Under the pieces are notes generated by a model, which saw only the letters and a program-made list of their open reading frames with translations, was not told the DNA's origin and made no database searches. A stretch of DNA of 64,000 nucleotides from an uncultured Trichococcus sp. (GTDB taxonomy: Bacteria > Bacillota > Bacilli > Lactobacillales > Aerococcaceae), in assembly GCF_963667775.1 (NCBI RefSeq), contig NZ_OY764015.1, positions 62,001 through 126,000 on the forward strand, written 5' to 3'. Positions 1 to 64,000 of this stretch are shown here, in pieces (the first letter of the stretch is position 1; each line of letters starts with the position of its first letter). The translations under genes were made by a program, and so were the position numbers.

Positions 1-306
1 AGATGGCGTTTTTCTCGGCCATGATTTCATAAAGGCGTTTATGCCCCATGATCACGGTGTCCAATACTTGATGTTCTTCGAAACCATAGTGGTTCTGGTT
101 CAGCACAGCCAGACGTTCATTTGGATCCAAAATGATGTCGCCGGTAGTTGGCTGGATGACACCTGATAAAATCTTCAGGAAAGTGGATTTTCCAGCTCCG
201 TTTGCACCGATGACGCCATAGCAGTTACCAGGGGTGAACTTTAGGTTAACATTGTCAAACAACTTGCGATCGGAAAATTGTAAGCTGACATTTGATACGG
301 TAATCA
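1..306 (-). CDS. ABC-F family ATPase, N-terminal part (cut by window edge)
   Basis: Only the first 102 codons are inside the window, and the gene runs off the left edge. The protein begins MITVSNVSLQF and carries a Walker A motif GANGAGKST at about residues 36-44. There is no membrane segment. The wording around NLKFTPGNCYGVIGANG and the later VIMGHKRLYEIMAEK resembles the YkpA/YbiT branch of ABC-F proteins, cytoplasmic twin-ATPase factors that act on ribosomes. Family-level assignment is firm, but the second ATPase domain and linker that define the subgroup are outside the window. The start is the ATG at 304-306. The following intergenic stretch up to 603 shows nothing I can assign. Confidence 0.88.
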
Positions 307-603
307 TTTTTTTACATTCCTCAATTCTTGTTTATAGTCAATTAATTCTAGCATATTCCAGAAAAAATAAAAGGATTTTAACAGAGTGTTTACAAAAAAC
401 GAGTAGGATCGCCTCTTTTGCGGCAATCTTTTGTCCTGTTTTGTCGTAATGTTGCCATCATTTTTGGGTGCAGTCATTGCTTGCGGAGCAGCCACGAAAA
501 TGAGAAATCGCTAAATTTTTTTGGTTAACGCTCCCAATTCTAGTCTCGGAGGAAGTGCCATGATAGAATGAAAAAAATGAAACAGAAAGTTGGCTGAGAC
601 TTA

Positions 604-1950
604 ATGGATAAGAAATTATCGAACAAAGAATATATATACATCGGCTCCATGCTCTTCGGCTTATTTTTTGGTGCCGGCAACCTGATTTTTCCGGTCCATA
701 TGGGGCAATTGGCTGGGCAAAATTTGATTCCGGCGATGTTAGGTTTCATCGTGACGGCAGTGGGATTGCCGTTTCTGGGCATCGTGGCGATGGGGCTGTC
801 GGGTAAAGAGAGTCTGTTGGAAATGGCGAGCAAAATCCATCCGAAATACGGCGTTTTCTTTACCGCCGCGCTTTATCTGACAATCGGACCGTTCTTTGCG
901 ACGCCGCGTACCGCGACCGTCTCTTTCGAGGCAGCCTTTGCGCCCTATTTGGACCCTTCAATGACAAAAATGGCGCTGTTCCTGTTCTCGTTGCTTTTCT
1001 TCGCAGCCGTCTTGTGGTTCTCCCTGAAACCGTCGGAAATATTGAAGTGGGTAGGCAAAGTTCTGAACCCGATATTTCTGGTGTTCCTTTCGATCCTGAT
1101 CCTCTTCGGATTTTTCGCTCCGATGGGTGCAGCGAGTGAAATGCCAGTGGACGCGAGCTATCAGACAGGTGCATTCTTCAAAGGCTTTTTGGAAGGGTAC
1201 AACACGATGGACGCTCTGGCTTCCTTGGCTTTCGGCATCATCGTCGTTACGACGATCCAGGGCTTGGGCATCACCAAGACAACGACTATCGCGAAGGACA
1301 CGATAAAATCCGGAGCGATCAGCATGCTCTTGATGGCTGTCATTTACGGTTCGCTGGTTTACTTGGGTGCAACGAGCCGCGGGGTTTTTGAAATCAGCGA
1401 CAACGGCGGCATCGCTTTGGCGCAAATTTCAAATGAGTACTTCGGCATCTTCGGGGCGGCCCTGTTTGCGGTCATCATCACCGTCGCTTGTCTGAAAACG
1501 GCAATCGGACTGATCACAGCCATCAGCGAAACGTTTGTGCATATGTTTCCGGATTCATTGGACTACAAACAATACGTCTATCTATTTACCGCAATTTCAT
1601 TCGGTTTGGCGAATTTGGGTCTGAATCAGATCATCGCGTTTTCGATTCCGGTGTTGATGTTCCTCTATCCACTGGCGATCACGTTGATTTTTCTGTCGAT
1701 CACGAGCAGCCTCTTCAATGACCGGGCAATCGTCTACCAGATGACGACCTTGTTCACCTTGCCGTTCGCGGGCGTTGATTTCCTGAAAGCTTTGCCGCAA
1801 GGGATCAAGGACGCTGCCGGCATGAACGGTGTCATCACCTGGACCGATTCAGCGATCCCGTTATCCGAGATCGGAATGGGTTGGCTGATCCCGTCACTGA
1901 TCGGTTTTGCGATCGGCTTGGCGATTTCGAAAAACAATAAATTAGCTTAA
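604..1950 (+). CDS. brnQ: Branched-chain amino acid:cation symporter BrnQ
   Basis: A 448-residue, very hydrophobic protein with about twelve membrane segments. The N-terminus contains GSMLFGLFFGAGNLIFPVHMG, a hallmark of the LIVCS (BrnQ) family, followed by GPFFATPRTATVSFE. The family imports leucine, isoleucine and valine with Na+ or H+. Length is normal for the family. The gene stands alone, with its own terminator just downstream, and is convergent with ppk. The upstream ribosome site is weak (GGCTGAG), so the start is supported mainly by homology of the first residues. Another probable branched-chain amino-acid transporter, azlCD, is present at 48.4 kb. Confidence 0.95.
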   Translation: MDKKLSNKEYIYIGSMLFGLFFGAGNLIFPVHMGQLAGQNLIPAMLGFIVTAVGLPFLGIVAMGLSGKESLLEMASKIHPKYGVFFTAALYLTIGPFFATPRTATVSFEAAFAPYLDPSMTKMALFLFSLLFFAAVLWFSLKPSEILKWVGKVLNPIFLVFLSILILFGFFAPMGAASEMPVDASYQTGAFFKGFLEGYNTMDALASLAFGIIVVTTIQGLGITKTTTIAKDTIKSGAISMLLMAVIYGSLVYLGATSRGVFEISDNGGIALAQISNEYFGIFGAALFAVIITVACLKTAIGLITAISETFVHMFPDSLDYKQYVYLFTAISFGLANLGLNQIIAFSIPVLMFLYPLAITLIFLSITSSLFNDRAIVYQMTTLFTLPFAGVDFLKALPQGIKDAAGMNGVITWTDSAIPLSEIGMGWLIPSLIGFAIGLAISKNNKLA

Positions 1951-1960
1951 ATATTAAAGG

Positions 1961-1996
1961 AACGGGGCTGTCTCAATCGAGATAGCCCCGTTTTTC
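1961..1996 (+). terminator. Rho-independent terminator of brnQ
   Basis: Inverted repeat CGGGGCTGTCT / AGATAGCCCCG with a six-base loop followed by a T run. It begins eleven bases after the brnQ stop codon. Confidence 0.9.
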
Positions 1997-2045
1997 CGTA
2001 TGGTTGACCGGGGAATCACTGTGGCTTAACAGGCTTCAATTTACA

Positions 2046-2176
2046 GTGTGCTCCGGTGAGGGGCACGCTCACCGGAGCACACCGCAACCATCGGCGTGAA
2101 CTCCGACGAAGACAATCTTACCGGAGAACAACTCCAAATATCGCCCTCTCCTCCTGCGAAACCTGCGCCCCCCGGA
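2046..2176. repeat. CTCCGG hairpin repeat element, copy A
   Basis: Non-coding stretch between convergent brnQ and ppk. It opens with a 15-bp perfect inverted repeat at 2046-2060 and 2068-2082 (core GTGCTCCGGTGAG). Next comes CTCCG at 2101 with CGGAG at 2122, then a third CGGAGG part. The same order of CTCCGG/CCGGAG hairpins recurs near 7.6, 47.3 and 63.3 kb. Confidence 0.7.
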
Positions 2177-2205
2177 GGACAGCCTTCAGAGCCCTGAGTT
2201 TGCCC

Positions 2206-2237
2206 AAGAAAATAAGACCGCCTCAGTGAGACAGTCT
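2206..2237 (-). terminator. Terminator of the ppx-ppk operon
   Basis: On the minus strand AGACTGTC pairs with GGCGGTCT, including two G-U pairs, around a seven-base loop and is followed by TTATTTTC. It lies just beyond the ppk stop codon. Confidence 0.65.
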
Positions 2238-2246
2238 CATTCTTCG

Positions 2247-4397
2247 TTATTTTTTGAATCTTCGTTGGATTTTTTTGAACCAGGAATCCTTTTCGGCAAG
2301 AATTGGGATTTCCTTTTCCTTATTCGCGAGATCCATAAAATACTTTTGCGCATCCACTGTAGGCTTGTCATTCCGGACGTAGCGGTAAGTCCCGTCAGGA
2401 TGAAGTTCTCGCGCTTTTGTGTTGTCGGCAAGATAGACGTCCATCAGCGAGAGGATCTCTTTCTTGATGGCGTTGTCCAGAATCGGAAATTCTATTTCGA
2501 TACGTTTGATCATATTGCGGGTCATCATGTCAGCGGAAGACAGGAAAAGATTCTCATCTCCGTTGTGATGGAAATAGTAGATACGGCTATGTTCCAGGAA
2601 GCGGCCGACGATGCTGCGTACATGGATGTTTTCGCTGACCCCTGGAACTTGGGGCTTCAGGCAGCAGATGCCCCGGATGATCAGATCCACCCGGACGCCG
2701 GCTTGACTGGCTTCGTACAGTTTCATGATGACGCGTTTGTCGGTCAAGGAATTCATTTTCGCGATGATGTGCCCATTCTTGAATTGTTCATGCGAAGCGA
2801 TTTCGTCGTCGATGTATTCAATGAAGGAATCGCGGATTTCGAAAGGCGAAACATGCAGGTGATTGTACTCCGGCTGGTCGGAATAGCCGCTCAAATAGTT
2901 GAAGAAGTTTGTGGCATCCTCGCCGATTTCCTTGTTTGCCGTGAAGATGGCCATGTCCGTATAAAGCCTGGCGGTCTTATCGTTGTAATTGCCGGTAGCC
3001 AGATGGACATAGCGGACGATGCTGTTGTTTTGTTTTTTGACCACCATCGTGATTTTGCTGTGGGTCTTCAAATGGGTCATTCCGTAGAGCACATGCGCAC
3101 CGGCTTCCTCCAATTCCTTCGCCCATTGCACATTGTTCTCTTCGTCGAAACGGGCCTTCAGCTCGACAAGTACAGTGACTTGTTTGCCGGATTCGGCTGC
3201 AGCCTTCAGCCCTTCGATGATCGGTGAATCTTTGCTGACACGGTAAAGAGTCTGCTTGATGGCGATCGTGTCTTCATCCTCAGCAGCGCTCCTGATGAAA
3301 TCGACGACCGGATCGAACGAATCGTAGGGATGATGCAGGAAGACGTCCTGCTTTTCGACCACGTCAAAGATGTTTTTTCCGGACAGATCACTTGGAATGA
3401 CCGGAGAGAAGCCAGGGTATACGTCATCCGGCGAAGCGATCGCCAGATAGCGGGTCAATTTACTGAGGAAAGTAAGATCCAAGGGTCCATCAATCATGTA
3501 AACGTCACGATCCTCGAGATCCAGTTCGGTCTGCAAAAAGCGCACGTCCCCATGGAGGGACTCGATCGTATCGCGCGTGTCAATTTCAAGGCGGACAGCC
3601 ATGCCATTTTTGCGCTTCTTCAGGTAATCCTGGATGACCACAAGCAGATCATCTGCACCATCTTCATGCAGTTCCAAGTCCGCATTGCGGGTGATCCGGC
3701 AGCTGAAGCTGTTGGTGACGGTGAAGCCTTTGAATAAGGTATGGATGAAGTGGCGCACGACGTCTTCCAACAGGATGATGCCGATGTCGTTTTTGTCCTC
3801 GTCCAACAGAATGAATCTTTGCAGCGGAGCGGGAATCGGCACGATCGCAACACGGGTCGTGTCCTCTCTTTCCAAGTTGACGAAAATGTGGATCAATTTG
3901 TTGTTCAGGTTAGGGAAGGGGCGGTAAGCATCGATCCCTAATGGCGTCAAAGCGGGAAAAATTTGTTCATGAAAGGTCTCTTCGATGAAAGAAAATTCGC
4001 TTTTGGAAAGCTCGCTGACTTTTTTGATGCGGATATTCTTTTCGGCCAATTGATTCAAAAGTTCATAGTAGGACTTGTATTGCAGAGCGACGTTCTCGTT
4101 ATTTTTTTCGGAGATGGCAGACAACTGTTCAACGGGGGTCCTATCGGTTTTGCTGTCCGTGATATGATAGCCGAGTTTGAACTGATCCTGTAAACCGGCT
4201 ACTCGAACCATGTAGAATTCATCAAGATTGGAACTTGCTATGGATAAAAAGTTCAGCTGTTCAAGCAAAGGGTTCTGAGGATCTTTTGCCTCCTCTATTA
4301 CGCGTTTGTTGAAGTCCAGCCAACTCAGCTCTCGATTGAAATAATAATCCGCATGAGCAAGATTGGGTTTACTAGCTGATTCCATCATATGACACAT
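2247..4397 (-). CDS. ppk: Polyphosphate kinase 1
   Basis: A 716-residue cytosolic enzyme of the PPK1 family, which polymerises the terminal phosphate of ATP into inorganic polyphosphate, reversibly. The N-terminal domain begins YYFNRELSWLDFNKRVIEEA. The catalytic core contains THLKTHSKI, whose His446 matches the autophosphorylated histidine of the family, and a second His-rich stretch beginning HSRIYYFHHNG at about 603. The length is that of a complete enzyme. It lies 42 bp downstream of ppx on the same strand, so synthesis and breakdown of polyphosphate are co-transcribed. The start is uncertain: ATG codons at 4397, 4388 and 4385 are all possible and none has a strong ribosome site. Confidence 0.95.
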   Translation of the reverse strand: MCHMMESASKPNLAHADYYFNRELSWLDFNKRVIEEAKDPQNPLLEQLNFLSIASSNLDEFYMVRVAGLQDQFKLGYHITDSKTDRTPVEQLSAISEKNNENVALQYKSYYELLNQLAEKNIRIKKVSELSKSEFSFIEETFHEQIFPALTPLGIDAYRPFPNLNNKLIHIFVNLEREDTTRVAIVPIPAPLQRFILLDEDKNDIGIILLEDVVRHFIHTLFKGFTVTNSFSCRITRNADLELHEDGADDLLVVIQDYLKKRKNGMAVRLEIDTRDTIESLHGDVRFLQTELDLEDRDVYMIDGPLDLTFLSKLTRYLAIASPDDVYPGFSPVIPSDLSGKNIFDVVEKQDVFLHHPYDSFDPVVDFIRSAAEDEDTIAIKQTLYRVSKDSPIIEGLKAAAESGKQVTVLVELKARFDEENNVQWAKELEEAGAHVLYGMTHLKTHSKITMVVKKQNNSIVRYVHLATGNYNDKTARLYTDMAIFTANKEIGEDATNFFNYLSGYSDQPEYNHLHVSPFEIRDSFIEYIDDEIASHEQFKNGHIIAKMNSLTDKRVIMKLYEASQAGVRVDLIIRGICCLKPQVPGVSENIHVRSIVGRFLEHSRIYYFHHNGDENLFLSSADMMTRNMIKRIEIEFPILDNAIKKEILSLMDVYLADNTKARELHPDGTYRYVRNDKPTVDAQKYFMDLANKEKEIPILAEKDSWFKKIQRRFKK

Positions 4398-4439
4398 CCG
4401 TTCATTCGATTTGTAAAGTTCATTTATAGCATAATTCTG

Positions 4440-5978
4440 TTAAAATTCTGTAAATATAATGTTAAGTTTACCGCTCAGCAGACGCTCGATATGCTTGCGT
4501 TGACGCTCGGCCCGATACTCTTCCGCCAAGATGTCACCTTTGTAATAGAGCACCAGGTCGTGTCCGTTTTTTGTCTTTTTGATTTTGATGTCCCGGATGA
4601 CTTCCATATGGGAATCGTTGATGGCATCAGCAAACTTGATGATGCCGCCGAATGACTGTAGGTGATCGATCTGGGTCACTGTGTACCATTCCGTAAATCC
4701 GGTCAAGTATTGGTTGAAGAGTGACCGGTTTTTGAAGCTGGCCAATAGAGCGATACTTACCCGTTCCTTGTGGCTGATGCCATCCAGGTCGCTGTTGGAG
4801 ATGATGTAGAAAGTATGCTGCGAACTGGCGCCGGTTTCGACGAATTGACCAAGGTAATAAAGGTAGCTTCCGAAATGCAAGAGTTTCTCCATTTCCGGAT
4901 TCTTGTCAAAGATACCCAGCCGGCACAATTCGTCGTACAGCATATCGACCAACTTCACCCTTTGTTGCGCGACATGCGTCAAGGTGTGGTAGCTGGCGGC
5001 GAGCCTGCTGACCGATTGGGCAGCAATGTTGTAAACACTGAAGGCTTTGTTCTCATATTTATCGTTCAGGAACTCCATCACGATGCCTTCGCGCAAGCCT
5101 TTGTTGCTGAACAAAAACACTGGGGCTTTCACTTCATCGAAGAGCGTATTGAATACCACATTAGCCGGTATGATCAGATCGGTGCGGTCCCGGCTCAGCC
5201 CATCCAGATTCTGCAGTTGCGGAATGCTCAATGACTGGAACAAATCCAAGGTCATTTGGAGATCGTTTTTGTACATGCGGTAGCCATGAACGCCTGCCAA
5301 CCGATAATCGATTTTGCGTTGGTGGACATTCGCGATGCTGCGGGCAGAACCGCCCATAGCTACGATCGGCACTTGCTTCTTGCTTAGCCACTTGATCGAT
5401 TTGAACTGTTCCTTCACAAACTCCTGCATCTTCTTGATCGCTTTCGGGTCATTGTGCTCTTTTCCGTCAAAAAACATCTGTTTCAAGGTCACGACCCCAA
5501 ATGGGAAACTGTGGTATTGCTGAAGCTCTTTATTTTCATAGTAGGTGACTTCCGTACTGCCGCCGCCGATGTCGATCGTGACACCGTTGAGGAATTGGGT
5601 CGTATGCAGAACGGCATAATTCCCATAAAAGGCTTCTTTCTCTTCAGGCAACAGCATCATTTCGATTTTGGTTGCTTTGCGTACTTGTTTGATGATATCG
5701 TCGCGGTTGGTGGACTGGCGGATAGCGGCTGTCGCTACTGGCATAAGCGTGCTGACTTGATATTGGTCAGCGACAGACTTGAAGCTTTTCAGAACTTTGA
5801 TGAGTACGTCGATCCCTGTTTGGGACATTTTTTTCTTCTTGTCCAGATACTGAAACAGGCGTGCGGGGGTTTTGATATTCTGGACTTGAAACATCGTAAA
5901 GTGTTCATCGATTTCGAAGATGACCAACCGGATGGTATTGGATCCGATATCGATCAAACCTATTCTCTCTAGTAGCAT
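4440..5978 (-). CDS. ppx: Exopolyphosphatase, Ppx/GppA family
   Basis: Cytosolic phosphatase of 512 residues that releases phosphate from polyphosphate chains or acts on pppGpp. The start is the ATG at 5978, placed seven bases after GGAG; the longer reading frame upstream lacks a ribosome site. The N-terminus IGLIDIGSNTIRLVIFEID is the first phosphate-binding motif of the actin-like ATPase fold, and VTIDIGGGSTEV is the second. The C-terminal 200 residues are helical and HD-like, as in the long Ppx forms. It is the first gene of an operon with ppk. Whether polyphosphate or pppGpp is the main substrate cannot be read from sequence. Confidence 0.93.
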   Translation of the reverse strand: MLLERIGLIDIGSNTIRLVIFEIDEHFTMFQVQNIKTPARLFQYLDKKKKMSQTGIDVLIKVLKSFKSVADQYQVSTLMPVATAAIRQSTNRDDIIKQVRKATKIEMMLLPEEKEAFYGNYAVLHTTQFLNGVTIDIGGGSTEVTYYENKELQQYHSFPFGVVTLKQMFFDGKEHNDPKAIKKMQEFVKEQFKSIKWLSKKQVPIVAMGGSARSIANVHQRKIDYRLAGVHGYRMYKNDLQMTLDLFQSLSIPQLQNLDGLSRDRTDLIIPANVVFNTLFDEVKAPVFLFSNKGLREGIVMEFLNDKYENKAFSVYNIAAQSVSRLAASYHTLTHVAQQRVKLVDMLYDELCRLGIFDKNPEMEKLLHFGSYLYYLGQFVETGASSQHTFYIISNSDLDGISHKERVSIALLASFKNRSLFNQYLTGFTEWYTVTQIDHLQSFGGIIKFADAINDSHMEVIRDIKIKKTKNGHDLVLYYKGDILAEEYRAERQRKHIERLLSGKLNIIFTEF

Positions 5979-6121
5979 GAGCGTCTCCTTCTGAATCCCT
6001 GGTCTTCCAAGATTCCTCACTTTCCATTTTACTGGAATTAGCCGATTTTGTCATAAAATTATCTTTGTCTGTTGCCGGAATAAGCAAGAAAGCTGGAAAA
6101 ATGTTACGAGGAGGAATCTTA

Positions 6122-6138
6122 TGTTACAGATAAGTTAC
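6122..6138 (+). promoter_or_regulatory. WalR-like binding site
   Basis: TGTTAC, five bases, AGTTAC. This matches 11 of the 12 defined positions of the WalR (YycF) box TGTWAH-N5-TGTWAH. It lies upstream of a cell-wall protein with a 3D domain, like the WalR target yocH of Bacillus. It is about 94 bp upstream of the likely -10, which is somewhat far. Confidence 0.5.
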
Positions 6139-6231
6139 AAAAAGATTCCTAAAAAGGCAATGCAACCAGCTGATGAATCATTTGACACAAAACGGTAAAA
6201 GGAATGCAACCCTCCGTTAAGGGAACTTCGA

Positions 6232-6237
6232 TATAAT
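6232..6237 (+). promoter_or_regulatory. Probable -10 box of the 3D-domain gene
   Basis: TATAAT located 40 bp upstream of the TTG start. No convincing -35 hexamer sits 16-18 bp upstream, which is consistent with an activated promoter. Confidence 0.5.
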
Positions 6238-6277
6238 GAAGGAGCATTTTTCAACGAGAAAAGAGAGGCGTGAGATT

Positions 6278-7426
6278 TTGAATCATAAGAAGCGTATGGG
6301 GAAACTGATGTTGGCCGGCTTTGCAGCAAGCCTGACCCTTTCCATTATACAAGTTCAAGGTTCCACCTTAGATACTTTAACCCAAGAAGAAAAACAGACG
6401 GAAGCTCGAATTGCTTCTGTAGAAGTGACGATCAGCGAAACACTGGCATCGATCAACCTGAAGCAAATGGGAATCGATGACTTGGAGGCACAGATTGTTG
6501 CTGCAGAAGAGAGCCAAATCGAAACAAGAGCGGCTATCGAAGCGCAAAAAGAAGTGATCGCTTCACGGAAAGAACAACTGAAAACAAGGTTGGTAGCATT
6601 GCAGACTTCTGATGCAACGACGAACCAGATTTTGATGTTGCTGGATTCTGAAAATTTTGCCGATTTCATCAACAGGGCCTATGTAGTCGGCCAATTGCAG
6701 GCTGCCGACAATGAACAGATCGAATCAGCCATTTCGGAAGAGCAGAAACTGATGGCATTGGAGGCGCAGTTGGCTGGCGAAATCGAAACAGTCAAGGCTG
6801 CCGAAAGCCGTCTGAAATCCGAAACCACTGCGTTGGCCGAAGAATTGAGCTCTTTGAAGGGCATCCTGGCTGAAAATCAAACAGTGCTGTCGCAAGTGCA
6901 AAACGAGTACGCAACTGAAGCGGCCCGTCTGGCTGCCGAAGCGGCCCAAGCTGAAGCCGCAGCGAGTGCGGCGGAGGAGCAGCAAGTTACGGTTGCCGAA
7001 TCTACGGCGCCTTCCGTGCAAGAGGGAGCAACAGCCACGCAAGAACCCGAAAGCCAAATCACCGACAGTTCGGTTGCCGCTGTTGAAACAGCGCCGGTCG
7101 AGACCACTCCGACTGTGACAGAACCACCTGCTGTGCAGGAAGGCAAAACATTGGTCGTTTCAGCTACAGCCTATTCGCGCCACGAAGCTGGATTATCCAA
7201 TCTTACCGCCACAGGCATCGATTTATCGATCAATCCGATGGTCATTGCAGTTGATCCTTCCGTGATTCCGTTGGGAAGTCTGGTCAGCGTGCCGGGCTAC
7301 GGCATCGCGATTGCCGGAGACACCGGTGGAGCGATCATCGGGAACAAAATCGACTTGCACATGGAAGACCTGAACGCTGCGCTTGCTTTCGGCAGACAGA
7401 CGTTGACGATCACCATTCTGCAATAA
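6278..7426 (+). CDS. Secreted coiled-coil 3D-domain protein, probable cell-wall hydrolase
   Basis: Reads about 382 residues from a TTG start at 6278, chosen because AGAGAGG ends nine bases before it; an ATG at 6236 overlaps the -10 box. A basic stretch and hydrophobic segment form an export signal. Then come two long coiled coils rich in Ala, Glu and Gln (roughly residues 30-235), like the N-terminal part of CwlO/SagA-type proteins. A low-complexity Thr/Val/Pro/Glu linker follows, then a C-terminal 3D domain with TATGIDLS, MVIAVDPSVIPLGS and GDTGGAI, where the three aspartates are present. 3D domains resemble the MltA lytic transglycosylase fold. The predicted role is peptidoglycan remodelling; exact bond specificity is unknown. 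It has its own promoter and terminator. Confidence 0.82.
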   Translation: MNHKKRMGKLMLAGFAASLTLSIIQVQGSTLDTLTQEEKQTEARIASVEVTISETLASINLKQMGIDDLEAQIVAAEESQIETRAAIEAQKEVIASRKEQLKTRLVALQTSDATTNQILMLLDSENFADFINRAYVVGQLQAADNEQIESAISEEQKLMALEAQLAGEIETVKAAESRLKSETTALAEELSSLKGILAENQTVLSQVQNEYATEAARLAAEAAQAEAAASAAEEQQVTVAESTAPSVQEGATATQEPESQITDSSVAAVETAPVETTPTVTEPPAVQEGKTLVVSATAYSRHEAGLSNLTATGIDLSINPMVIAVDPSVIPLGSLVSVPGYGIAIAGDTGGAIIGNKIDLHMEDLNAALAFGRQTLTITILQ

Positions 7427-7432
7427 AAACAA

Positions 7433-7476
7433 AGAATCGGACTTTCTCAATTTTATGAGAGAATCCGATTCTTTTT
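7433..7476 (+). terminator. Terminator of the 3D-domain gene
   Basis: AGAATCGGA / TCCGATTCT with an inner TTCTC/GAGAG stem, followed by TTTTT. Confidence 0.88.
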
Positions 7477-7514
7477 GATTGTGGTTGGACAACGCATCCC
7501 CAGCATGCTAATTT

Positions 7515-7538
7515 CCCGAACTCCCGAACTCCCGAACT
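7515..7538 (+). repeat. Three tandem copies of an 8-bp unit
   Basis: CCCGAACT is repeated three times without a gap, immediately before hairpin repeat copy B, in a non-coding convergent region. Confidence 0.7.
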
Positions 7539-7675
7539 CCGATAAAGCGATGCTTGGCCGAAGGTGAGGGGAGGTTAGCGTTCGTACCTCCAGTAAAACT
7601 GTCTTCACCGGAGGTAGCGGCACATTTGTCCCCTCAACTCCGCCCAAGCCAAGTCTCCCCGGAGCTGCGTCCTGT
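7539..7675. repeat. CTCCGG hairpin repeat element, copy B
   Basis: Non-coding sequence between convergent genes with GAGGT/ACCTC (7571 and 7586), CTCCAGT with ACCGGAG, and ACTCCG with CCGGAGC. It is more degenerate than copies A, C and D but keeps their order of hairpins. Confidence 0.6.
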
Positions 7676-7722
7676 TCAGGCAGACTGCCATAGATGAACA
7701 ATCCTCTTTTCCTGTATTTCAT

Positions 7723-7768
7723 AAAAAAACAAAGGTTGCCCATTTTTTGGACAACCTTTGTTTTTTTT
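7723..7768. terminator. Bidirectional terminator, mainly for glnPQ
   Basis: Inverted repeat AAAACAAAGGTTG / CAACCTTTGTTTT with A and T runs on both flanks. It sits five bases beyond the glnQ stop codon. Confidence 0.88.
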
Positions 7769-7772
7769 GAGA

Positions 7773-8507
7773 TTACAAAACTTTGTTCAGGAAATCTTGC
7801 GTACGTGGATTTTGAGGGTTGCCGAATACTTCGTCAGGCGTGCCTTCTTCGACGATATATCCGCCATCCATGAAGATGACGCGATGTCCGACTTCTCTTG
7901 CAAAGCCCATTTCATGCGTAACGACAACCATGGTCATCCCTTGTTTTGCCAATTTTTTCATGACTTCAAGAACGTCGCCGACCATTTCGGGGTCAAGTGC
8001 GGACGTCGGTTCATCGAAAAGCATGATTTCCGGATTCATTGCCAACGCGCGTGCAATCGCGACACGTTGCTTTTGACCGCCGGAAAGGGAGCTAGGGAAA
8101 GCGTCGGCTTTTTCGGACAGGCCGACTGTTTCCAACAATTCAAGTGCTTTTGCTTTTGCGGATTCCTTATTTTCACGTTTCAGTTCAACCGGAGCCAATG
8201 TGATATTGTCCATGACCGAAAGGTGCGGGAATAGGTTGAAGTGTTGGAAAACCATACCGATTTCTTCGCGGACTTTATTGATGTCCGTGGTTTTTTCGGT
8301 GATGTCCTGTCCGTCGATCAGAACGTGTCCGTCAGTGATTTCTTCCAGCTTATTCAGACAGCGCAGAAGCGTACTTTTTCCTGAACCGGAAGGGCCGATG
8401 ATGCAGACCACTTCACCTTCAGCTACTTCAAGGTCGATGCCTTTCAAAACCTCGTTGTTGCCGAAGCTTTTCTTCAGGTTCGTGACATTTATTTTTGCGT
8501 TAGCCAT
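7773..8507 (-). CDS. glnQ: Amino acid ABC transporter ATP-binding protein GlnQ
   Basis: A 244-residue polar amino acid transporter ATPase. Walker A is GPSGSGKST (about residues 38-46), the signature is LSGGQKQR, Walker B is [12 protein letters not shown], and the switch histidine is in VTHEMGFA. It powers import of glutamine/glutamate-type amino acids through the partner encoded just upstream. Its start overlaps the end of glnP by eight bases, so the two are translationally coupled. The pair matches the two-gene GlnPQ layout known from lactic acid bacteria. Confidence 0.95.
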
Positions 8508-10653
8508 TCTTTAATCTCCCTTCAAGGTTTTTGGAAATCTTCGTAAGGATCGTGATGACGATAATGTACATCAAGCCGATGATCAACCACATGTTACCGG
8601 AAGCGTAGGTTCTGGCGATAATGATCTTACCGGTCTGTGTCAACTCGACAAGTCCGATGATGGATAAAATGGAAGTGTCTTTCAAGGTAATGACGAATTG
8701 ATTGATGAACGAAGGGATCATGATGCGGATTGCTTGCGGCAAAATGATTTTATTCATCGTCGTTTGATAAGTCAAACCTAAGCTGCGTCCTGCTTCCATC
8801 TGTCCGACATCAACCGCTTTGATGCCGCCGCGGAAAATTTCGGCCAGATAAGCTGCCGCATTCAAGCTCAAAGTGATGATCCCGGCAAGCGTCGAACTCA
8901 TCCGGATCCCCATCAATTGCGGAATCGAGAAGTACACGAAGAATGCCAAGACGATCAACGGCACACCGCGCATGATGTCAACGTAGATGGTCGCGATCCA
9001 GTTCATTGCCTTGTTAGGGGAAACGCTCAACAAGCCGATGACGATACCCAATGCCAATGCGATCACGATGGATGCAAAAGTGATCAGGATCGTTCGTCCC
9101 AAACCTTGCAATAATGTTTTCCAGTTTTCTTGGATCAGTCCGAAGAAGGACGTATTGCTTGCTTCGATGTCGGAACCGAGATATCTGTTGACGATTTTTT
9201 CATAAGTACCATTGGATTGCAAGTTAGCCAACCCTGTGTTGATCATGTTCAACAGCTCCGGGTTCGTGTCTTTCGCGACTGCGATGCCGTAAGAGCCGCC
9301 TGCTTCTTTTTCGGTAGCCAGTTTCAAGGCGATGCCTTGTCCTTCGATGGCATAAGCCATAACCGGGTAATCTTCGAATGCCGCAACGGAATTGCCGGCG
9401 ATGACGTCTTGGTACATATTGGCTGAATCATCGAAAGTCGATAAAGTGAAGCCATATTCATCCTTGATTGATTCAGCAAAAGTAGCACCTTCCGTACCGG
9501 TCTTCACTGCCACAGTAAGACCTTCCAGGTCTTCATAGCTGTCAATGTCGCTATTGGCAGCAACTGCCATAACCACACCGCTCTCGAAATACGGGTCAGA
9601 GAAATCAAAGGTCTGTTTGCGCTCGTCGGTGATGCTCATGCCGGCGATGACGGCATCCACTTGTTTAGCTTCCAATGCTTGTAGGGCCGCATTGAAACCT
9701 AACGGGCGAATTTCGATTCCGAAACCTTGGTTTTTGGCGATTTCACGGATCAGATCCATATCGATGCCCACATAGTTGCCGTTGATATCCTGGAACTCGA
9801 ATGGGGCGAAAGTTGTGTCTGTTGCGATGATGTAGGTTTTTCCGTTCTGTGCCGGAACATCCAGGCTTGTGTCCACGGAAGCACCAAGATACTTCTCTTG
9901 GATGGCTTGGTAAGTGCCGTTCGCCTTCAGATTGGCCAAGCCTGCGTTGAACATTGCCAACAATTCAGGGTTTGTATCTTTAGCTACCGCAAAACCGTAT
10001 GAACTGCCGGCTTCTTTTTCGGTAGCCAATTTAAGCGCCAAACCTTGGTCTTCGATGGCGTAGGCCATTACCGGATAGTCTTCAAATGCCGCTACGGAAT
10101 TGCCGGCTAGGACATCCTGATACATGTTGGCTGAATCTTCAAAAACGGTGGTAGTGAAGCCATATTCATCTTTGATCGATTCGGCAAACGTTGCGCCTTC
10201 CGTACCGGTTTTGACTGCCACGTTCTCGCCTTCCAAATCTTCGTAGCTTGAAATGTCGCTGTCGTCGGCAACTGCCATGACCACGCCACTTTCAAAATAC
10301 GGCTCCGAAAAGTCGAAGGTTTGTTTGCGTTCGTCGGTGATGCTCATGCCGGCGATGACGCCGTCAACTTGCTTGGTCTCCAAGGCCTGTAGCGCGGCAT
10401 TGAATCCCAATGGGCGAATCTCCACTTCGAATCCTTGGTCCTCCGCAATTGCTTGGATGAGTTCCATGTCGATGCCGACAAAATCGCCGTTCGCATCCTG
10501 GAATTCAAATGGTGCAAATGTTGTGTCTGTCGCGATGACAAACTTATGTGTTTCTGTTGCCTCCACTACTTCGTGTCGGGCTGATCCAAAAATAAAAAAG
10601 CCCAAAGCCATGAAGAGCATCGGCAACTTAAGTCGCAGTTTCTTGCTTAACAT
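8500..10653 (-). CDS. glnP: Amino acid ABC transporter, two substrate-binding domains fused to permease (GlnP)
   Basis: A 717-residue membrane protein. After a signal/anchor segment come two tandem periplasmic-binding-protein-like domains of family 3 (about residues 36-265 and 273-500). They are close copies of each other: both contain [14 protein letters not shown] and [12 protein letters not shown], with changes in the ligand-binding surroundings. A permease domain with about five membrane segments follows (about 515-717), with the ABC-facing loop [22 protein letters not shown]. This is the architecture of lactococcal GlnP, which imports glutamine, glutamate and asparagine. The start has an excellent site, AAGGAGG, and the downstream partner is glnQ. 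The near identity of the two domains suggests a recent duplication or gene conversion. Confidence 0.95.
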
Positions 10654-10745
10654 ATTTTTTCCTCCTTATAAATAGCATTCCTTCTGAATAACCATGAGAT
10701 TACGGTGAAGCCTCTGCTTGAATATTCATATAATACCACATTGGG

Positions 10746-10774
10746 ATTATATTTTAAATTCACAGAAAGCACAA
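10746..10774 (-). promoter_or_regulatory. Promoter of glnPQ
   Basis: On the minus strand TTGTGC, a 17-bp spacer, then TATAAT, about 93 bp upstream of the glnP start. The rest of the gap from 10654 to 10891 shows no gene. Confidence 0.55.
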
Positions 10775-10891
10775 TCTTATAGCGACGTGGCCATGTCAGT
10801 AAATGTAACATGAAAACCAGATTGGATAAAAACGCTGACATGGCAGTGTCAATCGATCCGGTATATTTGGGAACGTTCGGAAAATTGCAGC

Positions 10892-10940
10892 AAAAAGCCC
10901 TGACAAGGTGGCAGAAAAACTGTCATGTCAGGGCTTTTTC
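10892..10940. terminator. Terminator after the YvrJ-type gene
   Basis: AAAAAGCCCTGACA / TGTCAGGGCTTTTT inverted repeat. T runs follow on both strands, so it can stop the minus-strand HAD-yvrJ transcript before glnP. Confidence 0.88.
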
Positions 10941-10965
10941 TAGGTTAGGTGAGGCATTGGTGTGA

Positions 10966-11118
10966 TCATTTGAAGGCCCGGCTCAGTTCTTCGATCGCGC
11001 CTACCAGTGCATCCAGCTTCTTCTCCATCCGGTGCAGCAGGTACATCGCGATCACGATCGGAAAGCCGGTATTGCTGATCAATTCCATATACGCCAACAC
11101 ATCCACGTTCGCATCCAT
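10966..11118 (-). CDS. YvrJ-family small membrane protein
   Basis: A 50-residue reading frame starting MDANVDVLAYMELIS. A single hydrophobic segment (TGFPIVIAMYLLHR, about residues 17-30) is followed by a charged amphipathic tail MEKKLDALVGAIEEL. This layout matches the YvrJ family of small Bacillota proteins, whose function is unknown. The ribosome site GGAGGG stands five to seven bases before the ATG, and a terminator follows the stop, which supports a real gene. It follows the HAD gene by 78 bp on the same strand and may share its transcript. Confidence 0.82.
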   Translation of the reverse strand: MDANVDVLAYMELISNTGFPIVIAMYLLHRMEKKLDALVGAIEELSRAFK

Positions 11119-11196
11119 TCTTCTTCCCTCCTTTCCTACATCCATAAAGACGAAGGCAAGAAGGAATGTGTAACTGTCAGTGTTCTGTTTCCGGAA

Positions 11197-12066
11197 TCAC
11201 AAATTTTCGTTGATGCAGCGCATGATTGCCTCGGCGACGCCGTTTTCCGAGTTTTTGGAAGTGAGGTACTTCGCGAATTCCTTGACCCCATCTTCGGCAT
11301 TGGCCACTGCGAAGCTGGCGCCGGCCACCTTCAGCATGGAGACATCGTTGAAATTATCCCCGATGGCCATAACATTCTCCAGCGGGATGCCTCTTTTTTT
11401 GGCGAATTTTTCCAAAGCAATCCCTTTTTGTGCTTCTACATGATTGATTTCGATGTTGTTCCGGAAGGAGGAGGTCACGACCAATCGGCTGTCCTCGGCC
11501 AACTTTGTCCGGATCGGATCCAGTTCGCTTTGTCCGGAATCGCTGAATACGAGGATCTTCAGTACTTGCTGGGAATTGTCGTCGAGAACGGCATTGAAGC
11601 TATCGATATAGTTGACGTGCATCAGCTCCAAACGAGCGACCGCCAGAACAAGCGCCATTTTGAAAGTTGTGTCAGGGTTTGTCTCATGCAGCAGGGAGGT
11701 CATTGACTCAATCCGGCGCACTTTGTCATCCGAAAATATGCCTTTGGATGTCATGAGTTCGCAGTAGAGCCCGTGTTTTTTCACATCCTCCAAAATGTGG
11801 CGTGTGGTTGTTTTGTCGATCCCCAGGTTTTCGACCAGTTGACCATCTTCGTCAAATACTTGTCCGCCGTTCAGTGTGATCATGGGACAGTCGATGCCGA
11901 CTTCCTTCAGAGCCGGAACAGCTTCGGTATATCCTCTGCCGGTAGCGACCATAAATTTGATCCCTAATCTATTTGCTTCGTTGATGGCGCTCACGTTTGA
12001 TGCGGAGACTTCCATCTTGTCGTTCAATAAGGTGCCGTCCATATCCGAGACGATCAGTTCAATCAT
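11197..12066 (-). CDS. Cof-type HAD-IIB family phosphatase
   Basis: 289 residues from the ATG at 12066, which has AGGAGG eight bases upstream; the reading frame extends further up but without a site. Haloacid dehalogenase motifs are present: nucleophile IVSDMDGTLL (Asp8 and Asp10), VATGRG, a lysine in AQKGIALEKF, and GDNFNDVSML. The large C2 cap between motifs I and III marks the Cof/YidA subgroup, cytosolic sugar-phosphate or cofactor phosphatases with broad substrates. The actual substrate cannot be told. Confidence 0.93.
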   Translation of the reverse strand: MIELIVSDMDGTLLNDKMEVSASNVSAINEANRLGIKFMVATGRGYTEAVPALKEVGIDCPMITLNGGQVFDEDGQLVENLGIDKTTTRHILEDVKKHGLYCELMTSKGIFSDDKVRRIESMTSLLHETNPDTTFKMALVLAVARLELMHVNYIDSFNAVLDDNSQQVLKILVFSDSGQSELDPIRTKLAEDSRLVVTSSFRNNIEINHVEAQKGIALEKFAKKRGIPLENVMAIGDNFNDVSMLKVAGASFAVANAEDGVKEFAKYLTSKNSENGVAEAIMRCINENL

Positions 12067-12260
12067 ATATTCATCCTCCTGTTCGGTAATTGCAGAATAT
12101 TCACCCTTATATTCTACCATGCTTTTTCATTTTGAATTAAAATAAGTTCAGTGCCGGCCAAATTAATCGCCCGGAAGAGGGAAGGGCTGAAAAGGATCTG
12201 CCTATTGTGGTAAGATAGTCGCAACCGGAATTGAAAAATATGACAGATAGTGGTGTGAAT

Positions 12261-12935
12261 ATGAAAGCAATTATCCATAACGAGTGGCAAGAAAAGCTGG
12301 AAAAGGAGTTCGAAGCGCCGTATTACCAACAGCTTCGTGCCTTCCTGAAGGAAGAATATTTGAACGAGACGGTCTATCCCGGGATGAAGCATATCTGGGA
12401 AGCCTTCGAATTGACGCCGTACAACAAGGTGAAAGTGGTCATACTCGGGCAGGATCCTTACCACGGCCCGAATCAAGCGCACGGGTTGAGCTTTTCGGTT
12501 CAGAAAGGGGTCAAACTGCCGCCTTCCTTGGTCAACATCTACAAGGAACTGCAGGATGACTTGGGAATTGAGCCGGCGAAACATGGAGATTTGACAGCCT
12601 GGGCGAAGCAAGGCGTCTTTCTGCTGAACACAGTCTTGACGGTGCGCGGTGGGGAAGCCAATTCCCATCGCGGAAAAGGCTGGGAGTTGCTGACCGATGC
12701 CGTCATCCGAGCGCTGAACGAGCGGGAAGAACCGGTCGTCTTCATCCTCTGGGGCAACGCATCGATAGCCAAAAAAGTGTTCATCGACACAACCAAGCAT
12801 GTCGTGATCACTTCGCCGCACCCAAGTCCGTTGTCTTCCTATAGGGGGTTCTTCGGATCGAAGCCTTTTTCCAAAACAAATGAAGCGCTCAAATCTTTCG
12901 GCGTCGAGCCGATCGACTGGCGGTTGCCGGAATAA
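12261..12935 (+). CDS. ung: Uracil-DNA glycosylase
   Basis: 224 residues of the family-1 UDG, which removes uracil from DNA at the start of base excision repair. The water-activating motif GQDPYHGP has Asp65, and the second motif HPSPLS has His187. The uracil-binding region LLNTVLTVR is intact. The start at 12261 (MKAIIHNEW) aligns with known Bacillus Ung N-termini; upstream ATG 12240 and TTG 12231 are alternatives, and no choice has a strong ribosome site. It probably forms an operon with the hydrolase 12 bp downstream. Confidence 0.95.
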
Positions 12936-12947
12936 GATAAGAAAGGA

Positions 12948-13667
12948 ATGCTGCCTGTGAGAGGGAAATCATTGAAGACCAGAAAAGGAAAACTCTACTA
13001 TCAGGTAGGGGGTTCCGGTGAGGCGTTGCTGCTGTTGCACGGAAACGGAGAGAGCTCGGACATCTTCGCCCAGCAATTTCCTTTTTTTACGCAATACTTC
13101 ACGGTTTATGCGCTCGACACACGCGGCCACGGCAGATCGGATCTGGTAGTGGAGCGGTTGACATTCAAACAGATCGCAAAGGATATCCTGGCGCTGCTCG
13201 ACAAGGAACGGATTCGAAGGGTCCATGTGATCGGGTTCAGTGATGGCGGCAATTTGGGCTTGTATTTAGCGGCCCATCATCCGGAACGGATTGCTTCTTT
13301 GATCGCGATGGGGGCTAATTATGAAGCGGATGGCCTGACTGAAGCTTGCTATGAGGAAACCTTGGAACGATACGAAGAGTTGTTGGCGTTGCCGGATTCC
13401 GATCCGGAAAAGATTCGTCGTCGCTGCATCCATAACCTTATGCTTGAGGAATTGGACCTTTCTGCCGAAGATCTGAGCCGTATCAAAGCGCCGACCTTGT
13501 TGCTGGCGGGCGAATTCGATCTGATCCGTGACGACCAAACGGAAGCGATGCATCGCCTGATTCCCGGATCGCGGAAATACATCGTGCCCGGTGGTGGTCA
13601 TGATTTTTTCGTGGATGATCCGAAAGTGTTGGAACAACTTGCAAAAAAATTCTATTCAAGTTTGTGA
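12948..13667 (+). CDS. Alpha/beta-fold hydrolase
   Basis: About 239 residues. Motifs of the fold are LLLLHGNGES (oxyanion loop), the nucleophile elbow GFSDGG with Ser98, the acid in LLAGEFDLIRDD, and the terminal GGGHDFF histidine. This is a complete catalytic triad of a small soluble esterase or lipase-like enzyme; the substrate is unknown. The start is unsettled: ATG 12948 lies too close to AAGG, whereas GTG 12957 or TTG 12972 (after AGAGGG) have better spacing. It follows ung by 12 bp. Confidence 0.85.
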   Translation: MLPVRGKSLKTRKGKLYYQVGGSGEALLLLHGNGESSDIFAQQFPFFTQYFTVYALDTRGHGRSDLVVERLTFKQIAKDILALLDKERIRRVHVIGFSDGGNLGLYLAAHHPERIASLIAMGANYEADGLTEACYEETLERYEELLALPDSDPEKIRRRCIHNLMLEELDLSAEDLSRIKAPTLLLAGEFDLIRDDQTEAMHRLIPGSRKYIVPGGGHDFFVDDPKVLEQLAKKFYSSL

Positions 13668-13788
13668 TTTCCGGAGCGTATCAGGAGGTGTCCCCGGGAA
13701 ATTATGTTAGAATGAAATTCTGAAACGCAGCCGGCAACAGGCATTCGCTGCAGTGCACCTTTTGATCCGGAAAAGTGAAAATACAAAC

Positions 13789-13845
13789 AAAGGCACAATA
13801 TGTTGTCCGTTTTCTGCGAACGAACACTACATGTTGTGCCTTTTT
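13789..13845 (+). terminator. Possible terminator of the ung operon, overlapping the NrdR boxes
   Basis: AAAGGCACAA / TTGTGCCTTT with inner TATG/CATG and a T run. The arms of this hairpin coincide with the two NrdR boxes, so the fold may simply reflect the two symmetric operators. Confidence 0.5.
13793..13839. promoter_or_regulatory. Tandem NrdR boxes of nrdIEF
   Basis: Box 1 at 13793-13808 is GCACAATATGTTGTCC and box 2 at 13824-13839 is ACACTACATGTTGTGC. Both keep the core C-W-A-N-A-T-N-T-W-G of the NrdR consensus. Their starts are exactly 31 bp apart, the usual three-turn spacing, and they lie just upstream of the nrdI promoter. NrdR is the ATP/dATP-sensing repressor of ribonucleotide reductase genes. 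Confidence 0.85.
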
Positions 13846-13846
13846 G

Positions 13847-13875
13847 TTGTAATTCTATCTTTGCAACCGTATAAT
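13847..13875 (+). promoter_or_regulatory. Promoter of nrdIEF
   Basis: TTGTAA, 17-bp spacer, TATAAT, 35 bp before the nrdI start and immediately downstream of the NrdR boxes. Confidence 0.8.
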
Positions 13876-13909
13876 GGGTGAAGAATGTTTTGGAAAAGGG
13901 TGATGCAAA

Positions 13910-14275
13910 ATGAAGGTAGTGTTTATGTCGTTGACCGGTCAAACACGGAAGTTCGTGAACAAACTGGGCCTTGAAACAATGGAACTGACGGCCGGTAATG
14001 CGTTCCGGAAAATTGAGGAACCGTTCATCATCGTTACCCCGACCTATGATAAAGAGGTGACGGACATTCTGGTCGATTTCATCGAGACCGATCGGAACCG
14101 CTCGTACTTCAAAGGTGTGGCAGGTGGCGGAAACCTGAATTTCGGCAAGCTTTTCGGATTTACCGCGAAAGACTTGGCACACGATTATGGTGTCCCGCTG
14201 CTGCACTTGTTTGAGTTTCAGGGAAATGAGAAAGACATTCAGATTTTGAAAGAGAAGGTGACGGAACTTGGATAG
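13910..14275 (+). CDS. nrdI: Flavodoxin-like NrdI
   Basis: A 121-residue flavoprotein that supplies the oxidant for assembling the dimanganese-tyrosyl cofactor of NrdF. The N-terminus VVFMSLTGQTRKFVNKLG is the FMN phosphate-binding loop, TPTYDKEVTDI follows, and the glycine-rich VAGGGNLNFG loop characterises NrdI. The ribosome site AAGGGTGATG is close to the ATG. It is first in the nrdIEF operon and overlaps nrdE by eight bases. No nrdH glutaredoxin-like gene is found in the operon. Confidence 0.95.
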   Translation: MKVVFMSLTGQTRKFVNKLGLETMELTAGNAFRKIEEPFIIVTPTYDKEVTDILVDFIETDRNRSYFKGVAGGGNLNFGKLFGFTAKDLAHDYGVPLLHLFEFQGNEKDIQILKEKVTELG

Positions 14276-16445
14276 TCCAAAATTAGTAACCAAAACAGAT
14301 GATGTAACCTATTATAAATTGAACAATGAAATCAATCGTCCGATTGAGAACGCCATCCCGTTACACAAGGATAAGGAAGCCGTGCGGGCGTATTTCCTGG
14401 AGCATGTGAATCCGAACACGGTTTTCTTCTATACTTTGGATGAAAAACTGAATTATTTGATCGAACAGGACTACATCGAAAAAGAATTCCTGGAGAAATA
14501 CCCGCTGGATTTCATCAAAAAGCTGATGCAGGATACGTACAACAAGAAATTCCGTTTCAAATCGTTCATGGCTGCCTACAAGTTCTATACCCAGTATGCG
14601 CTGAAGACGAACGACGGCAAGCGTTATTTGGAACGTTATGAGGACAGGATCGTCTTCAATGCCCTCTTTTTGGCTGACGGGGACCAACAGTTGGCTGTCG
14701 ATTTGGCGGAAGAGATGATCCATCAGCGCTACCAACCAGCGACGCCGACCTTTTTGAATGCTGGCAGAAAACGCCGCGGCGAATTGGTGTCGTGCTTCCT
14801 GATCCAAACAACGGATGACATGAACAGCATCGGCCGCACCATCAACAGCGCCCTGCAGTTGTCCCGCATCGGTGGTGGCGTTGGCGTGAACTTGTCGAAC
14901 GTCCGGGCGGCGGGCGATCCGATCAAGAAAATCGAGAATGCATCGAGCGGTGTCGTGCCGATCATGAAGCTTCTCGAGGACAGTTTCAGCTATTCCAACC
15001 AGTTGGGCCAGCGCAACGGTGCTGGTGCGGTGTATTTGAGCGTATTCCACCCGGATATCGTGGCCTTCCTTTCCACTAAAAAAGAGAATGCCGATGAAAA
15101 AATCCGCGTGAAGACTTTGTCGTTGGGTCTGGTCATTCCGGACAAATTCTATGAATTGGCGGCGAAGGACGATCAGATGTACCTATTCAGCCCGTATGAT
15201 GTGGAGCGGATCTACGGCAAACCATTCTCCTATGTCGATATCACCGCTGAATACGAGAATCTGGTCAACAATCCGGAAATATCGAAATCGAAGATCCGTG
15301 CCCGCGATCTCGAAAACGAAATCAGCAAACTCCAGCAGGAATCCGGCTACCCTTACATTATCAACATCGATACGGCCAACCGCACCAATCCGGTTGATGG
15401 AACGATCGTCATGAGCAACCTGTGCTCGGAAATTCTGCAGGTGCAGCAACCATCTTTGCTGAATGACAAGCAGGAATATGAAGTGCTCGGAACGGACATC
15501 AGCTGCAACTTGGGTTCAACGAACATCCCGAACCTGATGAAATCGCCTGATTTCGGAAAATCGGTCGAAACGATGGTCCGCGCCTTGACATACGTAACCG
15601 ATCATTCGAGCATCGATGCGGTCCCGACAGTCAAAAACGGGAATGACCAAGCGCACACAATCGGCTTGGGCGGCATGGGCCTGCACACAATGTTCGCGAT
15701 CAATCAGATGCATTACGGTTCGCCGGAATCCATCGAATTCACGGACATCTACTTTATGCTTTTGAACTATTATACTTTGGCAGCCAGCAACAAAATCGCC
15801 AAGGAACGCGGACAATCATTCGTCAATTTCGAGAAGTCCAAGTATTATACGGGCGAATATTTCGATGCCTATACCGATTCCGATATCGTTTTCCAATCCG
15901 AAAAAGTGAAACAAATCTTTGAAGGGATCAAGGTTCCGACGAAAGAAGACTGGTTGCAGCTGAAGCAAGCGATCCATGAATCCGGCTTGTATCACCAAAA
16001 CCGTTTGGCGATCGCGCCGACCGGATCGATCAGTTACGTAAACGAAACGAGCGCAAGTCTGCATCCGATCACGCGCCTGATCGAAGAACGCCAAGAGAAG
16101 AAAACCGGCAAGACTTATTATCCGGCTCCGCAGCTCTCCAACGAAACGATGCCTTATTATCGTTCGGCCTATGACATCGATATGCGCCGTGTCATCGATA
16201 TTTATGTCGCTGCCCAAAAGCACATCGACCAAGGCATGAGCCTGACGTTGTTCATGCGCTCCGAATTGCCGGAAGGCATGTACGAATGGAAAGAAGGGCG
16301 CACCAATAAAATGACGACACGCGATCTCAACATCCTGCGCAATTACGCATGGAAAAAAGGCGCAAAATCCATTTACTACGTGCGTACATTTACAGAGAAC
16401 AACGACGAAATCGGAGCGAACGCTTGCGAATCATGCACCATCTGA
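14268..16445 (+). CDS. nrdE: Class Ib ribonucleotide reductase large subunit NrdE
   Basis: 725 residues. It reduces ribonucleoside diphosphates to deoxy forms together with NrdF. It starts at TTG 14268 inside nrdI, preceded by GAGAAGGTG; no ATG is available nearby. It lacks the N-terminal ATP cone, as class Ib enzymes do. Catalytic features seen are VSCFLIQTTDDMNSIG, SNLCSE with the radical cysteine, NETSASLHP, and the C-terminal redox pair NACESCTI. Length is typical. Cytosolic heterodimer partner of the next gene. Confidence 0.96.
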   Translation: MDSPKLVTKTDDVTYYKLNNEINRPIENAIPLHKDKEAVRAYFLEHVNPNTVFFYTLDEKLNYLIEQDYIEKEFLEKYPLDFIKKLMQDTYNKKFRFKSFMAAYKFYTQYALKTNDGKRYLERYEDRIVFNALFLADGDQQLAVDLAEEMIHQRYQPATPTFLNAGRKRRGELVSCFLIQTTDDMNSIGRTINSALQLSRIGGGVGVNLSNVRAAGDPIKKIENASSGVVPIMKLLEDSFSYSNQLGQRNGAGAVYLSVFHPDIVAFLSTKKENADEKIRVKTLSLGLVIPDKFYELAAKDDQMYLFSPYDVERIYGKPFSYVDITAEYENLVNNPEISKSKIRARDLENEISKLQQESGYPYIINIDTANRTNPVDGTIVMSNLCSEILQVQQPSLLNDKQEYEVLGTDISCNLGSTNIPNLMKSPDFGKSVETMVRALTYVTDHSSIDAVPTVKNGNDQAHTIGLGGMGLHTMFAINQMHYGSPESIEFTDIYFMLLNYYTLAASNKIAKERGQSFVNFEKSKYYTGEYFDAYTDSDIVFQSEKVKQIFEGIKVPTKEDWLQLKQAIHESGLYHQNRLAIAPTGSISYVNETSASLHPITRLIEERQEKKTGKTYYPAPQLSNETMPYYRSAYDIDMRRVIDIYVAAQKHIDQGMSLTLFMRSELPEGMYEWKEGRTNKMTTRDLNILRNYAWKKGAKSIYYVRTFTENNDEIGANACESCTI

Positions 16446-16513
16446 TGATACAACGCACTGCATTTGATTACCCGTCATGCAATAATCGCAAAAGTCTAAC
16501 GGAGGAATGAAGG

Positions 16514-17479
16514 ATGGCAAACAAGCCTTATATAGCAATCAACTGGAACAGCATCGAGGACATGCTGGACAAGCTGACATGGGAAAAACTGACGGAGCAA
16601 TTTTGGCTGGATACGCGGATTCCGTTGTCCAATGACTTGGACGACTGGCGCACGCTCAGCAAAGCCGAGCAGGATATGTTGGGGAAAGTGTTCGGCGGAT
16701 TGACGCTTTTGGACACGCTGCAATCGCAGGACGGCATCGCCGCCATGAAGGAAGATATGCGGACGCAACACGAGGAAGCGGTCCTGAACAACATCCAATT
16801 CATGGAATCGGTGCACGCGAAAAGCTACTCCTCGATCTTCAGCACGTTGAACACAAAAGCTGAAATCGAGGACATCTTCAACTGGACCAACAGCAACGAG
16901 TTCATCCAACGCAAGGCCAGTCTGATCAACGACATCTACAAGTCCGGGAATCAGCTGGAAAAGAAAGCCGCCAGCGTGCTACTGGAGTCTTTTCTGTTCT
17001 ATTCGGGATTCTACGCACCGCTTTGGTATCTCGGCAACAACAAATTGCCGAACGTGGCGGAGATCATCAAACTGATCCTGCGCGATGAATCGGTCCACGG
17101 AACCTACATCGGCTACAAATTCCAGATCGCATACAACCAACTGTCCGAAGCGGAGCAGGAAGAAGTAAAGAACTGGGTCTATATGCTGACGTACGAACTG
17201 TACAATAATGAAGTGAAATACACCCAATACATCTACGACGAACTGGGCTGGACGGAGCGCGTCAAAGTGTTCATCCGCTACAACGCGAACAAAGCCTTGC
17301 AGAATCTGGGCTTCGATCCGTTGTTCCCGGACACGGCCGACGATGTGAATCCTATCGTCATGAACGGCATCTCGACCGGAACCAGCAACCACGACTTCTT
17401 CTCGCAAGTCGGCAACGGCTACCTTTTGGGGGCCGTCGAGGCGATGGAAGACGAAGATTACGTCAAATGGATTGATTAA
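16514..17479 (+). CDS. nrdF: Class Ib ribonucleotide reductase small subunit NrdF
   Basis: 321 residues carrying the metal-radical cofactor. Metal ligands can be recognised in LLDTLQSQDG (Asp), FMESVHAKSY (Glu, His and the radical Tyr four residues later), LLESFLFYSGF (Glu) and LRDESVHGTY (Glu, His). NrdF uses Mn2-Tyr or Fe2-Tyr, the former made with NrdI. A strong site CGGAGGAATGAAGG precedes the ATG. It is last in the operon, with a strong terminator after it. Confidence 0.96.
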   Translation: MANKPYIAINWNSIEDMLDKLTWEKLTEQFWLDTRIPLSNDLDDWRTLSKAEQDMLGKVFGGLTLLDTLQSQDGIAAMKEDMRTQHEEAVLNNIQFMESVHAKSYSSIFSTLNTKAEIEDIFNWTNSNEFIQRKASLINDIYKSGNQLEKKAASVLLESFLFYSGFYAPLWYLGNNKLPNVAEIIKLILRDESVHGTYIGYKFQIAYNQLSEAEQEEVKNWVYMLTYELYNNEVKYTQYIYDELGWTERVKVFIRYNANKALQNLGFDPLFPDTADDVNPIVMNGISTGTSNHDFFSQVGNGYLLGAVEAMEDEDYVKWID

Positions 17480-17486
17480 TATAATA

Positions 17487-17531
17487 AGCAAGGAGAGCAG
17501 CGGATCGATTCGCAGCTCTCCTTGCTTTTTT
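17487..17531 (+). terminator. Terminator of nrdIEF
   Basis: AGCAAGGAGAGC / GCTCTCCTTGCT with a 16-base loop and T6. The remaining sequence up to 17710 shows nothing recognisable. Confidence 0.92.
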
Positions 17532-17710
17532 GGACTTATGCTTCAATATTTTTTGCTGCGCACTGAATCAGGTTCCGGAATCATGGATAACTTTGTGTTA
17601 TTCATGGTTTGGCTCGTGATTGGGACTGAATGAATAAAACCCAGTGATCCGTTCCTACATTGGTATTCATTTTTTGATCAAAATGCTGCAACCGCATGGT
17701 TTCATTGCTG

Positions 17711-17749
17711 TTTACAAAAGGTTAACATCGAATCCAACTGTTCTTTACA
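17711..17749 (+). promoter_or_regulatory. PhoP-type box (11-bp direct repeats)
   Basis: TTTACA at 17711, TTAACA at 17722, TCCAAC at 17733 and TTTACA at 17744 follow an exact 11-bp period. This is the TT(A/T/C)A(C/T)A repeat pattern of PhoP~P binding sites in Bacillus. It lies about 80-120 bp before the lipoprotein gene. A matching -10 box is not clear. Confidence 0.6.
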
Positions 17750-17830
17750 TCCGTCTGTTAGTATTTATTTGTAGTCAAATACGTAACGAAAAAGAATGAG
17801 AAGTTCATTCATAAATGAGGAGAGAATAAA

Positions 17831-18943
17831 ATGAGATTGTCCAACAAAAGATTGTTTGCCGGTTTGGCATTGAGCAGTATGCTTGTTTTGAGCGCATGCG
17901 GAACAGGGGCAGCGACAACCGCTGAAGCGGAAGTCGATCTGAACGCATTGACATTGAGTGAAATTGAAACACAAGCCAAAGAAGAGGGCCATGTGGAATC
18001 GGTAGGAATGCCGGATACATGGGCCAACTGGGGCGAGACTTGGGAAGAACTCGAAACGAATTACAACTTGACGCATGCGGACACGGATATGAGTTCAGCG
18101 GAAGAATTGGCTTTGTTCAAGGCGGAACAGAAAAATCCGACGAAGGATATCGGCGATGTCGGGCAATCATTCGGACCTGTTGCCGAAGCGGACGGACTGA
18201 CGCTGGCCTACAAAACATCTTACTGGGATGATATCCCGGAGTGGGCGAAGGATGATGATGGCGATTGGATCGTCGGTTATTACGGAACATTGGCGTTCAT
18301 CACCAATTCCGAAAAAGTAATGGATGCCCCGACCAGCTTCGCGGATATTTTGGAAGGCGATTATAAAGTCACGATCGGTGACGTAAATGCCGCCACCCAA
18401 GCACAAAACGCAGTACTGGCTGCAGCCATCGCAAATAGCGGAGACGAAACCAACCTGGATCCGGGCATTGCCTTCTTCGCGCAACTGGCTGAACAAGGCA
18501 GGTTGGACTTGGGCGACACTTCATTGGCCCGCTTGGAATCAGGCGAAATCGAAGTCGGCTTGTTCTGGGACTTCAACGCATTGAATTATGCGAACCAGGT
18601 TGTCGAAACGAATCCGAATGCCAGTTTTGAAGTGATGATTCCGTTGGACGGAACGGTCCAAAGCGGATACGCAACAGTCATCAATTCGACGTCTCCCAAT
18701 CCGCATGCGGCAGCATTAGCCCGCGAATATATCCTTTCTGATGAAGGTCAGATCAATTTGGCGAAAGGCTATGCTCGTCCAATCCGTGATAATGTTGAAT
18801 TGCCGCAAGAGGTGCAGGATATCTTGCTTCCGGAAGAGCAATACGTGAAGGCGCAACCGGTCTCTGATTTCGAAGCATGGGAAGAGGCTGCAGCCGGCCT
18901 GGGCCAAAGATGGCAAGAAGAAGTACTGACAAAAGTAAAATAA
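17831..18943 (+). CDS. ABC transporter substrate-binding lipoprotein, probably for an organophosphorus compound
   Basis: 370 residues with a lipoprotein signal peptide ending LVLSAC (Cys23). The mature part is a family-1/PotD-like binding protein (YYGTLAFITNSEKV, LARLESGEIEVGLFWDFNALNY, and a C-terminal EYILSDEGQINLAKGYARPI helix region). It captures the ligand outside the membrane for the two permeases and the ATPase encoded downstream. The ligand is inferred: the next gene is a phosphodiesterase-like enzyme and the upstream DNA has PhoP-type repeats, which point to phosphonates or phosphate esters. Iron or polyamine binding are alternatives. The site GAGGAGAG stands seven bases before the ATG. 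Confidence 0.82.
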   Translation: MRLSNKRLFAGLALSSMLVLSACGTGAATTAEAEVDLNALTLSEIETQAKEEGHVESVGMPDTWANWGETWEELETNYNLTHADTDMSSAEELALFKAEQKNPTKDIGDVGQSFGPVAEADGLTLAYKTSYWDDIPEWAKDDDGDWIVGYYGTLAFITNSEKVMDAPTSFADILEGDYKVTIGDVNAATQAQNAVLAAAIANSGDETNLDPGIAFFAQLAEQGRLDLGDTSLARLESGEIEVGLFWDFNALNYANQVVETNPNASFEVMIPLDGTVQSGYATVINSTSPNPHAAALAREYILSDEGQINLAKGYARPIRDNVELPQEVQDILLPEEQYVKAQPVSDFEAWEEAAAGLGQRWQEEVLTKVK

Positions 18944-18958
18944 TCGAGGTTGAATAGA

Positions 18959-19696
18959 GTGGATAAAGTAATTTTTGTAGTGTTGGACGGATTGAATGCC
19001 AAGACAGCCCATAACCATATGGGCTTCTTGGAACATCTGGTCGAAAAAGGAATCATGGCGGCTTATACCGTCAAATCGGAGATGCCTGCTCAGTCAAGGC
19101 CCTTGTATGAAGTTCTGCAGACTGGTGTGCCGGCTGCCGAAAACGGCATCACCTCTAACCGTACTATCCGCCGTTCCAAAGAACGGAGCGTTTTTGAAAT
19201 CGCCAAGGAACACGGACTCAAAACCGGTGCGGCCAGTTACTACTGGGTGAGCGAACTGTATAACCGGGCACCATTTCAAATGATGGAGGACAGGATTCAG
19301 TTGGATACGGACTCCCTCATCGAACAAGGCATTTTCTATCACGAAGATCATTACCCGGACAATCATCTGATTGCGGATGGCGATTATCTGATCCGGAAGA
19401 AGGCGACTGATTACACGCTGATCCATTCGATGAACATCGATGATGCCGGCCATAAATACGGCGCCGACAGCAAGGAATACGTGCAGGCGACCGTCCACGT
19501 GGATGCCGAACTTTCCCAGTACATCTGGAGATGGATGAGCGAAGGCTATCAGATTGTGGTCACTTCCGATCACGGCATGAATGACTATCATACGCATAAC
19601 GGCATCTCGAATGAAGATCGGTTGGTTCCGCTTTATTTGTTTTCGGACAAGGTGATCATCAAAGACTTCCGTAAAGAAGGGGCAGTCGTCCCGTAA
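18959..19696 (+). CDS. Alkaline phosphatase-superfamily phosphodiesterase/nucleotide pyrophosphatase
   Basis: 245 residues from GTG 18959, with GAGG nine bases before it. Metal-binding motifs of the superfamily are present: IFVVLDGLNAK near the start (first Asp), HSMNIDDAGHKYG (Asp and His), and VVTSDHGMNDYHTH (Asp, His and distal His). The nucleophile region is SEMPAQSRPLYEVLQTG. There is no signal peptide, so it probably hydrolyses a phosphoester in the cytosol. It is about half the size of eukaryotic homologues. It sits between the binding protein and the permeases of one operon, so it likely processes the imported compound. The substrate is not known. Confidence 0.82.
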   Translation: MDKVIFVVLDGLNAKTAHNHMGFLEHLVEKGIMAAYTVKSEMPAQSRPLYEVLQTGVPAAENGITSNRTIRRSKERSVFEIAKEHGLKTGAASYYWVSELYNRAPFQMMEDRIQLDTDSLIEQGIFYHEDHYPDNHLIADGDYLIRKKATDYTLIHSMNIDDAGHKYGADSKEYVQATVHVDAELSQYIWRWMSEGYQIVVTSDHGMNDYHTHNGISNEDRLVPLYLFSDKVIIKDFRKEGAVVP

Positions 19697-19790
19697 CTCG
19701 AGATTGCGCCATTTTTATGCAATCTACTTGACATTCCGGCAGGGAATCGTATGCAGGCCGTTCAGGCAATCCTGATGAAAGGGGGAGCGG

Positions 19791-20639
19791 ATGATGCTGC
19801 AGAATGAGAAAAAGAGCTATCTTCTGTTGCTGCTGCCGTTCGCGCTGCTGATTCTCCTGTTCGAATTGCTGCCGTTAGCCAATATCTTCATCAACAGTTT
19901 CATGGATCCCGGAACAGGCGGGATTACGCTCGCCAATTTCACGACCTTATTTACGAGCGAATACTACTTGCTGTCGATCAGGAACAGCCTGTTCGTTTCC
20001 TTGCTTTCCGCATTCATCGGGATCGCGCTGGCGCTCTTGGGTGCCTATGCCATCCATACAGTTGGCGACAGGATGAAAAAGTTCTACATCACGACTTTGA
20101 ATATGACCTCAAACTTCCAGGGCATCGTATTGGCGTTTGCCTTCATCCTGTTGTTGGGGAATTCAGGGATCCTGACAACATTGGGCGAAAGATGGAACCT
20201 GTTTGGTTTGAACAGCTACGATCTGTACACAACCTCAGGCATCCTCATCACCTTCATTTATTTCCAGATTCCTTTGGCGACCTTGTTGCTGTATCCTTCA
20301 TTTGACGGCATCAAAACCGAATACAAGGAAGCGGCAAGCCTGATGAAAGCTACAGCGTGGCAATTTTGGTCAAAAATCGGTCTTCCGTTGGTGCTCCCCA
20401 GCATTTTCGGAACCTTCTCCGTCCTCTTCTCCAATGCGTTGGCAGCCTATGCGACACCCTACGCCCTGCTGGGGAACAATTATGCCTTATTGCCGATCCG
20501 GATTTCCTCCATGTTCACGGGTGATGTCGTCCAACAGGTGGAGTTGGGAAGTGCCTTGTCGATCGTGATGCTCGTACTGATGAGCACGATGACGGTTTTA
20601 AGCAACAGCCTATTGAAGAAATTCAGAAGGGGTGTGTAA
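19791..20639 (+). CDS. ABC transporter permease (first of pair)
   Basis: 282 residues with about six membrane segments and the ATPase-docking loop EAASLMKATAWQFWSKIGLPLVLP. It belongs to the PotB/ThiP/FbpB-like permease group. GGGGGAG lies four bases before the first ATG and seven before the second. It pairs with the next gene to form the channel. Confidence 0.88.
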   Translation: MMLQNEKKSYLLLLLPFALLILLFELLPLANIFINSFMDPGTGGITLANFTTLFTSEYYLLSIRNSLFVSLLSAFIGIALALLGAYAIHTVGDRMKKFYITTLNMTSNFQGIVLAFAFILLLGNSGILTTLGERWNLFGLNSYDLYTTSGILITFIYFQIPLATLLLYPSFDGIKTEYKEAASLMKATAWQFWSKIGLPLVLPSIFGTFSVLFSNALAAYATPYALLGNNYALLPIRISSMFTGDVVQQVELGSALSIVMLVLMSTMTVLSNSLLKKFRRGV

Positions 20640-20642
20640 AAA

Positions 20643-21431
20643 ATGAAGAAACGAAGCACTCTCTTTTCTTCATTCATCATCGTCACCCTTTCCGTGATTT
20701 TGCTGCTGCCGCTGTTTGTGACGCTGCTGAATTCGTTGTTCAGGGATTTGAGCAACATCATCCCGGAAGGGTTCACTATTGAATTCTATAGCGGCATTTT
20801 TGCGGGTTCAGGCGGGATGGCGGGCGCAATAGGCAGGTCTTTGCTGATTGCGATCATACCGACGCTGGTTCTGTTACTGCTCCTTTTGTTGGCGATGTAT
20901 GTCGTGCAGATTCATTATCCCAAAGGCGACAAATATTTGGACCTGTTGTCAAAAATCCCCTACGGTATCCAAGGCGTCATCCTAGCGGTCTCGATCATTT
21001 CGCTCTATGCCTCTTCCGAAACCTTTCTTTCGAACCGCATTTTTCTGTTGAGCTGTGCTTACGGAATCGTCATCCTGCCCTACATGTACCAAGGCATCAA
21101 AAATGCTTTGACCACGCTGGAAGTCATGCCGATTCTGGAGGCCGCGGAAACCTTGGGCGCCAGTAAACTTTATGCCTATTTCCGGATCATCGTACCCAGC
21201 GTGATGAAGGGACTGATTGCGACGATTCTGCTCTCGATAGGCATTTTGTTCAGCGATTTCGTATTGGTGAACATCATTGCTGGCAGCTACTATGAAACAA
21301 CCAGCATTTTCCTGGATAAAACCAGAAGCGTGTCCGGTCATGCAGCCAGCGCGATTTCCGTGGTCATTTTCTGCATCATGCTGATTTTGACGAACCTGGC
21401 GGGTTATCTGGGATCAAAAGAGAAAAAATAA
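20643..21431 (+). CDS. ABC transporter permease (second of pair)
   Basis: 262 residues with about six membrane segments and docking loop EAAETLGASKLYAYFRIIVPSVMKG. It begins three bases after the previous stop. PotC-like. Together with the preceding permease it forms the membrane channel of the importer. Confidence 0.88.
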   Translation: MKKRSTLFSSFIIVTLSVILLLPLFVTLLNSLFRDLSNIIPEGFTIEFYSGIFAGSGGMAGAIGRSLLIAIIPTLVLLLLLLLAMYVVQIHYPKGDKYLDLLSKIPYGIQGVILAVSIISLYASSETFLSNRIFLLSCAYGIVILPYMYQGIKNALTTLEVMPILEAAETLGASKLYAYFRIIVPSVMKGLIATILLSIGILFSDFVLVNIIAGSYYETTSIFLDKTRSVSGHAASAISVVIFCIMLILTNLAGYLGSKEKK

Positions 21432-21491
21432 ATACGAACGCTAAAATCGAGTGAACGATTCACATTTTTCGTAAAGTATAGAGGAGAAACA

Positions 21492-22508
21492 ATGGCTTAT
21501 ATAGAATTCAGAAACATTCGAAAATCATATGACGGTGAAAATTTAGTGTTGAAAGATCTCAATCTGCAGGTGAATGAAGGCGATTTGGTCACGTTATTGG
21601 GCCCATCCGGTTGCGGAAAATCAACTTTACTGCGTTCGCTTGCCGGTTTTGAAAGTATTGATGGGGGAAGCATCCACATCAACGGTCAGGATGTGACGGA
21701 TTTGCCGCCGGGAAAACGGAATATCGGGATGGTTTTTCAACAATACTCGCTATTCCCCAACATGAATGTAGCGGAGAACATCGCATTCGGTTTGAAGATG
21801 CAGAAAATGAACCCGGGTCTTATCAAAGAAAAAGTCGCCCGCATCATCGAGCTCGTTGGCCTGTCCGGCAAAGAGAACCATTTTCCGGCCCAATTGTCCG
21901 GCGGCCAGAAGCAACGGGTAGCCTTGGCACGCGCCATCGTAACCGAGCCAAAAGTATTGTTGTTGGACGAACCCTTGTCTGCTATTGATGCGTTGCTGCG
22001 GAAGAATCTCCAAAAGCAGATCCGTCGCATCCAGAAGGCTTTGCATATCACGACGATTTTTGTCACGCATGATCAGGATGAAGCGATGCTGATGTCGGAT
22101 GTCATTCATGTCATGGCTGCAGGAAAAATCGAGCAGTCGGGGGCACCGACCGAAATATACACGCATCCCAAAACGCATTTCGTAGCTTCGTTCATCGGCA
22201 ACTACAATTTGCTGAGCGGTTCGGAGTTTGAAAAGTTGACCCAGCTAAAAACGCAGGCTACCCAAGTGGCTATCCGTCCGGAGGCTATCGAGTATTTCAA
22301 GGATCCGCAGCTTGAGACAGATGAACATCTGTACTTCAAAGGAAAAGTGGTCGATGAAACGATCAGCGGGAATATATTGTCATACGTAATCGAAACCGAT
22401 CAAGGTGTTGCACTGCGGGCGGATCACCTGTACCGTACCTTCAATCTGCTCGATAAAGGCGAACGCGTCTTTTTGAAAGTGGAAAAAAGAAATGTTCTGG
22501 AGTTTTGA
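21492..22508 (+). CDS. ABC transporter ATP-binding protein, PotA/FbpC type
   Basis: 338 residues. Walker A GPSGCGKST, Q-loop VFQQYSLFP, signature LSGGQKQR, Walker [13 protein letters not shown] and switch VTHDQDEA are intact. A C-terminal TOBE-like region (from about residue 240) is typical of importers of this class. GAGGAG precedes the ATG. It is the last gene of the five-gene operon beginning at 17831. Confidence 0.92.
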   Translation: MAYIEFRNIRKSYDGENLVLKDLNLQVNEGDLVTLLGPSGCGKSTLLRSLAGFESIDGGSIHINGQDVTDLPPGKRNIGMVFQQYSLFPNMNVAENIAFGLKMQKMNPGLIKEKVARIIELVGLSGKENHFPAQLSGGQKQRVALARAIVTEPKVLLLDEPLSAIDALLRKNLQKQIRRIQKALHITTIFVTHDQDEAMLMSDVIHVMAAGKIEQSGAPTEIYTHPKTHFVASFIGNYNLLSGSEFEKLTQLKTQATQVAIRPEAIEYFKDPQLETDEHLYFKGKVVDETISGNILSYVIETDQGVALRADHLYRTFNLLDKGERVFLKVEKRNVLEF

Positions 22509-22509
22509 A

Positions 22510-22552
22510 AAAACCCTCTCCACTGCCTATCCGGCCGTGAAGAGGGTCTTTT
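22510..22552. terminator. Bidirectional terminator
   Basis: ACCCTCTCCAC / GTGAAGAGGGT, one mismatch, with T-rich flanks on both strands. It separates the convergent ABC operon and chrA. Confidence 0.82.
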
Positions 22553-22568
22553 CGTTTGGATTCAGCAT

Positions 22569-23660
22569 TCAAAAAAACGTAACAAACCAACCAATGAATC
22601 CACCCATGATGATCAGATAGGAAGAATTCATCTTGAATCTGGTGAGGCCGATGAAACTGGCGGCAAAAATGATGACGCTGACCCAAGAGACGAAGGTGGC
22701 CATTCCCAATTGCCAGGAAACGGATGCCATCAATGCCAGCGAAGCAACCGTAATTCCGTCCAAAATAACAGCAAAGATTTTGGATGATCGTAGTCGATTG
22801 AACAGCGGATGCAACAAAAGAATCAGCAGGAAGGAAGGCAAAAAGATGCCGACCGTCGCCAAGATGGCACCCGGTACGCCTTGGATCAGATAGCCAAAGA
22901 AAGTCGCCGTCGTGAAGACCGGGCCGGGGGTGAACTGGCCGATCGCAACGGCATCCAGCAACTGGGTGCTTGTCAAAGCGGTGTAACGCTCGATGAATTC
23001 CGCTTGTAGAAAAGCCAACAACACGTAGCCGCTCCCGTACAGGACCGACCCGATCTTCAAAAAGGTCAGGAACAACAACGTCAGCGACATCGGCTCGACC
23101 GCCAGATGTCGCGACCGCCATTTGGACAATTGCTGAATCAGCAGCATCGCCAATCCGGTCAGGATCAGGATTGTGATTTCGCCTATGCCCATCAGCGACA
23201 GCAGATAAGCCGCCAAGAACAAAAGCAGCGATTTGGTATCCTTGATGGTCGTCTGCCCCAGCCGAAAAAGAGCCTGGATGATGACAGCTAGGATGACCGG
23301 TTTGATGCCGCTGAAAATCGCTTCGATGAGCGGTACTTCGCCGTACTGTTTATAGAACATGGCCAGCAGCAACACGATTGTCATGGCCGGAAAGATGAAG
23401 CAAATTCCCGCCAAAAACAATCCGATTTTCCCACCGCGCTTGTAGCCCAACGCAATAGCCAGTTCCGTAGAGTTCGGACCGGGAATCAGATTCGTGAATC
23501 CGAGCAGATCCATGAATTCCGTCTTTTTAAGCCATTCCCGTTTCGTCACCAATTCGTCCTCCATCATGGCGATATGTGCGGCGGGCCCTCCAAAAGCGAA
23601 AAGACCCAGTCGGGCAAAAACAAAGCAGATTTCCTTGTAGATTTCTTTGGGATAGGTCAT
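22569..23660 (-). CDS. chrA: Chromate transporter family protein (CHR)
   Basis: 363 residues, highly hydrophobic, with two homologous halves. The N-terminal half has FGGPAAHIAMMEDELV and NLIPGPNSTELAIALGYKRGG; the C-terminal half has GSGYVLLAFLQAEF and IGQFTPGPVFTTATFFGYL. These are the paired GG-A and PGP motifs of the two-domain ChrA family, in which characterised members extrude chromate. In many bacteria the natural substrate is unclear, so the resistance role is an inference. A GGAGGA site precedes the ATG. It follows the PHP gene by 36 bp and may be co-transcribed. Confidence 0.9.
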   Translation of the reverse strand: MTYPKEIYKEICFVFARLGLFAFGGPAAHIAMMEDELVTKREWLKKTEFMDLLGFTNLIPGPNSTELAIALGYKRGGKIGLFLAGICFIFPAMTIVLLLAMFYKQYGEVPLIEAIFSGIKPVILAVIIQALFRLGQTTIKDTKSLLLFLAAYLLSLMGIGEITILILTGLAMLLIQQLSKWRSRHLAVEPMSLTLLFLTFLKIGSVLYGSGYVLLAFLQAEFIERYTALTSTQLLDAVAIGQFTPGPVFTTATFFGYLIQGVPGAILATVGIFLPSFLLILLLHPLFNRLRSSKIFAVILDGITVASLALMASVSWQLGMATFVSWVSVIIFAASFIGLTRFKMNSSYLIIMGGFIGWFVTFF

Positions 23661-23696
23661 GATTTTCCTCCATCAAAGGTATAGTTTACAGCCGAT

Positions 23697-24473
23697 TCAG
23701 ATGGGTTCGGTATAGCCAACTTGACCTTTGAACTGGGTCAATTCGTGCACACCCAAATCCTTTAACAACGCGATGGCATCGTCGAAGTGATAGCGGTATT
23801 TCTGGATGCTGTGCGCATCGGAACCAAGACTGAAGCGGGTCCCGCCCATTTCCAGATACAGACCGATGATATAGCGGTACAAGTCTGCATTGTTATATTC
23901 ATACATGCTGCGCGTGTTCAATTCCAGCGCCATTTCTTTCGCCATGATGGCATTGAGCAGCCCCTTCAGCAAAGGCTCGAATTCCCGAAGATCGTCTACC
24001 GTGACGGGCAGGCGACGGATTCCGTAATCAAAGTGCGCGAAAACATTTGCCCCATCGACTTTCCGGACAGCTTCCGTACAGAGTTCGAAATATTCCTTCA
24101 TGACCGCTTTGGGATCCATCCCATCGATGATCGGCTGCAAGTAATCATAGCGCCCGTTTTGGTGAACGCTCAACAGGATGACATCGAAGGCTTTGTCTTC
24201 CAGATAGGTCGCAATCTGGGCTTGGGACTCAGGGGTGTAGCCGACCTCGATGCCCCGGCGGATGCGCCTACCGTGGATCCCGTTCAAAACACTTATTTTT
24301 TCGGTATAGGCGGCATAATCCAAGACGGTATCCACACCACCATTGTAGGCATCATGAAAATCCAAGTGCTCCGTTGTGACGATCAGCCCGTCTGTTTGCT
24401 CGAGATAATTCTCAAATGATTCCGCAGAATCGGGTGAAAAATGTGTGTGCATATGTTGATCATAGTATCCCAA
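23697..24473 (-). CDS. PHP-domain phosphatase, histidinol-phosphatase (HisJ) type
   Basis: 258 residues from TTG 24473. This start is chosen because GGAGGA at 24481-24486 would otherwise lie inside the coding frame, which opens at 24494. Metal-binding motifs of the PHP fold are visible: DQHMHTHFSPDS, TTEHLDF, VHQNG, FAHFDYG and GSDAHS. The family contains histidinol phosphatase and related phosphoesterases. No other his genes are nearby, so the histidine role is uncertain. Confidence 0.85.
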   Translation of the reverse strand: MGYYDQHMHTHFSPDSAESFENYLEQTDGLIVTTEHLDFHDAYNGGVDTVLDYAAYTEKISVLNGIHGRRIRRGIEVGYTPESQAQIATYLEDKAFDVILLSVHQNGRYDYLQPIIDGMDPKAVMKEYFELCTEAVRKVDGANVFAHFDYGIRRLPVTVDDLREFEPLLKGLLNAIMAKEMALELNTRSMYEYNNADLYRYIIGLYLEMGGTRFSLGSDAHSIQKYRYHFDDAIALLKDLGVHELTQFKGQVGYTEPI

Positions 24474-24616
24474 AAAAAATTCCTCCTTGTGCATGATATC
24501 GCCAGTATAGCAGACAGTGATGGATATTAAGAAAAGATTGTGTTAAGAACATGTAAACGATTGAGAGCAGAATGTAGAAAATTATCAAAAAATTTGCACC
24601 AATGCTTGTGGAATTT

Positions 24617-24625
24617 TGCTATAAT
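24617..24625 (+). promoter_or_regulatory. Extended -10 promoter of the gluconokinase gene
   Basis: TGCTATAAT, that is TGN followed by a consensus -10, 52 bp before the start. No clear -35 at 17 bp. Confidence 0.6.
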
Positions 24626-24677
24626 GGTTGAGGTCGTGGAAAAATAAGATAATTTTTTTGGATTGGTGGTTTTTTAT

Positions 24678-26177
24678 TTGGCAGCACGATATGTCATGGG
24701 AGTGGATGTCGGTACCACAAGCACAAAAGCCGTACTGTATGAAACGGACGGCTCAGCTTATGAGTCAGCGTACGCGCATTATCCATTAATCAAAGAGAAT
24801 CCCGAAATGGCGGAACAAGACTTGGATGAGATCTTTTCAGCTGTATTAAAAACAATAAAAGCAGTCATACAGAAAGCGGAACTGGGCCCGACGGATATTG
24901 CCGGCATCGGCTTTTCGAGTGCTATGCACAGTTTGATCCTCATGGATGCGGAAGGGACGCCGTTGACGAGGAGCATCACCTGGGCGGATAATCGTTCGAA
25001 AAAATACGCAAGTATGCTGAAACATTCCGAAATGGGCCAGTATTTTTATGAAAAAACGGGCACACCTTTGCATCCGATGTCCCCGTTAAGCAAGATTCTC
25101 TGGCTGAAAGCGGAAAAGCCCGAGGTGTTCCAAGCAGCGCGTTGGTTCATCGGCATCAAGGAATACATTCTCTGGCGGCTGTTCGATGAATTCGTTGTTG
25201 ACTATTCCGTTGCCTCTGCTACTGGTCTGTTCAACATCAGGGAATTCCGTTGGGATGAGGAAATTCTGGAATTCTGCAGCATCACAAGTCAAATGCTGCC
25301 GTTGCCGGTAAGTCCTGGTCACCAGCTGAGCGGGCTCTCGGAGGAAGTGGCTGAGTTGCTGGGGCTGGCTGCGGATACACCCTTTATAGTTGGCGGAAAT
25401 GACGGCTGTTTAGCCAATCTGGGTATGGGAGCGATCCGCGCGGGTACGGCAACAATCACAATCGGTACGAGCGGCGCGGTCCGGATGACGAGCGACAAAC
25501 CTTATGTGAGCCCACAAGGACGTACTTTCAGTTATATTCTCGATGAAAACCATTATGTGAACGGCGGTGCCGTCAACAATGGCGGCAACATCTTTGATTG
25601 GGCAATCAAACAATTTATGCCGGCTAACATTGCGGACGAGGACCTCTACGACAAGGCGATGGAGATGATCGCAAACGTCGCACCGGGCGCTGATGGCTTG
25701 GTTTTCCATCCCTATCTGAACGGTGAAAGGGCGCCTTTATGGAATGCGGATGCCAGAGGGAATTTCAGCGGCATCAACATGCTGCATACGAAAGAGCATT
25801 TTTTGCGCTCCGTTTTGGAGGGCATCTGCCTGAATCTGAAGGATGTGCTCACGGCGATCATACCGATGAACGGTGAACCGACAAAAATTATGGCCAGCGG
25901 GGGCTTTTCGCGCGCGCAGGTCTGGCGTCAAATCTTGACGGATATCATCGGCATGCCGATCGAATTCCCGGAAACTTTCGAAAGTTCCTGTACGGGTGCC
26001 GCTTTGATCACGCTGAAGAGCTTGGGGCTGGTGGACTCTGTGGATGATGCAGAAAAAATGATGGGTGCCTCAATCGAACATCAACCGAACGAAGACAGCA
26101 AGTCTGTCTATGCAGCGATGTTCCCGCGTTATCAGCAGATGAGTAGACTGTTGCAGGAATTCTACACAGAAAAATAA
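24678..26177 (+). CDS. gntK: Gluconokinase, FGGY carbohydrate kinase family
   Basis: 499 residues from TTG 24678, with GGTGG eight bases upstream. FGGY kinase motifs are present: VMGVDVGTTSTKAVLY (phosphate 1), ITWADNRS, GGNDGCLANLGMGA, TITIGTSGAVRM, NGERAPLWNADARG and the ATP-site MASGGFSRAQVWRQI. It phosphorylates gluconate (possibly xylulose) in the cytosol. The sub-type call rests on overall resemblance to Bacillus GntK-like enzymes. No gluconate permease or 6-phosphogluconate dehydrogenase gene is adjacent. Confidence 0.85.
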   Translation: MAARYVMGVDVGTTSTKAVLYETDGSAYESAYAHYPLIKENPEMAEQDLDEIFSAVLKTIKAVIQKAELGPTDIAGIGFSSAMHSLILMDAEGTPLTRSITWADNRSKKYASMLKHSEMGQYFYEKTGTPLHPMSPLSKILWLKAEKPEVFQAARWFIGIKEYILWRLFDEFVVDYSVASATGLFNIREFRWDEEILEFCSITSQMLPLPVSPGHQLSGLSEEVAELLGLAADTPFIVGGNDGCLANLGMGAIRAGTATITIGTSGAVRMTSDKPYVSPQGRTFSYILDENHYVNGGAVNNGGNIFDWAIKQFMPANIADEDLYDKAMEMIANVAPGADGLVFHPYLNGERAPLWNADARGNFSGINMLHTKEHFLRSVLEGICLNLKDVLTAIIPMNGEPTKIMASGGFSRAQVWRQILTDIIGMPIEFPETFESSCTGAALITLKSLGLVDSVDDAEKMMGASIEHQPNEDSKSVYAAMFPRYQQMSRLLQEFYTEK

Positions 26178-26199
26178 AACTGAAGTCAGAAAAGCTGAA

Positions 26200-26480
26200 C
26201 GGGTTCGTTCAGCCCTGAAAGAAATTTAGGAAATCTGTCCTTGCAACGTTCCCTACGGTCACCTTGTACTGGGGCTCTAAGGGATGAATCCCTAAGAGTC
26301 CCATGCAACTGAGCATCGAAGAGCGCAATTGCTGAGAGACTTTCTGCGTCAGCAGATTAGTCGAACAGTATGTCTTGGCTCGCAGAGACAAGAGGTTCCT
26401 TATTCTTTTTTCCGAAGGGCTAACCCGTGAAGCTGGACATTATTTTAGGTGCATGAAACATTTTGAAAACTTGTGAAACA
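26200..26480. other. Unassigned structured intergenic sequence
   Basis: Non-coding region between convergent gntK and gpx. It holds a 14-bp hairpin with one mismatch at 26271-26302 (GGGGCTCT / AGAGTCCC plus AGGGA / TCCCT). On the minus strand a 60-codon frame (26209-26391) has no ribosome site. Several further short inverted repeats are present, including GGTGCAT with ATGCACT. It could be a structured RNA or the relic of an element. Confidence 0.4.
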
Positions 26481-26536
26481 CCTACGGTGATGCACTTTTC
26501 ACTCTGGAAAATTTTATAAATTCCTATATGTCAATA

Positions 26537-26583
26537 GAAAAGGCATAGCCACTGAGTCAACATTCAGTGGCTATGCCTTTTTG
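26537..26583. terminator. Bidirectional terminator between gntK and gpx
   Basis: AAAAGGCATAGCCACTGA / TCAGTGGCTATGCCTTTT, a perfect 18-bp stem with an eight-base loop and T run. Confidence 0.92.
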
Positions 26584-26588
26584 GTTGC

Positions 26589-27071
26589 TCAAACCGGGCT
26601 TGGTTGCTCCAATGCGCTTTCGATCAGCTTCGTCATTTTTTTTGGTGCAGTGATCGGAGCAAAACGCTTGATGATTTCGCCATCGCGGCCGATCAGGAAT
26701 TTCGTGAAATTCCACTTAATGGCGCCACCCCCAGTCTGTTGGACAAGATATTTGTAAAGCGGATCCGCATTCTCACCGTTCACTTCGATTTTATCGAAAA
26801 TCGGAAAAGTGACGCCATAATTGAGTCGGCAGAATTCGGCTGCGCCTTCACCGTTCAATGGTTCTTGGTTATTGAACTGGTTCGATGGAAAACCCAGAAC
26901 GATGAAATCCTTATCTTTGTATTTTTCGTAAAGCTCCTCCAGTTCATCCAATTGACCCACCAAGCCGCACCTCGAAGCTGTATTGACGATGCAGATGACT
27001 TTTCCTCTGTACTGTTCCAATGGTACAGATGACTGATCTGTTTTAGTTACTGAATATTCATAAATGGACAT
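26589..27071 (-). CDS. Glutathione peroxidase-like thiol peroxidase
   Basis: 160 residues of the GPx family. The peroxidatic cysteine is in NTASRCGL (about Cys36), and the conserved glutamine/tryptophan regions are FPSNQF and IKWNFTKFLI. The usual FPCNQF is FPSNQF here, but the resolving cysteine in EFCRLNYGVTFPIF is kept, so a thioredoxin-dependent peroxide reductase is expected. It is cytosolic, with no signal peptide, and is transcribed alone. Confidence 0.92.
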   Translation of the reverse strand: MSIYEYSVTKTDQSSVPLEQYRGKVICIVNTASRCGLVGQLDELEELYEKYKDKDFIVLGFPSNQFNNQEPLNGEGAAEFCRLNYGVTFPIFDKIEVNGENADPLYKYLVQQTGGGAIKWNFTKFLIGRDGEIIKRFAPITAPKKMTKLIESALEQPSPV

Positions 27072-27246
27072 AGTGAAGGACCCCTTTGATTATGCTACTT
27101 AAAGCTGTTAAAACATAGTATAAACAACAATGTAAAGGATTGCAAAAGAAAAGGTCCGCAAAAAATCGAAGAAGATATGACAGTTTCATGAGAAATGATG
27201 AAATTGTAACAGTAATTTCCATAAATAACTGTTTTTTTATTCTTAT

Positions 27247-27274
27247 TTGCTGTATGATAGTTGAGTATTATAAA
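27247..27274 (+). promoter_or_regulatory. Probable promoter of pta
   Basis: TTGCTG, 16-bp spacer, TATAAA, 22 bp before the TTG start. A TATTAT alternative overlaps the -10. Confidence 0.45.
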
Positions 27275-27295
27275 TCGAATCTGGAGGGATTTTTT

Positions 27296-28270
27296 TTGGA
27301 CATGTTTGAAGGCTTAAGCCAAAAAATCGTAGGAAAAAAGATTAAAATCGTTTTCCCGGAAGGCTTAGAACCAAGAATCTTAGGCGCAGTCGTACGTCTT
27401 AAAGCGGAAGACTTAGTGGAACCAATCGTTATCGGAAATGTGGATGCAGTCAAAGAAGCTGCAAAAGGCCGCGGATTCAGACTGAGTGGCATCCAAATCG
27501 TCGATCCAACTGATTATGCTGAAATCGATGAAATGGTTGCATCTTTTGTCGCACGCCGTAACGGTAAAGTCACTGAAGAACAAGCTAGAAAATTATTGTT
27601 GGATGAAAATTATTTCGGAACAATGATGGTGCACATGGGCTTAGCTGATGGTTTAGTGAGCGGTGCCGTTCACTCTACTGGCGATACTGTACGCCCAGCA
27701 CTTCAAATCATCAAAACAAAACCAGGCGTAAGCCGCACAAGTGGTGCTTTCATTATGATCCGTGGTACTGAAAGATTCCTGTTCGCTGACTGTGCAATCA
27801 ACATCAATCCTGGCGCTCAAGAATTGGCTGAAATCGCTGTCGAAAGTGCTAAAACAGCTGAAATGTTCGAAATCCAACCAAATGTTGCTTTGATGAGCTT
27901 CTCAACAAAAGGTTCAGCAGCATCACCAGAAGTCGACAAAGTCGTGGAAGCAACCAGAATCGCAAAAGAATTGGCTCCTCAATACAACATCGACGGCGAA
28001 TTGCAATTCGATGCTGCTTTTTCTGAAGTGGTCGCTAAACAAAAAGCACCAGGCTCAACTGTAGCCGGTAAAGCTAAAGTATTCATTTTCCCTGAAATCC
28101 AATCAGGAAACATCGGCTACAAGATCGCACAACGTTTCGGCGGATTCGAAGCGGTAGGCCCAATCCTGCAAGGCTTGAACAAACCGATCTCTGATTTGTC
28201 GCGCGGATGCAATGAAGAAGATGTCTACAAAACAGCGATCATCACAGCAAACCAAACACTGCTTGATTAA
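27296..28270 (+). CDS. pta: Phosphate acetyltransferase
   Basis: 324 residues. It converts acetyl-CoA and phosphate to acetyl-phosphate in the acetate-forming, ATP-yielding pathway. TTG 27296 is chosen as start because GGAGGG is seven bases away; the in-frame ATG at 27302 is too far. Typical motifs are KIKIVFPEGLEPRIL, GLADGLVSGAVHSTGDTVRPALQII and PGSTVAGKAKVFIFPEIQSGNIGYKIAQRFGG. Codon use is clearly biased toward a few codons compared with its neighbours, as expected for a highly expressed gene. Followed by tsaE, an order common in lactic acid bacteria. Confidence 0.95.
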   Translation: MDMFEGLSQKIVGKKIKIVFPEGLEPRILGAVVRLKAEDLVEPIVIGNVDAVKEAAKGRGFRLSGIQIVDPTDYAEIDEMVASFVARRNGKVTEEQARKLLLDENYFGTMMVHMGLADGLVSGAVHSTGDTVRPALQIIKTKPGVSRTSGAFIMIRGTERFLFADCAININPGAQELAEIAVESAKTAEMFEIQPNVALMSFSTKGSAASPEVDKVVEATRIAKELAPQYNIDGELQFDAAFSEVVAKQKAPGSTVAGKAKVFIFPEIQSGNIGYKIAQRFGGFEAVGPILQGLNKPISDLSRGCNEEDVYKTAIITANQTLLD

Positions 28271-28274
28271 TCAA

Positions 28275-28316
28275 AAAATGGAAAGCCTGGATCGAATCCA
28301 GCTTTCCATTTTTTTG
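28275..28316 (+). terminator. Terminator of pta
   Basis: AATGGAAAGCCTGGAT / ATCCAGCTTTCCATT (near-perfect) followed by T7. Confidence 0.92.
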
Positions 28317-28425
28317 TTGCACCCCAAATTGGAACTTGCGTAAAAAAATGGTGCATTCCGGGGTGAATATTCCTATAATAAGGAATGGAACAAAATAAAT
28401 TGGTGAAGATGGAGGCAGAATCAGA

Positions 28426-28908
28426 ATGTTCACCTTAACAGCAAAGAATGAGGAAGAAACAATGTGGATAGCCGCGCAATTGGCGCAGCTGTTGGAACCG
28501 AAAGATGTCATTCTCCTGGAGGGAAATCTAGGTGCCGGCAAAACCACTTTTACAAAAGGTTTGGCGAAGGGGCTGGGCATTGACACGGTCATAAAGAGCC
28601 CCACGTATACTTTGATCAGAGAGTACACGAAAGGCAGGTTGCCACTGTACCATATGGATGTTTACCGTTTGGAGGATGTCGGGGGCGACGATTTGGGCTT
28701 TGAAGAATATCTTTATGGAAATGGCGTTTCGGTGATTGAGTGGGCTACGTTCATCGAAGAGGAATTGCCGGATACGTATTTGACGATCCGATTGGTTCCT
28801 TCCGGGGAATTTTTTGAAAACCGAGAAATCACTTTTCTCCCGAACGGCGAACGCTATGATGCTTTGGTTGAAACATTACAGAGACTACTCATGAAAGAAG
28901 GTCAATAG
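28426..28908 (+). CDS. tsaE: tRNA threonylcarbamoyladenosine biosynthesis ATPase TsaE
   Basis: 160 residues with Walker A LEGNLGAGKTTFTKGL, switch-like SPTYTLIREY, and Walker B-like LYHMDVYRLED. TsaE is the ATPase that works with TsaB and TsaD to make the t6A37 modification of ANN-decoding tRNAs. The length and motif order are those of the family. It is followed one base later by a GNAT gene. Confidence 0.95.
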   Translation: MFTLTAKNEEETMWIAAQLAQLLEPKDVILLEGNLGAGKTTFTKGLAKGLGIDTVIKSPTYTLIREYTKGRLPLYHMDVYRLEDVGGDDLGFEEYLYGNGVSVIEWATFIEEELPDTYLTIRLVPSGEFFENREITFLPNGERYDALVETLQRLLMKEGQ

Positions 28909-28909
28909 T

Positions 28910-29440
28910 ATGCGCAAGAGAGAGAAAGTCGAAATCATGATCCGGGAAGCCATCCCGGCCGATGCAAAAGACATCATCGCCTTCAGCAAAAAAACCGGCG
29001 CTGAGACACCTTATTTGGCATACGGGGCTGAAGGTTTGGAATTGTCCGAAGCCTTCGAGGAACTGTATCTGGAAGACTTGATGGAGAAAGACAACAATGT
29101 GATGCTGATTGCGACGATAAACAATAAACAACTGATCGGCTTGGCATCCGTCGGGGCAACGGACAAACCGAAGCTTAGGCACGTGGGGGAAGTCGGTATA
29201 ACTGTCGAAAAGGATTATTGGGGATTCGGAATCGGCTCGGTGCTGATGGAAGAAATCGAGACTTGGGCAATCGAGAGCGGCGTGATCCGCCGTTTGGAAC
29301 TGACGGTCCATGGCGGAAACGAACGGGCTATCCATCTTTATGAAAAAATGGGTTACCAGCAAGAAGCGGTGATGCCACGTGCCATGCTGATCGATGGGGA
29401 ATTTATCGATGGCGTCTTGATGAGCTTGATGATCGATTAA
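28910..29440 (+). CDS. GNAT-family N-acetyltransferase
   Basis: 176 residues. The acetyl-CoA binding core reads VGITVEKDYWGFGIGSVLMEEIETWA, and the C-terminal strand has NERAIHLYEKMGYQQEAVMPRAM. AAGAAGGT stands nine bases before the ATG, inside the end of tsaE. Co-transcribed with tsaE. The position resembles RimI, but the sequence is closer to general GNAT proteins, so the substrate is left open. Confidence 0.88.
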   Translation: MRKREKVEIMIREAIPADAKDIIAFSKKTGAETPYLAYGAEGLELSEAFEELYLEDLMEKDNNVMLIATINNKQLIGLASVGATDKPKLRHVGEVGITVEKDYWGFGIGSVLMEEIETWAIESGVIRRLELTVHGGNERAIHLYEKMGYQQEAVMPRAMLIDGEFIDGVLMSLMID

Positions 29441-29455
29441 CAAGCAGATACAGAG

Positions 29456-29506
29456 TGACGTTTCAGGAAAAAAATTGGTGATATTTTTTCCTGAAACGTC
29501 ATTTTC
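29456..29506 (+). terminator. Terminator of tsaE operon
   Basis: TGACGTTTCAGGAAAAAA / TTTTTTCCTGAAACGTCA, a perfect long stem. The -35 of the next promoter begins four bases after it. Confidence 0.88.
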
Positions 29507-29509
29507 CGC

Positions 29510-29538
29510 TTGACGTGTTAGCGCTTACATGTTATTAT
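29510..29538 (+). promoter_or_regulatory. Promoter with embedded cre (CcpA) site
   Basis: TTGACG, 17-bp spacer, TATTAT. The spacer contains TGTTAGCGCTTACA at 29516-29529, which on the minus strand matches all defined positions of the cre consensus TGWAANCGNTNWCA. A cre inside the core promoter normally means repression by CcpA in the presence of preferred sugars. Confidence 0.85.
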
Positions 29539-29544
29539 GATTAT

Positions 29545-29913
29545 ACAAAGAGAGACATACTAAGTAAGACTAAGAAACAAAAAAGAGTATGCCACTCTTT
29601 CAGGAAAATCCTTCAAAAAGATTTTCCGGTTAACAGCTTTTCAGTTAAGCTGTTAATGCAAAATCTTAGATGGTTCGGAATTTGTGTCCTAGATGCATTT
29701 CTAAGCCATGAAAACTTGAACCATTCTAAGATTAATAAACAGTAGATTTCATTCAAGCAACTGGAAGCGAAAGCTTAGATGACTTGCCTAAAAACCAAGC
29801 GTAACCAGTATTGAAAAGTTCGTAGATCATTAAGATTGAACAATCAATGAAGCGAGGATGAGACTACTGATTTAGGAGGAAGTGTTCTGATTGTTGGAGC
29901 ACTTCCTTTTTTT
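29545..29913 (+). ncRNA. Unidentified structured RNA under a cre promoter
   Basis: About 370 nt from the expected start point to a terminator (AGGAAGTGTTC / GAGCACTTCCT plus T7, 29877-29913). Local hairpins are AAGAGT/ACTCTT (29583), GGAAAATC/GATTTTCC (29603-29627) and TTAACAGCTT/AAGCTGTTAA (29630-29656). A long-range arm pairs AATCTTAGA-TGGTTC (29662-29676) with GAACCA-T-TCTAAGATT (29718-29733). An AAGC-GAAA-GCTT tetraloop hairpin lies near 29765. No reading frame with a ribosome site is present. I do not find rnpB or tmRNA hallmarks. The terminator closes the transcript well before the next gene, so this is an independent RNA. Confidence 0.65.
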
Positions 29914-29999
29914 GCGTTGTGAAGGGAACGGAAACGGCTTGCTGTCGATATGCATAAAATTTCCACATATGAAAATAATAATTACTGTGCACAAATGAC

Positions 30000-30028
30000 T
30001 TGCATCAATCGAACCTTTGCGTTATTCT
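30000..30028 (+). promoter_or_regulatory. Promoter of the zinc-binding lipoprotein gene
   Basis: TTGCAT, 17-bp spacer, TATTCT, ending two bases before the Zur box. Confidence 0.5.
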
Positions 30029-30030
30029 TT

Positions 30031-30051
30031 AAAACGTAACAATTACGATTT
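30031..30051. promoter_or_regulatory. Zur box
   Basis: A 21-bp inverted repeat with half-sites AAAACGTAA and TTACGATTT. It differs at two positions from the Bacillus Zur operator built on AAATCGTAAT-N-ATTACGATTT. It lies at the transcription start of a zinc-binding lipoprotein gene. Confidence 0.8.
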
Positions 30052-30115
30052 GAGGCTGAGAAGTCATCATCCGATTTTTGGATAGTCCATAATAGAGAAG
30101 ACGGAGGAAGAGAAA

Positions 30116-31084
30116 ATGAAACAAAAAAAGAGCATGAAGTGGGCGTTGTCGCTAGTAGGGACAACTGCACTATTGGCTGGTTGCGGAGCAGCCGGGAACA
30201 CAACAGAAAATACGGATTCGGACAAGCTGCAGGTCGTCACGACATTTTATCCGATGTACGATTTTACGAAACAGATAGCACAGGACGATGCCGATGTGAG
30301 CATGCTTTTGGAAGCCGGAATGGAAGTGCATTCCTTTGAGCCATCGAGCCAGATGATCGCCGAAATCCAAGATGCCGATGTTTTCATTTACAATAGCCCG
30401 GAGATGGAGACGTGGGTGCCGGATGTGTTGGCATCCCTCGACACCTCGGATATGGTGGTGATTTGTGCAAGTGACGCAATCACGCTGTTGGAGTATGAAG
30501 GCGAGGCCCACGCGCATGATCACGAGTCCGAGGAGGAAGGAGCGGAGGTTGGGCATTCGCACACTGTCGATCCGCATGTTTGGTTGGATCCTGTGCTGGC
30601 GCAGACAGAGGTTACGACGATTGCGGAAGGATTGGCCGAAGTGGATCCAGACAATGCTAAGGATTATCTGGAAAATGCCGGAATTTATAACGGGAAACTG
30701 AAGGAATTAGATGAAGCCTATCAGGCTGCGTTTGAGGGAGCAGAAAACCGTACTTTCGTGACACAACATGCAGCCTTTGCCTATTTGGCGGCCCGCTATG
30801 ATCTAAACCAGATTTCTGTAACGGGTCTGAACGCTGAAGTTGAACCGAGTGCGGCAGCTTTGGCGACACTTTCCGATTACGTGAAAGCCAACAATATTTC
30901 GCACATTTATTTTGAAAATAATGCTTCTTCACAGACCGCGGAGACGCTGGCCGAAGAGGTTGGCGTGGAATTGGCGGTATTGAGTCCTCTTGAAGGGATC
31001 ACCGAAGAAGACCAGAAAAAGGGTGCGGATTATATTTCGGTCATGCTGGAAAATCTTGAGGCATTGAAGAAAAGCGTCAACTGA
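30116..31084 (+). CDS. Zinc ABC transporter substrate-binding lipoprotein (ZnuA/AdcA type)
   Basis: 322 residues with a lipobox LLAGC (about Cys23). The cluster A-I fold binds metal through histidines: EVHSFEPSS, HTVDPHVWLD and TQHAAFAYLA, with a final acidic site near ENNASSQTAETLAEE. A His/Glu-rich loop (HAHDHESEEEGAEVGHSH, about residues 126-143) precedes the second motif and is characteristic of zinc chaperoning. No permease or ATPase gene is adjacent, so it must use a transporter encoded elsewhere. The Zur box upstream supports zinc. Confidence 0.93.
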   Translation: MKQKKSMKWALSLVGTTALLAGCGAAGNTTENTDSDKLQVVTTFYPMYDFTKQIAQDDADVSMLLEAGMEVHSFEPSSQMIAEIQDADVFIYNSPEMETWVPDVLASLDTSDMVVICASDAITLLEYEGEAHAHDHESEEEGAEVGHSHTVDPHVWLDPVLAQTEVTTIAEGLAEVDPDNAKDYLENAGIYNGKLKELDEAYQAAFEGAENRTFVTQHAAFAYLAARYDLNQISVTGLNAEVEPSAAALATLSDYVKANNISHIYFENNASSQTAETLAEEVGVELAVLSPLEGITEEDQKKGADYISVMLENLEALKKSVN

Positions 31085-31124
31085 TCCAGAAGTGTTATTG
31101 CTCCTCCTTGGGACGTTTGCGTGC

Positions 31125-31130
31125 TATGAT
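31125..31130 (+). promoter_or_regulatory. Extended -10 of the phosphoribosyltransferase gene
   Basis: TGC followed by TATGAT, 112 bp before the start codon. Confidence 0.4.
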
Positions 31131-31242
31131 TTGGTTGAGAAAAGACTGCAGAAAAAAATTGCAGTGAAAGTCGGAAAACCGTCGAACAACATGCACTTGT
31201 TTCAGTCAATGGGAAGGTATTGTCGGACAAGGAGGGAAAGGT

Positions 31243-31896
31243 ATGTTATTTACCGATCGGAAAGAGGCCGGCATGCTGCTGGCCGAAGCGTTGGAGAAGT
31301 ACCGCGGAGAAGACATTGTCGTATTTGCTTTGCCTAGGGGTGGGGTTCCTTTGGGTGTCGAAATCGCCAAAAAATTGGCGGCACCGCTTGATTTGCTCAT
31401 CACGAAAAAAATCGGACACCCGTTCAATCCTGAATATGCCATCGGTGCCATCACGGAGGATGCGGACCCGATCTTCAATCCGGGCGAGCATGGGGTGCTG
31501 GACAAGAATTGGTTGGAATGGGAGCTGAAGCGGCTTCGCCAGGAAATCAAACGGCGCAGGGAAACGTATGTCGGAGCAGCGAACATCCAGTCCCTCGATG
31601 GCAAGACGGCCATCATCGTGGACGACGGCGTCGCGACCGGATTTACGATGTTGGCCTCGATAGCAGCCCTAAAAAAGCGGAATCCGAAACGCATCATCGT
31701 GGCGGTTCCGGTCACGCCGGAGGATACGGCGAAAAAGATGGACCAATTGGTGGATGCAGTCGTTGCCTTGGAGCGCACGGATGACTATCTGGGCGCTGTG
31801 GGTGCCTATTATGTCCGTTTCGATCAGCTCGATGACGCAGAAGTCGTCTCCTTGCTCCGGAGCATGCATGTGGAGGAGGGCGAGGCAGATGAGTGA
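31243..31896 (+). CDS. Phosphoribosyltransferase domain protein
   Basis: 217 residues. The PRPP-binding loop is IIVDDGVATGFTM (about 123-135), and the N-terminus has FALPRGGVPLGVEIAKKL and TKKIGHPFNPEYAIGAI. This is the COG1926 type of predicted phosphoribosyltransferase, whose acceptor base is unknown. A strong site AAGGAGGGAAAGG precedes the ATG. Its end overlaps the next gene by eight bases; the two families are also known as a single fused polypeptide in other bacteria, which suggests joint action. Confidence 0.88.
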   Translation: MLFTDRKEAGMLLAEALEKYRGEDIVVFALPRGGVPLGVEIAKKLAAPLDLLITKKIGHPFNPEYAIGAITEDADPIFNPGEHGVLDKNWLEWELKRLRQEIKRRRETYVGAANIQSLDGKTAIIVDDGVATGFTMLASIAALKKRNPKRIIVAVPVTPEDTAKKMDQLVDAVVALERTDDYLGAVGAYYVRFDQLDDAEVVSLLRSMHVEEGEADE

Positions 31897-32533
31897 TCAA
31901 GAAAAGGCAGTCAAGATAAGTGGTGCTGGCGTCACTTTGAATGGTGATCTGGTCCTGCACAGAGACCCGAAAGGCCTCGTCATTTTTGCCCATGGCAGCG
32001 GAAGCAGCCGACACAGCGTACGCAACAAATACGTGGCCAGCGTGTTGCGGGCGCATGGCTTGTCCACTTTGTTGCTGGATCTGTTGACGGAAGCTGAAAG
32101 CGAGTGGACCGAAAAGCGTTTCGACATCGATCTGTTGGCCCAGCGGTTGACGCTTGCGGAGAATTGGGCCAAGCAGCAGGATGAAACAAAACAGCTGCCG
32201 ATCGGGTATTTCGGATCCAGTACCGGAGCGGCTGCCGCTCTGCAATCGGCCGCTGCGTTAGGCGATGAAATCAACGCCGTTGTTTCGCGGGGCGGCCGTC
32301 CGGACTTGGCGAAAGCATATTTGGCCAAGGTCACAGCCCCGACGCTGTTGTTGGTGGGCGGCTATGATGACGGCGTGATCGAGCTGAATGAGCAGGCATA
32401 CGCATTGCTGAACTGCAAAAAGGAAATGACCCTCATTCCGGGAGCCACCCATCTGTTCGAAGAAGCGGGTACGCTGGAACAGGTTGCCGAGTTGGCTGCG
32501 CAATGGTTCGTGAAGCAGTTTGCGGAAAAATAA
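31889..32533 (+). CDS. Dienelactone hydrolase-like alpha/beta hydrolase
   Basis: 214 residues from ATG 31889, with GGAGGAGGG just upstream. The oxyanion loop is VIFAHGSGSSRHS, the nucleophile elbow GYFGSSTGAAAAL, the acid VGGYDDGVIEL, and the histidine PGATHLFEE. Cytosolic. It overlaps the phosphoribosyltransferase gene, and the pair likely forms one functional unit whose substrate is not known. Confidence 0.88.
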   Translation: MSDQEKAVKISGAGVTLNGDLVLHRDPKGLVIFAHGSGSSRHSVRNKYVASVLRAHGLSTLLLDLLTEAESEWTEKRFDIDLLAQRLTLAENWAKQQDETKQLPIGYFGSSTGAAAALQSAAALGDEINAVVSRGGRPDLAKAYLAKVTAPTLLLVGGYDDGVIELNEQAYALLNCKKEMTLIPGATHLFEEAGTLEQVAELAAQWFVKQFAEK

Positions 32534-32565
32534 GGCCGACCGAATTGATTCGGACCGGATAACAA

Positions 32566-32612
32566 AAATAAGCAGGACACCTTTCAGTTGAAGGTCGTCC
32601 TGCTTATTTTTT
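32566..32612. terminator. Terminator between convergent hydrolase and SDR genes
   Basis: AATAAGCAGGAC / GTCCTGCTTATT with inner CCTT/AAGG and a T6 run. Confidence 0.9.
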
Positions 32613-32650
32613 GGTGTGCTTCAGCATGCGCGTTATCCCGATAATGCCGA

Positions 32651-33436
32651 TCACTCGGATTCGGGATTGTAGGTCCAGCCATGGTCGTTGTGGTAAATCA
32701 TCAGCTTGGACATCCCGCCGTCGACGGTGAAATTCTGCCCGTTGATGAAGCCGGCTGCATCGCTGCAGAGGAAACGGATCGTCTGCACGATGTCATCGGG
32801 CAGGCCGACGCGGCCTACAGGATGCTGAAGGAGATCCGCGGCTTCATAGTCCGGCTGATAGGCCTCTTCTTTATGGAAGGAACCCGTGTCGATCCAGCCA
32901 GGGCTGATGGAATTGACGCGGGCTTTCCCGGCCAATGAAATGCTGAGGGCATGCGTTAAGGCAAGGATGCCTCCTTTAGCTGCCGAGTAACTTTCGGTGT
33001 CCTTTTGTGACATGAAACCTCGGCTGGATGCGATGTTCACGATCGAAGCGTCAGCTGTGAACACCGGCAAAAACAAGCTTGTCAACAGATACGGCGCCGT
33101 AACACCCAAAGCCAGGACATAATTGAAGTCCTGAAAGGAACACTGCGACAGAATCCCTTTTTTGCTGATGCAGGCGTTGTTCACCAGATAATCGACTTTT
33201 CCGAAGCGTTGCTTGACGGCTTCCGCAAATGCATGAAGGGCAGCTTCCTCCGCAATGTCTCCGTGGTGGAAATAAACGTCTTTCGTTCCGAAACGGGAAA
33301 CGATTTTTTCGCCGGCCTCCCTGTCCGTGTCCACCAATGCGACAGCGGCACCCGCAGCCAAAAACGATTCCACCGTTGCCCGGCCGATGCCGTTCGCTCC
33401 GCCGGTCACTACGACTACACGATTCTGAAAATCCAT
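32651..33436 (-). CDS. Short-chain dehydrogenase/reductase
   Basis: 261 residues of the classical SDR family. The dinucleotide loop is TGGANGIG (about 11-18), followed by NNAC, the catalytic serine in NIASSRG, and YSAAKGG with catalytic Tyr and Lys. The C-terminal FLCSDAAGFINGQNFTVDGGM is standard. NAD(P)-dependent oxidoreductase of unknown substrate. GGAGGAATGGCAT precedes the ATG. No pathway neighbours give a clue. Confidence 0.92.
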   Translation of the reverse strand: MDFQNRVVVVTGGANGIGRATVESFLAAGAAVALVDTDREAGEKIVSRFGTKDVYFHHGDIAEEAALHAFAEAVKQRFGKVDYLVNNACISKKGILSQCSFQDFNYVLALGVTAPYLLTSLFLPVFTADASIVNIASSRGFMSQKDTESYSAAKGGILALTHALSISLAGKARVNSISPGWIDTGSFHKEEAYQPDYEAADLLQHPVGRVGLPDDIVQTIRFLCSDAAGFINGQNFTVDGGMSKLMIYHNDHGWTYNPESE

Positions 33437-33484
33437 ATGCCATTCCTCCAGATTAATTGATACTTCGAATCTATTGCCACCGCA

Positions 33485-34246
33485 TTACAGTGAAAGCTTC
33501 AGCGATACCGGGCAATGGTCGCTACCGAAAATATTTTCATGGATATCGGCAGCGGCCAAGGCATCCTTCAAAGCTTCCGACACAAGGAAGTAGTCGATCC
33601 GCCAGCCGGCATTGTTTTTGCGGGCGTTGAAGCGATAGCTCCACCAGGAATATCTGCCTTCCGCATCGGGATGGAAGTAGCGGAAAGTATCGATGAAACC
33701 GTTGGCGACCAAATCGCTGAACTTGGCGCGTTCCTCGTCCGAAAAGCCCGCGTTCTTGCGGTTTGTTTTCCAATTCTTCAGGTCGATGTTTTCGTGGGCA
33801 ACGTTGAGGTCGCCGCAGACGATGACTGGTTTTTTTGATTCCAGCCCTTTCAGATAAGCCAGAAAGGCCGTCTCCCAATGCATCCGGTAGTCCAGCCGTT
33901 TCAGTTGTTCCTGTGAATTGGGCGTGTAGACAGTGATCAGGTAGAAGTCGGCGTATTCCAGGGTGATGACGCGGCCTTCCGAATCATGGTCGGCATTACC
34001 TATGCCCAACCGGACAGAAAGCGGCGTGTGCTTCGTGAATATGGCTGTGCCGGAATAGCCTTTGCGATCTGCATAATTCCAATAGGACTCATACCCGGGA
34101 AACGTTAAATCAATCTGGCCTTCCTGTAATTTCGTTTCCTGCAGACAAAAGAAATCGGCATCGAATTCCAAAAAAATATCCGCAAAATTCTTGTTTACGA
34201 TGGCCCGCAAGCCATTGACGTTCCATGAGACAAATGTCAGCTCCAT
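33485..34246 (-). CDS. exoA: Exodeoxyribonuclease III / AP endonuclease
   Basis: 253 residues from ATG 34246. All ExoIII motifs are present: SWNVNGLRA, CLQETKLQ, YSGTAIFTK, GDLNVAH, RIDYFL and GSDHCPV. It cleaves DNA at abasic sites and trims 3' ends, acting after glycosylases such as Ung. Length equals Bacillus ExoA. It is 14 bp downstream of a small membrane protein gene and probably shares its promoter. Confidence 0.95.
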   Translation of the reverse strand: MELTFVSWNVNGLRAIVNKNFADIFLEFDADFFCLQETKLQEGQIDLTFPGYESYWNYADRKGYSGTAIFTKHTPLSVRLGIGNADHDSEGRVITLEYADFYLITVYTPNSQEQLKRLDYRMHWETAFLAYLKGLESKKPVIVCGDLNVAHENIDLKNWKTNRKNAGFSDEERAKFSDLVANGFIDTFRYFHPDAEGRYSWWSYRFNARKNNAGWRIDYFLVSEALKDALAAADIHENIFGSDHCPVSLKLSL

Positions 34247-34260
34247 TTTGTTCACCTGCC

Positions 34261-34509
34261 TTAACGCAACGCAATCGTGTAATAAAGGAACAGGATAAAA
34301 ATGACCAGATTGATGGCGGCCAATGTCCACTTCATTTTCGGTTCCAGGATGTTCAGCGCGAAAATTGTTCCAACAATCGGCAAAAACAGCGCCAATACCA
34401 ACGAGGTAGTGGATACGGAACCAGGATCTTTGGTTGTGAAGAGATAAAGCGGATATAGGATGGACAAGAGTGTGAAGGTGATTCCGTTTCTGGTTTGTTT
34501 CGGTTGCAT
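34261..34509 (-). CDS. Small hypothetical membrane protein
   Basis: 82 residues with about three hydrophobic segments (around 10-26, 36-52 and 60-80) and a basic N-terminus. AAGGAGG is placed about seven bases before the ATG, so translation is likely. I do not recognise a family. It precedes exoA on the same strand. Confidence 0.7.
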   Translation of the reverse strand: MQPKQTRNGITFTLLSILYPLYLFTTKDPGSVSTTSLVLALFLPIVGTIFALNILEPKMKWTLAAINLVIFILFLYYTIALR

Positions 34510-34833
34510 AGAGCAGCCTCCTTTTTCTGTTATCTGTAATATTTTACCATACCTGTGCGATCGAACCGCAAGTAAGAGGGCAGGAATTCGTGTTCAAAAA
34601 CGAAAATGGATTCCCACTATCTAACAAAGCTGTTTCAAAATGATTAAATTGTAAATTTTTTCATAAACTTGTGTTAAAATAGCATGAATAGGTGCGGAAT
34701 TGTTTTTGATTAAAATTCAATTAATTTATGGTTAAATAAATATAATTAATTGCTGTCGCTTACTAATTTGATGCAAAACGGAATCAAGTGATGTTAAAAT
34801 GGACTACATAAATAAATTTAGTGGGTGAAATGA
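34510..34833. other. AT-rich divergent intergenic region
   Basis: No gene seen. The region is very AT-rich compared with the surroundings and contains several TATAAT- and TTAAAAT-like hexamers (for example near 34739 and 34795) that could serve murB, but no single promoter stands out. No operator palindrome is obvious. Confidence 0.5.
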
Positions 34834-35748
34834 ATGTTGGGGACGGAAATAAAACAACAGTTTCCTGAAATAATCGTTAAAGAGAATGAGAACTTGTCAT
34901 ATTATACATACACAAAAACAGGTGGCCCAGCGGATGTGCTGGTCTTCCCGAAGTCAAAAGAGGAAGTTGCTGCAATCGTCGCTTGGGTGAATGAAAAACA
35001 AGTACCTTTGACGGTATTGGGCAATTCCAGCAATGTCATCATCAAGGATGGCGGCATCCGCGGCATCGTCATGATCCTGACAGAAATGGACCATATGGAA
35101 GTGAAACGCCATCGTTTGATCGTCCAGAGCGGAGCACGCTTGATCGATGCTTCCCGGATGGCTTTAGCTGAGCGCTTGAGCGGCCTGGAATTTGCATGCG
35201 GCATTCCCGGCAGCGTAGGCGGAGCGGTCTATATGAACGCCGGAGCATATGACGGTGAGGTTGAAGAAGTCATCGAATCCGTAGTGGTGATCACACGCGA
35301 AGGCAAAATAAAAACCTACGCGAAGGATGAACTTGAGTTTTCCTATCGCCACAGTAGGCTACAGGAAACGAACGAAATCGTTCTCGAAGTTGTCTTCGAT
35401 CTGGAAAAAGGCAAGCACGAAGCGATCAAAGCCCGAATGGATGAACTGACTGCTTTGCGCGAATCGAAGCAGCCATTGGAATATCCTTCATGCGGCAGCG
35501 TGTTCAAACGGCCAACCGGTTATTTCACAGGCAAATTGATCCAGGAAGCGGGACTTCAGGGCTTGACTTGGGGTGGTGCACAGGTTTCGATGAAGCATGC
35601 AGGATTCATCGTGAACATCAACCAAGCCACAGCTACCGACTACATTGAACTGATTGCACATATCAAAGAAGTCATAATGGAACATTATGGCGTGCCATTG
35701 GAAACGGAAGTCCGGATCATCGGAGAAGATTCAGTGGGAAGCGTATAG
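34834..35748 (+). CDS. murB: UDP-N-acetylenolpyruvoylglucosamine reductase
   Basis: 304 residues, a cytosolic FAD enzyme that makes UDP-N-acetylmuramate for peptidoglycan. Motifs include YTKTGGPADVL, TVLGNSSNVI, GIPGSVGGAVYMNAGAYDGE and SCGSVFKRP with the catalytic serine, then KLIQEAGLQG. The Tyr-loop-lacking type II organisation fits. It lies two genes upstream of potABCD, and murB directly before potABCD is a known arrangement in streptococci and lactococci. Confidence 0.95.
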   Translation: MLGTEIKQQFPEIIVKENENLSYYTYTKTGGPADVLVFPKSKEEVAAIVAWVNEKQVPLTVLGNSSNVIIKDGGIRGIVMILTEMDHMEVKRHRLIVQSGARLIDASRMALAERLSGLEFACGIPGSVGGAVYMNAGAYDGEVEEVIESVVVITREGKIKTYAKDELEFSYRHSRLQETNEIVLEVVFDLEKGKHEAIKARMDELTALRESKQPLEYPSCGSVFKRPTGYFTGKLIQEAGLQGLTWGGAQVSMKHAGFIVNINQATATDYIELIAHIKEVIMEHYGVPLETEVRIIGEDSVGSV

Positions 35749-35835
35749 GTGAAAAGAAGGCTGGGTGTGAACATTCAGCTCTTTTTTGGATAACACTTAA
35801 TTATTTTTTTGAATATATAATGAAGGAGGATAGCC

Positions 35836-37539
35836 ATGCGAAGACCACTGATATCTTTTCAGAACTTTAGTTTCACCTATTCAGATCAAAAGGAACCGAC
35901 TTTGGAAGAACTGAATGTCACTATCTACGAAGGAGAAAAAATACTTGTGCTCGGCCCTAGCGGCTCGGGGAAAACGACTTTTGCCCGCTGCCTCACAGGC
36001 GTATTGCCGAGTGAAGAGAACGGCGATGCGAGTGGAAATATCCTCTTTCACCATCAGGTCGATCAAACAGTAGCCCCCTTTGAAGATTTTCTTCCGAATG
36101 AAATGAAGCTGATCAAGAAAAGTCTGATTTCCCACGCGGATCAAATGGGGAAATTTGGAGTGAAGCAACAAATACCGTTCCGCTCCGCTGAAGATTTGAA
36201 AAAAATGGACAATTGGCATGATTTTTTGGAGAAACGCCCTTATCTGAAGCGCAGTTTCATGAAACTGTCGGAACAACAACTGGGTGATATCACGATGGCC
36301 GGAATCTCGTTGGATGGGAAACCGTTGATTTTATTCGATGAACCATTAGCGAATCTGGACCCGAACTCCGGGGATTTGGCCATGAAATTCATCGATGATC
36401 TGCACCGCGTCAGCGACACGACCGTCCTCATCATCGAACATAGGTTGGAAGATGTCCTGGCACAGCCGATCGATCGTATCTTGCTGTTTTCCGGTGGGCG
36501 GATCATCGCGGACGCAACGCCGGAGGAGATACTCCGCACCGAAATTTTGAGCGATATCGGCATCAGGGAACCGCTGTACATCACAGCAATGCGCTATGCC
36601 GGAGTCGATCTGGACAATGTCCGGGAGCTGGCGAACGTAAAGAAAGTGAATGGGCCGCAATTAAAGGAACAAATGGAGAGTTGGCTGAATTATTTGCCGC
36701 AATTCCGCTATCCCGATCATGATGAAGTACTTCTGGAATTGGATGGCTTATCATTCAAATATCCTTGGAATGACGAGGATATCGTCGATGGAGCCTTTCT
36801 CCGCATCTATAAAGGGGAAATGATCAGCCTTGTCGGTGCGAACGGTGCCGGCAAATCGACACTTTCCCGTTTGATGACCGGGGAGGAAAAACCGCAGAGT
36901 GGCCGGATCTACTGGAAAGGCCAGGAAATCAGCGATATCGATGCGGATGAAGTTGAAAACTATGTCGGCTACGTTCCGCAGAACCCGAAAGACAGCCTGT
37001 CACAGGAAACCGTGTATGAAGAGATTGCTTTGAAACTGAAGCAGCGTGATATGCCTGAAGAAGAGATCGAAAAGAAAGTCGATGAAGTTGCGAAAGTTTG
37101 CGGGCTGAAATACATCAAAGACTTGCCGTTATCGATGCTGAGTTTCGGTCAACTGAAAAGGGTGTCGATCGCAGCCGTCTTGGCGTTGGATCCGGAGTTG
37201 ATCATCTTGGATGAGCCGGCGGCGGGGCAGGACTTCAGTCATTACAAAGACATCATGCATTTCCTCCAGCGGATCCATCAGAACGGTGTGACCGTCGTGA
37301 TCGTAACGCATGATATGCATCTGATGCTTGAATACACCCGCAGAGCGGTCGTCATGGCAAAAGGGAAAATCGTGGCCGATACGAGTTCGGCCTTTGTCCT
37401 GATCAATCCGAGGCTGATCCAGATTGCCTCATTGAAAGAGACAACCTTGTTCACCTTCGCCAATCAGATCGGAATGACGGACCCCTATTCCTTTACGGAG
37501 AAATTTGTCTATTACGACCGGGCTGCGCGTCTGTTCTGA
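35836..37539 (+). CDS. Double ATP-binding ABC protein, ECF-type (cobalt/vitamin) ATPase
   Basis: 567 residues with two ABC domains. Domain 1 (about 5-265) has Walker A GPSGSGKTT and Walker B LILFDEP, but its signature is LSEQQ instead of LSGGQ and it carries an insertion after Walker A. Domain 2 (about 295-545) has GANGAGKST, signature LSFGQ and LIILDEP. This resembles the fused EcfA/YkoD-type ATPases of energy-coupling-factor importers. No EcfT or S-component gene is next to it, so the substrate is unknown. GGAGGATAGCC precedes the ATG. Confidence 0.85.
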   Translation: MRRPLISFQNFSFTYSDQKEPTLEELNVTIYEGEKILVLGPSGSGKTTFARCLTGVLPSEENGDASGNILFHHQVDQTVAPFEDFLPNEMKLIKKSLISHADQMGKFGVKQQIPFRSAEDLKKMDNWHDFLEKRPYLKRSFMKLSEQQLGDITMAGISLDGKPLILFDEPLANLDPNSGDLAMKFIDDLHRVSDTTVLIIEHRLEDVLAQPIDRILLFSGGRIIADATPEEILRTEILSDIGIREPLYITAMRYAGVDLDNVRELANVKKVNGPQLKEQMESWLNYLPQFRYPDHDEVLLELDGLSFKYPWNDEDIVDGAFLRIYKGEMISLVGANGAGKSTLSRLMTGEEKPQSGRIYWKGQEISDIDADEVENYVGYVPQNPKDSLSQETVYEEIALKLKQRDMPEEEIEKKVDEVAKVCGLKYIKDLPLSMLSFGQLKRVSIAAVLALDPELIILDEPAAGQDFSHYKDIMHFLQRIHQNGVTVVIVTHDMHLMLEYTRRAVVMAKGKIVADTSSAFVLINPRLIQIASLKETTLFTFANQIGMTDPYSFTEKFVYYDRAARLF

Positions 37540-37558
37540 TAAAATCCAGATGAGTTCC

Positions 37559-37592
37559 AAACGTCAGAATGATCATTTCTGGCGTTTTTTTG
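37559..37592 (+). terminator. Terminator after the double ABC ATPase gene
   Basis: AAACGTCAGAA / TTCTGGCGTTT with a T7 run. Confidence 0.85.
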
Positions 37593-37625
37593 TGCGGATT
37601 TCACTGCAAATGAGACAGCTTCTTA

Positions 37626-37713
37626 TATAATGATCGTGTTATATGTTAACATGAAAGTATTGAGTGCCGCTGGAAAGTGCTGGTAGGCAATGGAAGTATG
37701 CTGTGCTATGCTT
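37626..37713 (+). promoter_or_regulatory. Likely promoter and leader hairpin of potABCD
   Basis: TATAAT at 37626 without a good -35, then a hairpin TGGAAGTATG / TATGCTTCCA (two mismatches) at 37688-37713, 29 bp before potA. No T run follows, so it is not a terminator. Confidence 0.4.
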
Positions 37714-37742
37714 CCATAAATAAATGACAAAGGCGGGAGAAA

Positions 37743-38831
37743 ATGACTGATAAACCGATCATCACTTTGGAGAATGTAAAAAAAGTCTACGATGATGAAA
37801 CTGTATTGCACGATATTAACTTTGAACTTGAGAAAGGCAAATTCTATACTCTGTTGGGCCCCTCAGGTTGCGGGAAAACGACAATTCTGCGTTTGATTGC
37901 AGGATTCGCGGACGCTACAGAAGGTATCATCAAGATCAATGAGGAAGTAGTGAATGACATACCAGCGAACCGACGCAAAGTCAATACGGTTTTCCAGGAC
38001 TACGCCTTGTTTCCCCACATGAACGTTTTCGACAACATCGCATTCGGGTTGACGATCAAGAAAATGCCCAAAGAGCAGATCAAGCAAAAAGTGGAGGAAG
38101 CCCTGAAAATGGTCCAGCTTGAGGGCTACGAAAACCGTGAAATCAGCGAAATGTCAGGCGGCCAACAACAGCGGGTTGCAATCGCCAGGGCAATTGTAAA
38201 CGAACCGGATGTGTTGCTGTTGGATGAGCCGTTGTCGGCGTTGGACTTGAAGCTGCGCACGGACATGCAGTACGAACTGAGGGAACTGCAGCAGCGCCTC
38301 GGTATCACTTTTATTTTTGTCACGCACGATCAGGAAGAAGCATTGGCCATGAGCGACTGGATTTTCGTCATGAACAAAGGTGCTATCGTCCAGAGCGGCA
38401 CACCTGTGGATATTTACGACGAGCCGATCGACCGATTCGTGGCAGATTTCATCGGTGAAAGCAATATCGTTCCGGGTACGATGGTTGAGGATTATAAAGT
38501 CCGCTTCGTGGGCAAAGAGTTCGAATGTTCCGATGCCGGCATCACACCGGGTGAAAAAATCGAAATTGTCATCCGTCCGGAAGATCTGGAACTGACGACT
38601 GTCGAAAACGGTAAACTGGTCGTGAATATTGATACACAATTGTTCCGCGGCGTCCACTATGAGATCATCGGTTACGACAAGGATGGAAACGAATGGATGA
38701 TCCATTCCACTAAGAGCGCAGAAATCGGCAAAGATGTCGGGCTTCACTTCGGGCCACAGGACATCCACGTCATGCGCCTGGGCGAATCCGAAGAAGAGTT
38801 CGATGCCCGTCTCGAAAGCTATGAAGAGTAG
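37743..38831 (+). CDS. potA: Spermidine/putrescine ABC transporter ATPase PotA
   Basis: 362 residues. GPSGCGKTT (Walker A), [21 protein letters not shown], signature [14 protein letters not shown], Walker [13 protein letters not shown] and VTHDQEEA are intact. The C-terminal TOBE region spans about 240-345. It energises polyamine uptake. First gene of potABCD. Confidence 0.95.
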
Positions 38832-38842
38832 GGGGAAGAGAC

Positions 38843-39658
38843 ATGACGAAAAATTCTAGAGCGTTCTATTCCGTTCCTTACGTGCTTTGGTTGGGGCTGT
38901 TTGTTATTTCACCGATGTTGTTGATCCTGTACCAGTCCTTTTTCGACATCACCGGGGCCTTCACTTTTTCCAACTACGCAAATTATTTCAGTTCGGGAAA
39001 TTATCTGCGGATGACCTTGAATTCGTTCCTCTATGCGTTCATCATCACGCTTGTGACATTCCTGATCAGCTATCCGACCGCGCTGTTCCTGAGCCGGACA
39101 AAGCACAAGCAGCTTTGGCTGTCCTTGATCATTCTGCCGACCTGGATCAATCTGCTGTTGAAGGCTTATGCCTTCATCGGTTTGTTCAGCCAGAGCGGAA
39201 CAGTGAATCAATTCCTTGGCTTCATGGGGATAAGTCCCCAGCAGATTCTGTTCACGGACTTCAGTTTCATTTTTGTGGCGGCCTACATCGAGCTGCCTTT
39301 CATGATCCTGCCGATCTTCAATTCGATCGAAGAACTGAAGCCGTCTCTTATCGTAGCCAGCGAAGACTTGGGTGCGACAAGGATGCAGACTTTGACCCGG
39401 GTCATCTTTCCTTTGACGCTGAGCGGTGTCCGCAGCGGCTTTCAGGCCGTCTTCATTCCGTCGCTGTCGTTGTTCATGCTGACGCGGCTGATCGGCGGTA
39501 ATCGGGTAATCACACTGGGAACCGCTGTGGAACAGCATTTCCTGGTCACCCAGAACTGGGGGATGGGCTCCACGATCGGTGTCATCCTGATCATCAGCAT
39601 GATCGCCATCATGTCCCTGACGAGCGACAAAAAGAAGAAGGGCAGGGGATCTAAATGA
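38843..39658 (+). CDS. potB: Spermidine/putrescine ABC transporter permease PotB
   Basis: 271 residues with six membrane segments and docking loop ASEDLGATRMQTLTRVIFPLT. The ATG is preceded by GGGGGAAG. It overlaps potC by four bases (ATGA). Confidence 0.95.
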   Translation: MTKNSRAFYSVPYVLWLGLFVISPMLLILYQSFFDITGAFTFSNYANYFSSGNYLRMTLNSFLYAFIITLVTFLISYPTALFLSRTKHKQLWLSLIILPTWINLLLKAYAFIGLFSQSGTVNQFLGFMGISPQQILFTDFSFIFVAAYIELPFMILPIFNSIEELKPSLIVASEDLGATRMQTLTRVIFPLTLSGVRSGFQAVFIPSLSLFMLTRLIGGNRVITLGTAVEQHFLVTQNWGMGSTIGVILIISMIAIMSLTSDKKKKGRGSK

Positions 39659-40506
39659 AGGGAACAGCCAACACGAAGTGGAACAATGCCTTTCTTGGGC
39701 TCGTCTTCACGATTCTGTATCTGCCGATTTTTTATCTGATTTTTTATTCGTTCAATGCCGGCGGGACCATGAACGATTTCACCGGCTTCACGTGGGAGCA
39801 TTACCAGGCCGTGCTTGAGGATACGCGTTTGATCGGCATCGTTCTGAATACGTTTCTGGTAGCCTTGCTGTCTGCTCTCATCGCGACTGCTATAGGAACG
39901 ATGGGTGCAATCTTCATCTACTACACGAAAAAGCGCAGCACCAAGAATGCGTTCTTGAGCCTGAACAACGTGCTGATGGTTTCGCCTGATGTCATCATCG
40001 GCGCCAGCCTGCTGATCCTCTTCACGATGCTCGGCTTCTCGCTCGGCTTCTCATCCGTGCTGCTCTCGCACATCGCTTTTTCGATTCCGATCGTCGTGCT
40101 GATGGTGCTGCCGAAGCTTTATGAGATGAACGATTCGATGATCAGTGCGGCTCAGGATTTGGGCGCCAGCAGCGGCCAAGTGTTCGGCCGAATACTGATC
40201 CCTAGCATCACTCCGGGAATCCTGAGCGGGTTCTTTATGGCTTTCACGTATTCCTTGGATGATTTTGCGGTGACTTTTTTCGTGACCGGGAACGGCTTCA
40301 CCACTTTGGCGGTGGAAATCTATTCGCGGGCCCGCCGTGGTGTCAGCCTGGAAATCAATGCCCTCAGTGCGCTGATGTTCCTGTTTACGCTGCTTTTGGT
40401 CCTGGGCTACTATTTCATTCAACAGTACGGACACAATAAACGTGCGCAACAAATGAAGGCGATCGGAAAACGCGTCGGTTCGGAACGGATGGTGAAAAAA
40501 GGATGA
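39655..40506 (+). CDS. potC: Spermidine/putrescine ABC transporter permease PotC
   Basis: 283 residues with six membrane segments and the loop SAAQDLGASSGQVFGRILIPSITPG. The region YSLDDFAVTFFVTGNG is typical of PotC. It overlaps both neighbours by four bases, giving tight translational coupling. Confidence 0.95.
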   Translation: MKGTANTKWNNAFLGLVFTILYLPIFYLIFYSFNAGGTMNDFTGFTWEHYQAVLEDTRLIGIVLNTFLVALLSALIATAIGTMGAIFIYYTKKRSTKNAFLSLNNVLMVSPDVIIGASLLILFTMLGFSLGFSSVLLSHIAFSIPIVVLMVLPKLYEMNDSMISAAQDLGASSGQVFGRILIPSITPGILSGFFMAFTYSLDDFAVTFFVTGNGFTTLAVEIYSRARRGVSLEINALSALMFLFTLLLVLGYYFIQQYGHNKRAQQMKAIGKRVGSERMVKKG

Positions 40507-41573
40507 AAAAATTAATGGGAATGGTGGCCGTTATCTTGCTTGCTTGTGCGGCAATCGCTTTAGGAATCAACGCTTTGAACAGAGCGCAAGGCTTTTCGGA
40601 CGGGAATACGCTGACGATCTACAACTGGGGGGATTATATCGAACCGGAACTGATCACGAAATTCGAAGAGGAGACAGGCTATAAAGTGTCTTATGAGACG
40701 TTCGATTCGAACGAGGCGATGTACACCAAAGTAAAACAAGGCGGAACGGCTTACGATCTGAGTATCCCTTCAGAGTACATGATCGACAAGATGGCTGAAG
40801 AAGACCTTCTGATCGCGCTGGACCACTCGAAGATCGAGGGGCTGGAAAATATTGATCCGCGTTTCCTGGATTTGCCGTTCGATGAAGGCAACAAGTACTC
40901 CATCCCTTATTTCTGGGGAACCTTGGGCATCATCTATAATGACAAAATGGTGACGGAAAAAATCACTTCTTGGTCGGATCTTTGGGATCCGGTCTATGCG
41001 AACAGTCTGCTTTTGATCGATGGAGCGCGGGAAGTGATGGGGCTAGGCCTCCAAAGTGAAGGCTACTCGCTCAATGAAACGGACCCGGTCATTTTGGGAG
41101 AAATCGCTGAGAAACTCAAAGGTATTACCCAGAATGTCAAAGCCATCGTTGCCGACGAAATCAAGATGTACATGATTCAGGAAGAGGCTGCCATCGCGGT
41201 CACTTTCTCAGGTGAAGCCAGCGAGATGCTTTGGGAAAACGAACATCTCCATTATGTGATACCGGAAGAGGGTTCCAATCTGTGGTTCGATAATATCGTC
41301 ATCCCCAAGACCGCTAAGAACATCGATGGCGCCTATGCTTTCATCAATTTCATGCTGGAACCTGAAAATGCGGCCATCAACGCGGAATATGTCGGCTACG
41401 CCACACCGAACCAAAATGCCATCGGACTGATGGATCCCGAAATCACCAGCGACGAGCAATTCTACCCGTCCGACGAAATCATGGACAAACTCGAAGTCTA
41501 CGAAAACCTGGGAGCTAAAACCCTAGGGACGTATAACGATTTGTTTCTGGAAGTCAAAATGTACAGGAAATAA
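40503..41573 (+). CDS. potD: Spermidine/putrescine-binding protein PotD
   Basis: 356 residues. An N-terminal hydrophobic segment (about 5-24) anchors the protein; a lipobox-like LLAC lies at Cys15 but is not ideal. The binding fold shows IYNWGDYIEPELITKFEEETG, TFDSNEAMYTKVKQGG, PYFWGTLGIIYND, FSGEASEML and NLWFDNIVIPKTAKN. These match streptococcal PotD closely. It delivers spermidine or putrescine to PotBC. Confidence 0.95.
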   Translation: MKKLMGMVAVILLACAAIALGINALNRAQGFSDGNTLTIYNWGDYIEPELITKFEEETGYKVSYETFDSNEAMYTKVKQGGTAYDLSIPSEYMIDKMAEEDLLIALDHSKIEGLENIDPRFLDLPFDEGNKYSIPYFWGTLGIIYNDKMVTEKITSWSDLWDPVYANSLLLIDGAREVMGLGLQSEGYSLNETDPVILGEIAEKLKGITQNVKAIVADEIKMYMIQEEAAIAVTFSGEASEMLWENEHLHYVIPEEGSNLWFDNIVIPKTAKNIDGAYAFINFMLEPENAAINAEYVGYATPNQNAIGLMDPEITSDEQFYPSDEIMDKLEVYENLGAKTLGTYNDLFLEVKMYRK

Positions 41574-41587
41574 TGGCAAAATTCAGT

Positions 41588-41619
41588 CAAAACAGCAAAA
41601 CAGCAAAACAGCAAAACAG
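41588..41619 (+). repeat. Four tandem copies of an 8-bp unit
   Basis: CAAAACAG repeated four times, 15 bp after the potD stop codon, at the left edge of an AT-rich islet. Confidence 0.8.
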
Positions 41620-41763
41620 CGTTAAACCAACAATAGCAATAAAAAAATAGTGAAGCTCAAAAAATCTTGGGAAATAGTTCTTTCGTGTAACCATCTTCAA
41701 GATACTGTCTTTTTTTCATGAATGCCGTATAATGATTATAAAATTAGGAAAGAAGGTGTAGCT

Positions 41764-42438
41764 TTGGGCATCGATGACCCATATTTAGATTTTGCCAAGG
41801 TAAATAAAAGTCAGTTCATTGAACGTATTATCGAAGGAAAAACTCCAGATGGTGAAAGAGATGCTGTGTTTATGGCTGGAAGTCCAGGAGCCGGAAAAAC
41901 AGAAGTTGCATCAGGATTAGCTGAAAATTATGATAATCACGTTGTTATTGATGCTGATTATTATAGAACTCAATTTCCGGACTACAACGGGAAAAACTCT
42001 AGTCTTTTTCAAAAAGCTTCTTCCTGGTTAGTTGAACAATCTTTAAGGTATGTGCTAGAAAATGGCTATTCTTTTATATTGGATGCAACTTTTGCGATTC
42101 TTAGTGCAGAAAAGAACATTACACGGGCGTTGAAAAATGGTTTCCGAGTAACCATTTTCTATGTTTATCAAGACCCCAAAATTGCCTGGGAATTTACTCG
42201 AGAACGTGAAATAGCGGAAGGCCGCCATGTTCCGAAGCAAACCTTCATCAATGCCTTTCACAAATCAAGAGAAAATATTGAGAAGGTTAAAGAGAGATAT
42301 CCTGAAATTGCGCTTCATATTATTATTAAGGATTATCAAAATAATATCTCTGAAATTCATTTTGATACAGATAATGTTGGTTTAGTGCTGCCATTACGGT
42401 ATACTTCAAAAGAATTGGAGGATGAGTTACATGACTGA
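41764..42438 (+). CDS. Zeta-toxin-like P-loop kinase
   Basis: 224 residues from TTG 41764, preceded by GAAGGTG; the frame is open further up, but a TATAAT at 41728-41733 lies there and is the likely -10. Walker A is MAGSPGAGKTEVASGL, followed by VVIDADYYRTQFPDY and FILDATFAI, the layout of the zeta toxin/AAA_33 group, which phosphorylate UDP-N-acetylglucosamine or small metabolites. The usual antitoxin (epsilon or PezA) is not upstream; a 53-codon gene overlaps the end instead. Base composition is far more AT-rich than the neighbours, suggesting recent acquisition. Toxicity is not proven. Confidence 0.8.
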   Translation: MGIDDPYLDFAKVNKSQFIERIIEGKTPDGERDAVFMAGSPGAGKTEVASGLAENYDNHVVIDADYYRTQFPDYNGKNSSLFQKASSWLVEQSLRYVLENGYSFILDATFAILSAEKNITRALKNGFRVTIFYVYQDPKIAWEFTREREIAEGRHVPKQTFINAFHKSRENIEKVKERYPEIALHIIIKDYQNNISEIHFDTDNVGLVLPLRYTSKELEDELHD

Positions 42439-42592
42439 GAAGGAACAAGTTAAGCTGATTGTAAACAAATACAACAAAAGTATCGCTGATTTGTCAGAAA
42501 ACGCTTCGGCAAAGGAGTTTAAAACTGTGATGAAATATATTGCAGATCAAGCGAATCTTAAACAACGTAAACTGGTGGGTTTAGATAAATAG
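42431..42592 (+). CDS. Small 53-residue protein downstream of the zeta-like kinase
   Basis: A 53-codon frame beginning MTEKEQVKLIVNKYN, overlapping the kinase gene by eight bases. It is rich in Lys and predicted helical, with no Cys or membrane segment. I do not recognise the family. Position and coupling suggest a partner, possibly an antitoxin or regulator. It is followed by a terminator that closes the two-gene unit. Confidence 0.6.
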   Translation: MTEKEQVKLIVNKYNKSIADLSENASAKEFKTVMKYIADQANLKQRKLVGLDK

Positions 42593-42628
42593 GTATTGAA
42601 AAAAGATTGAAAATAATAGATGGTTAGC

Positions 42629-42662
42629 AGCTAAGAGCATAAACTGTTCTTGGCTTTTTTGG
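42629..42662 (+). terminator. Terminator of the zeta-like unit
   Basis: AGCTAAGA / TCTTGGCT with an inner GC pair and a T6 run. Confidence 0.75.
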
Positions 42663-42757
42663 TTACTGTCGACACCCTTTCGAAGATTTTCCGCTTCACA
42701 ATCCGCGTAAGGTTGTGCTACTATTAAAATAAGATTAAAAAGGAAGAAGGGAATTAC

Positions 42758-43135
42758 TTGACTAAATTCATCAGTACAGACAAAGCGCCCGCAGCAATCG
42801 GGCCTTATTCGCAAGGAACCAGAAAGAACGGCTTCATCTTCTCATCCGGCCAATTACCGATCGACATGGAAACGAAGGAGCTTGTAACAGACCCGGCGGC
42901 AGCGACAACAGCCAGCCTGAATAATGTGTTGACAATCGTCAAAGCGGGCGGTGGCTCGTTGGAATCGATCGTGAAAGTGAATGTGTTCGTGAAGGACATC
43001 AATGATTTCGACGCCATCAACGGCGCGTACACTGCATTTTTCGGCGAACATAAACCAGCCCGCTCTTTGGTGCAGGTTGCCGCTTTACCGAAAGATGCCG
43101 TCATCGAAATCGAAGCAATCGCAGTGAAAGACTAA
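42758..43135 (+). CDS. ridA: RidA family enamine/imine deaminase
   Basis: 125 residues. It hydrolyses reactive enamines such as 2-aminoacrylate. It starts at TTG 42758 with AAGAAGGG upstream. Family features: GPYSQGTRKNGFIFSSGQLPID, NVLTIVKAGGGSLESIVKVNVFVKD and the conserved arginine in KPARSLVQVAALP. Trimeric and cytosolic in characterised members. It faces the serine dehydratase genes, whose reaction releases aminoacrylate, so the neighbourhood fits its job. Confidence 0.95.
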   Translation: MTKFISTDKAPAAIGPYSQGTRKNGFIFSSGQLPIDMETKELVTDPAAATTASLNNVLTIVKAGGGSLESIVKVNVFVKDINDFDAINGAYTAFFGEHKPARSLVQVAALPKDAVIEIEAIAVKD

Positions 43136-43142
43136 TACTACT

Positions 43143-43187
43143 AAAGCAGAACGGCTGTCCCACCAGGAGATAGCCGTTCTGCTTTTA
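43143..43187. terminator. Terminator between ridA and sdaAA
   Basis: AAAGCAGAACGGCTGTC / GATAGCCGTTCTGCTTT with a short loop and T run. The core GGCTGTC/GATAGCC recurs in the brnQ terminator. Confidence 0.88.
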
Positions 43188-43206
43188 TTTGATTGGACTG
43201 TGTTCG

Positions 43207-43239
43207 GGCTGTCCGATTCATACGGGTTATCGGACAGCC
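43207..43239. repeat. Isolated 11-bp inverted repeat
   Basis: GGCTGTCCGAT / ATCGGACAGCC, perfect, with an 11-base loop and no T run on either strand. It lies between convergent ridA and sdaAA. Confidence 0.6.
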
Positions 43240-43302
43240 TCAGTATGGCCAAGGATGCCGCACGATGAATTTCCGTTCGAACAATCGGGCGTGGGGCGTC
43301 GC

Positions 43303-44241
43303 TTATTCGAACGGATTCGTTTTGACTGGTGGCTGGTCATCGACCCATTCCGGCTTGACTTCCAGTTCCTGTCCGAAAATCATCATTTTCAGGCGGACAC
43401 CTTCGCGGCTTGCTGCGAGGCCGCCCAAACCGGTTTCACGCAAGGAGGCGGGAAGGTTCTTTCCGACTTTGCGCATCGCTTCGATCACATCATCGGCGGG
43501 GATTTTGTTTGTCAGTCCGGCCAAGGCCATATCCGCGCTGATCAGGGCATTGACCGCACCGATCGCGTTGCGCTTGACGCAAGGAATCTCCACAAGACCG
43601 GCTACAGGATCGCAGACAAGGCCGAGCAGATTACTGATGGCCATTGCCATCGCTTCAGATGCTTGCTCCGGGGTTCCACCCGCGATTTCGACAGCCGCAG
43701 CGGCCGCCATCCCGGATGCGCTCCCGACTTCGGCTTGACATCCTCCGGCGGCACCGGCAATCATGGCATTGTTTGCGATCACCATGCCAAAGCCGCTGGC
43801 ACAGAACAGCATTTGGACCATCTGATCCTCCGTGAGCTCCAGTTTGTCCTTGATGGCGAACATAACACCCGGCAAAGTCCCCGATGAACCAGCGGTAGGG
43901 GTGGCGCAGATGATGCCCAAGGAAGCATTGACTTCGTTCGTGGCAAGGGCGCTCTCCACCGCGATCAGCAGGTCGTTCCCTGAAAGCGTCTTGCCGCGCA
44001 AACGGTAGTTCCGCATTTTCACGGCTTCGCCGCCGGTCAATCCAGTGGGGGAAAACACGCCATTGCCAGCCAAACCTTTTTCGACTGCGGCTTTCATGAC
44101 GTGGTAATTGTTGCGCATCTGTTCCCAAATATCCGCGCGCGTCCGGTGGCTCTTGGCCATTTCCTGCAGCAGCATCAATTCCGAAATCGGTTTGCCGCTT
44201 TCCTCCGCGGCGGTCACCAGTTCTGCAATCTTATTGTACAA
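43303..44241 (-). CDS. sdaAA: L-serine dehydratase, iron-sulfur dependent, alpha subunit
   Basis: 312 residues. Converts serine to pyruvate and ammonia with a [4Fe-4S] cluster. Cysteines for the cluster lie in MLFCASGFGM, GGCQAEVGSASG and GLVCDPVAGLVEIPCVKRN. Start is TTG 44241 with AAAGAAGG nine bases away; no ATG fits. It follows the beta subunit gene after 18 bp. It is of the two-subunit Bacillus type. Confidence 0.95.
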   Translation of the reverse strand: MYNKIAELVTAAEESGKPISELMLLQEMAKSHRTRADIWEQMRNNYHVMKAAVEKGLAGNGVFSPTGLTGGEAVKMRNYRLRGKTLSGNDLLIAVESALATNEVNASLGIICATPTAGSSGTLPGVMFAIKDKLELTEDQMVQMLFCASGFGMVIANNAMIAGAAGGCQAEVGSASGMAAAAAVEIAGGTPEQASEAMAMAISNLLGLVCDPVAGLVEIPCVKRNAIGAVNALISADMALAGLTNKIPADDVIEAMRKVGKNLPASLRETGLGGLAASREGVRLKMMIFGQELEVKPEWVDDQPPVKTNPFE

Positions 44242-44259
44242 AGCGCTATTCCTTCTTTC

Positions 44260-44940
44260 CTAACTGATCAGTATCGCCTTTTCGATGAAAGGCAATTCAT
44301 TGATTTCGTAGATCATTTCTTTGGTCGGGACCGTATCCAGATAGAGGACGACCCATTCGGTATCACTTTCCCTGAAAATGCGGATATCGTTCAGGGGATA
44401 GCCTTTGAATGCGAAGTAATTCTGCCATTCCGCTTCGCTGAACAGGTGATATTGGAGCGTATTCTGATGGATGAAATAGACAGGCAGATGCGCATCCAGA
44501 CGCATCGAAAAGTTATCCAGGGCGACATGGTTCAGAACGATCGAGCCGCCCCCGATGGAACTGCCCGTGACGGACATTTTTTTCTTGTCCCGCTCCAACA
44601 CCATTGTGGCTGTGTTCGGATGGCCAACAGGAGAGTCACCGATCTCTTCGATGAAGGTCACGGATATCTTTTGGGATTCGGCCATCTTCAGCGATTGCGG
44701 AATCATCGGATCATCCGCCGCAAAACCAAGAATACCGCCGAGGATCGCAAAATCAGTGCCGTGACCGAGATGGGTATCCGCAAATGATTCGTAATAATGG
44801 ATCGTGACTTTTTTCGGTTTGACCTCGAACAGTTGGGCCGCCGCTTTCCCCAAGGCCAGAGCGCCTGCAGTATGCGAACTGGAGGGGCCGACCATCACCG
44901 GACCGATGATATCGAAAATGCTTCTGAATGTATGGCTCAT
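44260..44940 (-). CDS. sdaAB: L-serine dehydratase, iron-sulfur dependent, beta subunit
   Basis: 226 residues from ATG 44940 (GAGGAG seven bases upstream). The substrate-side motif VMVGPSSSHTAGALALG is characteristic, followed by GHGTDFAILGGILGF. The C-terminus is an ACT-like domain (about 145-226) that may sense serine. First gene of sdaAB-sdaAA, divergent from rpiA. Confidence 0.95.
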   Translation of the reverse strand: MSHTFRSIFDIIGPVMVGPSSSHTAGALALGKAAAQLFEVKPKKVTIHYYESFADTHLGHGTDFAILGGILGFAADDPMIPQSLKMAESQKISVTFIEEIGDSPVGHPNTATMVLERDKKKMSVTGSSIGGGSIVLNHVALDNFSMRLDAHLPVYFIHQNTLQYHLFSEAEWQNYFAFKGYPLNDIRIFRESDTEWVVLYLDTVPTKEMIYEINELPFIEKAILIS

Positions 44941-45097
44941 GACGATCTCCTCTTCATTATCGGTTGATAAAAGCTTGCTTCTCATTATAGCTAAAAGGCT
45001 GTCGGAATGACAGAAGACCGCCACGCTTTTTTAGCGGATTCTAATGGCTTTCTAACGGAGTTTCCGCTGGCAAACATAGTAACGCTTCCTTTCCGTA

Positions 45098-45106
45098 TGA
45101 TATAAT
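45098..45106 (+). promoter_or_regulatory. Extended -10 promoter of rpiA
   Basis: TGATATAAT, 33 bp before the rpiA start. The -35 region is weak. Confidence 0.6.
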
Positions 45107-45139
45107 GACTTCATCATCCTGAAAGGAACGCGTGAAAAA

Positions 45140-45817
45140 ATGGAACTAAAAGAACTGGTTGGATTAAAAGCTGCAGAATACATCAAAGACGGTATGACAG
45201 TAGGTCTGGGGACGGGCTCGACTGCTTATTACTTTGTCAAGGAAATCGGTAGACGTGTGAACGAAGAAGGATTGAAAATCACTGGAGTGACGACTTCAAT
45301 CCAAACGAAGGAATTGGCCGAGTCGTTAGGGATTCCTTTAAAGAGTGTGGATGAAGTGGATTGCATCGATATCACGGTGGACGGTGCCGATGAAATCAGT
45401 GAAGACTTCCAAGGCATCAAGGGCGGCGGCGGCGCTTTGCTGTTCGAAAAAATCGTTGCCGATAATTCCAAGAAAGTCATTTGGATCGTCGATGAAAGCA
45501 AAATGGTGAAACATTTGGGTGCCTTCCCGCTGCCGGTGGAAGTCGTCCGCTACGGATCGATCCAACTGTTCAATAAATTCAATGAAAAAGGCTACAATCC
45601 GGAATTCCGCAAGACAGCAACCGGGGACTACTATTTGACTGACGAGAAAAACAACATCATCGATCTGCATCTGGGTGAAATTTTGGATCCGAAAGCACTT
45701 GCCGAGGAATTGATCCATCTGACCGGCGTCGTGGAACATGGGTTGTTCCTTGATTGCGTGGACACTGTTTTGGTCGGTGCAAAAGACGGTGTGAAAGTCA
45801 TCGAAGCGAAAAGATAG
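45140..45817 (+). CDS. rpiA: Ribose-5-phosphate isomerase A
   Basis: 225 residues. Interconverts ribose-5-phosphate and ribulose-5-phosphate. Motifs: [39 protein letters not shown] and [10 protein letters not shown]. It precedes the nucleoside phosphorylase gene by 79 bp; ribose-1-phosphate from that enzyme feeds this step, after mutase action. Confidence 0.96.
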
Positions 45818-45896
45818 GCTGCAACTTAAGAACACAAAAACGTTTTGCGTTGTGCTTGATAGGTGGAAAAGTCAGATTCAAATGGAGGAACAACCT

Positions 45897-47198
45897 ATGA
45901 GAATGGTAGATTTAATTATCAAGAAACAAGAAGGCAAAGCATTGACGAAAGAAGAGATCCGCTTCATCATCGACGGCTACACGGACGGATCGATCCCCGA
46001 TTACCAGATGAGTGCCTGGGCGATGGCTGTCTATTTTCAGGACATGACCGATGAAGAACGGATGGAATTGACGATGGCCATGGCTGAATCCGGTGACCAG
46101 ATCGATCTTTCCGCCATCGCGGGCATCAAGGTCGACAAGCATTCAACCGGCGGCGTCGGCGATACGACAACGCTGGTTTTGGCTCCCTTGGTCGCCAGCT
46201 GCGGCGTACCGGTGGCGAAAATGAGCGGACGCGGGCTGGGGCATACAGGCGGTACGCTGGATAAACTGGAATCGATCCCCGGTTTCCATGTCGAGATCGA
46301 CGAAAAGGAATTTGCGTCCATCGTGAACGAAAATAAGGTCGCCGTGATCGGACAATCCGGCAACCTCTGCCCGGCGGACAAGAAATTGTATGCGCTCCGG
46401 GATGTGACTGGAACCGTGAACTCGTTGCCGCTGATCGCCAGCTCGATCATGTGCAAAAAAATCGCAGCCGGGGCGGACGCAATCGTACTCGATGTGAAAA
46501 CCGGAGCCGGCGCGTTCATGAAGACCGAAGAAGACGCCAGGGCACTTGCCCACGCAATGGTCAAAATCGGCAATCTGGCCGGCCGCAAAACGATGGCGAT
46601 CATTTCCGACATGAGCCAGCCTTTGGGCGTGGCAGTTGGGAACGCCTTGGAAGTTGAAGTCGCGATCGAAACGTTGAAGGGCAATGGGCCGAAAGATTTA
46701 GAGGCGCTCTGCATCGAATTGGGCAGCCAGATGGTCTATCTGGGCGGAAAAGCGGCTGATTTGGCGGAAGCCCGCAAACTGGTTGCGGAGAGCCTCCGCA
46801 ACGGCAAAGCATTGGATAAATTCAAAGTTTTTGTTGCTTCCCAAGGCGGCAATCCAGCAGTCGTGGATGATTATTCTTTGATGCCGCAAGCTACGCGCCA
46901 GCAGGATGTTTTGGCTGAATCATCCGGATTTGTGACGGAGATTGTTGCCGATGATATCGGCGTGGCCGCGATGCTGCTGGGCGCAGGGCGCGCCACGAAA
47001 GAAAGCACGATCGATTTGGCAGCCGGATTGAAGATCCTGAAGAAAGTCGGCGATCCGGTCCAAAAAGGTGAAGCGATCGTCAGGATGTTCGCCAACCAAG
47101 CGGATTTCGGTCCGGCCGAAAAGCTGATCCAGGAAGCTTACTCCATCGGATCGGAAAGAAAAGAAATCACACTGATCCACGGCATCATCACAGACTGA
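45897..47198 (+). CDS. pdp: Pyrimidine-nucleoside phosphorylase
   Basis: 433 residues from ATG 45897, with GGAGG eight bases before it. It phosphorolyses thymidine and uridine to the free base and (deoxy)ribose-1-phosphate. Family motifs: [63 protein letters not shown] and [10 protein letters not shown]. Three-domain layout and length are normal. Follows rpiA and probably shares its transcript. Confidence 0.94.
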
Positions 47199-47204
47199 TT
47201 AGAT

Positions 47205-47234
47205 GGCTGTCCCTAACAAGGGATGGCCTTTTTA
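47205..47234 (+). terminator. Terminator of pdp
   Basis: GGCTGTCC / GGATGGCC (two G-U pairs) followed by TTTTT. Confidence 0.75.
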
Positions 47235-47259
47235 TTGTCTGCTGGCTGGACGGAGGAGG

Positions 47260-47412
47260 GCGCCTGTGACCGTGCCCAACTCCGGTGAACGCAGGTTTCG
47301 CCGGAGTTCACTCCACATTCTGCTTGTGTCCTCCGATGGGACAGGCTTTGTCGAAGCTGCAGCTGATCATTAACCAGCTAACTCCGGCGGATGGCCCGTT
47401 CACCGGAGCTGG
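47260..47412. repeat. CTCCGG hairpin repeat element, copy C
   Basis: AACTCCGG / CCGGAGTT at 47279 and 47301, a middle CTCCG part near 47330, and ACTCCGG / CCGGAGCT at 47381-47409. Non-coding, between convergent pdp and the MgtC-type gene. Confidence 0.7.
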
Positions 47413-47442
47413 GAAGTTCCATAAAAAAGTTTCGACATAAAT

Positions 47443-47484
47443 GAAAAGAAGCAACCGAAACTCGCGCTCCGGTTGCTTCTTTTG
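47443..47484. terminator. Terminator of the MgtC-type gene
   Basis: AAAAGAAGCAACCG / CGGTTGCTTCTTTT, with A and T runs usable on both strands. Confidence 0.85.
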
Positions 47485-47522
47485 CTGTTCCGGCTGAGAT
47501 GCCGGATGATATTTGTCGTTCA

Positions 47523-48227
47523 CTATTGATCAAAAGACACGTGCGTGATGTCCTTGCTCATGTTCATCAGATCGTTCACCAGATCCTTTTTCTTGTAGTA
47601 ATGCGGCAAATCGATCCCGTAGCTGACGATGTAGTTCGGCTGCTCGGTCTCCGGATTCTCGATCAGAAACTTCATGTCTGAAGTCCCGATATTATTTTCG
47701 GAAAGGAACAATTCGATCGCTTTTTTCAAGTCCTGGTGCCGGTAATGGATTTCCACATGCAGCCCGCCTATGGAGGTCCTGAGTTTTTTGATGATGTGCA
47801 GAACGATGTAAAGGATCAGGCAGCCGATGAAAGAAAGGAAATAATAACCCATCCCGACGGCTATCCCAAGCCCGGCGACCGTCCAGATCGTTGCCGCCGA
47901 GGTCAGGCCGGTGACCGTATCCCGTTTGGTGATGAGGATCGTGCCGGCACCCAAAAATCCGATCCCACTGACGATCTGGGCGATGATGCGGGTGAAGTCG
48001 ACCGTGATGCTGGATGCCACATCCGGATTAGCAATCGCCAAGTTCAGGCTGTAATAACCAATTTCGAGCTGGATCAAAGTGATGAGGCAGGCGGAAACGG
48101 ACACGATGATGTTCGTCCGCAGCCCTGCCGCTTGGCGGTTCTCTTCGCGTTCATAGCCTATGACCCCACCGACAAATACCGCCGCAAGCAACCGTATCGT
48201 TATTTCCAATGTGCTGATGGCATACAC
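47523..48227 (-). CDS. MgtC/SapB family membrane protein
   Basis: 234 residues from GTG 48227, with GGGGGA upstream. The N-terminal half has four to five membrane segments including VFVGGVIGYEREENRQAAGLRTNIIVSVSA and SGIGFLGAGTILITKRDTVTGLTSAATIW, the MgtC core. The C-terminal 90 residues are a soluble ACT-like domain. Characterised relatives influence magnesium starvation survival or membrane energetics, but the role here is unknown. Confidence 0.92.
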   Translation of the reverse strand: MYAISTLEITIRLLAAVFVGGVIGYEREENRQAAGLRTNIIVSVSACLITLIQLEIGYYSLNLAIANPDVASSITVDFTRIIAQIVSGIGFLGAGTILITKRDTVTGLTSAATIWTVAGLGIAVGMGYYFLSFIGCLILYIVLHIIKKLRTSIGGLHVEIHYRHQDLKKAIELFLSENNIGTSDMKFLIENPETEQPNYIVSYGIDLPHYYKKKDLVNDLMNMSKDITHVSFDQ

Positions 48228-48302
48228 AGCAGGTCCCCCTTTCCAAAATAGAGCATTTCCTCCATTTTAATGCACCGGCCTTGTTCTGTAAAAGGAAATG
48301 AC

Positions 48303-48317
48303 GATTTTCTGAAAATT
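48303..48317. promoter_or_regulatory. CodY-like box upstream of azlCD
   Basis: GATTTTCTGAAAATT matches 14 of 15 positions of the CodY consensus AATTTTCWGAAAATT. It sits 80 bp before azlC, a branched-chain amino acid export or transport gene, which fits regulation by a branched-chain amino acid sensor. Confidence 0.65.
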
Positions 48318-48396
48318 TGCAGAATCCGCCCAATTCTTCCGTCAGCATGTGATAAAATGGAAGATATTATGATTTTTTGATTAGAGGAGGGACAAT

Positions 48397-49101
48397 ATGT
48401 CGAAAAAAGAATGGTTGGCTGGGATGAAAGCCATCTATCCGGTTTGCTTCGGCTACATTCCGATGGGGTTGGCCTGCGGGGTACTGCTGCAGCAAGCCGG
48501 CTATCATTGGCTGGCTGTCATGCTGATGAGCCTGATCATCTACGGGGGGGCTTCGCAGTTCATGATTGCTTCGATGACGGCCGCGGGGGCAGGCCTGCTG
48601 GAGATGGTGATCATGATTTTTTTCATCAATCTGAGGCATCTCCTGATGAGTTCCAGCCTGGCTCAACGGATCCGCGAGAAGAGCACAGCTTTCAGCATAG
48701 TCTTTGCGCAGACGATCACGGATGAATCATTCGCCGTCAACACATTGTATTTTAAAAACGATGGGATGTGGAATCCAACGAGAGCAATTGCCGCAAATAT
48801 AACGGCCTATTCAACTTGGATTTTGAGCACGGGGATCGGGGCGATGGCCGGAAGGAGCATCGCTTTGTCGCCGATTGTGATGAATTACATCCTCATTGCG
48901 ATGTTCATCTTCCTGCTCGTTTCCCAAATCGAGAACCGCATCGTGTTCTGGACTGCGGTGGTTTCCGCAATCACCGCAGTCCTGTTGATGAGTCTGCTGC
49001 ATCATAACATCGCCATCGTTCTGACGTCGATGTTGGCTTCCGGATTCGGGCTCTATCTGCAGAACAAAAAAGACGATAAGGAGGGGATTTTGCATGGATG
49101 A
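48397..49101 (+). CDS. azlC: Branched-chain amino acid transporter large subunit AzlC
   Basis: 234 residues, hydrophobic. Family motifs: CFGYIPMGLACGVLLQQAG, SLIIYGGASQFM, INLRHLLMSSSLA and TITDESFAVN. AzlC with AzlD forms a two-part exporter of branched-chain amino acids or analogues. GAGGAGGG precedes the ATG. It overlaps azlD by eight bases. Confidence 0.93.
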   Translation: MSKKEWLAGMKAIYPVCFGYIPMGLACGVLLQQAGYHWLAVMLMSLIIYGGASQFMIASMTAAGAGLLEMVIMIFFINLRHLLMSSSLAQRIREKSTAFSIVFAQTITDESFAVNTLYFKNDGMWNPTRAIAANITAYSTWILSTGIGAMAGRSIALSPIVMNYILIAMFIFLLVSQIENRIVFWTAVVSAITAVLLMSLLHHNIAIVLTSMLASGFGLYLQNKKDDKEGILHG

Positions 49102-49417
49102 TCACGCAGTGTGGCTTATTTTGGGAGGCGGCTTGGTGACCTTCTTACCCAGATGGCTGCCGATTGTAGCGCTTAAGAACGCGCGGATTCCGATCTGGTT
49201 CCAGAAATGGATGAGCTTCCTGCCGGTTTCCATCTTTTCCGCCTTGATCGCTTCGGATATTTTTTTCTGGGAAGGAAATGTTTCCCTGAACGTAATGGAA
49301 AACGCAAAACTGTTGCCGTCGCTTGTGACTGCTCTGGTGGCCTATTATTCAAAAAATATGATCCTTTCCGTCATCGTCGGCATCGTCGGAATCAGCCTGA
49401 TGGTGTGGATACTCTGA
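49094..49417 (+). CDS. azlD: Branched-chain amino acid transporter small subunit AzlD
   Basis: 107 residues with four membrane segments, including GGGLVTFLPRWLPIVALKNARIP, the family's conserved start. AAGGAGGGG lies just before the ATG inside azlC. Partner of AzlC. No clear terminator follows. Confidence 0.92.
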   Translation: MDDHAVWLILGGGLVTFLPRWLPIVALKNARIPIWFQKWMSFLPVSIFSALIASDIFFWEGNVSLNVMENAKLLPSLVTALVAYYSKNMILSVIVGIVGISLMVWIL

Positions 49418-49467
49418 TTTTTATTGTTTATTTTTAATGTTTTAGCCATCGTTTTCTCATTATTATG

Positions 49468-49496
49468 TTGACATGCTTTTGTTTGTTGATTATGAT
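49468..49496 (+). promoter_or_regulatory. Promoter of the trpX leader
   Basis: TTGACA, 17-bp spacer, TATGAT. The expected start point is near 49503, giving a leader of about 300 nt before trpX. Confidence 0.85.
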
Positions 49497-49530
49497 AAAT
49501 GCATACTCAAGGGAAAAGGAGGCAGTCGCG

Positions 49531-49593
49531 ATGCAAACGATCACGTGTGTAACAGCAATGAACGGAAAAAGCTGGCAAAGCCGCATAGTGTAG
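49531..49593 (+). CDS. trpX leader peptide with a Trp codon
   Basis: A 20-codon frame starting MQTITC with a strong AAAAGGAGG site. It has one Trp codon at position 15 (49573-49575), followed by QSRIV and a stop. The codons after Trp overlap CCGCATAG (49581-49588), which can pair with CTATGCGG downstream. It is too short to be a functional protein and is best read as a ribosome-positioning peptide. Confidence 0.65.
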   Translation: MQTITCVTAMNGKSWQSRIV

Positions 49594-49731
49594 GTTGATC
49601 GTGTGACAGGGCTGTCCATAGATGCAACCTCAGATTCAGTCTGGATTAGCGTCTATGCGGATTTTTTCCTTCTTTTATATACTCAGGAAACCATCACCGC
49701 AAAGACTTTTTGGGTCTCTGCGGTTTTTTTT
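49581..49731 (+). promoter_or_regulatory. Putative attenuator of trpX
   Basis: CCGCATAG (49581-49588) is a perfect complement to CTATGCGG (49653-49660). The latter overlaps the 3' arm of an alternative hairpin CATAGATGC / GCGTCTATG (49617-49657). The end is an intrinsic terminator ACCGCA-A-AGAC / GTCT-C-TGCGGT with T8 (49696-49731). The terminator's 5' arm CCGCA can also pair with TGCGG. These mutually exclusive folds next to a Trp-containing leader peptide are the usual parts of a transcription attenuator. No T-box sequence is present. Confidence 0.6.
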
Positions 49732-49806
49732 GCATCCAAAAGTGCGTTGCCGATCCAGATTGGGATGTGTACGGAAAATGAAATTTCAAAAAATGGAGGA
49801 GTTTTG

Positions 49807-50832
49807 ATGATGAAAAATGGGATGAGAAACATGTTGAGAATGGGTTCGGTATTTATGATCGGGTTGTTGGCTGCTTGCGGAAACACAGTGTCGGAAAATG
49901 ATTCTTCAGCGGCTACAAATGAAAGCGAACAGGAACAGGTCTATATCGGCATCCTGCAGTTGACGACGCATCCAGCCTTGGATCAGATCACGGAAGGCAT
50001 CCTGGATGAGTTGGCGGCTGCCGGCTATGTCGATGGCGAGAATGCCACCATCGATTTCCAGAATGCACAGGGAGACCAGGCGAACATGAAATCGATTGCC
50101 GAAAGCTTCGTCAGCCATGACGCGGACATCATGATCGGCGTTGCGACGCCTGCCGCGCAAGCGCTGAAAAATGCTTCTGATGAGATTCCGGTGATCCTTG
50201 GCGCGGTACAGGATCCAGTCGGTGCCGGTTTGGTCGAATCCTTGGAAGCTCCCGGCAGCAATGCGACGGGGCTGTCGAACCGGACACCATCCGATGAGCA
50301 GATGGCTTTGATCAAGCAATTCCTGCCGGATGCCACAACAATTGGTGTCATGTACACGACTGCCGAAGACAATGCGATCATCTCCGGACAACGCGCCGAG
50401 CAAGCGGCAGCAAATCTAGGATTTGAAGTCGTGACGAAAACGATCACCACTACGAACGATATCGCCCAAGCGGCGGAAAGTCTTGCCAAAGAGGTGGACG
50501 CGATCTATGTGCCGAATGACAATGTCATCGCGAGCGGAATGGCGACCTTGGTGGATGCGGCCGATGCGTTCGGTATCCCGGTTTTCCCGGCGGCTGACAC
50601 GATGGTGAAAGACGGCGGCGTTGCAACCTTTGCGCCTAGCCAATACGGCATGGGCACCCAAATCGGCCAAATCGCGGTCGACATCCTGAAGGGCGCAGAT
50701 CCGGCGACTTATCCGGTCCAACTGGTGAAAGAGAATTCCGTATACATCAACCAGGCCAAAGTGGACGCACTGGGCTTGACGATTCCGGAAGAAGTCAAGG
50801 CCGATGCGGTGTTTGTGGAATTGGCTGAATAA
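49807..50832 (+). CDS. trpX: Tryptophan-type ABC transporter substrate-binding lipoprotein
   Basis: 341 residues from ATG 49807 (GGAGGA six bases upstream; the frame is open further up but crosses the terminator). The signal ends GLLAAC (lipobox). The mature protein has YIGILQLTTHPALDQITEGI, GVATPAAQALKNAS, VILGAVQDPVGAGLVESLE, GLSNRTP and PNDNVIASGM, the pattern of the TrpX branch of COG2984 proteins that bind tryptophan or other aromatic amino acids. Permease and ATPase genes (trpY, trpZ) are not adjacent, so they may be elsewhere. Tryptophan specificity is inferred from family and the leader Trp codon. Confidence 0.85.
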   Translation: MMKNGMRNMLRMGSVFMIGLLAACGNTVSENDSSAATNESEQEQVYIGILQLTTHPALDQITEGILDELAAAGYVDGENATIDFQNAQGDQANMKSIAESFVSHDADIMIGVATPAAQALKNASDEIPVILGAVQDPVGAGLVESLEAPGSNATGLSNRTPSDEQMALIKQFLPDATTIGVMYTTAEDNAIISGQRAEQAAANLGFEVVTKTITTTNDIAQAAESLAKEVDAIYVPNDNVIASGMATLVDAADAFGIPVFPAADTMVKDGGVATFAPSQYGMGTQIGQIAVDILKGADPATYPVQLVKENSVYINQAKVDALGLTIPEEVKADAVFVELAE

Positions 50833-50842
50833 TAATTGTTTA

Positions 50843-50883
50843 GGGGAGGGGCTTCATCCAACTGCGGATGGGCCTCTTTTTTG
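50843..50883 (+). terminator. Terminator of trpX
   Basis: GAGGGGCTTCATCC / GGATGGGCCTC with a T6 run. Confidence 0.85.
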
Positions 50884-50944
50884 GCGAGGCGCTGGGCAGG
50901 TGTGCGCTGAGATTACCGGATCCGCAACAAGAACAAGGCGGATA

Positions 50945-51141
50945 TGTCGGTTGAACAGATTATATGTTGCTGCGAACAGCCGACACATATCGAATGTGTT
51001 GACTGAACGTATCTAGCGTTGTCGCGAACAGCCGAGATATACCGAATGTGTCGGCTGAACGTACCAATCGTCTCCCCCGAACAGTCGACGCAACGCCGAT
51101 TTGTCGGCTGTTCATCCGCAAAACCAAACGAACAGCCGACA
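50945..51141. repeat. 52-bp tandem array of inverted-repeat units
   Basis: Four units whose TGTCGG/TGTTGA starts fall at 50945, 50997, 51049 and 51102, a 52-53 bp period. Each unit has TGTCGGYTGAAC near its start and GAACAGYCGA about 29 bp on, so each can fold. There is no open frame. It lies between convergent trpX and fni. Confidence 0.8.
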
Positions 51142-51185
51142 GCAATCCCGCCTGCATATGATCACAACTTGCCACACCACCAAAC

Positions 51186-51239
51186 AAAAACGCGCCAGCG
51201 AACGGTATCTTTCTCCCGTTCGCTGGCGCACTTTTTTTA
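51186..51239. terminator. Terminator of the mevalonate operon
   Basis: GCGCCAGCGAACGG / CCGTTCGCTGGCGC, a perfect 14-bp stem with T runs on both strands. Confidence 0.92.
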
Positions 51240-51246
51240 TTTTCAA

Positions 51247-52314
51247 TTACTGTTGTACTGAACGATTGGCATACTGACGGTAGTCGATACCGCGCATGTC
51301 GCACCAGTCGAGGATATCCCGTTGGAAAATAAGATCCGTCCGAGCCAGATCGGCAACCGACGCTTTGCCCAGCATGGCCATCACTGTCGTGATCTGTTGC
51401 TTCCAGGCTTCGATCGTTTCGGCAGTCTTCTCTGGACCATCGCTCAGGACCATGTGCAGGAACTGGCCGGAAAGTCCAGCTGCTTTTGCACCCAAGCTCA
51501 GCGCTTTGACGATGTCCAACGGTGTTTTGATGCCGCCGGATGCGAGGAGTTCCGCCTTTCCGCGGTGAACATCAGCCTCCAATAGCGAAATCAAAGTCGA
51601 CTGGCCCCAATTTTCCAAATCGTCATACGCAATCGCTGTACGTCTTGCGTTTTCGATCGCTGCAAAATTCGTGCCCCCTTTGCCGGAGACATCGATGGTA
51701 TGGACACCAACGTCAATCAGCTGTCCGATCGTTTCTCGGCTCATACCGAAACCGACTTCCTTCACGATGACAGGGACGCCGACATGCGCAGTGATTTCCT
51801 CGATCTGGCGCAGCCACATCGTGAAATCGCGGTCGCCTTCGGGCATGATCATTTCCTGGGGCGCATTGATGTGGATCTGCAGAGCATCGGCCTCGAGAAT
51901 GTCGACGGCGCGCTTGGCATTCTCGAGCGAATGGTGGGCGCCGATATTCGCGAATATCTGTCCGTTCGGGTTCACCTTGCGGATAATGGAAAAGCTGTCG
52001 CTCACGCTGGGATCCTTCAAGGCAGCGCTGACGGAGCCGGATGCCATCGCCAAGCCGGTCATTTTTGCCACTGTCGCCAGATCGGCATTGATCTGTTTGG
52101 TCCGCTCACTGCCGCCGGTCATGCCGTTGATGTAGAAGGGCGCTGCCAGTTTCATCCCGGCCAGCTCCGTCTGCAGCGAAATATCCGCCACTTTCAGATT
52201 GGGCAAAGAATGATGGACGAAGCGCATCTTCCCGAAATCGGACAGATCGGCTGGCTGATATTGTTTTTCGGCCAGATCGACGTGCTGGTCTTTTCTGTTT
52301 GAATCAAGCGTCAT
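51247..52314 (-). CDS. fni: Type 2 isopentenyl-diphosphate isomerase
   Basis: 355 residues from ATG 52314. It is an FMN/NAD(P)H enzyme interconverting IPP and DMAPP. Motifs: RKDQHVDLA, FYINGMTGGSERT, ANIGAHHSLE, QIHINAPQEMIMPEGDR, VIVKEVGFGMS, DVSGKGGTNFAAIEN and SGGIKTPLDIVKAL. Length is normal. It is the last gene of the operon and overlaps mvaK2 by four bases. Confidence 0.95.
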   Translation of the reverse strand: MTLDSNRKDQHVDLAEKQYQPADLSDFGKMRFVHHSLPNLKVADISLQTELAGMKLAAPFYINGMTGGSERTKQINADLATVAKMTGLAMASGSVSAALKDPSVSDSFSIIRKVNPNGQIFANIGAHHSLENAKRAVDILEADALQIHINAPQEMIMPEGDRDFTMWLRQIEEITAHVGVPVIVKEVGFGMSRETIGQLIDVGVHTIDVSGKGGTNFAAIENARRTAIAYDDLENWGQSTLISLLEADVHRGKAELLASGGIKTPLDIVKALSLGAKAAGLSGQFLHMVLSDGPEKTAETIEAWKQQITTVMAMLGKASVADLARTDLIFQRDILDWCDMRGIDYRQYANRSVQQ

Positions 52315-53426
52315 TCGGATGCTCCTTTCCATTCGATGGCTGCTGCACTTCGAACGTATCTGAAGACGTGCAGCGGCAAGTTCATGATGCCGACTTTTTC
52401 CCATTCCGAAATCAAGGGGATGATGCCCGATTGCCTGTCGATGATGACGATGCCGCAGTCCCCTCCGCCGGCACCCGATGATTTTGCCGCACCGAGATTC
52501 TTCTCGGCCAAATCGCATAATTGCGTCAGCGGGGGTGTCTCGATGACGACGCCGGTGTGCGTTGTCAATTGCTGGAGCAGCAAGCGGTTCTCACGGATGC
52601 CTGACTGAATCGCCTGCAGATCGCCGCGTTCGAAAGCGGCAATCATGGCGTTCACGCACGTTTTGCTGGCTTCCAGGAATGTCTTGTAAAAATCGTCGAT
52701 GCCTCCGCGGACATCGTTGACGCGGTCGACAAGATGGGTGGTCGACGCCGGGGAGCCGGTCCAGCCAATCACCAACCGCAGATTGGTTGGTGGTGTCAAT
52801 GGCCGGATCATCAATTGCGGCCATGCTGTCTTTAACAACTCGGTGAGCGTCAGCTCGTTTGCCTTCTGCATTACCCATTCCCTGTCGAAACAGGCATAGG
52901 CGATCCAGCCGCCGTAGGTGCTCGCGGCGATGTCGCCGAAGGAACCGTTGCTTTTGACGGACAGATGCGCCAAAGCGGCCAATTTGTAGACCAATTCGAA
53001 TTCCGGATCGATCGCATAAAATTTCAGCAATGCTTTGATCGTCGCGACCGTCACTGCGCCGCTCGATCCCAGTCCGTATTTTTTCCCGCTGGCATTGTCC
53101 AACTCGCTCTTTACGGACAGATGGAAATAGGATAACGGAATCCCGGACTCTTTGATGTAGCGTTCAGTCACCTTGACCGCCTCGGTGATGTAGAGGAAAG
53201 GATTTTCGCGCTGGTCGATGACCAACTGATCCTCTTCGCGGGTCCAAGGAATCGGCAAACCGCCATACTGCGCCGATCGTATCGTCCCGGTCGTATCGGC
53301 TTCCTCCAAAGATACGGTAATGAACTGATCCAAAGCGACCAAAATCGATGGGTGGCCAGGCGTCACTACCGCATACTCCCCGGCGATGAACAATTTACCC
53401 GGAGCACTTGCTTCTGTTACAGTCAT
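52311..53426 (-). CDS. mvaK2: Phosphomevalonate kinase
   Basis: 371 residues from ATG 53426, with GAGAGGG eight bases before. GHMP-kinase motifs: SAPGKLFIAGEYAVV, ASGKKYGLGSSGAVTVATIKAL (ATP loop) and SSGAGGGDCGIVI near the C-terminus. It converts mevalonate-5-phosphate to the diphosphate. Third gene of the operon, 23 bp after mvaD. Confidence 0.95.
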   Translation of the reverse strand: MTVTEASAPGKLFIAGEYAVVTPGHPSILVALDQFITVSLEEADTTGTIRSAQYGGLPIPWTREEDQLVIDQRENPFLYITEAVKVTERYIKESGIPLSYFHLSVKSELDNASGKKYGLGSSGAVTVATIKALLKFYAIDPEFELVYKLAALAHLSVKSNGSFGDIAASTYGGWIAYACFDREWVMQKANELTLTELLKTAWPQLMIRPLTPPTNLRLVIGWTGSPASTTHLVDRVNDVRGGIDDFYKTFLEASKTCVNAMIAAFERGDLQAIQSGIRENRLLLQQLTTHTGVVIETPPLTQLCDLAEKNLGAAKSSGAGGGDCGIVIIDRQSGIIPLISEWEKVGIMNLPLHVFRYVRSAAAIEWKGASE

Positions 53427-53449
53427 GAATTCAACCCTCTCTGTTCCTG

Positions 53450-54457
53450 TTAGTCGTTCCAATTGTAGACAGCGCGTTCGGCTGCAGTCAATTCCCGGAT
53501 GCCTTTGCCGGGCTTGGTGATGATCAATTTATCCTCCGTGAAATGTTCCAGCAACGCTTCCTTTATCGTTTCGGCTTGCGAAAGGCGGCACAGCACCTTC
53601 ACATTCGGACCGGCATCCATCGTGACATAGCAAGGGATGCCTTGTTTGCGCATAGTTTGTGCTGTCTTGATGGCGACGATGCTGTCCGGTTCCCAATAGG
53701 AAAATGGCGGTTCCGCACCCAACATGGTTCCATGCATCTTCATGCCGTTCGCTTCGGTGATTTCGCCCAAGCGGGTGAAATCCTTCGCAGCGATGGCTGC
53801 TTTGATGTCCAGGATATCTCTTTTAGCCGATTCGACCCAAGCCGGATAGAAGGGTGAAGTCTCGACCGTGCGCTTCATGCCGATGCGGCTGGAGACTTCC
53901 TTGGCTTTCTGGTTGACGGCAACGATGACCATACCGATATCCCATCCGGCATCGTCGACCGGGACTGCGAAGGAATCGTCGGAACAAGTCCCCATATCCC
54001 ACTCCACGAATCCTCCGAATATGCTGCGCGTCGCACTGCCGCTCCCGCGTCTTGCGAAAGTCGAGAGGCGTTGGGGATCCAAATCAAGCCCCAATGCCAA
54101 ATTGGCAGCTCCCGCCAAAGCAGCGAAGGCGGAGGCGGAGGATGCTAAGCCGGCTGCGGTAGGGACGTGATTGATGCTTTCGACGCGTGCGCGCAGGGTT
54201 GTGTTTTTTTCTTGCCGGAACAGATCAAGGAAGTCGGAGATTTTTTGCGTCTCTTTTTCGCCTTGCTTTTCGCCATTCAGATAGAAGGAATCCTGCGAAA
54301 AGGCTTCATCGAAGACGACCATCGTATCCGTGTAGAGTTTGTCCAAAGTCATGGAAAGGCTGCTGTTCATGGGCAAAAAGTAGGTTTCGTCCCGTTTCCC
54401 CCAATATTTGATCAGCGCGATGTTGGTATGCGCTCGGACACAAGCTTTATTAGGCAT
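53450..54457 (-). CDS. mvaD: Diphosphomevalonate decarboxylase
   Basis: 335 residues from ATG 54457, because GGAGG is eight bases upstream; an ATG two codons earlier is too close. GHMP motifs: HTNIALIKYWGKRDE, PTAAGLASSASAFAALA (ATP loop), RRGSGSATRSIFGGFVEW and TMDAGPNVKVL with the catalytic Asp. It makes IPP with ATP-driven decarboxylation. It overlaps mvaK1 by eight bases. Confidence 0.95.
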   Translation of the reverse strand: MPNKACVRAHTNIALIKYWGKRDETYFLPMNSSLSMTLDKLYTDTMVVFDEAFSQDSFYLNGEKQGEKETQKISDFLDLFRQEKNTTLRARVESINHVPTAAGLASSASAFAALAGAANLALGLDLDPQRLSTFARRGSGSATRSIFGGFVEWDMGTCSDDSFAVPVDDAGWDIGMVIVAVNQKAKEVSSRIGMKRTVETSPFYPAWVESAKRDILDIKAAIAAKDFTRLGEITEANGMKMHGTMLGAEPPFSYWEPDSIVAIKTAQTMRKQGIPCYVTMDAGPNVKVLCRLSQAETIKEALLEHFTEDKLIITKPGKGIRELTAAERAVYNWND

Positions 54458-55403
54458 CTTCATTTCCTCCCATTTGATAGATCCAAGTCCGGATCGCACC
54501 GGCTTGGCGTATAGCTTCTTCAATATTTTCCGCTTTGGAGCGGCTACTGGCCAAAGCGATCATGCAACCGCCGCGGCCGCCGCCCGTCAATTTGGCGCCC
54601 AGCGCTCCTGCAGACCGGGCTGCTGAAACAAGCCTGTCCAGATCGGGGCTGGAAACATCGAGAAAAGACAGCGATTCATGGGCCTGGTCCATCAATTGCC
54701 CCAATTGTTGCGGATCATTCGCCTCGATCGCGGATTTTGCGGTTTGAGCAAAGCTGCCCAAACGGATGATGGCGTCCCGGTAAGGTTGCCGATTTTTCCC
54801 ATTCAATTTCGCTGCGATGCTGGCGACGGCTTCCTTGGTTTGGCCGGTCACGCCGGTATCGCCGACTATCAAATAAGCCTTCAGGTTCAAAGGGAAAGCT
54901 TCGAAAGGCTGACCTTTGATGTAAAAGAGCGGTGCGTCGCCGCTTGCTGTGGCGGCATCCAGACCGCTGGGGTTGCCGTGTGCGATCATCTCGGATATGT
55001 TGACGAGTCGGAGCAGGGTGGCTTGGTCCAACGGTTTGTCGAAGTAGGCGAAAAGGGCGCGGGTCAAAGCCACAGAAACGGCAGCGCTGGAACCCATACC
55101 TCGTTCGGCCGGGATGGTGCTCTCCAGCGAAATCGCCAGGTTTTCGTCCGAAACCTGCAGTTCGGCTAAAGCGGACTGGATGGCGGTCCGCATGCTTTCG
55201 AGGATTTCCGGCATTTCTGCAGCGATGCCGTTATAATAGGAACAATCAATGGTCAAAGGACCTTCCGCTTCACATACGGTCGCGGTCATTTCAACTGCCG
55301 GGAAGGGCAGCGCGATGGATGGCTCCCCGTGAACAACGGCATGCTCACCCATCAGGATGATTTTGCCGTGCGACTTTCCGGTTGAGCAACATGTTTTTAT
55401 CAT
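54450..55403 (-). CDS. mvaK1: Mevalonate kinase
   Basis: 317 residues from ATG 55403, with AAAGGAC upstream. GHMP motifs: SHGKIILMGEHAVVHGEPSIA, IPAERGMGSSAAVSVALTRAL (ATP loop), GNPSGLDAATA and KLTGGGRGGCMIAL. It phosphorylates mevalonate in the first step of the operon's pathway to isoprenoid precursors for undecaprenyl carriers and quinones. First gene of the operon. Confidence 0.95.
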   Translation of the reverse strand: MIKTCCSTGKSHGKIILMGEHAVVHGEPSIALPFPAVEMTATVCEAEGPLTIDCSYYNGIAAEMPEILESMRTAIQSALAELQVSDENLAISLESTIPAERGMGSSAAVSVALTRALFAYFDKPLDQATLLRLVNISEMIAHGNPSGLDAATASGDAPLFYIKGQPFEAFPLNLKAYLIVGDTGVTGQTKEAVASIAAKLNGKNRQPYRDAIIRLGSFAQTAKSAIEANDPQQLGQLMDQAHESLSFLDVSSPDLDRLVSAARSAGALGAKLTGGGRGGCMIALASSRSKAENIEEAIRQAGAIRTWIYQMGGNEDA

Positions 55404-55701
55404 ATAGGATCGTCCTTTACTGGTTCTTACGCGTCTTCTATTATGCTTGCTGTACTTGGATATTGCAAATCGGCATGAGTTATCCAAAACTTTCTGATTT
55501 ACTAAGGTGCCGCTTATGAAATTCTGACAAATCCGGCACATATTTTTCGCTATTTTCTTTCAGCATTTTCATTGTATCGGAGCAAAAATGCAAAGTAAAT
55601 CAAATCTTTGGGATTTTACGGAATCTTAAAAAGCTTTATTTCCGCAGAAAACAAAGATTAGGTTTCAATTAAAATTTAATGTTCGTATTTGATGGGGGTT
55701 A
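55404..55701. other. Divergent intergenic region upstream of mvaK1 and coaA
   Basis: AT-rich, with no gene. Nothing recognisable apart from the CodY-like box and -10 elements next to coaA, listed separately. Confidence 0.5.
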
Positions 55702-55726
55702 AATTTTCAGAAAAGTATGATACAAT
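55702..55726 (+). promoter_or_regulatory. CodY-like box overlapping the coaA promoter
   Basis: AATTTTCAGAAAAGT at 55702-55716 matches 14 of 15 positions of the CodY box. It runs into TATGAT (55716) and TACAAT (55721), two possible -10 elements 37-47 bp before coaA. Binding there would block transcription. Confidence 0.6.
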
Positions 55727-55762
55727 TAGCAAAAGTTTGATTATTTCCAGAAGGGAAAAGCT

Positions 55763-56686
55763 ATGATAGAAGATAGAAATTACTACGAAATCCATCGTGA
55801 AGAATGGCAAACTTTTCATCAGGATTCCATTCCGGCGATCACGGAAGAGGAATTGAAGGAACTGACATCATTGAATGATAGGCTTTCATTGGAAGATGTG
55901 AAGGATGTCTATGTGCCATTGGTGCATATGTTCGATATTTACTTGCAGCAGTACCGGAATCTTCAACGGGATAAAAGCAGATTTCTTGGCAGATCCTATG
56001 AACCTTCTCCGCTCATCATCGGCGTAACGGGCAGCGTAGCAGTCGGTAAAAGTACGACAGCGCGTGTCCTGCAGAATCTTTTGAAGCGTGCCTATCCGAC
56101 AAAGGCAGTCGAATTGATGACAACAGATGGTTTTCTGTATCCGAACCGGATATTGAGGGAACGCAACATCATGGACCGCAAAGGGTTCCCGGAAAGCTAC
56201 GATATGGAGAATTTGGTGCAATTCCTGTTGGACGTGAAGACAGGCAAGCCGAATGTCCGATTTCCGGTCTATTCCCACCGTATCTATGATATCGTCCCTG
56301 GCGAGTATGAAGAAGTGAACCATCCGGATATCCTGATTGTGGAGGGAATCAATGTGCTGCAGTTGCCGAGCAATCAACAGATTTACGTCAGCGACTTCTT
56401 TGATTTTTCCATCTATGTGGATGCCGAGGAAGAGATGATCGAAAAATGGTACATCGAGCGTTTCGAAATGCTGATGGACTTGGCGATCGATCAGCCGGAT
56501 AATTATTATTACAACTATGCGATCGGCAAACGGGAAGACGCCATCGAGATGGCCAGAGGCGTCTGGAAAAGAGTCAACCTCAAAAACCTTCGGGAGTATA
56601 TCTATCCCACAATCACACGGGCAAATTTAGTGATCCACAAAACGACAAATCACTTTATTGATGAATTGTACATAAAAAAATATTAA
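55763..56686 (+). CDS. coaA: Pantothenate kinase, type I
   Basis: 307 residues. First step of coenzyme A synthesis. P-loop GVTGSVAVGKSTTARVLQ (about 89-106), then MTTDGFLYPN, KGFPESYDMENLVQFL and VEGINVLQ. Length and motifs are those of the CoaA (bacterial type I) enzymes that are inhibited by CoA. GAAGGGAAAAGCT precedes the ATG. Followed after 21 bp by guaA. Confidence 0.95.
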   Translation: MIEDRNYYEIHREEWQTFHQDSIPAITEEELKELTSLNDRLSLEDVKDVYVPLVHMFDIYLQQYRNLQRDKSRFLGRSYEPSPLIIGVTGSVAVGKSTTARVLQNLLKRAYPTKAVELMTTDGFLYPNRILRERNIMDRKGFPESYDMENLVQFLLDVKTGKPNVRFPVYSHRIYDIVPGEYEEVNHPDILIVEGINVLQLPSNQQIYVSDFFDFSIYVDAEEEMIEKWYIERFEMLMDLAIDQPDNYYYNYAIGKREDAIEMARGVWKRVNLKNLREYIYPTITRANLVIHKTTNHFIDELYIKKY

Positions 56687-56707
56687 GGAAATTGGAGAGA
56701 TTATTAG

Positions 56708-58261
56708 ATGATAGAGCAATTTACCGAGTTGGAAAAAATCGTCGTACTGGATTTCGGCAGTCAATATAACCAATTAATTACCCGACGCATCCGTGAATTC
56801 GGCGTATTCTCAGAGTTGGTTTCACACCGCACAACTGCCGAGGATATCAAAGCGATGGGGAACGTCAAAGGAATCATTTTCTCCGGCGGACCGAACAGCG
56901 TCTATGAAGAAGATGCTTTCAAAGTCGATCCGGCCATTTTCAATATGGGAATCCCTGTATTGGGCATTTGCTACGGCATGCAGTTGATGACCGACCACTT
57001 CGGCGGAAAAGTCATTCCTGCCGATGAAAGAGAATACGGACGTTCCGACATCCAAATTCTTGATTTGGACACTCCGATGTTCAAAGGCCTTTCCGACATC
57101 GAAACGGTCTGGATGAGTCATGGTGACAAAATCACTGACATCCCTGCCGGCTTCAAAGTGACTGCCACAAACGACAACTGTCCTGTCGCAGCCTTCGCCA
57201 ACACAGCCGAGAACTTCTACGGCGTCCAATTCCACCCGGAAGTACAGCACTCTGTACACGGCAACGAAATGCTCAAGAACTTCGCTTTCGAAGTCTGCGG
57301 CTGCTCAGGCAACTGGTCAATCGCCAACTTCATCGAAATCGAAACCAAAAAAATCAGAGAAACTGTCGGCGACAAAAAAGTCTTGTTGGGACTGTCCGGC
57401 GGGGTTGATTCAAGCGTAGTCGGCGTGTTGCTGCACAAAGCGATCGGCTCGCAATTGACTTGTATCTTTGTTGACCACGGCCTGTTGCGCAAAGGTGAAG
57501 GCGATCAAGTTATGGAGAGCCTGGTAGGCAAATTCGGCTTGAACATCATCCGCGTTGATGCGAAGAAACGTTTCATGGACAAGCTGGCAGGCGTCAGCGA
57601 TCCGGAACAAAAACGTAAAATCATCGGCAACGAATTCGTTTACGTATTCGACGATGAAGCTACGAAATTGCAAGGCATCGACTTCTTGGCGCAAGGAACG
57701 CTTTACACCGACGTTATCGAAAGTGGAACGGAGACTGCCCAAACAATCAAGTCCCACCACAACGTAGGCGGATTGCCTGAAGATATGCAATTCAAATTGA
57801 TCGAACCATTGAACACGTTGTTCAAAGATGAAGTCCGCGAATTGGGAACACAACTTGGCATGCCTGACAGCATCGTTTGGCGCCAACCATTCCCAGGCCC
57901 TGGTTTGGGTATCCGCGTCATCGGCGAAATCACTGAAGAAAAATTGGAAATCGTCCGCGACTCAGACTATATCCTGCGTGAAGAAATCGCGAATGCCGGC
58001 TTGGAACGCGATGTATGGCAATACTTCACTGTCCTTCCGGGCTTCCGTAGCGTAGGCGTTATGGGCGATGGCCGTACGTATGACTACACAATCGGTATCC
58101 GCGCCGTGACATCGATCGATGGCATGACCTCCGACTGGGCACGCATCCCTTACGAAGTGTTGGACAAAATTTCCCGACGCATCGTAAATGAAGTGAAGCA
58201 CGTTAACCGCATCGTGTACGACATCACGAGCAAGCCACCATCGACCATCGAGTGGGAGTAA
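56708..58261 (+). CDS. guaA: GMP synthase (glutamine-hydrolysing)
   Basis: 517 residues. It aminates XMP to GMP. The N-terminal glutamine amidotransferase has ICYGMQLM (catalytic Cys) and FHPEVQHS; the ATP-pyrophosphatase domain has [16 protein letters not shown]; the C-terminal dimerisation domain ends KPPSTIEWE. Codon use is strongly biased, suggesting high expression. Probably co-transcribed with coaA. Confidence 0.97.
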
Positions 58262-58277
58262 GCCAATAATTAAATTT

Positions 58278-58325
58278 TAAGCCATTTTGGATCAGCTTTT
58301 CAGGCTGATCCAAAATGGCTTTTGT
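58278..58325 (+). terminator. Terminator of coaA-guaA
   Basis: AAGCCATTTTGGATCAGC / GCTGATCCAAAATGGCTT, perfect 18-bp stem, followed by TTG-TTTT. Confidence 0.92.
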
Positions 58326-58438
58326 TTTAGCTGATGCTAAAAATTGGGGGGGAAATCCAGGTTGTGTACAACGCAGTGCCCAACAAGTTGGGTGGAGAAG
58401 CTGCACAAATACCAAAAAGAGGGTACGTATTAAATCTA

Positions 58439-58480
58439 ACAGAGAGGGTGTCTCGAAATGAGATAATCTCTCTGTTTTTG
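58439..58480 (+). terminator. Orphan terminator-like hairpin
   Basis: ACAGAGAG / CTCTCTGT with inner TCTC/GAGA and T5. No gene ends just before it; the preceding 110 bp are non-coding. It may be a remnant or end an unrecognised small RNA. Confidence 0.55.
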
Positions 58481-58605
58481 TTTGCGGTTTGAGTGCGGAA
58501 TTCCCCGCGAAAATGGATTTGGCGGGTTATCTCTGAGCATATGTTCCATTTCCAATGAAAGTGGCCTATCCTGATTTGAAAAAGCATGCGAACAATACAA
58601 AACGC

Positions 58606-58634
58606 TTGCTTGTTTACGTTGGATAAGCTAAACT
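58606..58634 (+). promoter_or_regulatory. Promoter of the manganese-type ABC operon
   Basis: TTGCTT, 17-bp spacer, TAAACT, ending eight bases before a long palindrome. Confidence 0.5.
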
Positions 58635-58641
58635 TAAACAA

Positions 58642-58663
58642 ATTATTAGGCATGCCTAATAAT
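58642..58663. promoter_or_regulatory. MntR/DtxR-family operator-like palindrome
   Basis: A 22-bp perfect palindrome with core ATTAGGCATGCCTAAT at 58645-58660. The TTAGG/CCTAA arms are typical of DtxR-family repressors (MntR, EfaR, SloR). It lies at the likely transcription start of a manganese-type transporter operon. Confidence 0.75.
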
Positions 58664-58746
58664 GTATTTAATTAAGCCTTATATACCGTTGGGCGTTCAA
58701 CACAAATTCAGAAACACGAAAAATCAAAACGAGAAAGGATCGACAC

Positions 58747-59499
58747 ATGATGGAAAATTTAATGATTCAAAATATGAACATTGCCTATCAAGGGCAGTCT
58801 GCTATCAAAAATGCAACGCTTGCGTTTGAGCCGAACAAATTGACCGGCATCATTGGCCCGAACGGAGCCGGGAAATCGAGCTTGTTGAAGGGAATCATGG
58901 GCTTAACGCCGTTAAACACTGGAGAGATCAACCTTTACGGCAAACCGCTGAAGGAAATGATGAGCAGGATAGCCTATGTCGAACAAAGGCAAGAAATCGA
59001 CCTCTCCTTTCCGATAGACGTTTTCGGAACCGTCCTTTTTGGCACCTACGCCAAATTAGGTTTTTTCCAGAGACCCAAGCAAAAAGAAAAGGATTTGGCA
59101 TTGAAAGCTTTGGAGAAAGTCGGCATGGCAGCCTTTAAAAATCGGCATATCAGCGAATTATCCGGTGGACAGCTGCAGCGCGTGTTCATTGCGCGGGCGT
59201 TGGCGCAGGAAGCGGAATGGCTGCTGCTTGACGAACCATTTGCCGGAATCGATGCTACCAGCGAGAAAATCATCATTGAGCTGTTGAAACAACTCCGTGA
59301 TGAAGGTAAATCGATCGTGATCGTGCACCATGATCTGCATAAAGTACAGGCTTATTTTGATAATATTGTCCTGATCAATAAAGAAGTGGTTGCTAATGGT
59401 CCTGTATCTGAGGTGTTTACTGCCAATAATATGGGGAGGGCTTATGGGGAAGCAATTACCGAAATGATCAGTCTGGGAGGTGGAACAAATGGCAAATGA
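58747..59499 (+). CDS. mntB: Manganese/metal ABC transporter ATPase
   Basis: 250 residues. Walker A GPNGAGKSS, Q-loop YVEQRQEID, signature LSGGQLQRVFIARALA, Walker B WLLLDEPFAGID and switch VHHDLHKV. This is the ATPase of a cluster-9 metal importer (Mn, Zn or Fe). AAAGGA precedes ATG 58747. It overlaps the permease gene by 11 bases. The symbol follows the inferred Mn specificity and naming varies (MntB, SitB, PsaB). Confidence 0.9.
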   Translation: MMENLMIQNMNIAYQGQSAIKNATLAFEPNKLTGIIGPNGAGKSSLLKGIMGLTPLNTGEINLYGKPLKEMMSRIAYVEQRQEIDLSFPIDVFGTVLFGTYAKLGFFQRPKQKEKDLALKALEKVGMAAFKNRHISELSGGQLQRVFIARALAQEAEWLLLDEPFAGIDATSEKIIIELLKQLRDEGKSIVIVHHDLHKVQAYFDNIVLINKEVVANGPVSEVFTANNMGRAYGEAITEMISLGGGTNGK

Positions 59500-60337
59500 T
59501 TTCATTCAAGGTCTTTTCGATTTCCAATTCCTGCAGAACGCTTTGATCACTTCCGTCATGGTCGGGATATCTGCCGGAATCATCGGTTCCTTCATCATCC
59601 TGCGGGGAATGTCTTTGATGGGGGATGCCATCTCGCACGCAGTATTGCCGGGAGTGGCGATCTCTTATATGCTGGGGAGCAGCTATATCATCGGCGCCAC
59701 GGTTTTTGGGATGGCTTCGGCCGCTCTTATCGGTTTTGTCACGAAACACAGCCGTTTGAAAAACGATACGGCGATCGGCATCGTCTTCAGCGCCTTTTTT
59801 GCCCTGGGGATCATCCTGATTTCCTTCGCCAGAAGCTCCACGGATTTGTATCATATCCTCTTCGGGAATGTGCTCGCTGTCCGGGATTCGGACATGTTGT
59901 TGACAGCCGCTGTGCTTATCATCGTCTTGATCTCAGTGCCGCTTTTCTATAAACAACTCAAGCTGACTTCTTTTGCGCCGACGATCGCAAAATCATACGG
60001 TTGGAACATCAGTGCCATCAATTATGGGTTAATGTTTTTGCTGACCCTTGTGGCGGTGACTTCGCTGCAGACAGTCGGGACGATTCTGGTGATCGCGATG
60101 CTGATCACACCGGCAGCGACAGCCTACCAACTGACCGATAAATTGCTGACTATGATCATCCTGTCGACAGTATTCGGAACCCTCAGTTCGATCGTAGGGC
60201 TTTACTTCAGCTACAGTTACAACTTGCCGTCCGGGGCGACGATCGTCATGGCAGCGGCTATCTTTTTCATTGTGGCATTTGTATTTGCACCGAAGAAGGG
60301 CCTGATCGGTCAATTAAGAAAGGAGAATTCACGATGA
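59489..60337 (+). CDS. mntC: Manganese/metal ABC transporter permease
   Basis: 282 residues with about eight membrane segments. ATG 59489 has GGGAGG eight bases upstream and is preferred over GTG 59480. Family stretch: IILRGMSLMGDAISHAVLPGVAISY, and HILFGNVLAV. ABC-3 permease family. It overlaps the binding-protein gene by four bases. Gene naming differs between species, so the symbol is tentative. Confidence 0.88.
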   Translation: MANDFIQGLFDFQFLQNALITSVMVGISAGIIGSFIILRGMSLMGDAISHAVLPGVAISYMLGSSYIIGATVFGMASAALIGFVTKHSRLKNDTAIGIVFSAFFALGIILISFARSSTDLYHILFGNVLAVRDSDMLLTAAVLIIVLISVPLFYKQLKLTSFAPTIAKSYGWNISAINYGLMFLLTLVAVTSLQTVGTILVIAMLITPAATAYQLTDKLLTMIILSTVFGTLSSIVGLYFSYSYNLPSGATIVMAAAIFFIVAFVFAPKKGLIGQLRKENSR

Positions 60338-61281
60338 TGAAGAACAAATTATCGCTGCTTGCTGCAGTGCTGGTGGTAGGTGTTTTGGGAGGATGCGGAA
60401 ATTCTCCGGAAGCTGATAAAGGAAGTGCGGCTGCACCAGAAACAACAGAGGCCAAGCTTCAAGTTGTTTCCACCAATTCGATTATTGGCGACATGGTGGA
60501 ACAGGTTGGCGGGGAGCTGGTTGATGCGCACAGCATCGTGCCGGTCGGGACCGATCCGCACGAATACGAACCCTTGCCGGAAGACATCCGAAAAGCCAGT
60601 GAAGCCGATGTCGTGTTCTACAACGGCTTGAATTTGGAAACCGGCAATGGCTGGTTTGATAAATTGATGGAAACAGCCGGCAAAGCGGAAGATGAGGATT
60701 ACTTCGTCGTCAGCAAAAACGTCGAGCCGCTGTATCTGAGCGGGAACAGTTCCCAACAAGATCCGCATGCCTGGCTGGATATTTCCAGCGGCATCCGTTA
60801 TATCAGCGAAATCACGCGCGTCATGAGCGAAAAAGATCCTGAAAATAAAGCAGCCTATGAAAAAAATGCGGATGCCTACATTGCTGATTTAACGGAACTG
60901 GACAACGAAGCGAAAAAAGAATTTGCTGATATTCCCGAGGCGAAGAAGCTCTTGGTGACGAGCGAAGGAGCTTTCAAGTATTTCTCCAAAGCTTACGAAC
61001 TGCAAGCTGCCTATATTTGGGAAATCAATACCGAAAGTCAAGGCACGCCTGATCAGATGAAGCAAATCATTGAAAAAGTCCGGGATTCTGAAGTTCCGGT
61101 TCTCTTTGTGGAGACGAGCGTAGATCCCCGAAGCATGGAACGATTAGCAAATGAGGTGGATCTTCCTGTTTACAGTAATTTGTTCACCGATTCTATTGCG
61201 AAAGAAGGGGAGAACGGCGACAGCTATTACGAGATGATGAAATGGAATCTGGAAAAGATCCATGAAGGATTGAGCCAGTAG
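60334..61281 (+). CDS. Manganese-binding lipoprotein (PsaA/MntC-like)
   Basis: 315 residues with lipobox VLGGC (about Cys21). Four metal ligands of the PsaA type are in place: His in VGTDPHEYEP, His in QQDPHAWLD, Glu in LVTSEGAFKYF, and Asp in LFTDSIAKEG. The acidic ligands in sites 3 and 4 favour manganese over zinc, and there is no His-rich loop, unlike the zinc lipoprotein at 30 kb. Last gene of the operon. Confidence 0.93.
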   Translation: MMKNKLSLLAAVLVVGVLGGCGNSPEADKGSAAAPETTEAKLQVVSTNSIIGDMVEQVGGELVDAHSIVPVGTDPHEYEPLPEDIRKASEADVVFYNGLNLETGNGWFDKLMETAGKAEDEDYFVVSKNVEPLYLSGNSSQQDPHAWLDISSGIRYISEITRVMSEKDPENKAAYEKNADAYIADLTELDNEAKKEFADIPEAKKLLVTSEGAFKYFSKAYELQAAYIWEINTESQGTPDQMKQIIEKVRDSEVPVLFVETSVDPRSMERLANEVDLPVYSNLFTDSIAKEGENGDSYYEMMKWNLEKIHEGLSQ

Positions 61282-61389
61282 AAAGGCTGGCCTTCAGAAT
61301 GTGGCTTGAACAAAGATGAAGCGGCGCAAGCGGTCATAGATTGGTTTCATGCTCGCGTTGAACAGTTGTGATCGGCTTAAATTGAAGAG

Positions 61390-61440
61390 AGCTTACCTGA
61401 TTTTTCCGGAAACGGAGAAGGAGGGTAGGCTTTTTTTTTG
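61390..61440 (+). terminator. Terminator of the manganese ABC operon
   Basis: AGCTTACC / GGTAGGCT with an inner TCCG/CGGA and a T9 run. Confidence 0.8.
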
Positions 61441-61494
61441 CGCACCCTTTTGACGTTAGCGTTGTTGCTTTCTTTGTCTTCTCTGAAAATTGAG

Positions 61495-61524
61495 TTGCTT
61501 ACAATTTTAATGATGTGCTATGAT
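61495..61524 (+). promoter_or_regulatory. Promoter of putP
   Basis: TTGCTT, 18-bp spacer, TGC-TATGAT (extended -10). A 12-of-15 CodY-like match at 61477-61491 overlaps the upstream side. Nothing else is seen in 61441-61598. Confidence 0.55.
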
Positions 61525-61598
61525 GGCTTGGTGAATTCATTAAGATTCAATTAAATTCGGATGAAGGAACATGTCATTATTTATTTTGGAGGGTAACT

Positions 61599-63152
61599 AT
61601 GGATAAAGCATTAATTTTTATGGCGATGGCCGGCTATATGTCGATCATCATCGGTATCGGTTTTTATTACTACAAGCGCTCAAACGAAAACTCCGATAAT
61701 TTCTTCCTGGGCGGACGCAGTCTGGGGCCTTGGGTTGCCGCAATCAGTGCGGGCGCTTCGGACATGAGCGGTTGGCTGCTGATGGGGCTTCCGGGCGTGG
61801 CTTATTGGTCGGGCTTGTCCGACGCATTCTGGACAGCGATCGGTTTGGCGGCCGGGACAGCGTTGAACTGGATCATTGTTTCGAAGCGCTTGCGTCATTA
61901 TTCCGAATCAGCGCGGGCGATCACGTTGCCGGAATTCTTCAGCAATCGATTCCATGAGGACAGGCGCGTCATCTTGACTGTCTCTTCCACATTCATCTTT
62001 GTGTTCTTTTCCGTCTATGCAGCCAGCTGCTTTGTGACGGTCGGGAAACTCTTCGCAACTTTGTTCGAAGTGCCTTACATCCCGATGATGATCGGCGGAG
62101 CGGTGTTCGTCGTGTTCTACACGTTCATCGGCGGATTTTTGGCGGAGAGCGTCTCCGACTTTATGCAGGGCATCATCATGATCGTGGCTTTGGCTGTGGT
62201 TTTGGTCGGAGGCGTGCTGTATGCCGGTGGGCCCGGAGCGGTCATTGATAACCTGCAGGGCATCCCTGGGTTCTTGGATTTCTTCGGCATCGCGACACCG
62301 ACCTTGGTCAAAGGTGTGCAACAGGCTGATGGCGCGATGGCTGCCTTTGGACCTGCCGGCAGATACGGACTGATCACGATCGCATCGAGCATGGCTTGGG
62401 GTCTTGGGTATTTCGGTATGCCGCAAGTGCTGTTGCGCTTTATGGCGATCCGTTCGGCTGATGAAATCAAGCAATCGCGCCGGATCGGGATCACGTGGAC
62501 GACGCTCTCATTGAGCGCTTCCGTCCTGATCGGCCTGATCGGGCGCGCGATGTTCCCGATGGCCTTGACGACTGCATCGACTTCGGAAACGATCTTCATC
62601 GAGATGTCGACGTTATTATTCCCGCCTCTGTTGGCCGGGGTCGTCATGTCAGGCATTTTGGCGGCGACGATCAGTTCCGCGGACTCGTATCTGCTGATTG
62701 CCGCAAGTGCTTTTTCCAAAAACATCTACAAAGGCGTTTTGCGCAAGGATGCATCCGATCAGCAAATCATGGCGATGACGCGGATGATTTTGATCGTTTT
62801 GGCGATCGTTGGAATCATCATCGCTTTGGATGAGAACTCAGTCATCTTTACGATCGTGTCTTTCGCCTGGGCAGGCTTCGGTGCGACATTCGGGCCGCTG
62901 ATGCTGTTTTCCTTGTTCTGGAAAAAAACGACGCGTCAAGGCGCCATCGCCGGGATGTTGACAGGCGGAATCACTGTTTTCATCTGGAAACTTCTGATCA
63001 AGCCGCTCGGCGGCATGTTCGGCATCTATGAACTGTTGCCGGCATTCATCCTTTCTTGTGTGGCGATTGTGATCTTCTCCTTAATCGGGGAAAAACCGTC
63101 CGCTGCGATGGAAGAGGAATTCGAAATGGTGAGAAGCCAGTCGAAAGCTTAA
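61599..63152 (+). CDS. putP: Sodium/proline symporter
   Basis: 517 residues with about thirteen membrane segments, SSS family. Motifs: DNFFLGGRSLGPWVAAISAGASDMSGWLLMGLPGVAY, SARAITLPEFFSNRF, and ATISSADSYLLIAASAFSKNIY near TM9, where Na+-site serines lie. It imports proline with Na+ for nutrition or osmoprotection. GGAGGGTAACT precedes the ATG. Single-gene unit. Confidence 0.94.
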   Translation: MDKALIFMAMAGYMSIIIGIGFYYYKRSNENSDNFFLGGRSLGPWVAAISAGASDMSGWLLMGLPGVAYWSGLSDAFWTAIGLAAGTALNWIIVSKRLRHYSESARAITLPEFFSNRFHEDRRVILTVSSTFIFVFFSVYAASCFVTVGKLFATLFEVPYIPMMIGGAVFVVFYTFIGGFLAESVSDFMQGIIMIVALAVVLVGGVLYAGGPGAVIDNLQGIPGFLDFFGIATPTLVKGVQQADGAMAAFGPAGRYGLITIASSMAWGLGYFGMPQVLLRFMAIRSADEIKQSRRIGITWTTLSLSASVLIGLIGRAMFPMALTTASTSETIFIEMSTLLFPPLLAGVVMSGILAATISSADSYLLIAASAFSKNIYKGVLRKDASDQQIMAMTRMILIVLAIVGIIIALDENSVIFTIVSFAWAGFGATFGPLMLFSLFWKKTTRQGAIAGMLTGGITVFIWKLLIKPLGGMFGIYELLPAFILSCVAIVIFSLIGEKPSAAMEEEFEMVRSQSKA

Positions 63153-63163
63153 CACCTATGCTA

Positions 63164-63204
63164 AGCATCAAAGAAACAATCCATTTTGGATTGTTTTTTT
63201 GATG
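63164..63204 (+). terminator. Terminator of putP
   Basis: GCATCAAA-G-AAACAATCC / GGATTGTTT-TT-TTTGATGC, two-part stem, with a T run inside. Confidence 0.82.
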
Positions 63205-63245
63205 CGCTCGAATATCAGGCGAAGGCATGAGCCAATATTCAAGCC

Positions 63246-63382
63246 TGTCCTCCGGTGAACCGGATGTTCGGCGGAGGACACTGCGAAATGCGGAACGCAA
63301 CTCCGACGAGCTGGGCCTCTCCGGAGCGTGACGGCAAATTTATCCTGAACTCCGGCCAAGTACCCGTTCGCCGGAGCTGGGG
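63246..63382. repeat. CTCCGG hairpin repeat element, copy D
   Basis: TGTCCTCCG / CGGAGGACA at 63246-63254 and 63272-63280, then CTCCG (63301) with CCGGAGC (63320), then AACTCCGG (63348) with CCGGAGCT (63371). The three-hairpin order matches copies A and C. Unlike them it lies between two genes of the same direction. Confidence 0.7.
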
Positions 63383-63521
63383 ACTTAATCTCAACCAATC
63401 CGAATGAGGCCAACTCTGGAGCCGAAGGATTTCAGCTATTTTGTGGATGATCCTGAACAACTATCACATGATCGTTCGGAAATGCCTGTTGAAAAAAATT
63501 ATGATTTTCTTTCCAAAATCA

Positions 63522-63550
63522 TTGACATATACGCTGTATTTGTATAGAAT
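63522..63550 (+). promoter_or_regulatory. Promoter of the decarboxylase leader
   Basis: TTGACA, 17-bp spacer, TAGAAT. The expected transcript start is near 63557, giving a leader of about 236 nt. Confidence 0.85.
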
Positions 63551-63556
63551 TTAGCT

Positions 63557-63792
63557 TGCATAAATTGAATATCTCTTATTAATAGCCGTTGAGACGAGGG
63601 GTCGAAGATACGGTGGCAAACCAATCAATCTAATTTTATTTTCAAGGATTGATATTGGGTGCCCAACCTGAGCGTAGGATTATCCAAGTCCTATGAGCAA
63701 TAAGAGGAAAAGCAGCTGATAGATATCGAAGCTTTCCTTTGGTTGGAGAGCTTTTTTTATGCCCATTTTTTATATCAAAGGGGGAAATCTAT
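63557..63792 (+). promoter_or_regulatory. Structured leader, riboswitch-like, with terminator
   Basis: A closing stem P1 pairs CTCTTATT (63573-63580) with AATAAGAG (63699-63706). Inside are CCAATCAATC / GATTGATATTGG, TGGCA with a following TGCC, and TAGGATT / AGTCCTA. Downstream is a terminator AAGCTTTCC / GGAGAGCTT plus T7 (63729-63758). GGAAAAGC (63706-63713) can pair with GCTTTCC (63731-63737) as an antiterminator and competes with P1 at its edge. The GGCAAACC and GGGTGCC stretches recall SAM-clan aptamers, but the full consensus is absent and I cannot name the class. Confidence 0.65.
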
Positions 63793-64000
63793 TTGGCTGA
63801 AAAGGTTTTATTCAATTCAGACACTTATTTGGAAGGTCATTCCGACAAAATTACTTACCAAATTTCTAACGTTAAAGCAAAAAATATTACACATATCAAA
63901 ATGCCGCTTTTCGAAGCGCTTGTTAAATATGCGAAACAGGACGTTACGCCTTTCGATGTCCCTGGACATAAAATGGGTGCGCAGATGACGCCATTCAAGA
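63793..64000 (+). CDS. Orn/Lys/Arg decarboxylase, N-terminal part (cut by window edge)
   Basis: The first 69 codons of a gene running off the right edge. TTG 63793 is the start, with GGGGG eight bases before it. The sequence has MPLFEALVKYAKQDVTPFDVPGHKMG, the substrate- and PLP-domain entry region of the Bacillus SpeA/YaaO-type family of PLP-dependent basic amino acid decarboxylases. About 37 residues precede this motif, longer than in the Bacillus proteins. It would make a polyamine precursor such as putrescine, cadaverine or agmatine. The specific amino acid cannot be decided from this part. Confidence 0.82.
   Translation, partial: MAEKVLFNSDTYLEGHSDKITYQISNVKAKNITHIKMPLFEALVKYAKQDVTPFDVPGHKMGAQMTPFK

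Follow-up and report, generated by a model that had tools for sequence, protein, structure and literature searches.

Near the right-hand end of the window, the 64,000-nt stretch of Trichococcus DNA analyzed here, the plus strand carries a promoter-like site, a closed four-stem aptamer, an antiterminator and a terminator, followed by a gene for an Orn/Lys/Arg decarboxylase. The promoter-like site (TTGACA-17-TAGAAT, 63522 to 63550), found by a promoter scan, agrees with the consensus at 11 of 12 positions, in keeping with the earlier note that called it well formed, and is kept across an alignment of 11 leaders from the genus, but it is not significant by itself, as the region holds one such site against a mean of 1.5 in shuffled sequences. 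The aptamer (63573 to 63706), placed by its match to the SAM-I family RF00162, by a class model and by its fold, has the SAM-I architecture in its spermidine riboswitch variant. The 5' strand of P1 (63573 to 63580) pairs with 63699 to 63706, and the predicted fold gives P2 with an internal loop (63585 to 63614), P3 (63615 to 63663; 5' strand 63615 to 63630, 3' strand 63647 to 63663) and P4 (63673 to 63695), the last also supported by covariation. By analogy with SAM-I, we assume that the GAGGG hairpin loop of P2 could pair with CCU of J3/4 in a putative pseudoknot. The last bases of the P1 3' strand (63699 to 63706) are taken up by the antiterminator (63704 to 63739), which is mutually exclusive with P1 and with the intrinsic terminator (63728 to 63758; hairpin 63728 to 63754, then a T run to 63758). 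A ribosome-binding-site-like sequence, AAAGGGGG (63777 to 63784), comes before the preferred TTG start codon at 63793, and the decarboxylase reading frame occupies 63793 to 64000, runs past the window and ends at position 1935 of locus L003.

Fold statistics agree with the riboswitch-like character that the earlier note had assigned to this leader. Its closed multi-stem domain of about 135 nt corresponds to the 134-nt aptamer, which folds at -40.4 kcal/mol (z -3.38; 1 of 200 shuffles equally stable), and the terminator fold at 63728 to 63762 reaches -13.1 kcal/mol (z -3.49; 0 of 200 shuffles); the whole 236-nt span that the note had delimited is less striking (z -1.89; 12 of 200). The mutually exclusive antiterminator and terminator described there are likewise found, with antiterminator bases overlapping both the P1 3' strand and the 5' arm of the terminator, although the antiterminator fold alone (63692 to 63739, -8.8 kcal/mol) has a z of only -0.98, with 28 of 200 shuffles as stable. 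The platform of an OFF switch, a terminator with a competing antiterminator, is present.

In a cmscan search, RF00162 was the sole gathering-level match in the whole window, at 44.8 bits against a cut-off of 44.4 and over model positions 1 to 108 of 108; the Rfam 15 matches at the leader included no spermidine family of its own. The suspected resemblance to the SAM clan is borne out by this full-length match, and the statement that no SAM-I core could be found was wrong. Such a match to a known class is also what the earlier note had set against the novelty of the element, and it was found, barely over the cut-off. Lysine, guanidine and M-box aptamers, whose cores had been reported absent, are ruled out, with no family besides RF00162 up to E = 1 within 63500 to 63800.

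The leader shares with SAM-I its four-stem architecture; it differs in its P2, in its marginal score, in a U at position 11 of J1/2 (63583) in place of the conserved G of the consensus, and in an altered P3 internal loop, where alignment to RF00162 and the fold place an extra, unpaired A (63619 to 63620) in GGCAAACC. In SAM-I, the conserved G11 contacts SAM. The J1/2 and P3-loop changes are common to other class members: among the 40 members with an intact 5' end (42 less L106, with its 5' end cut, and L099, with its 5' end replaced), position 11 is U in 39 and A in one. All 30 ordinary SAM-I loci compared, a subset of the RF00162 matches, have G at position 11 and a GCAACC loop, in contrast to U and GCAAACC in the window; the expression used to read these loci required CAACC, and all 30 fitted it. 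The RF00162 cut-off was reached by 3 of the 11 class members scored (42 were found in all), and an ordinary SAM-I riboswitch elsewhere in the same genome reaches 80.9 bits; this element (G000:C1:2840412-2840522) precedes an open reading frame, with a terminator-like T run between them. The genome's own metK is directly preceded by a SAM-III riboswitch (SMK box, RF01767; G000:C1:508221-508296, 57.6 bits, cut-off 45), a separate family without a match at the leader.

Salvail, Balaji, Roth and Breaker (Cell Reports, 2023; PMC10853860) described 13 SAM-I variants upstream of polyamine genes in Oceanobacillus, Bacillus, Trichococcus and other hosts, with the T. ilyis ldcC leader as a main construct. 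In a B. subtilis reporter, this leader was repressed by spermidine and its expression raised in speD and speE mutants; in vitro it terminated with spermidine (T50 214 uM) and likewise with spermine, norspermidine and N1-acetylspermine, and SAM and MTA caused no termination, in-line probing being done with the Oceanobacillus damuensis copy and binding being shown on an Oceanobacillus copy (PMC10853860). According to a figure legend of that paper, nucleotides that matter for the binding of SAM are altered by the changes in J1/2 and in the internal loop of P3, and the paper's table includes a T. flocculiformis element (FJMZ01000015.1/31932-32065) of 134 nt, the same length as the aptamer in the window. 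The latter matches the T. flocculiformis DSM 2094 aptamer at 134 of 134 nt, and the 86-nt stretch between aptamer and start codon has one and the same sequence in the window, T. flocculiformis and T. ilyis DSM 22150. The leader resembles the spermidine riboswitch in architecture, in the J1/2 and P3-loop changes as that legend gives them, and in expression platform, associated polyamine genes and genus, and we see no essential difference, apart from its setting: the gene that the paper calls ldcC is followed here by an agmatinase gene, and the spermidine pathway is apparently SAM independent. We therefore regard it as almost certain that the leader is this known spermidine riboswitch, acting as a transcriptional OFF switch. 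What is confirmed here is a known, experimentally validated class, not a new one; the new aptamer class that the earlier note had considered possible was already published in 2023, with Trichococcus among the founding examples, and its guess of a polyamine among the candidate ligands was right (PMC10853860). From the near-identity to the T. ilyis leader, a selective response to spermidine with rejection of SAM is predicted for the leader in the window as well.

The switch would then work as follows. Plentiful spermidine would bind the four-stem aptamer and keep P1 closed, so that the P1 3' strand is withheld from the antiterminator; with the antiterminator blocked, the terminator would form and transcription would stop ahead of the decarboxylase gene. 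When spermidine is scarce, the antiterminator would form, and decarboxylase and agmatinase would be made to yield putrescine. The support assembled here consists of element identity, class-typical changes, conservation and gene order; against the mechanism stand the marginal RF00162 score, the lack of a spermidine family among the Rfam 15 matches, a P1 without two-sided covariation, an antiterminator no stabler than shuffled sequences, a genome in which no SpeD or SpeE family was found, and one Trichococcus metagenome contig (L099) with a replaced P1 5' strand and J1/2.

The basic amino acid decarboxylase that the earlier note had read downstream is recovered as OKR_DC_1 (PF01276, 263.8 bits), and it is followed at L003 1984 to 2841 by an agmatinase gene (TIGR01230, 291.4 bits, cut-off 174.3). 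Curated decarboxylase models all scored far under their cut-offs, the best being LdcC with 117.9 against 968. Because its neighbor is an agmatinase, an arginine decarboxylase (speA) is likelier than the lysine decarboxylase (ldcC) named in the paper, and we infer that the enzyme acts on arginine.

Polyamine genes lie downstream in 40 of the 42 class loci, that is, in every locus with enough sequence, and the remaining two hold too little to read a gene order. The first gene is metK in 29 loci (decayed in L107) and the decarboxylase gene in 10, nine of them named Trichococcus and one a Sedimentibacter record. The decarboxylase gene comes after metK in 24 of the 29 metK-first loci, the sequence of the other 5 ending before this point; the order metK-decarboxylase-speD-speE-speB is complete in 14 of the 24, 7 of the 24 end earlier, and no speB was found in three Lysinibacillus loci (L128, L134 and L137) with more than 7 kb of sequence each. 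That most Bacillales members precede metK-speA-speD-speE(-speB) is a point that we did not meet in the available text of PMC10853860. In the Trichococcus-type loci, agmatinase directly follows the decarboxylase in 6 of 10, and the other 4 end before it. Rummeliibacillus sp. POC4 (L116, leader 1182 to 1304) has riboswitch, decarboxylase and agmatinase without a metK, speD or speE match, and so shows the Trichococcus arrangement without an evident metK scar of the kind described next. In Caldibacillus thermoamylovorans (L107, leader 523 to 646, minus strand), the operon metK is a decayed short reading frame with a 37.6% match, followed by a decarboxylase-like start, which constitutes a second, separate loss of metK from the operon.

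The first 26 codons of the Trichococcus decarboxylase gene (63793 to 63870, plus strand) appear to be what is left of the beginning of a metK gene, now joined to the decarboxylase. Residues 1 to 26 give a gapless alignment with the MetK N terminus and are identical to 28 operon MetKs at 14 to 16 of 26 positions. The local score is 80, the best of 1000 shuffles, each scored against 10 of these 28 MetKs, reaching 40; the decarboxylase N termini of four Bacillales score 24 to 28 against the MetK start. This scar is found in 10 of 10 Trichococcus-type loci and is a point that the available text of PMC10853860 does not appear to raise. The genome's own two MetKs match the scar at 14 and 9 of 26 positions, so that identity alone does not single out the source metK; the scar's place immediately behind the leader favors the operon copy. 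Moreover, the decarboxylase is 56.9 to 71.0% identical to the Bacillales operon copies, the two highest values coming from copies that end at a locus edge, and 41 to 44% identical to its counterparts in 5 other genomes from the family; this higher identity outside the family suggests a transfer of the operon from Bacillales, as far as identities can tell, and we infer that the Trichococcus operon is a trimmed Bacillales operon. Our results lead us to favor, with some reserve, a history in which Trichococcus gained the riboswitch together with a Bacillales metK-speA-speD-speE-speB operon, metK was reduced to the scar, both speD and speE disappeared, and the switch was left to control only the putrescine supply of a SAM-independent carboxyspermidine pathway.

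The gene content of the window's genome (99.09% complete) fits the last step of this history. Neither AdoMet_dc (PF02675, the SpeD family; controls positive in 8 of 14) nor Spermine_synth (PF01564, the SpeE family; controls positive in 11 of 14) gave a match there, a result that covers this one genome. It does carry nspC (C1:37675-38784, 488.6 bits, cut-off 409.05), adjoined by a homologue of carboxynorspermidine synthase that scores 431.7 bits, under its model cut-off of 800, and, across the genus, 12 of 13 genomes have an nspC that passes the cut-off, the one without it being 51% complete. The enzymes of the carboxy route convert putrescine and aspartate semialdehyde to spermidine with no need for SAM. 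Since SpeD and SpeE families are missing and nspC and its neighbor are present, the switch probably limits putrescine for this SAM-independent route; the absence of both families is also the reason why the spermidine source is deduced, with putrescine presumably feeding the carboxyspermidine route. Polyamine import is another possible source, and a potA-type polyamine transporter ATPase is encoded in the window at 37851 to 38645 (361.8 bits against a curated cut-off of 355.6). Among the papers searched, none contains both carboxyspermidine and spermidine riboswitch, carboxyspermidine has no occurrence in the main text of PMC10853860, and a likely SAM-independent pathway is a point that we did not meet in the available parts of that paper.

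The same genes raise the question of whether the leader in Trichococcus responds physiologically not to spermidine but to a different triamine or a carboxy-route intermediate, such as norspermidine or carboxyspermidine. Such a ligand would suit the pair of nspC and carboxynorspermidine-synthase homologue, the termination in vitro with norspermidine and spermine and the silence of the main text on carboxyspermidine (PMC10853860). We nonetheless consider it improbable, given that spermidine acts on the T. ilyis leader both in cells and in vitro, that various other amines were inactive on this leader (PMC10853860), and that the same aptamer core accompanies speD and speE in Bacillales. Far less credible is an ordinary, divergent SAM-I riboswitch that reads SAM as a proxy for polyamine demand: the common architecture, the RF00162 match over the cut-off and the many Bacillales members ahead of metK speak for it, but it is at odds with the U at position 11 and the changed P3 loop, with a genome that already holds an ordinary SAM-I and a SAM-III riboswitch, the latter ahead of its own metK, and with the T. 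ilyis leader being unresponsive to SAM (PMC10853860). A new class of aptamer that senses lysine, ornithine, arginine or guanidine, to which only the decarboxylase directly downstream might have pointed, can be set aside with hardly any hesitation, as it is ruled out by the RF00162 match and by the published spermidine specificity of near-identical leaders (PMC10853860). The presence of G11 to U beside a polyamine gene had also raised the idea of a sensor of dcSAM, MTA or SAH, which was rejected on the inactivity of MTA and dcSAH, dcSAM itself having been unavailable to the authors (PMC10853860); among the papers listed by a literature search on riboswitch and decarboxylated S-adenosylmethionine, none had these words in its title or abstract, and nothing was found combining SAM-I, variant and arginine decarboxylase.

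With the spermidine riboswitch thus retained and already known, its rewiring in Trichococcus is a modest new observation, and the wider census of the class is also new. If the reading is correct, a riboswitch descended from a SAM sensor polices spermidine in a cell that makes spermidine without SAM, and, should both scar and pathway be as we propose, Trichococcus would represent a natural separation of spermidine sensing from SAM metabolism, which fits the published evidence against SAM and MTA as the signal (PMC10853860). There is also a practical side: Rfam 15 files the leaders of this class as SAM-I or misses them, so that polyamine operons will be mistaken for SAM-regulated ones.

For the census, a covariance model built from 8 Trichococcus leaders (R1) matched 4 of 398 genomes of the class sample, namely, the window's own, one with a member (85.7 bits) and two with ordinary SAM-I (44 to 47 bits). 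Among the 261 genomes in the family of G240, it matched 46, with 29 above 80 bits; the 17 at 29.7 to 46.7 bits probably represent ordinary SAM-I and were left out, and the two of these that were inspected (L051 and L052) are of the GGCAACC type, L052 having a metK-like start downstream. A pattern scan of named genome contigs gave 46 stretches, of which 42 match R1 at no less than 83.9 bits and four without an R1 match (L102, L110, L118 and L138) were dropped as chance; the pattern was written from members already found, so that divergent members are missed. Hosts of the class are Trichococcus, Sporosarcina, Lysinibacillus, Viridibacillus, Rummeliibacillus, Kurthia, Metalysinibacillus, Oceanobacillus, Ornithinibacillus and Caldibacillus, together with a metagenome bin named Bacillus coagulans. 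We found no mention of Kurthia or Metalysinibacillus as hosts in the available text of PMC10853860. The Sedimentibacter sp. SX930 record (L139) carries a Trichococcus leader and is probably a misnamed Trichococcus.

An alignment of 36 variant rows (35 distinct) has 94.1% of cells paired, and 18 of its 39 pairs show two-sided changes, a number that none of 500 shuffles reached (mean 13.3); sliding the partners cuts pairing to 37.8 to 47.3%, and as the alignment was fitted to the structure, these pairing figures are favored. The 42 named members give 94.9% pairing and two-sided changes at 17 of 39 pairs. The covariation across species that the earlier note had looked for in P1 and the inner stems is thus found in part: two-sided changes are strong in P3 and P4 and extend to part of P2, but P1 has none in either the 36-row or the 42-member alignment, and with 97.5% of its cells paired it is nearly invariant, hence conserved, yet not proven by covariation.

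Within the window's genus, the RF00162 search detected the variant in 11 of the 13 genomes. The two others are G064, which is 63% complete and has no decarboxylase match, and G071, which is 51% complete and has the decarboxylase at 97% identity. A further RF00162 match, at 23.6 bits, occurs in G054 and was left aside. On a Trichococcus metagenome contig (L099, 6371 to 6506), other sequence replaces the P1 5' strand and J1/2, leaving a leader with P2 to P4, platform and gene that scores 22.3 bits with RF00162; the replaced 5' end may be a real break or an assembly fault. Finally, L047 and L048, from two genomes that belong to different genera of the family, hold one and the same divergent SAM-I-like sequence of 120 nt (52.6 bits), an identity that may reflect transfer or contamination.
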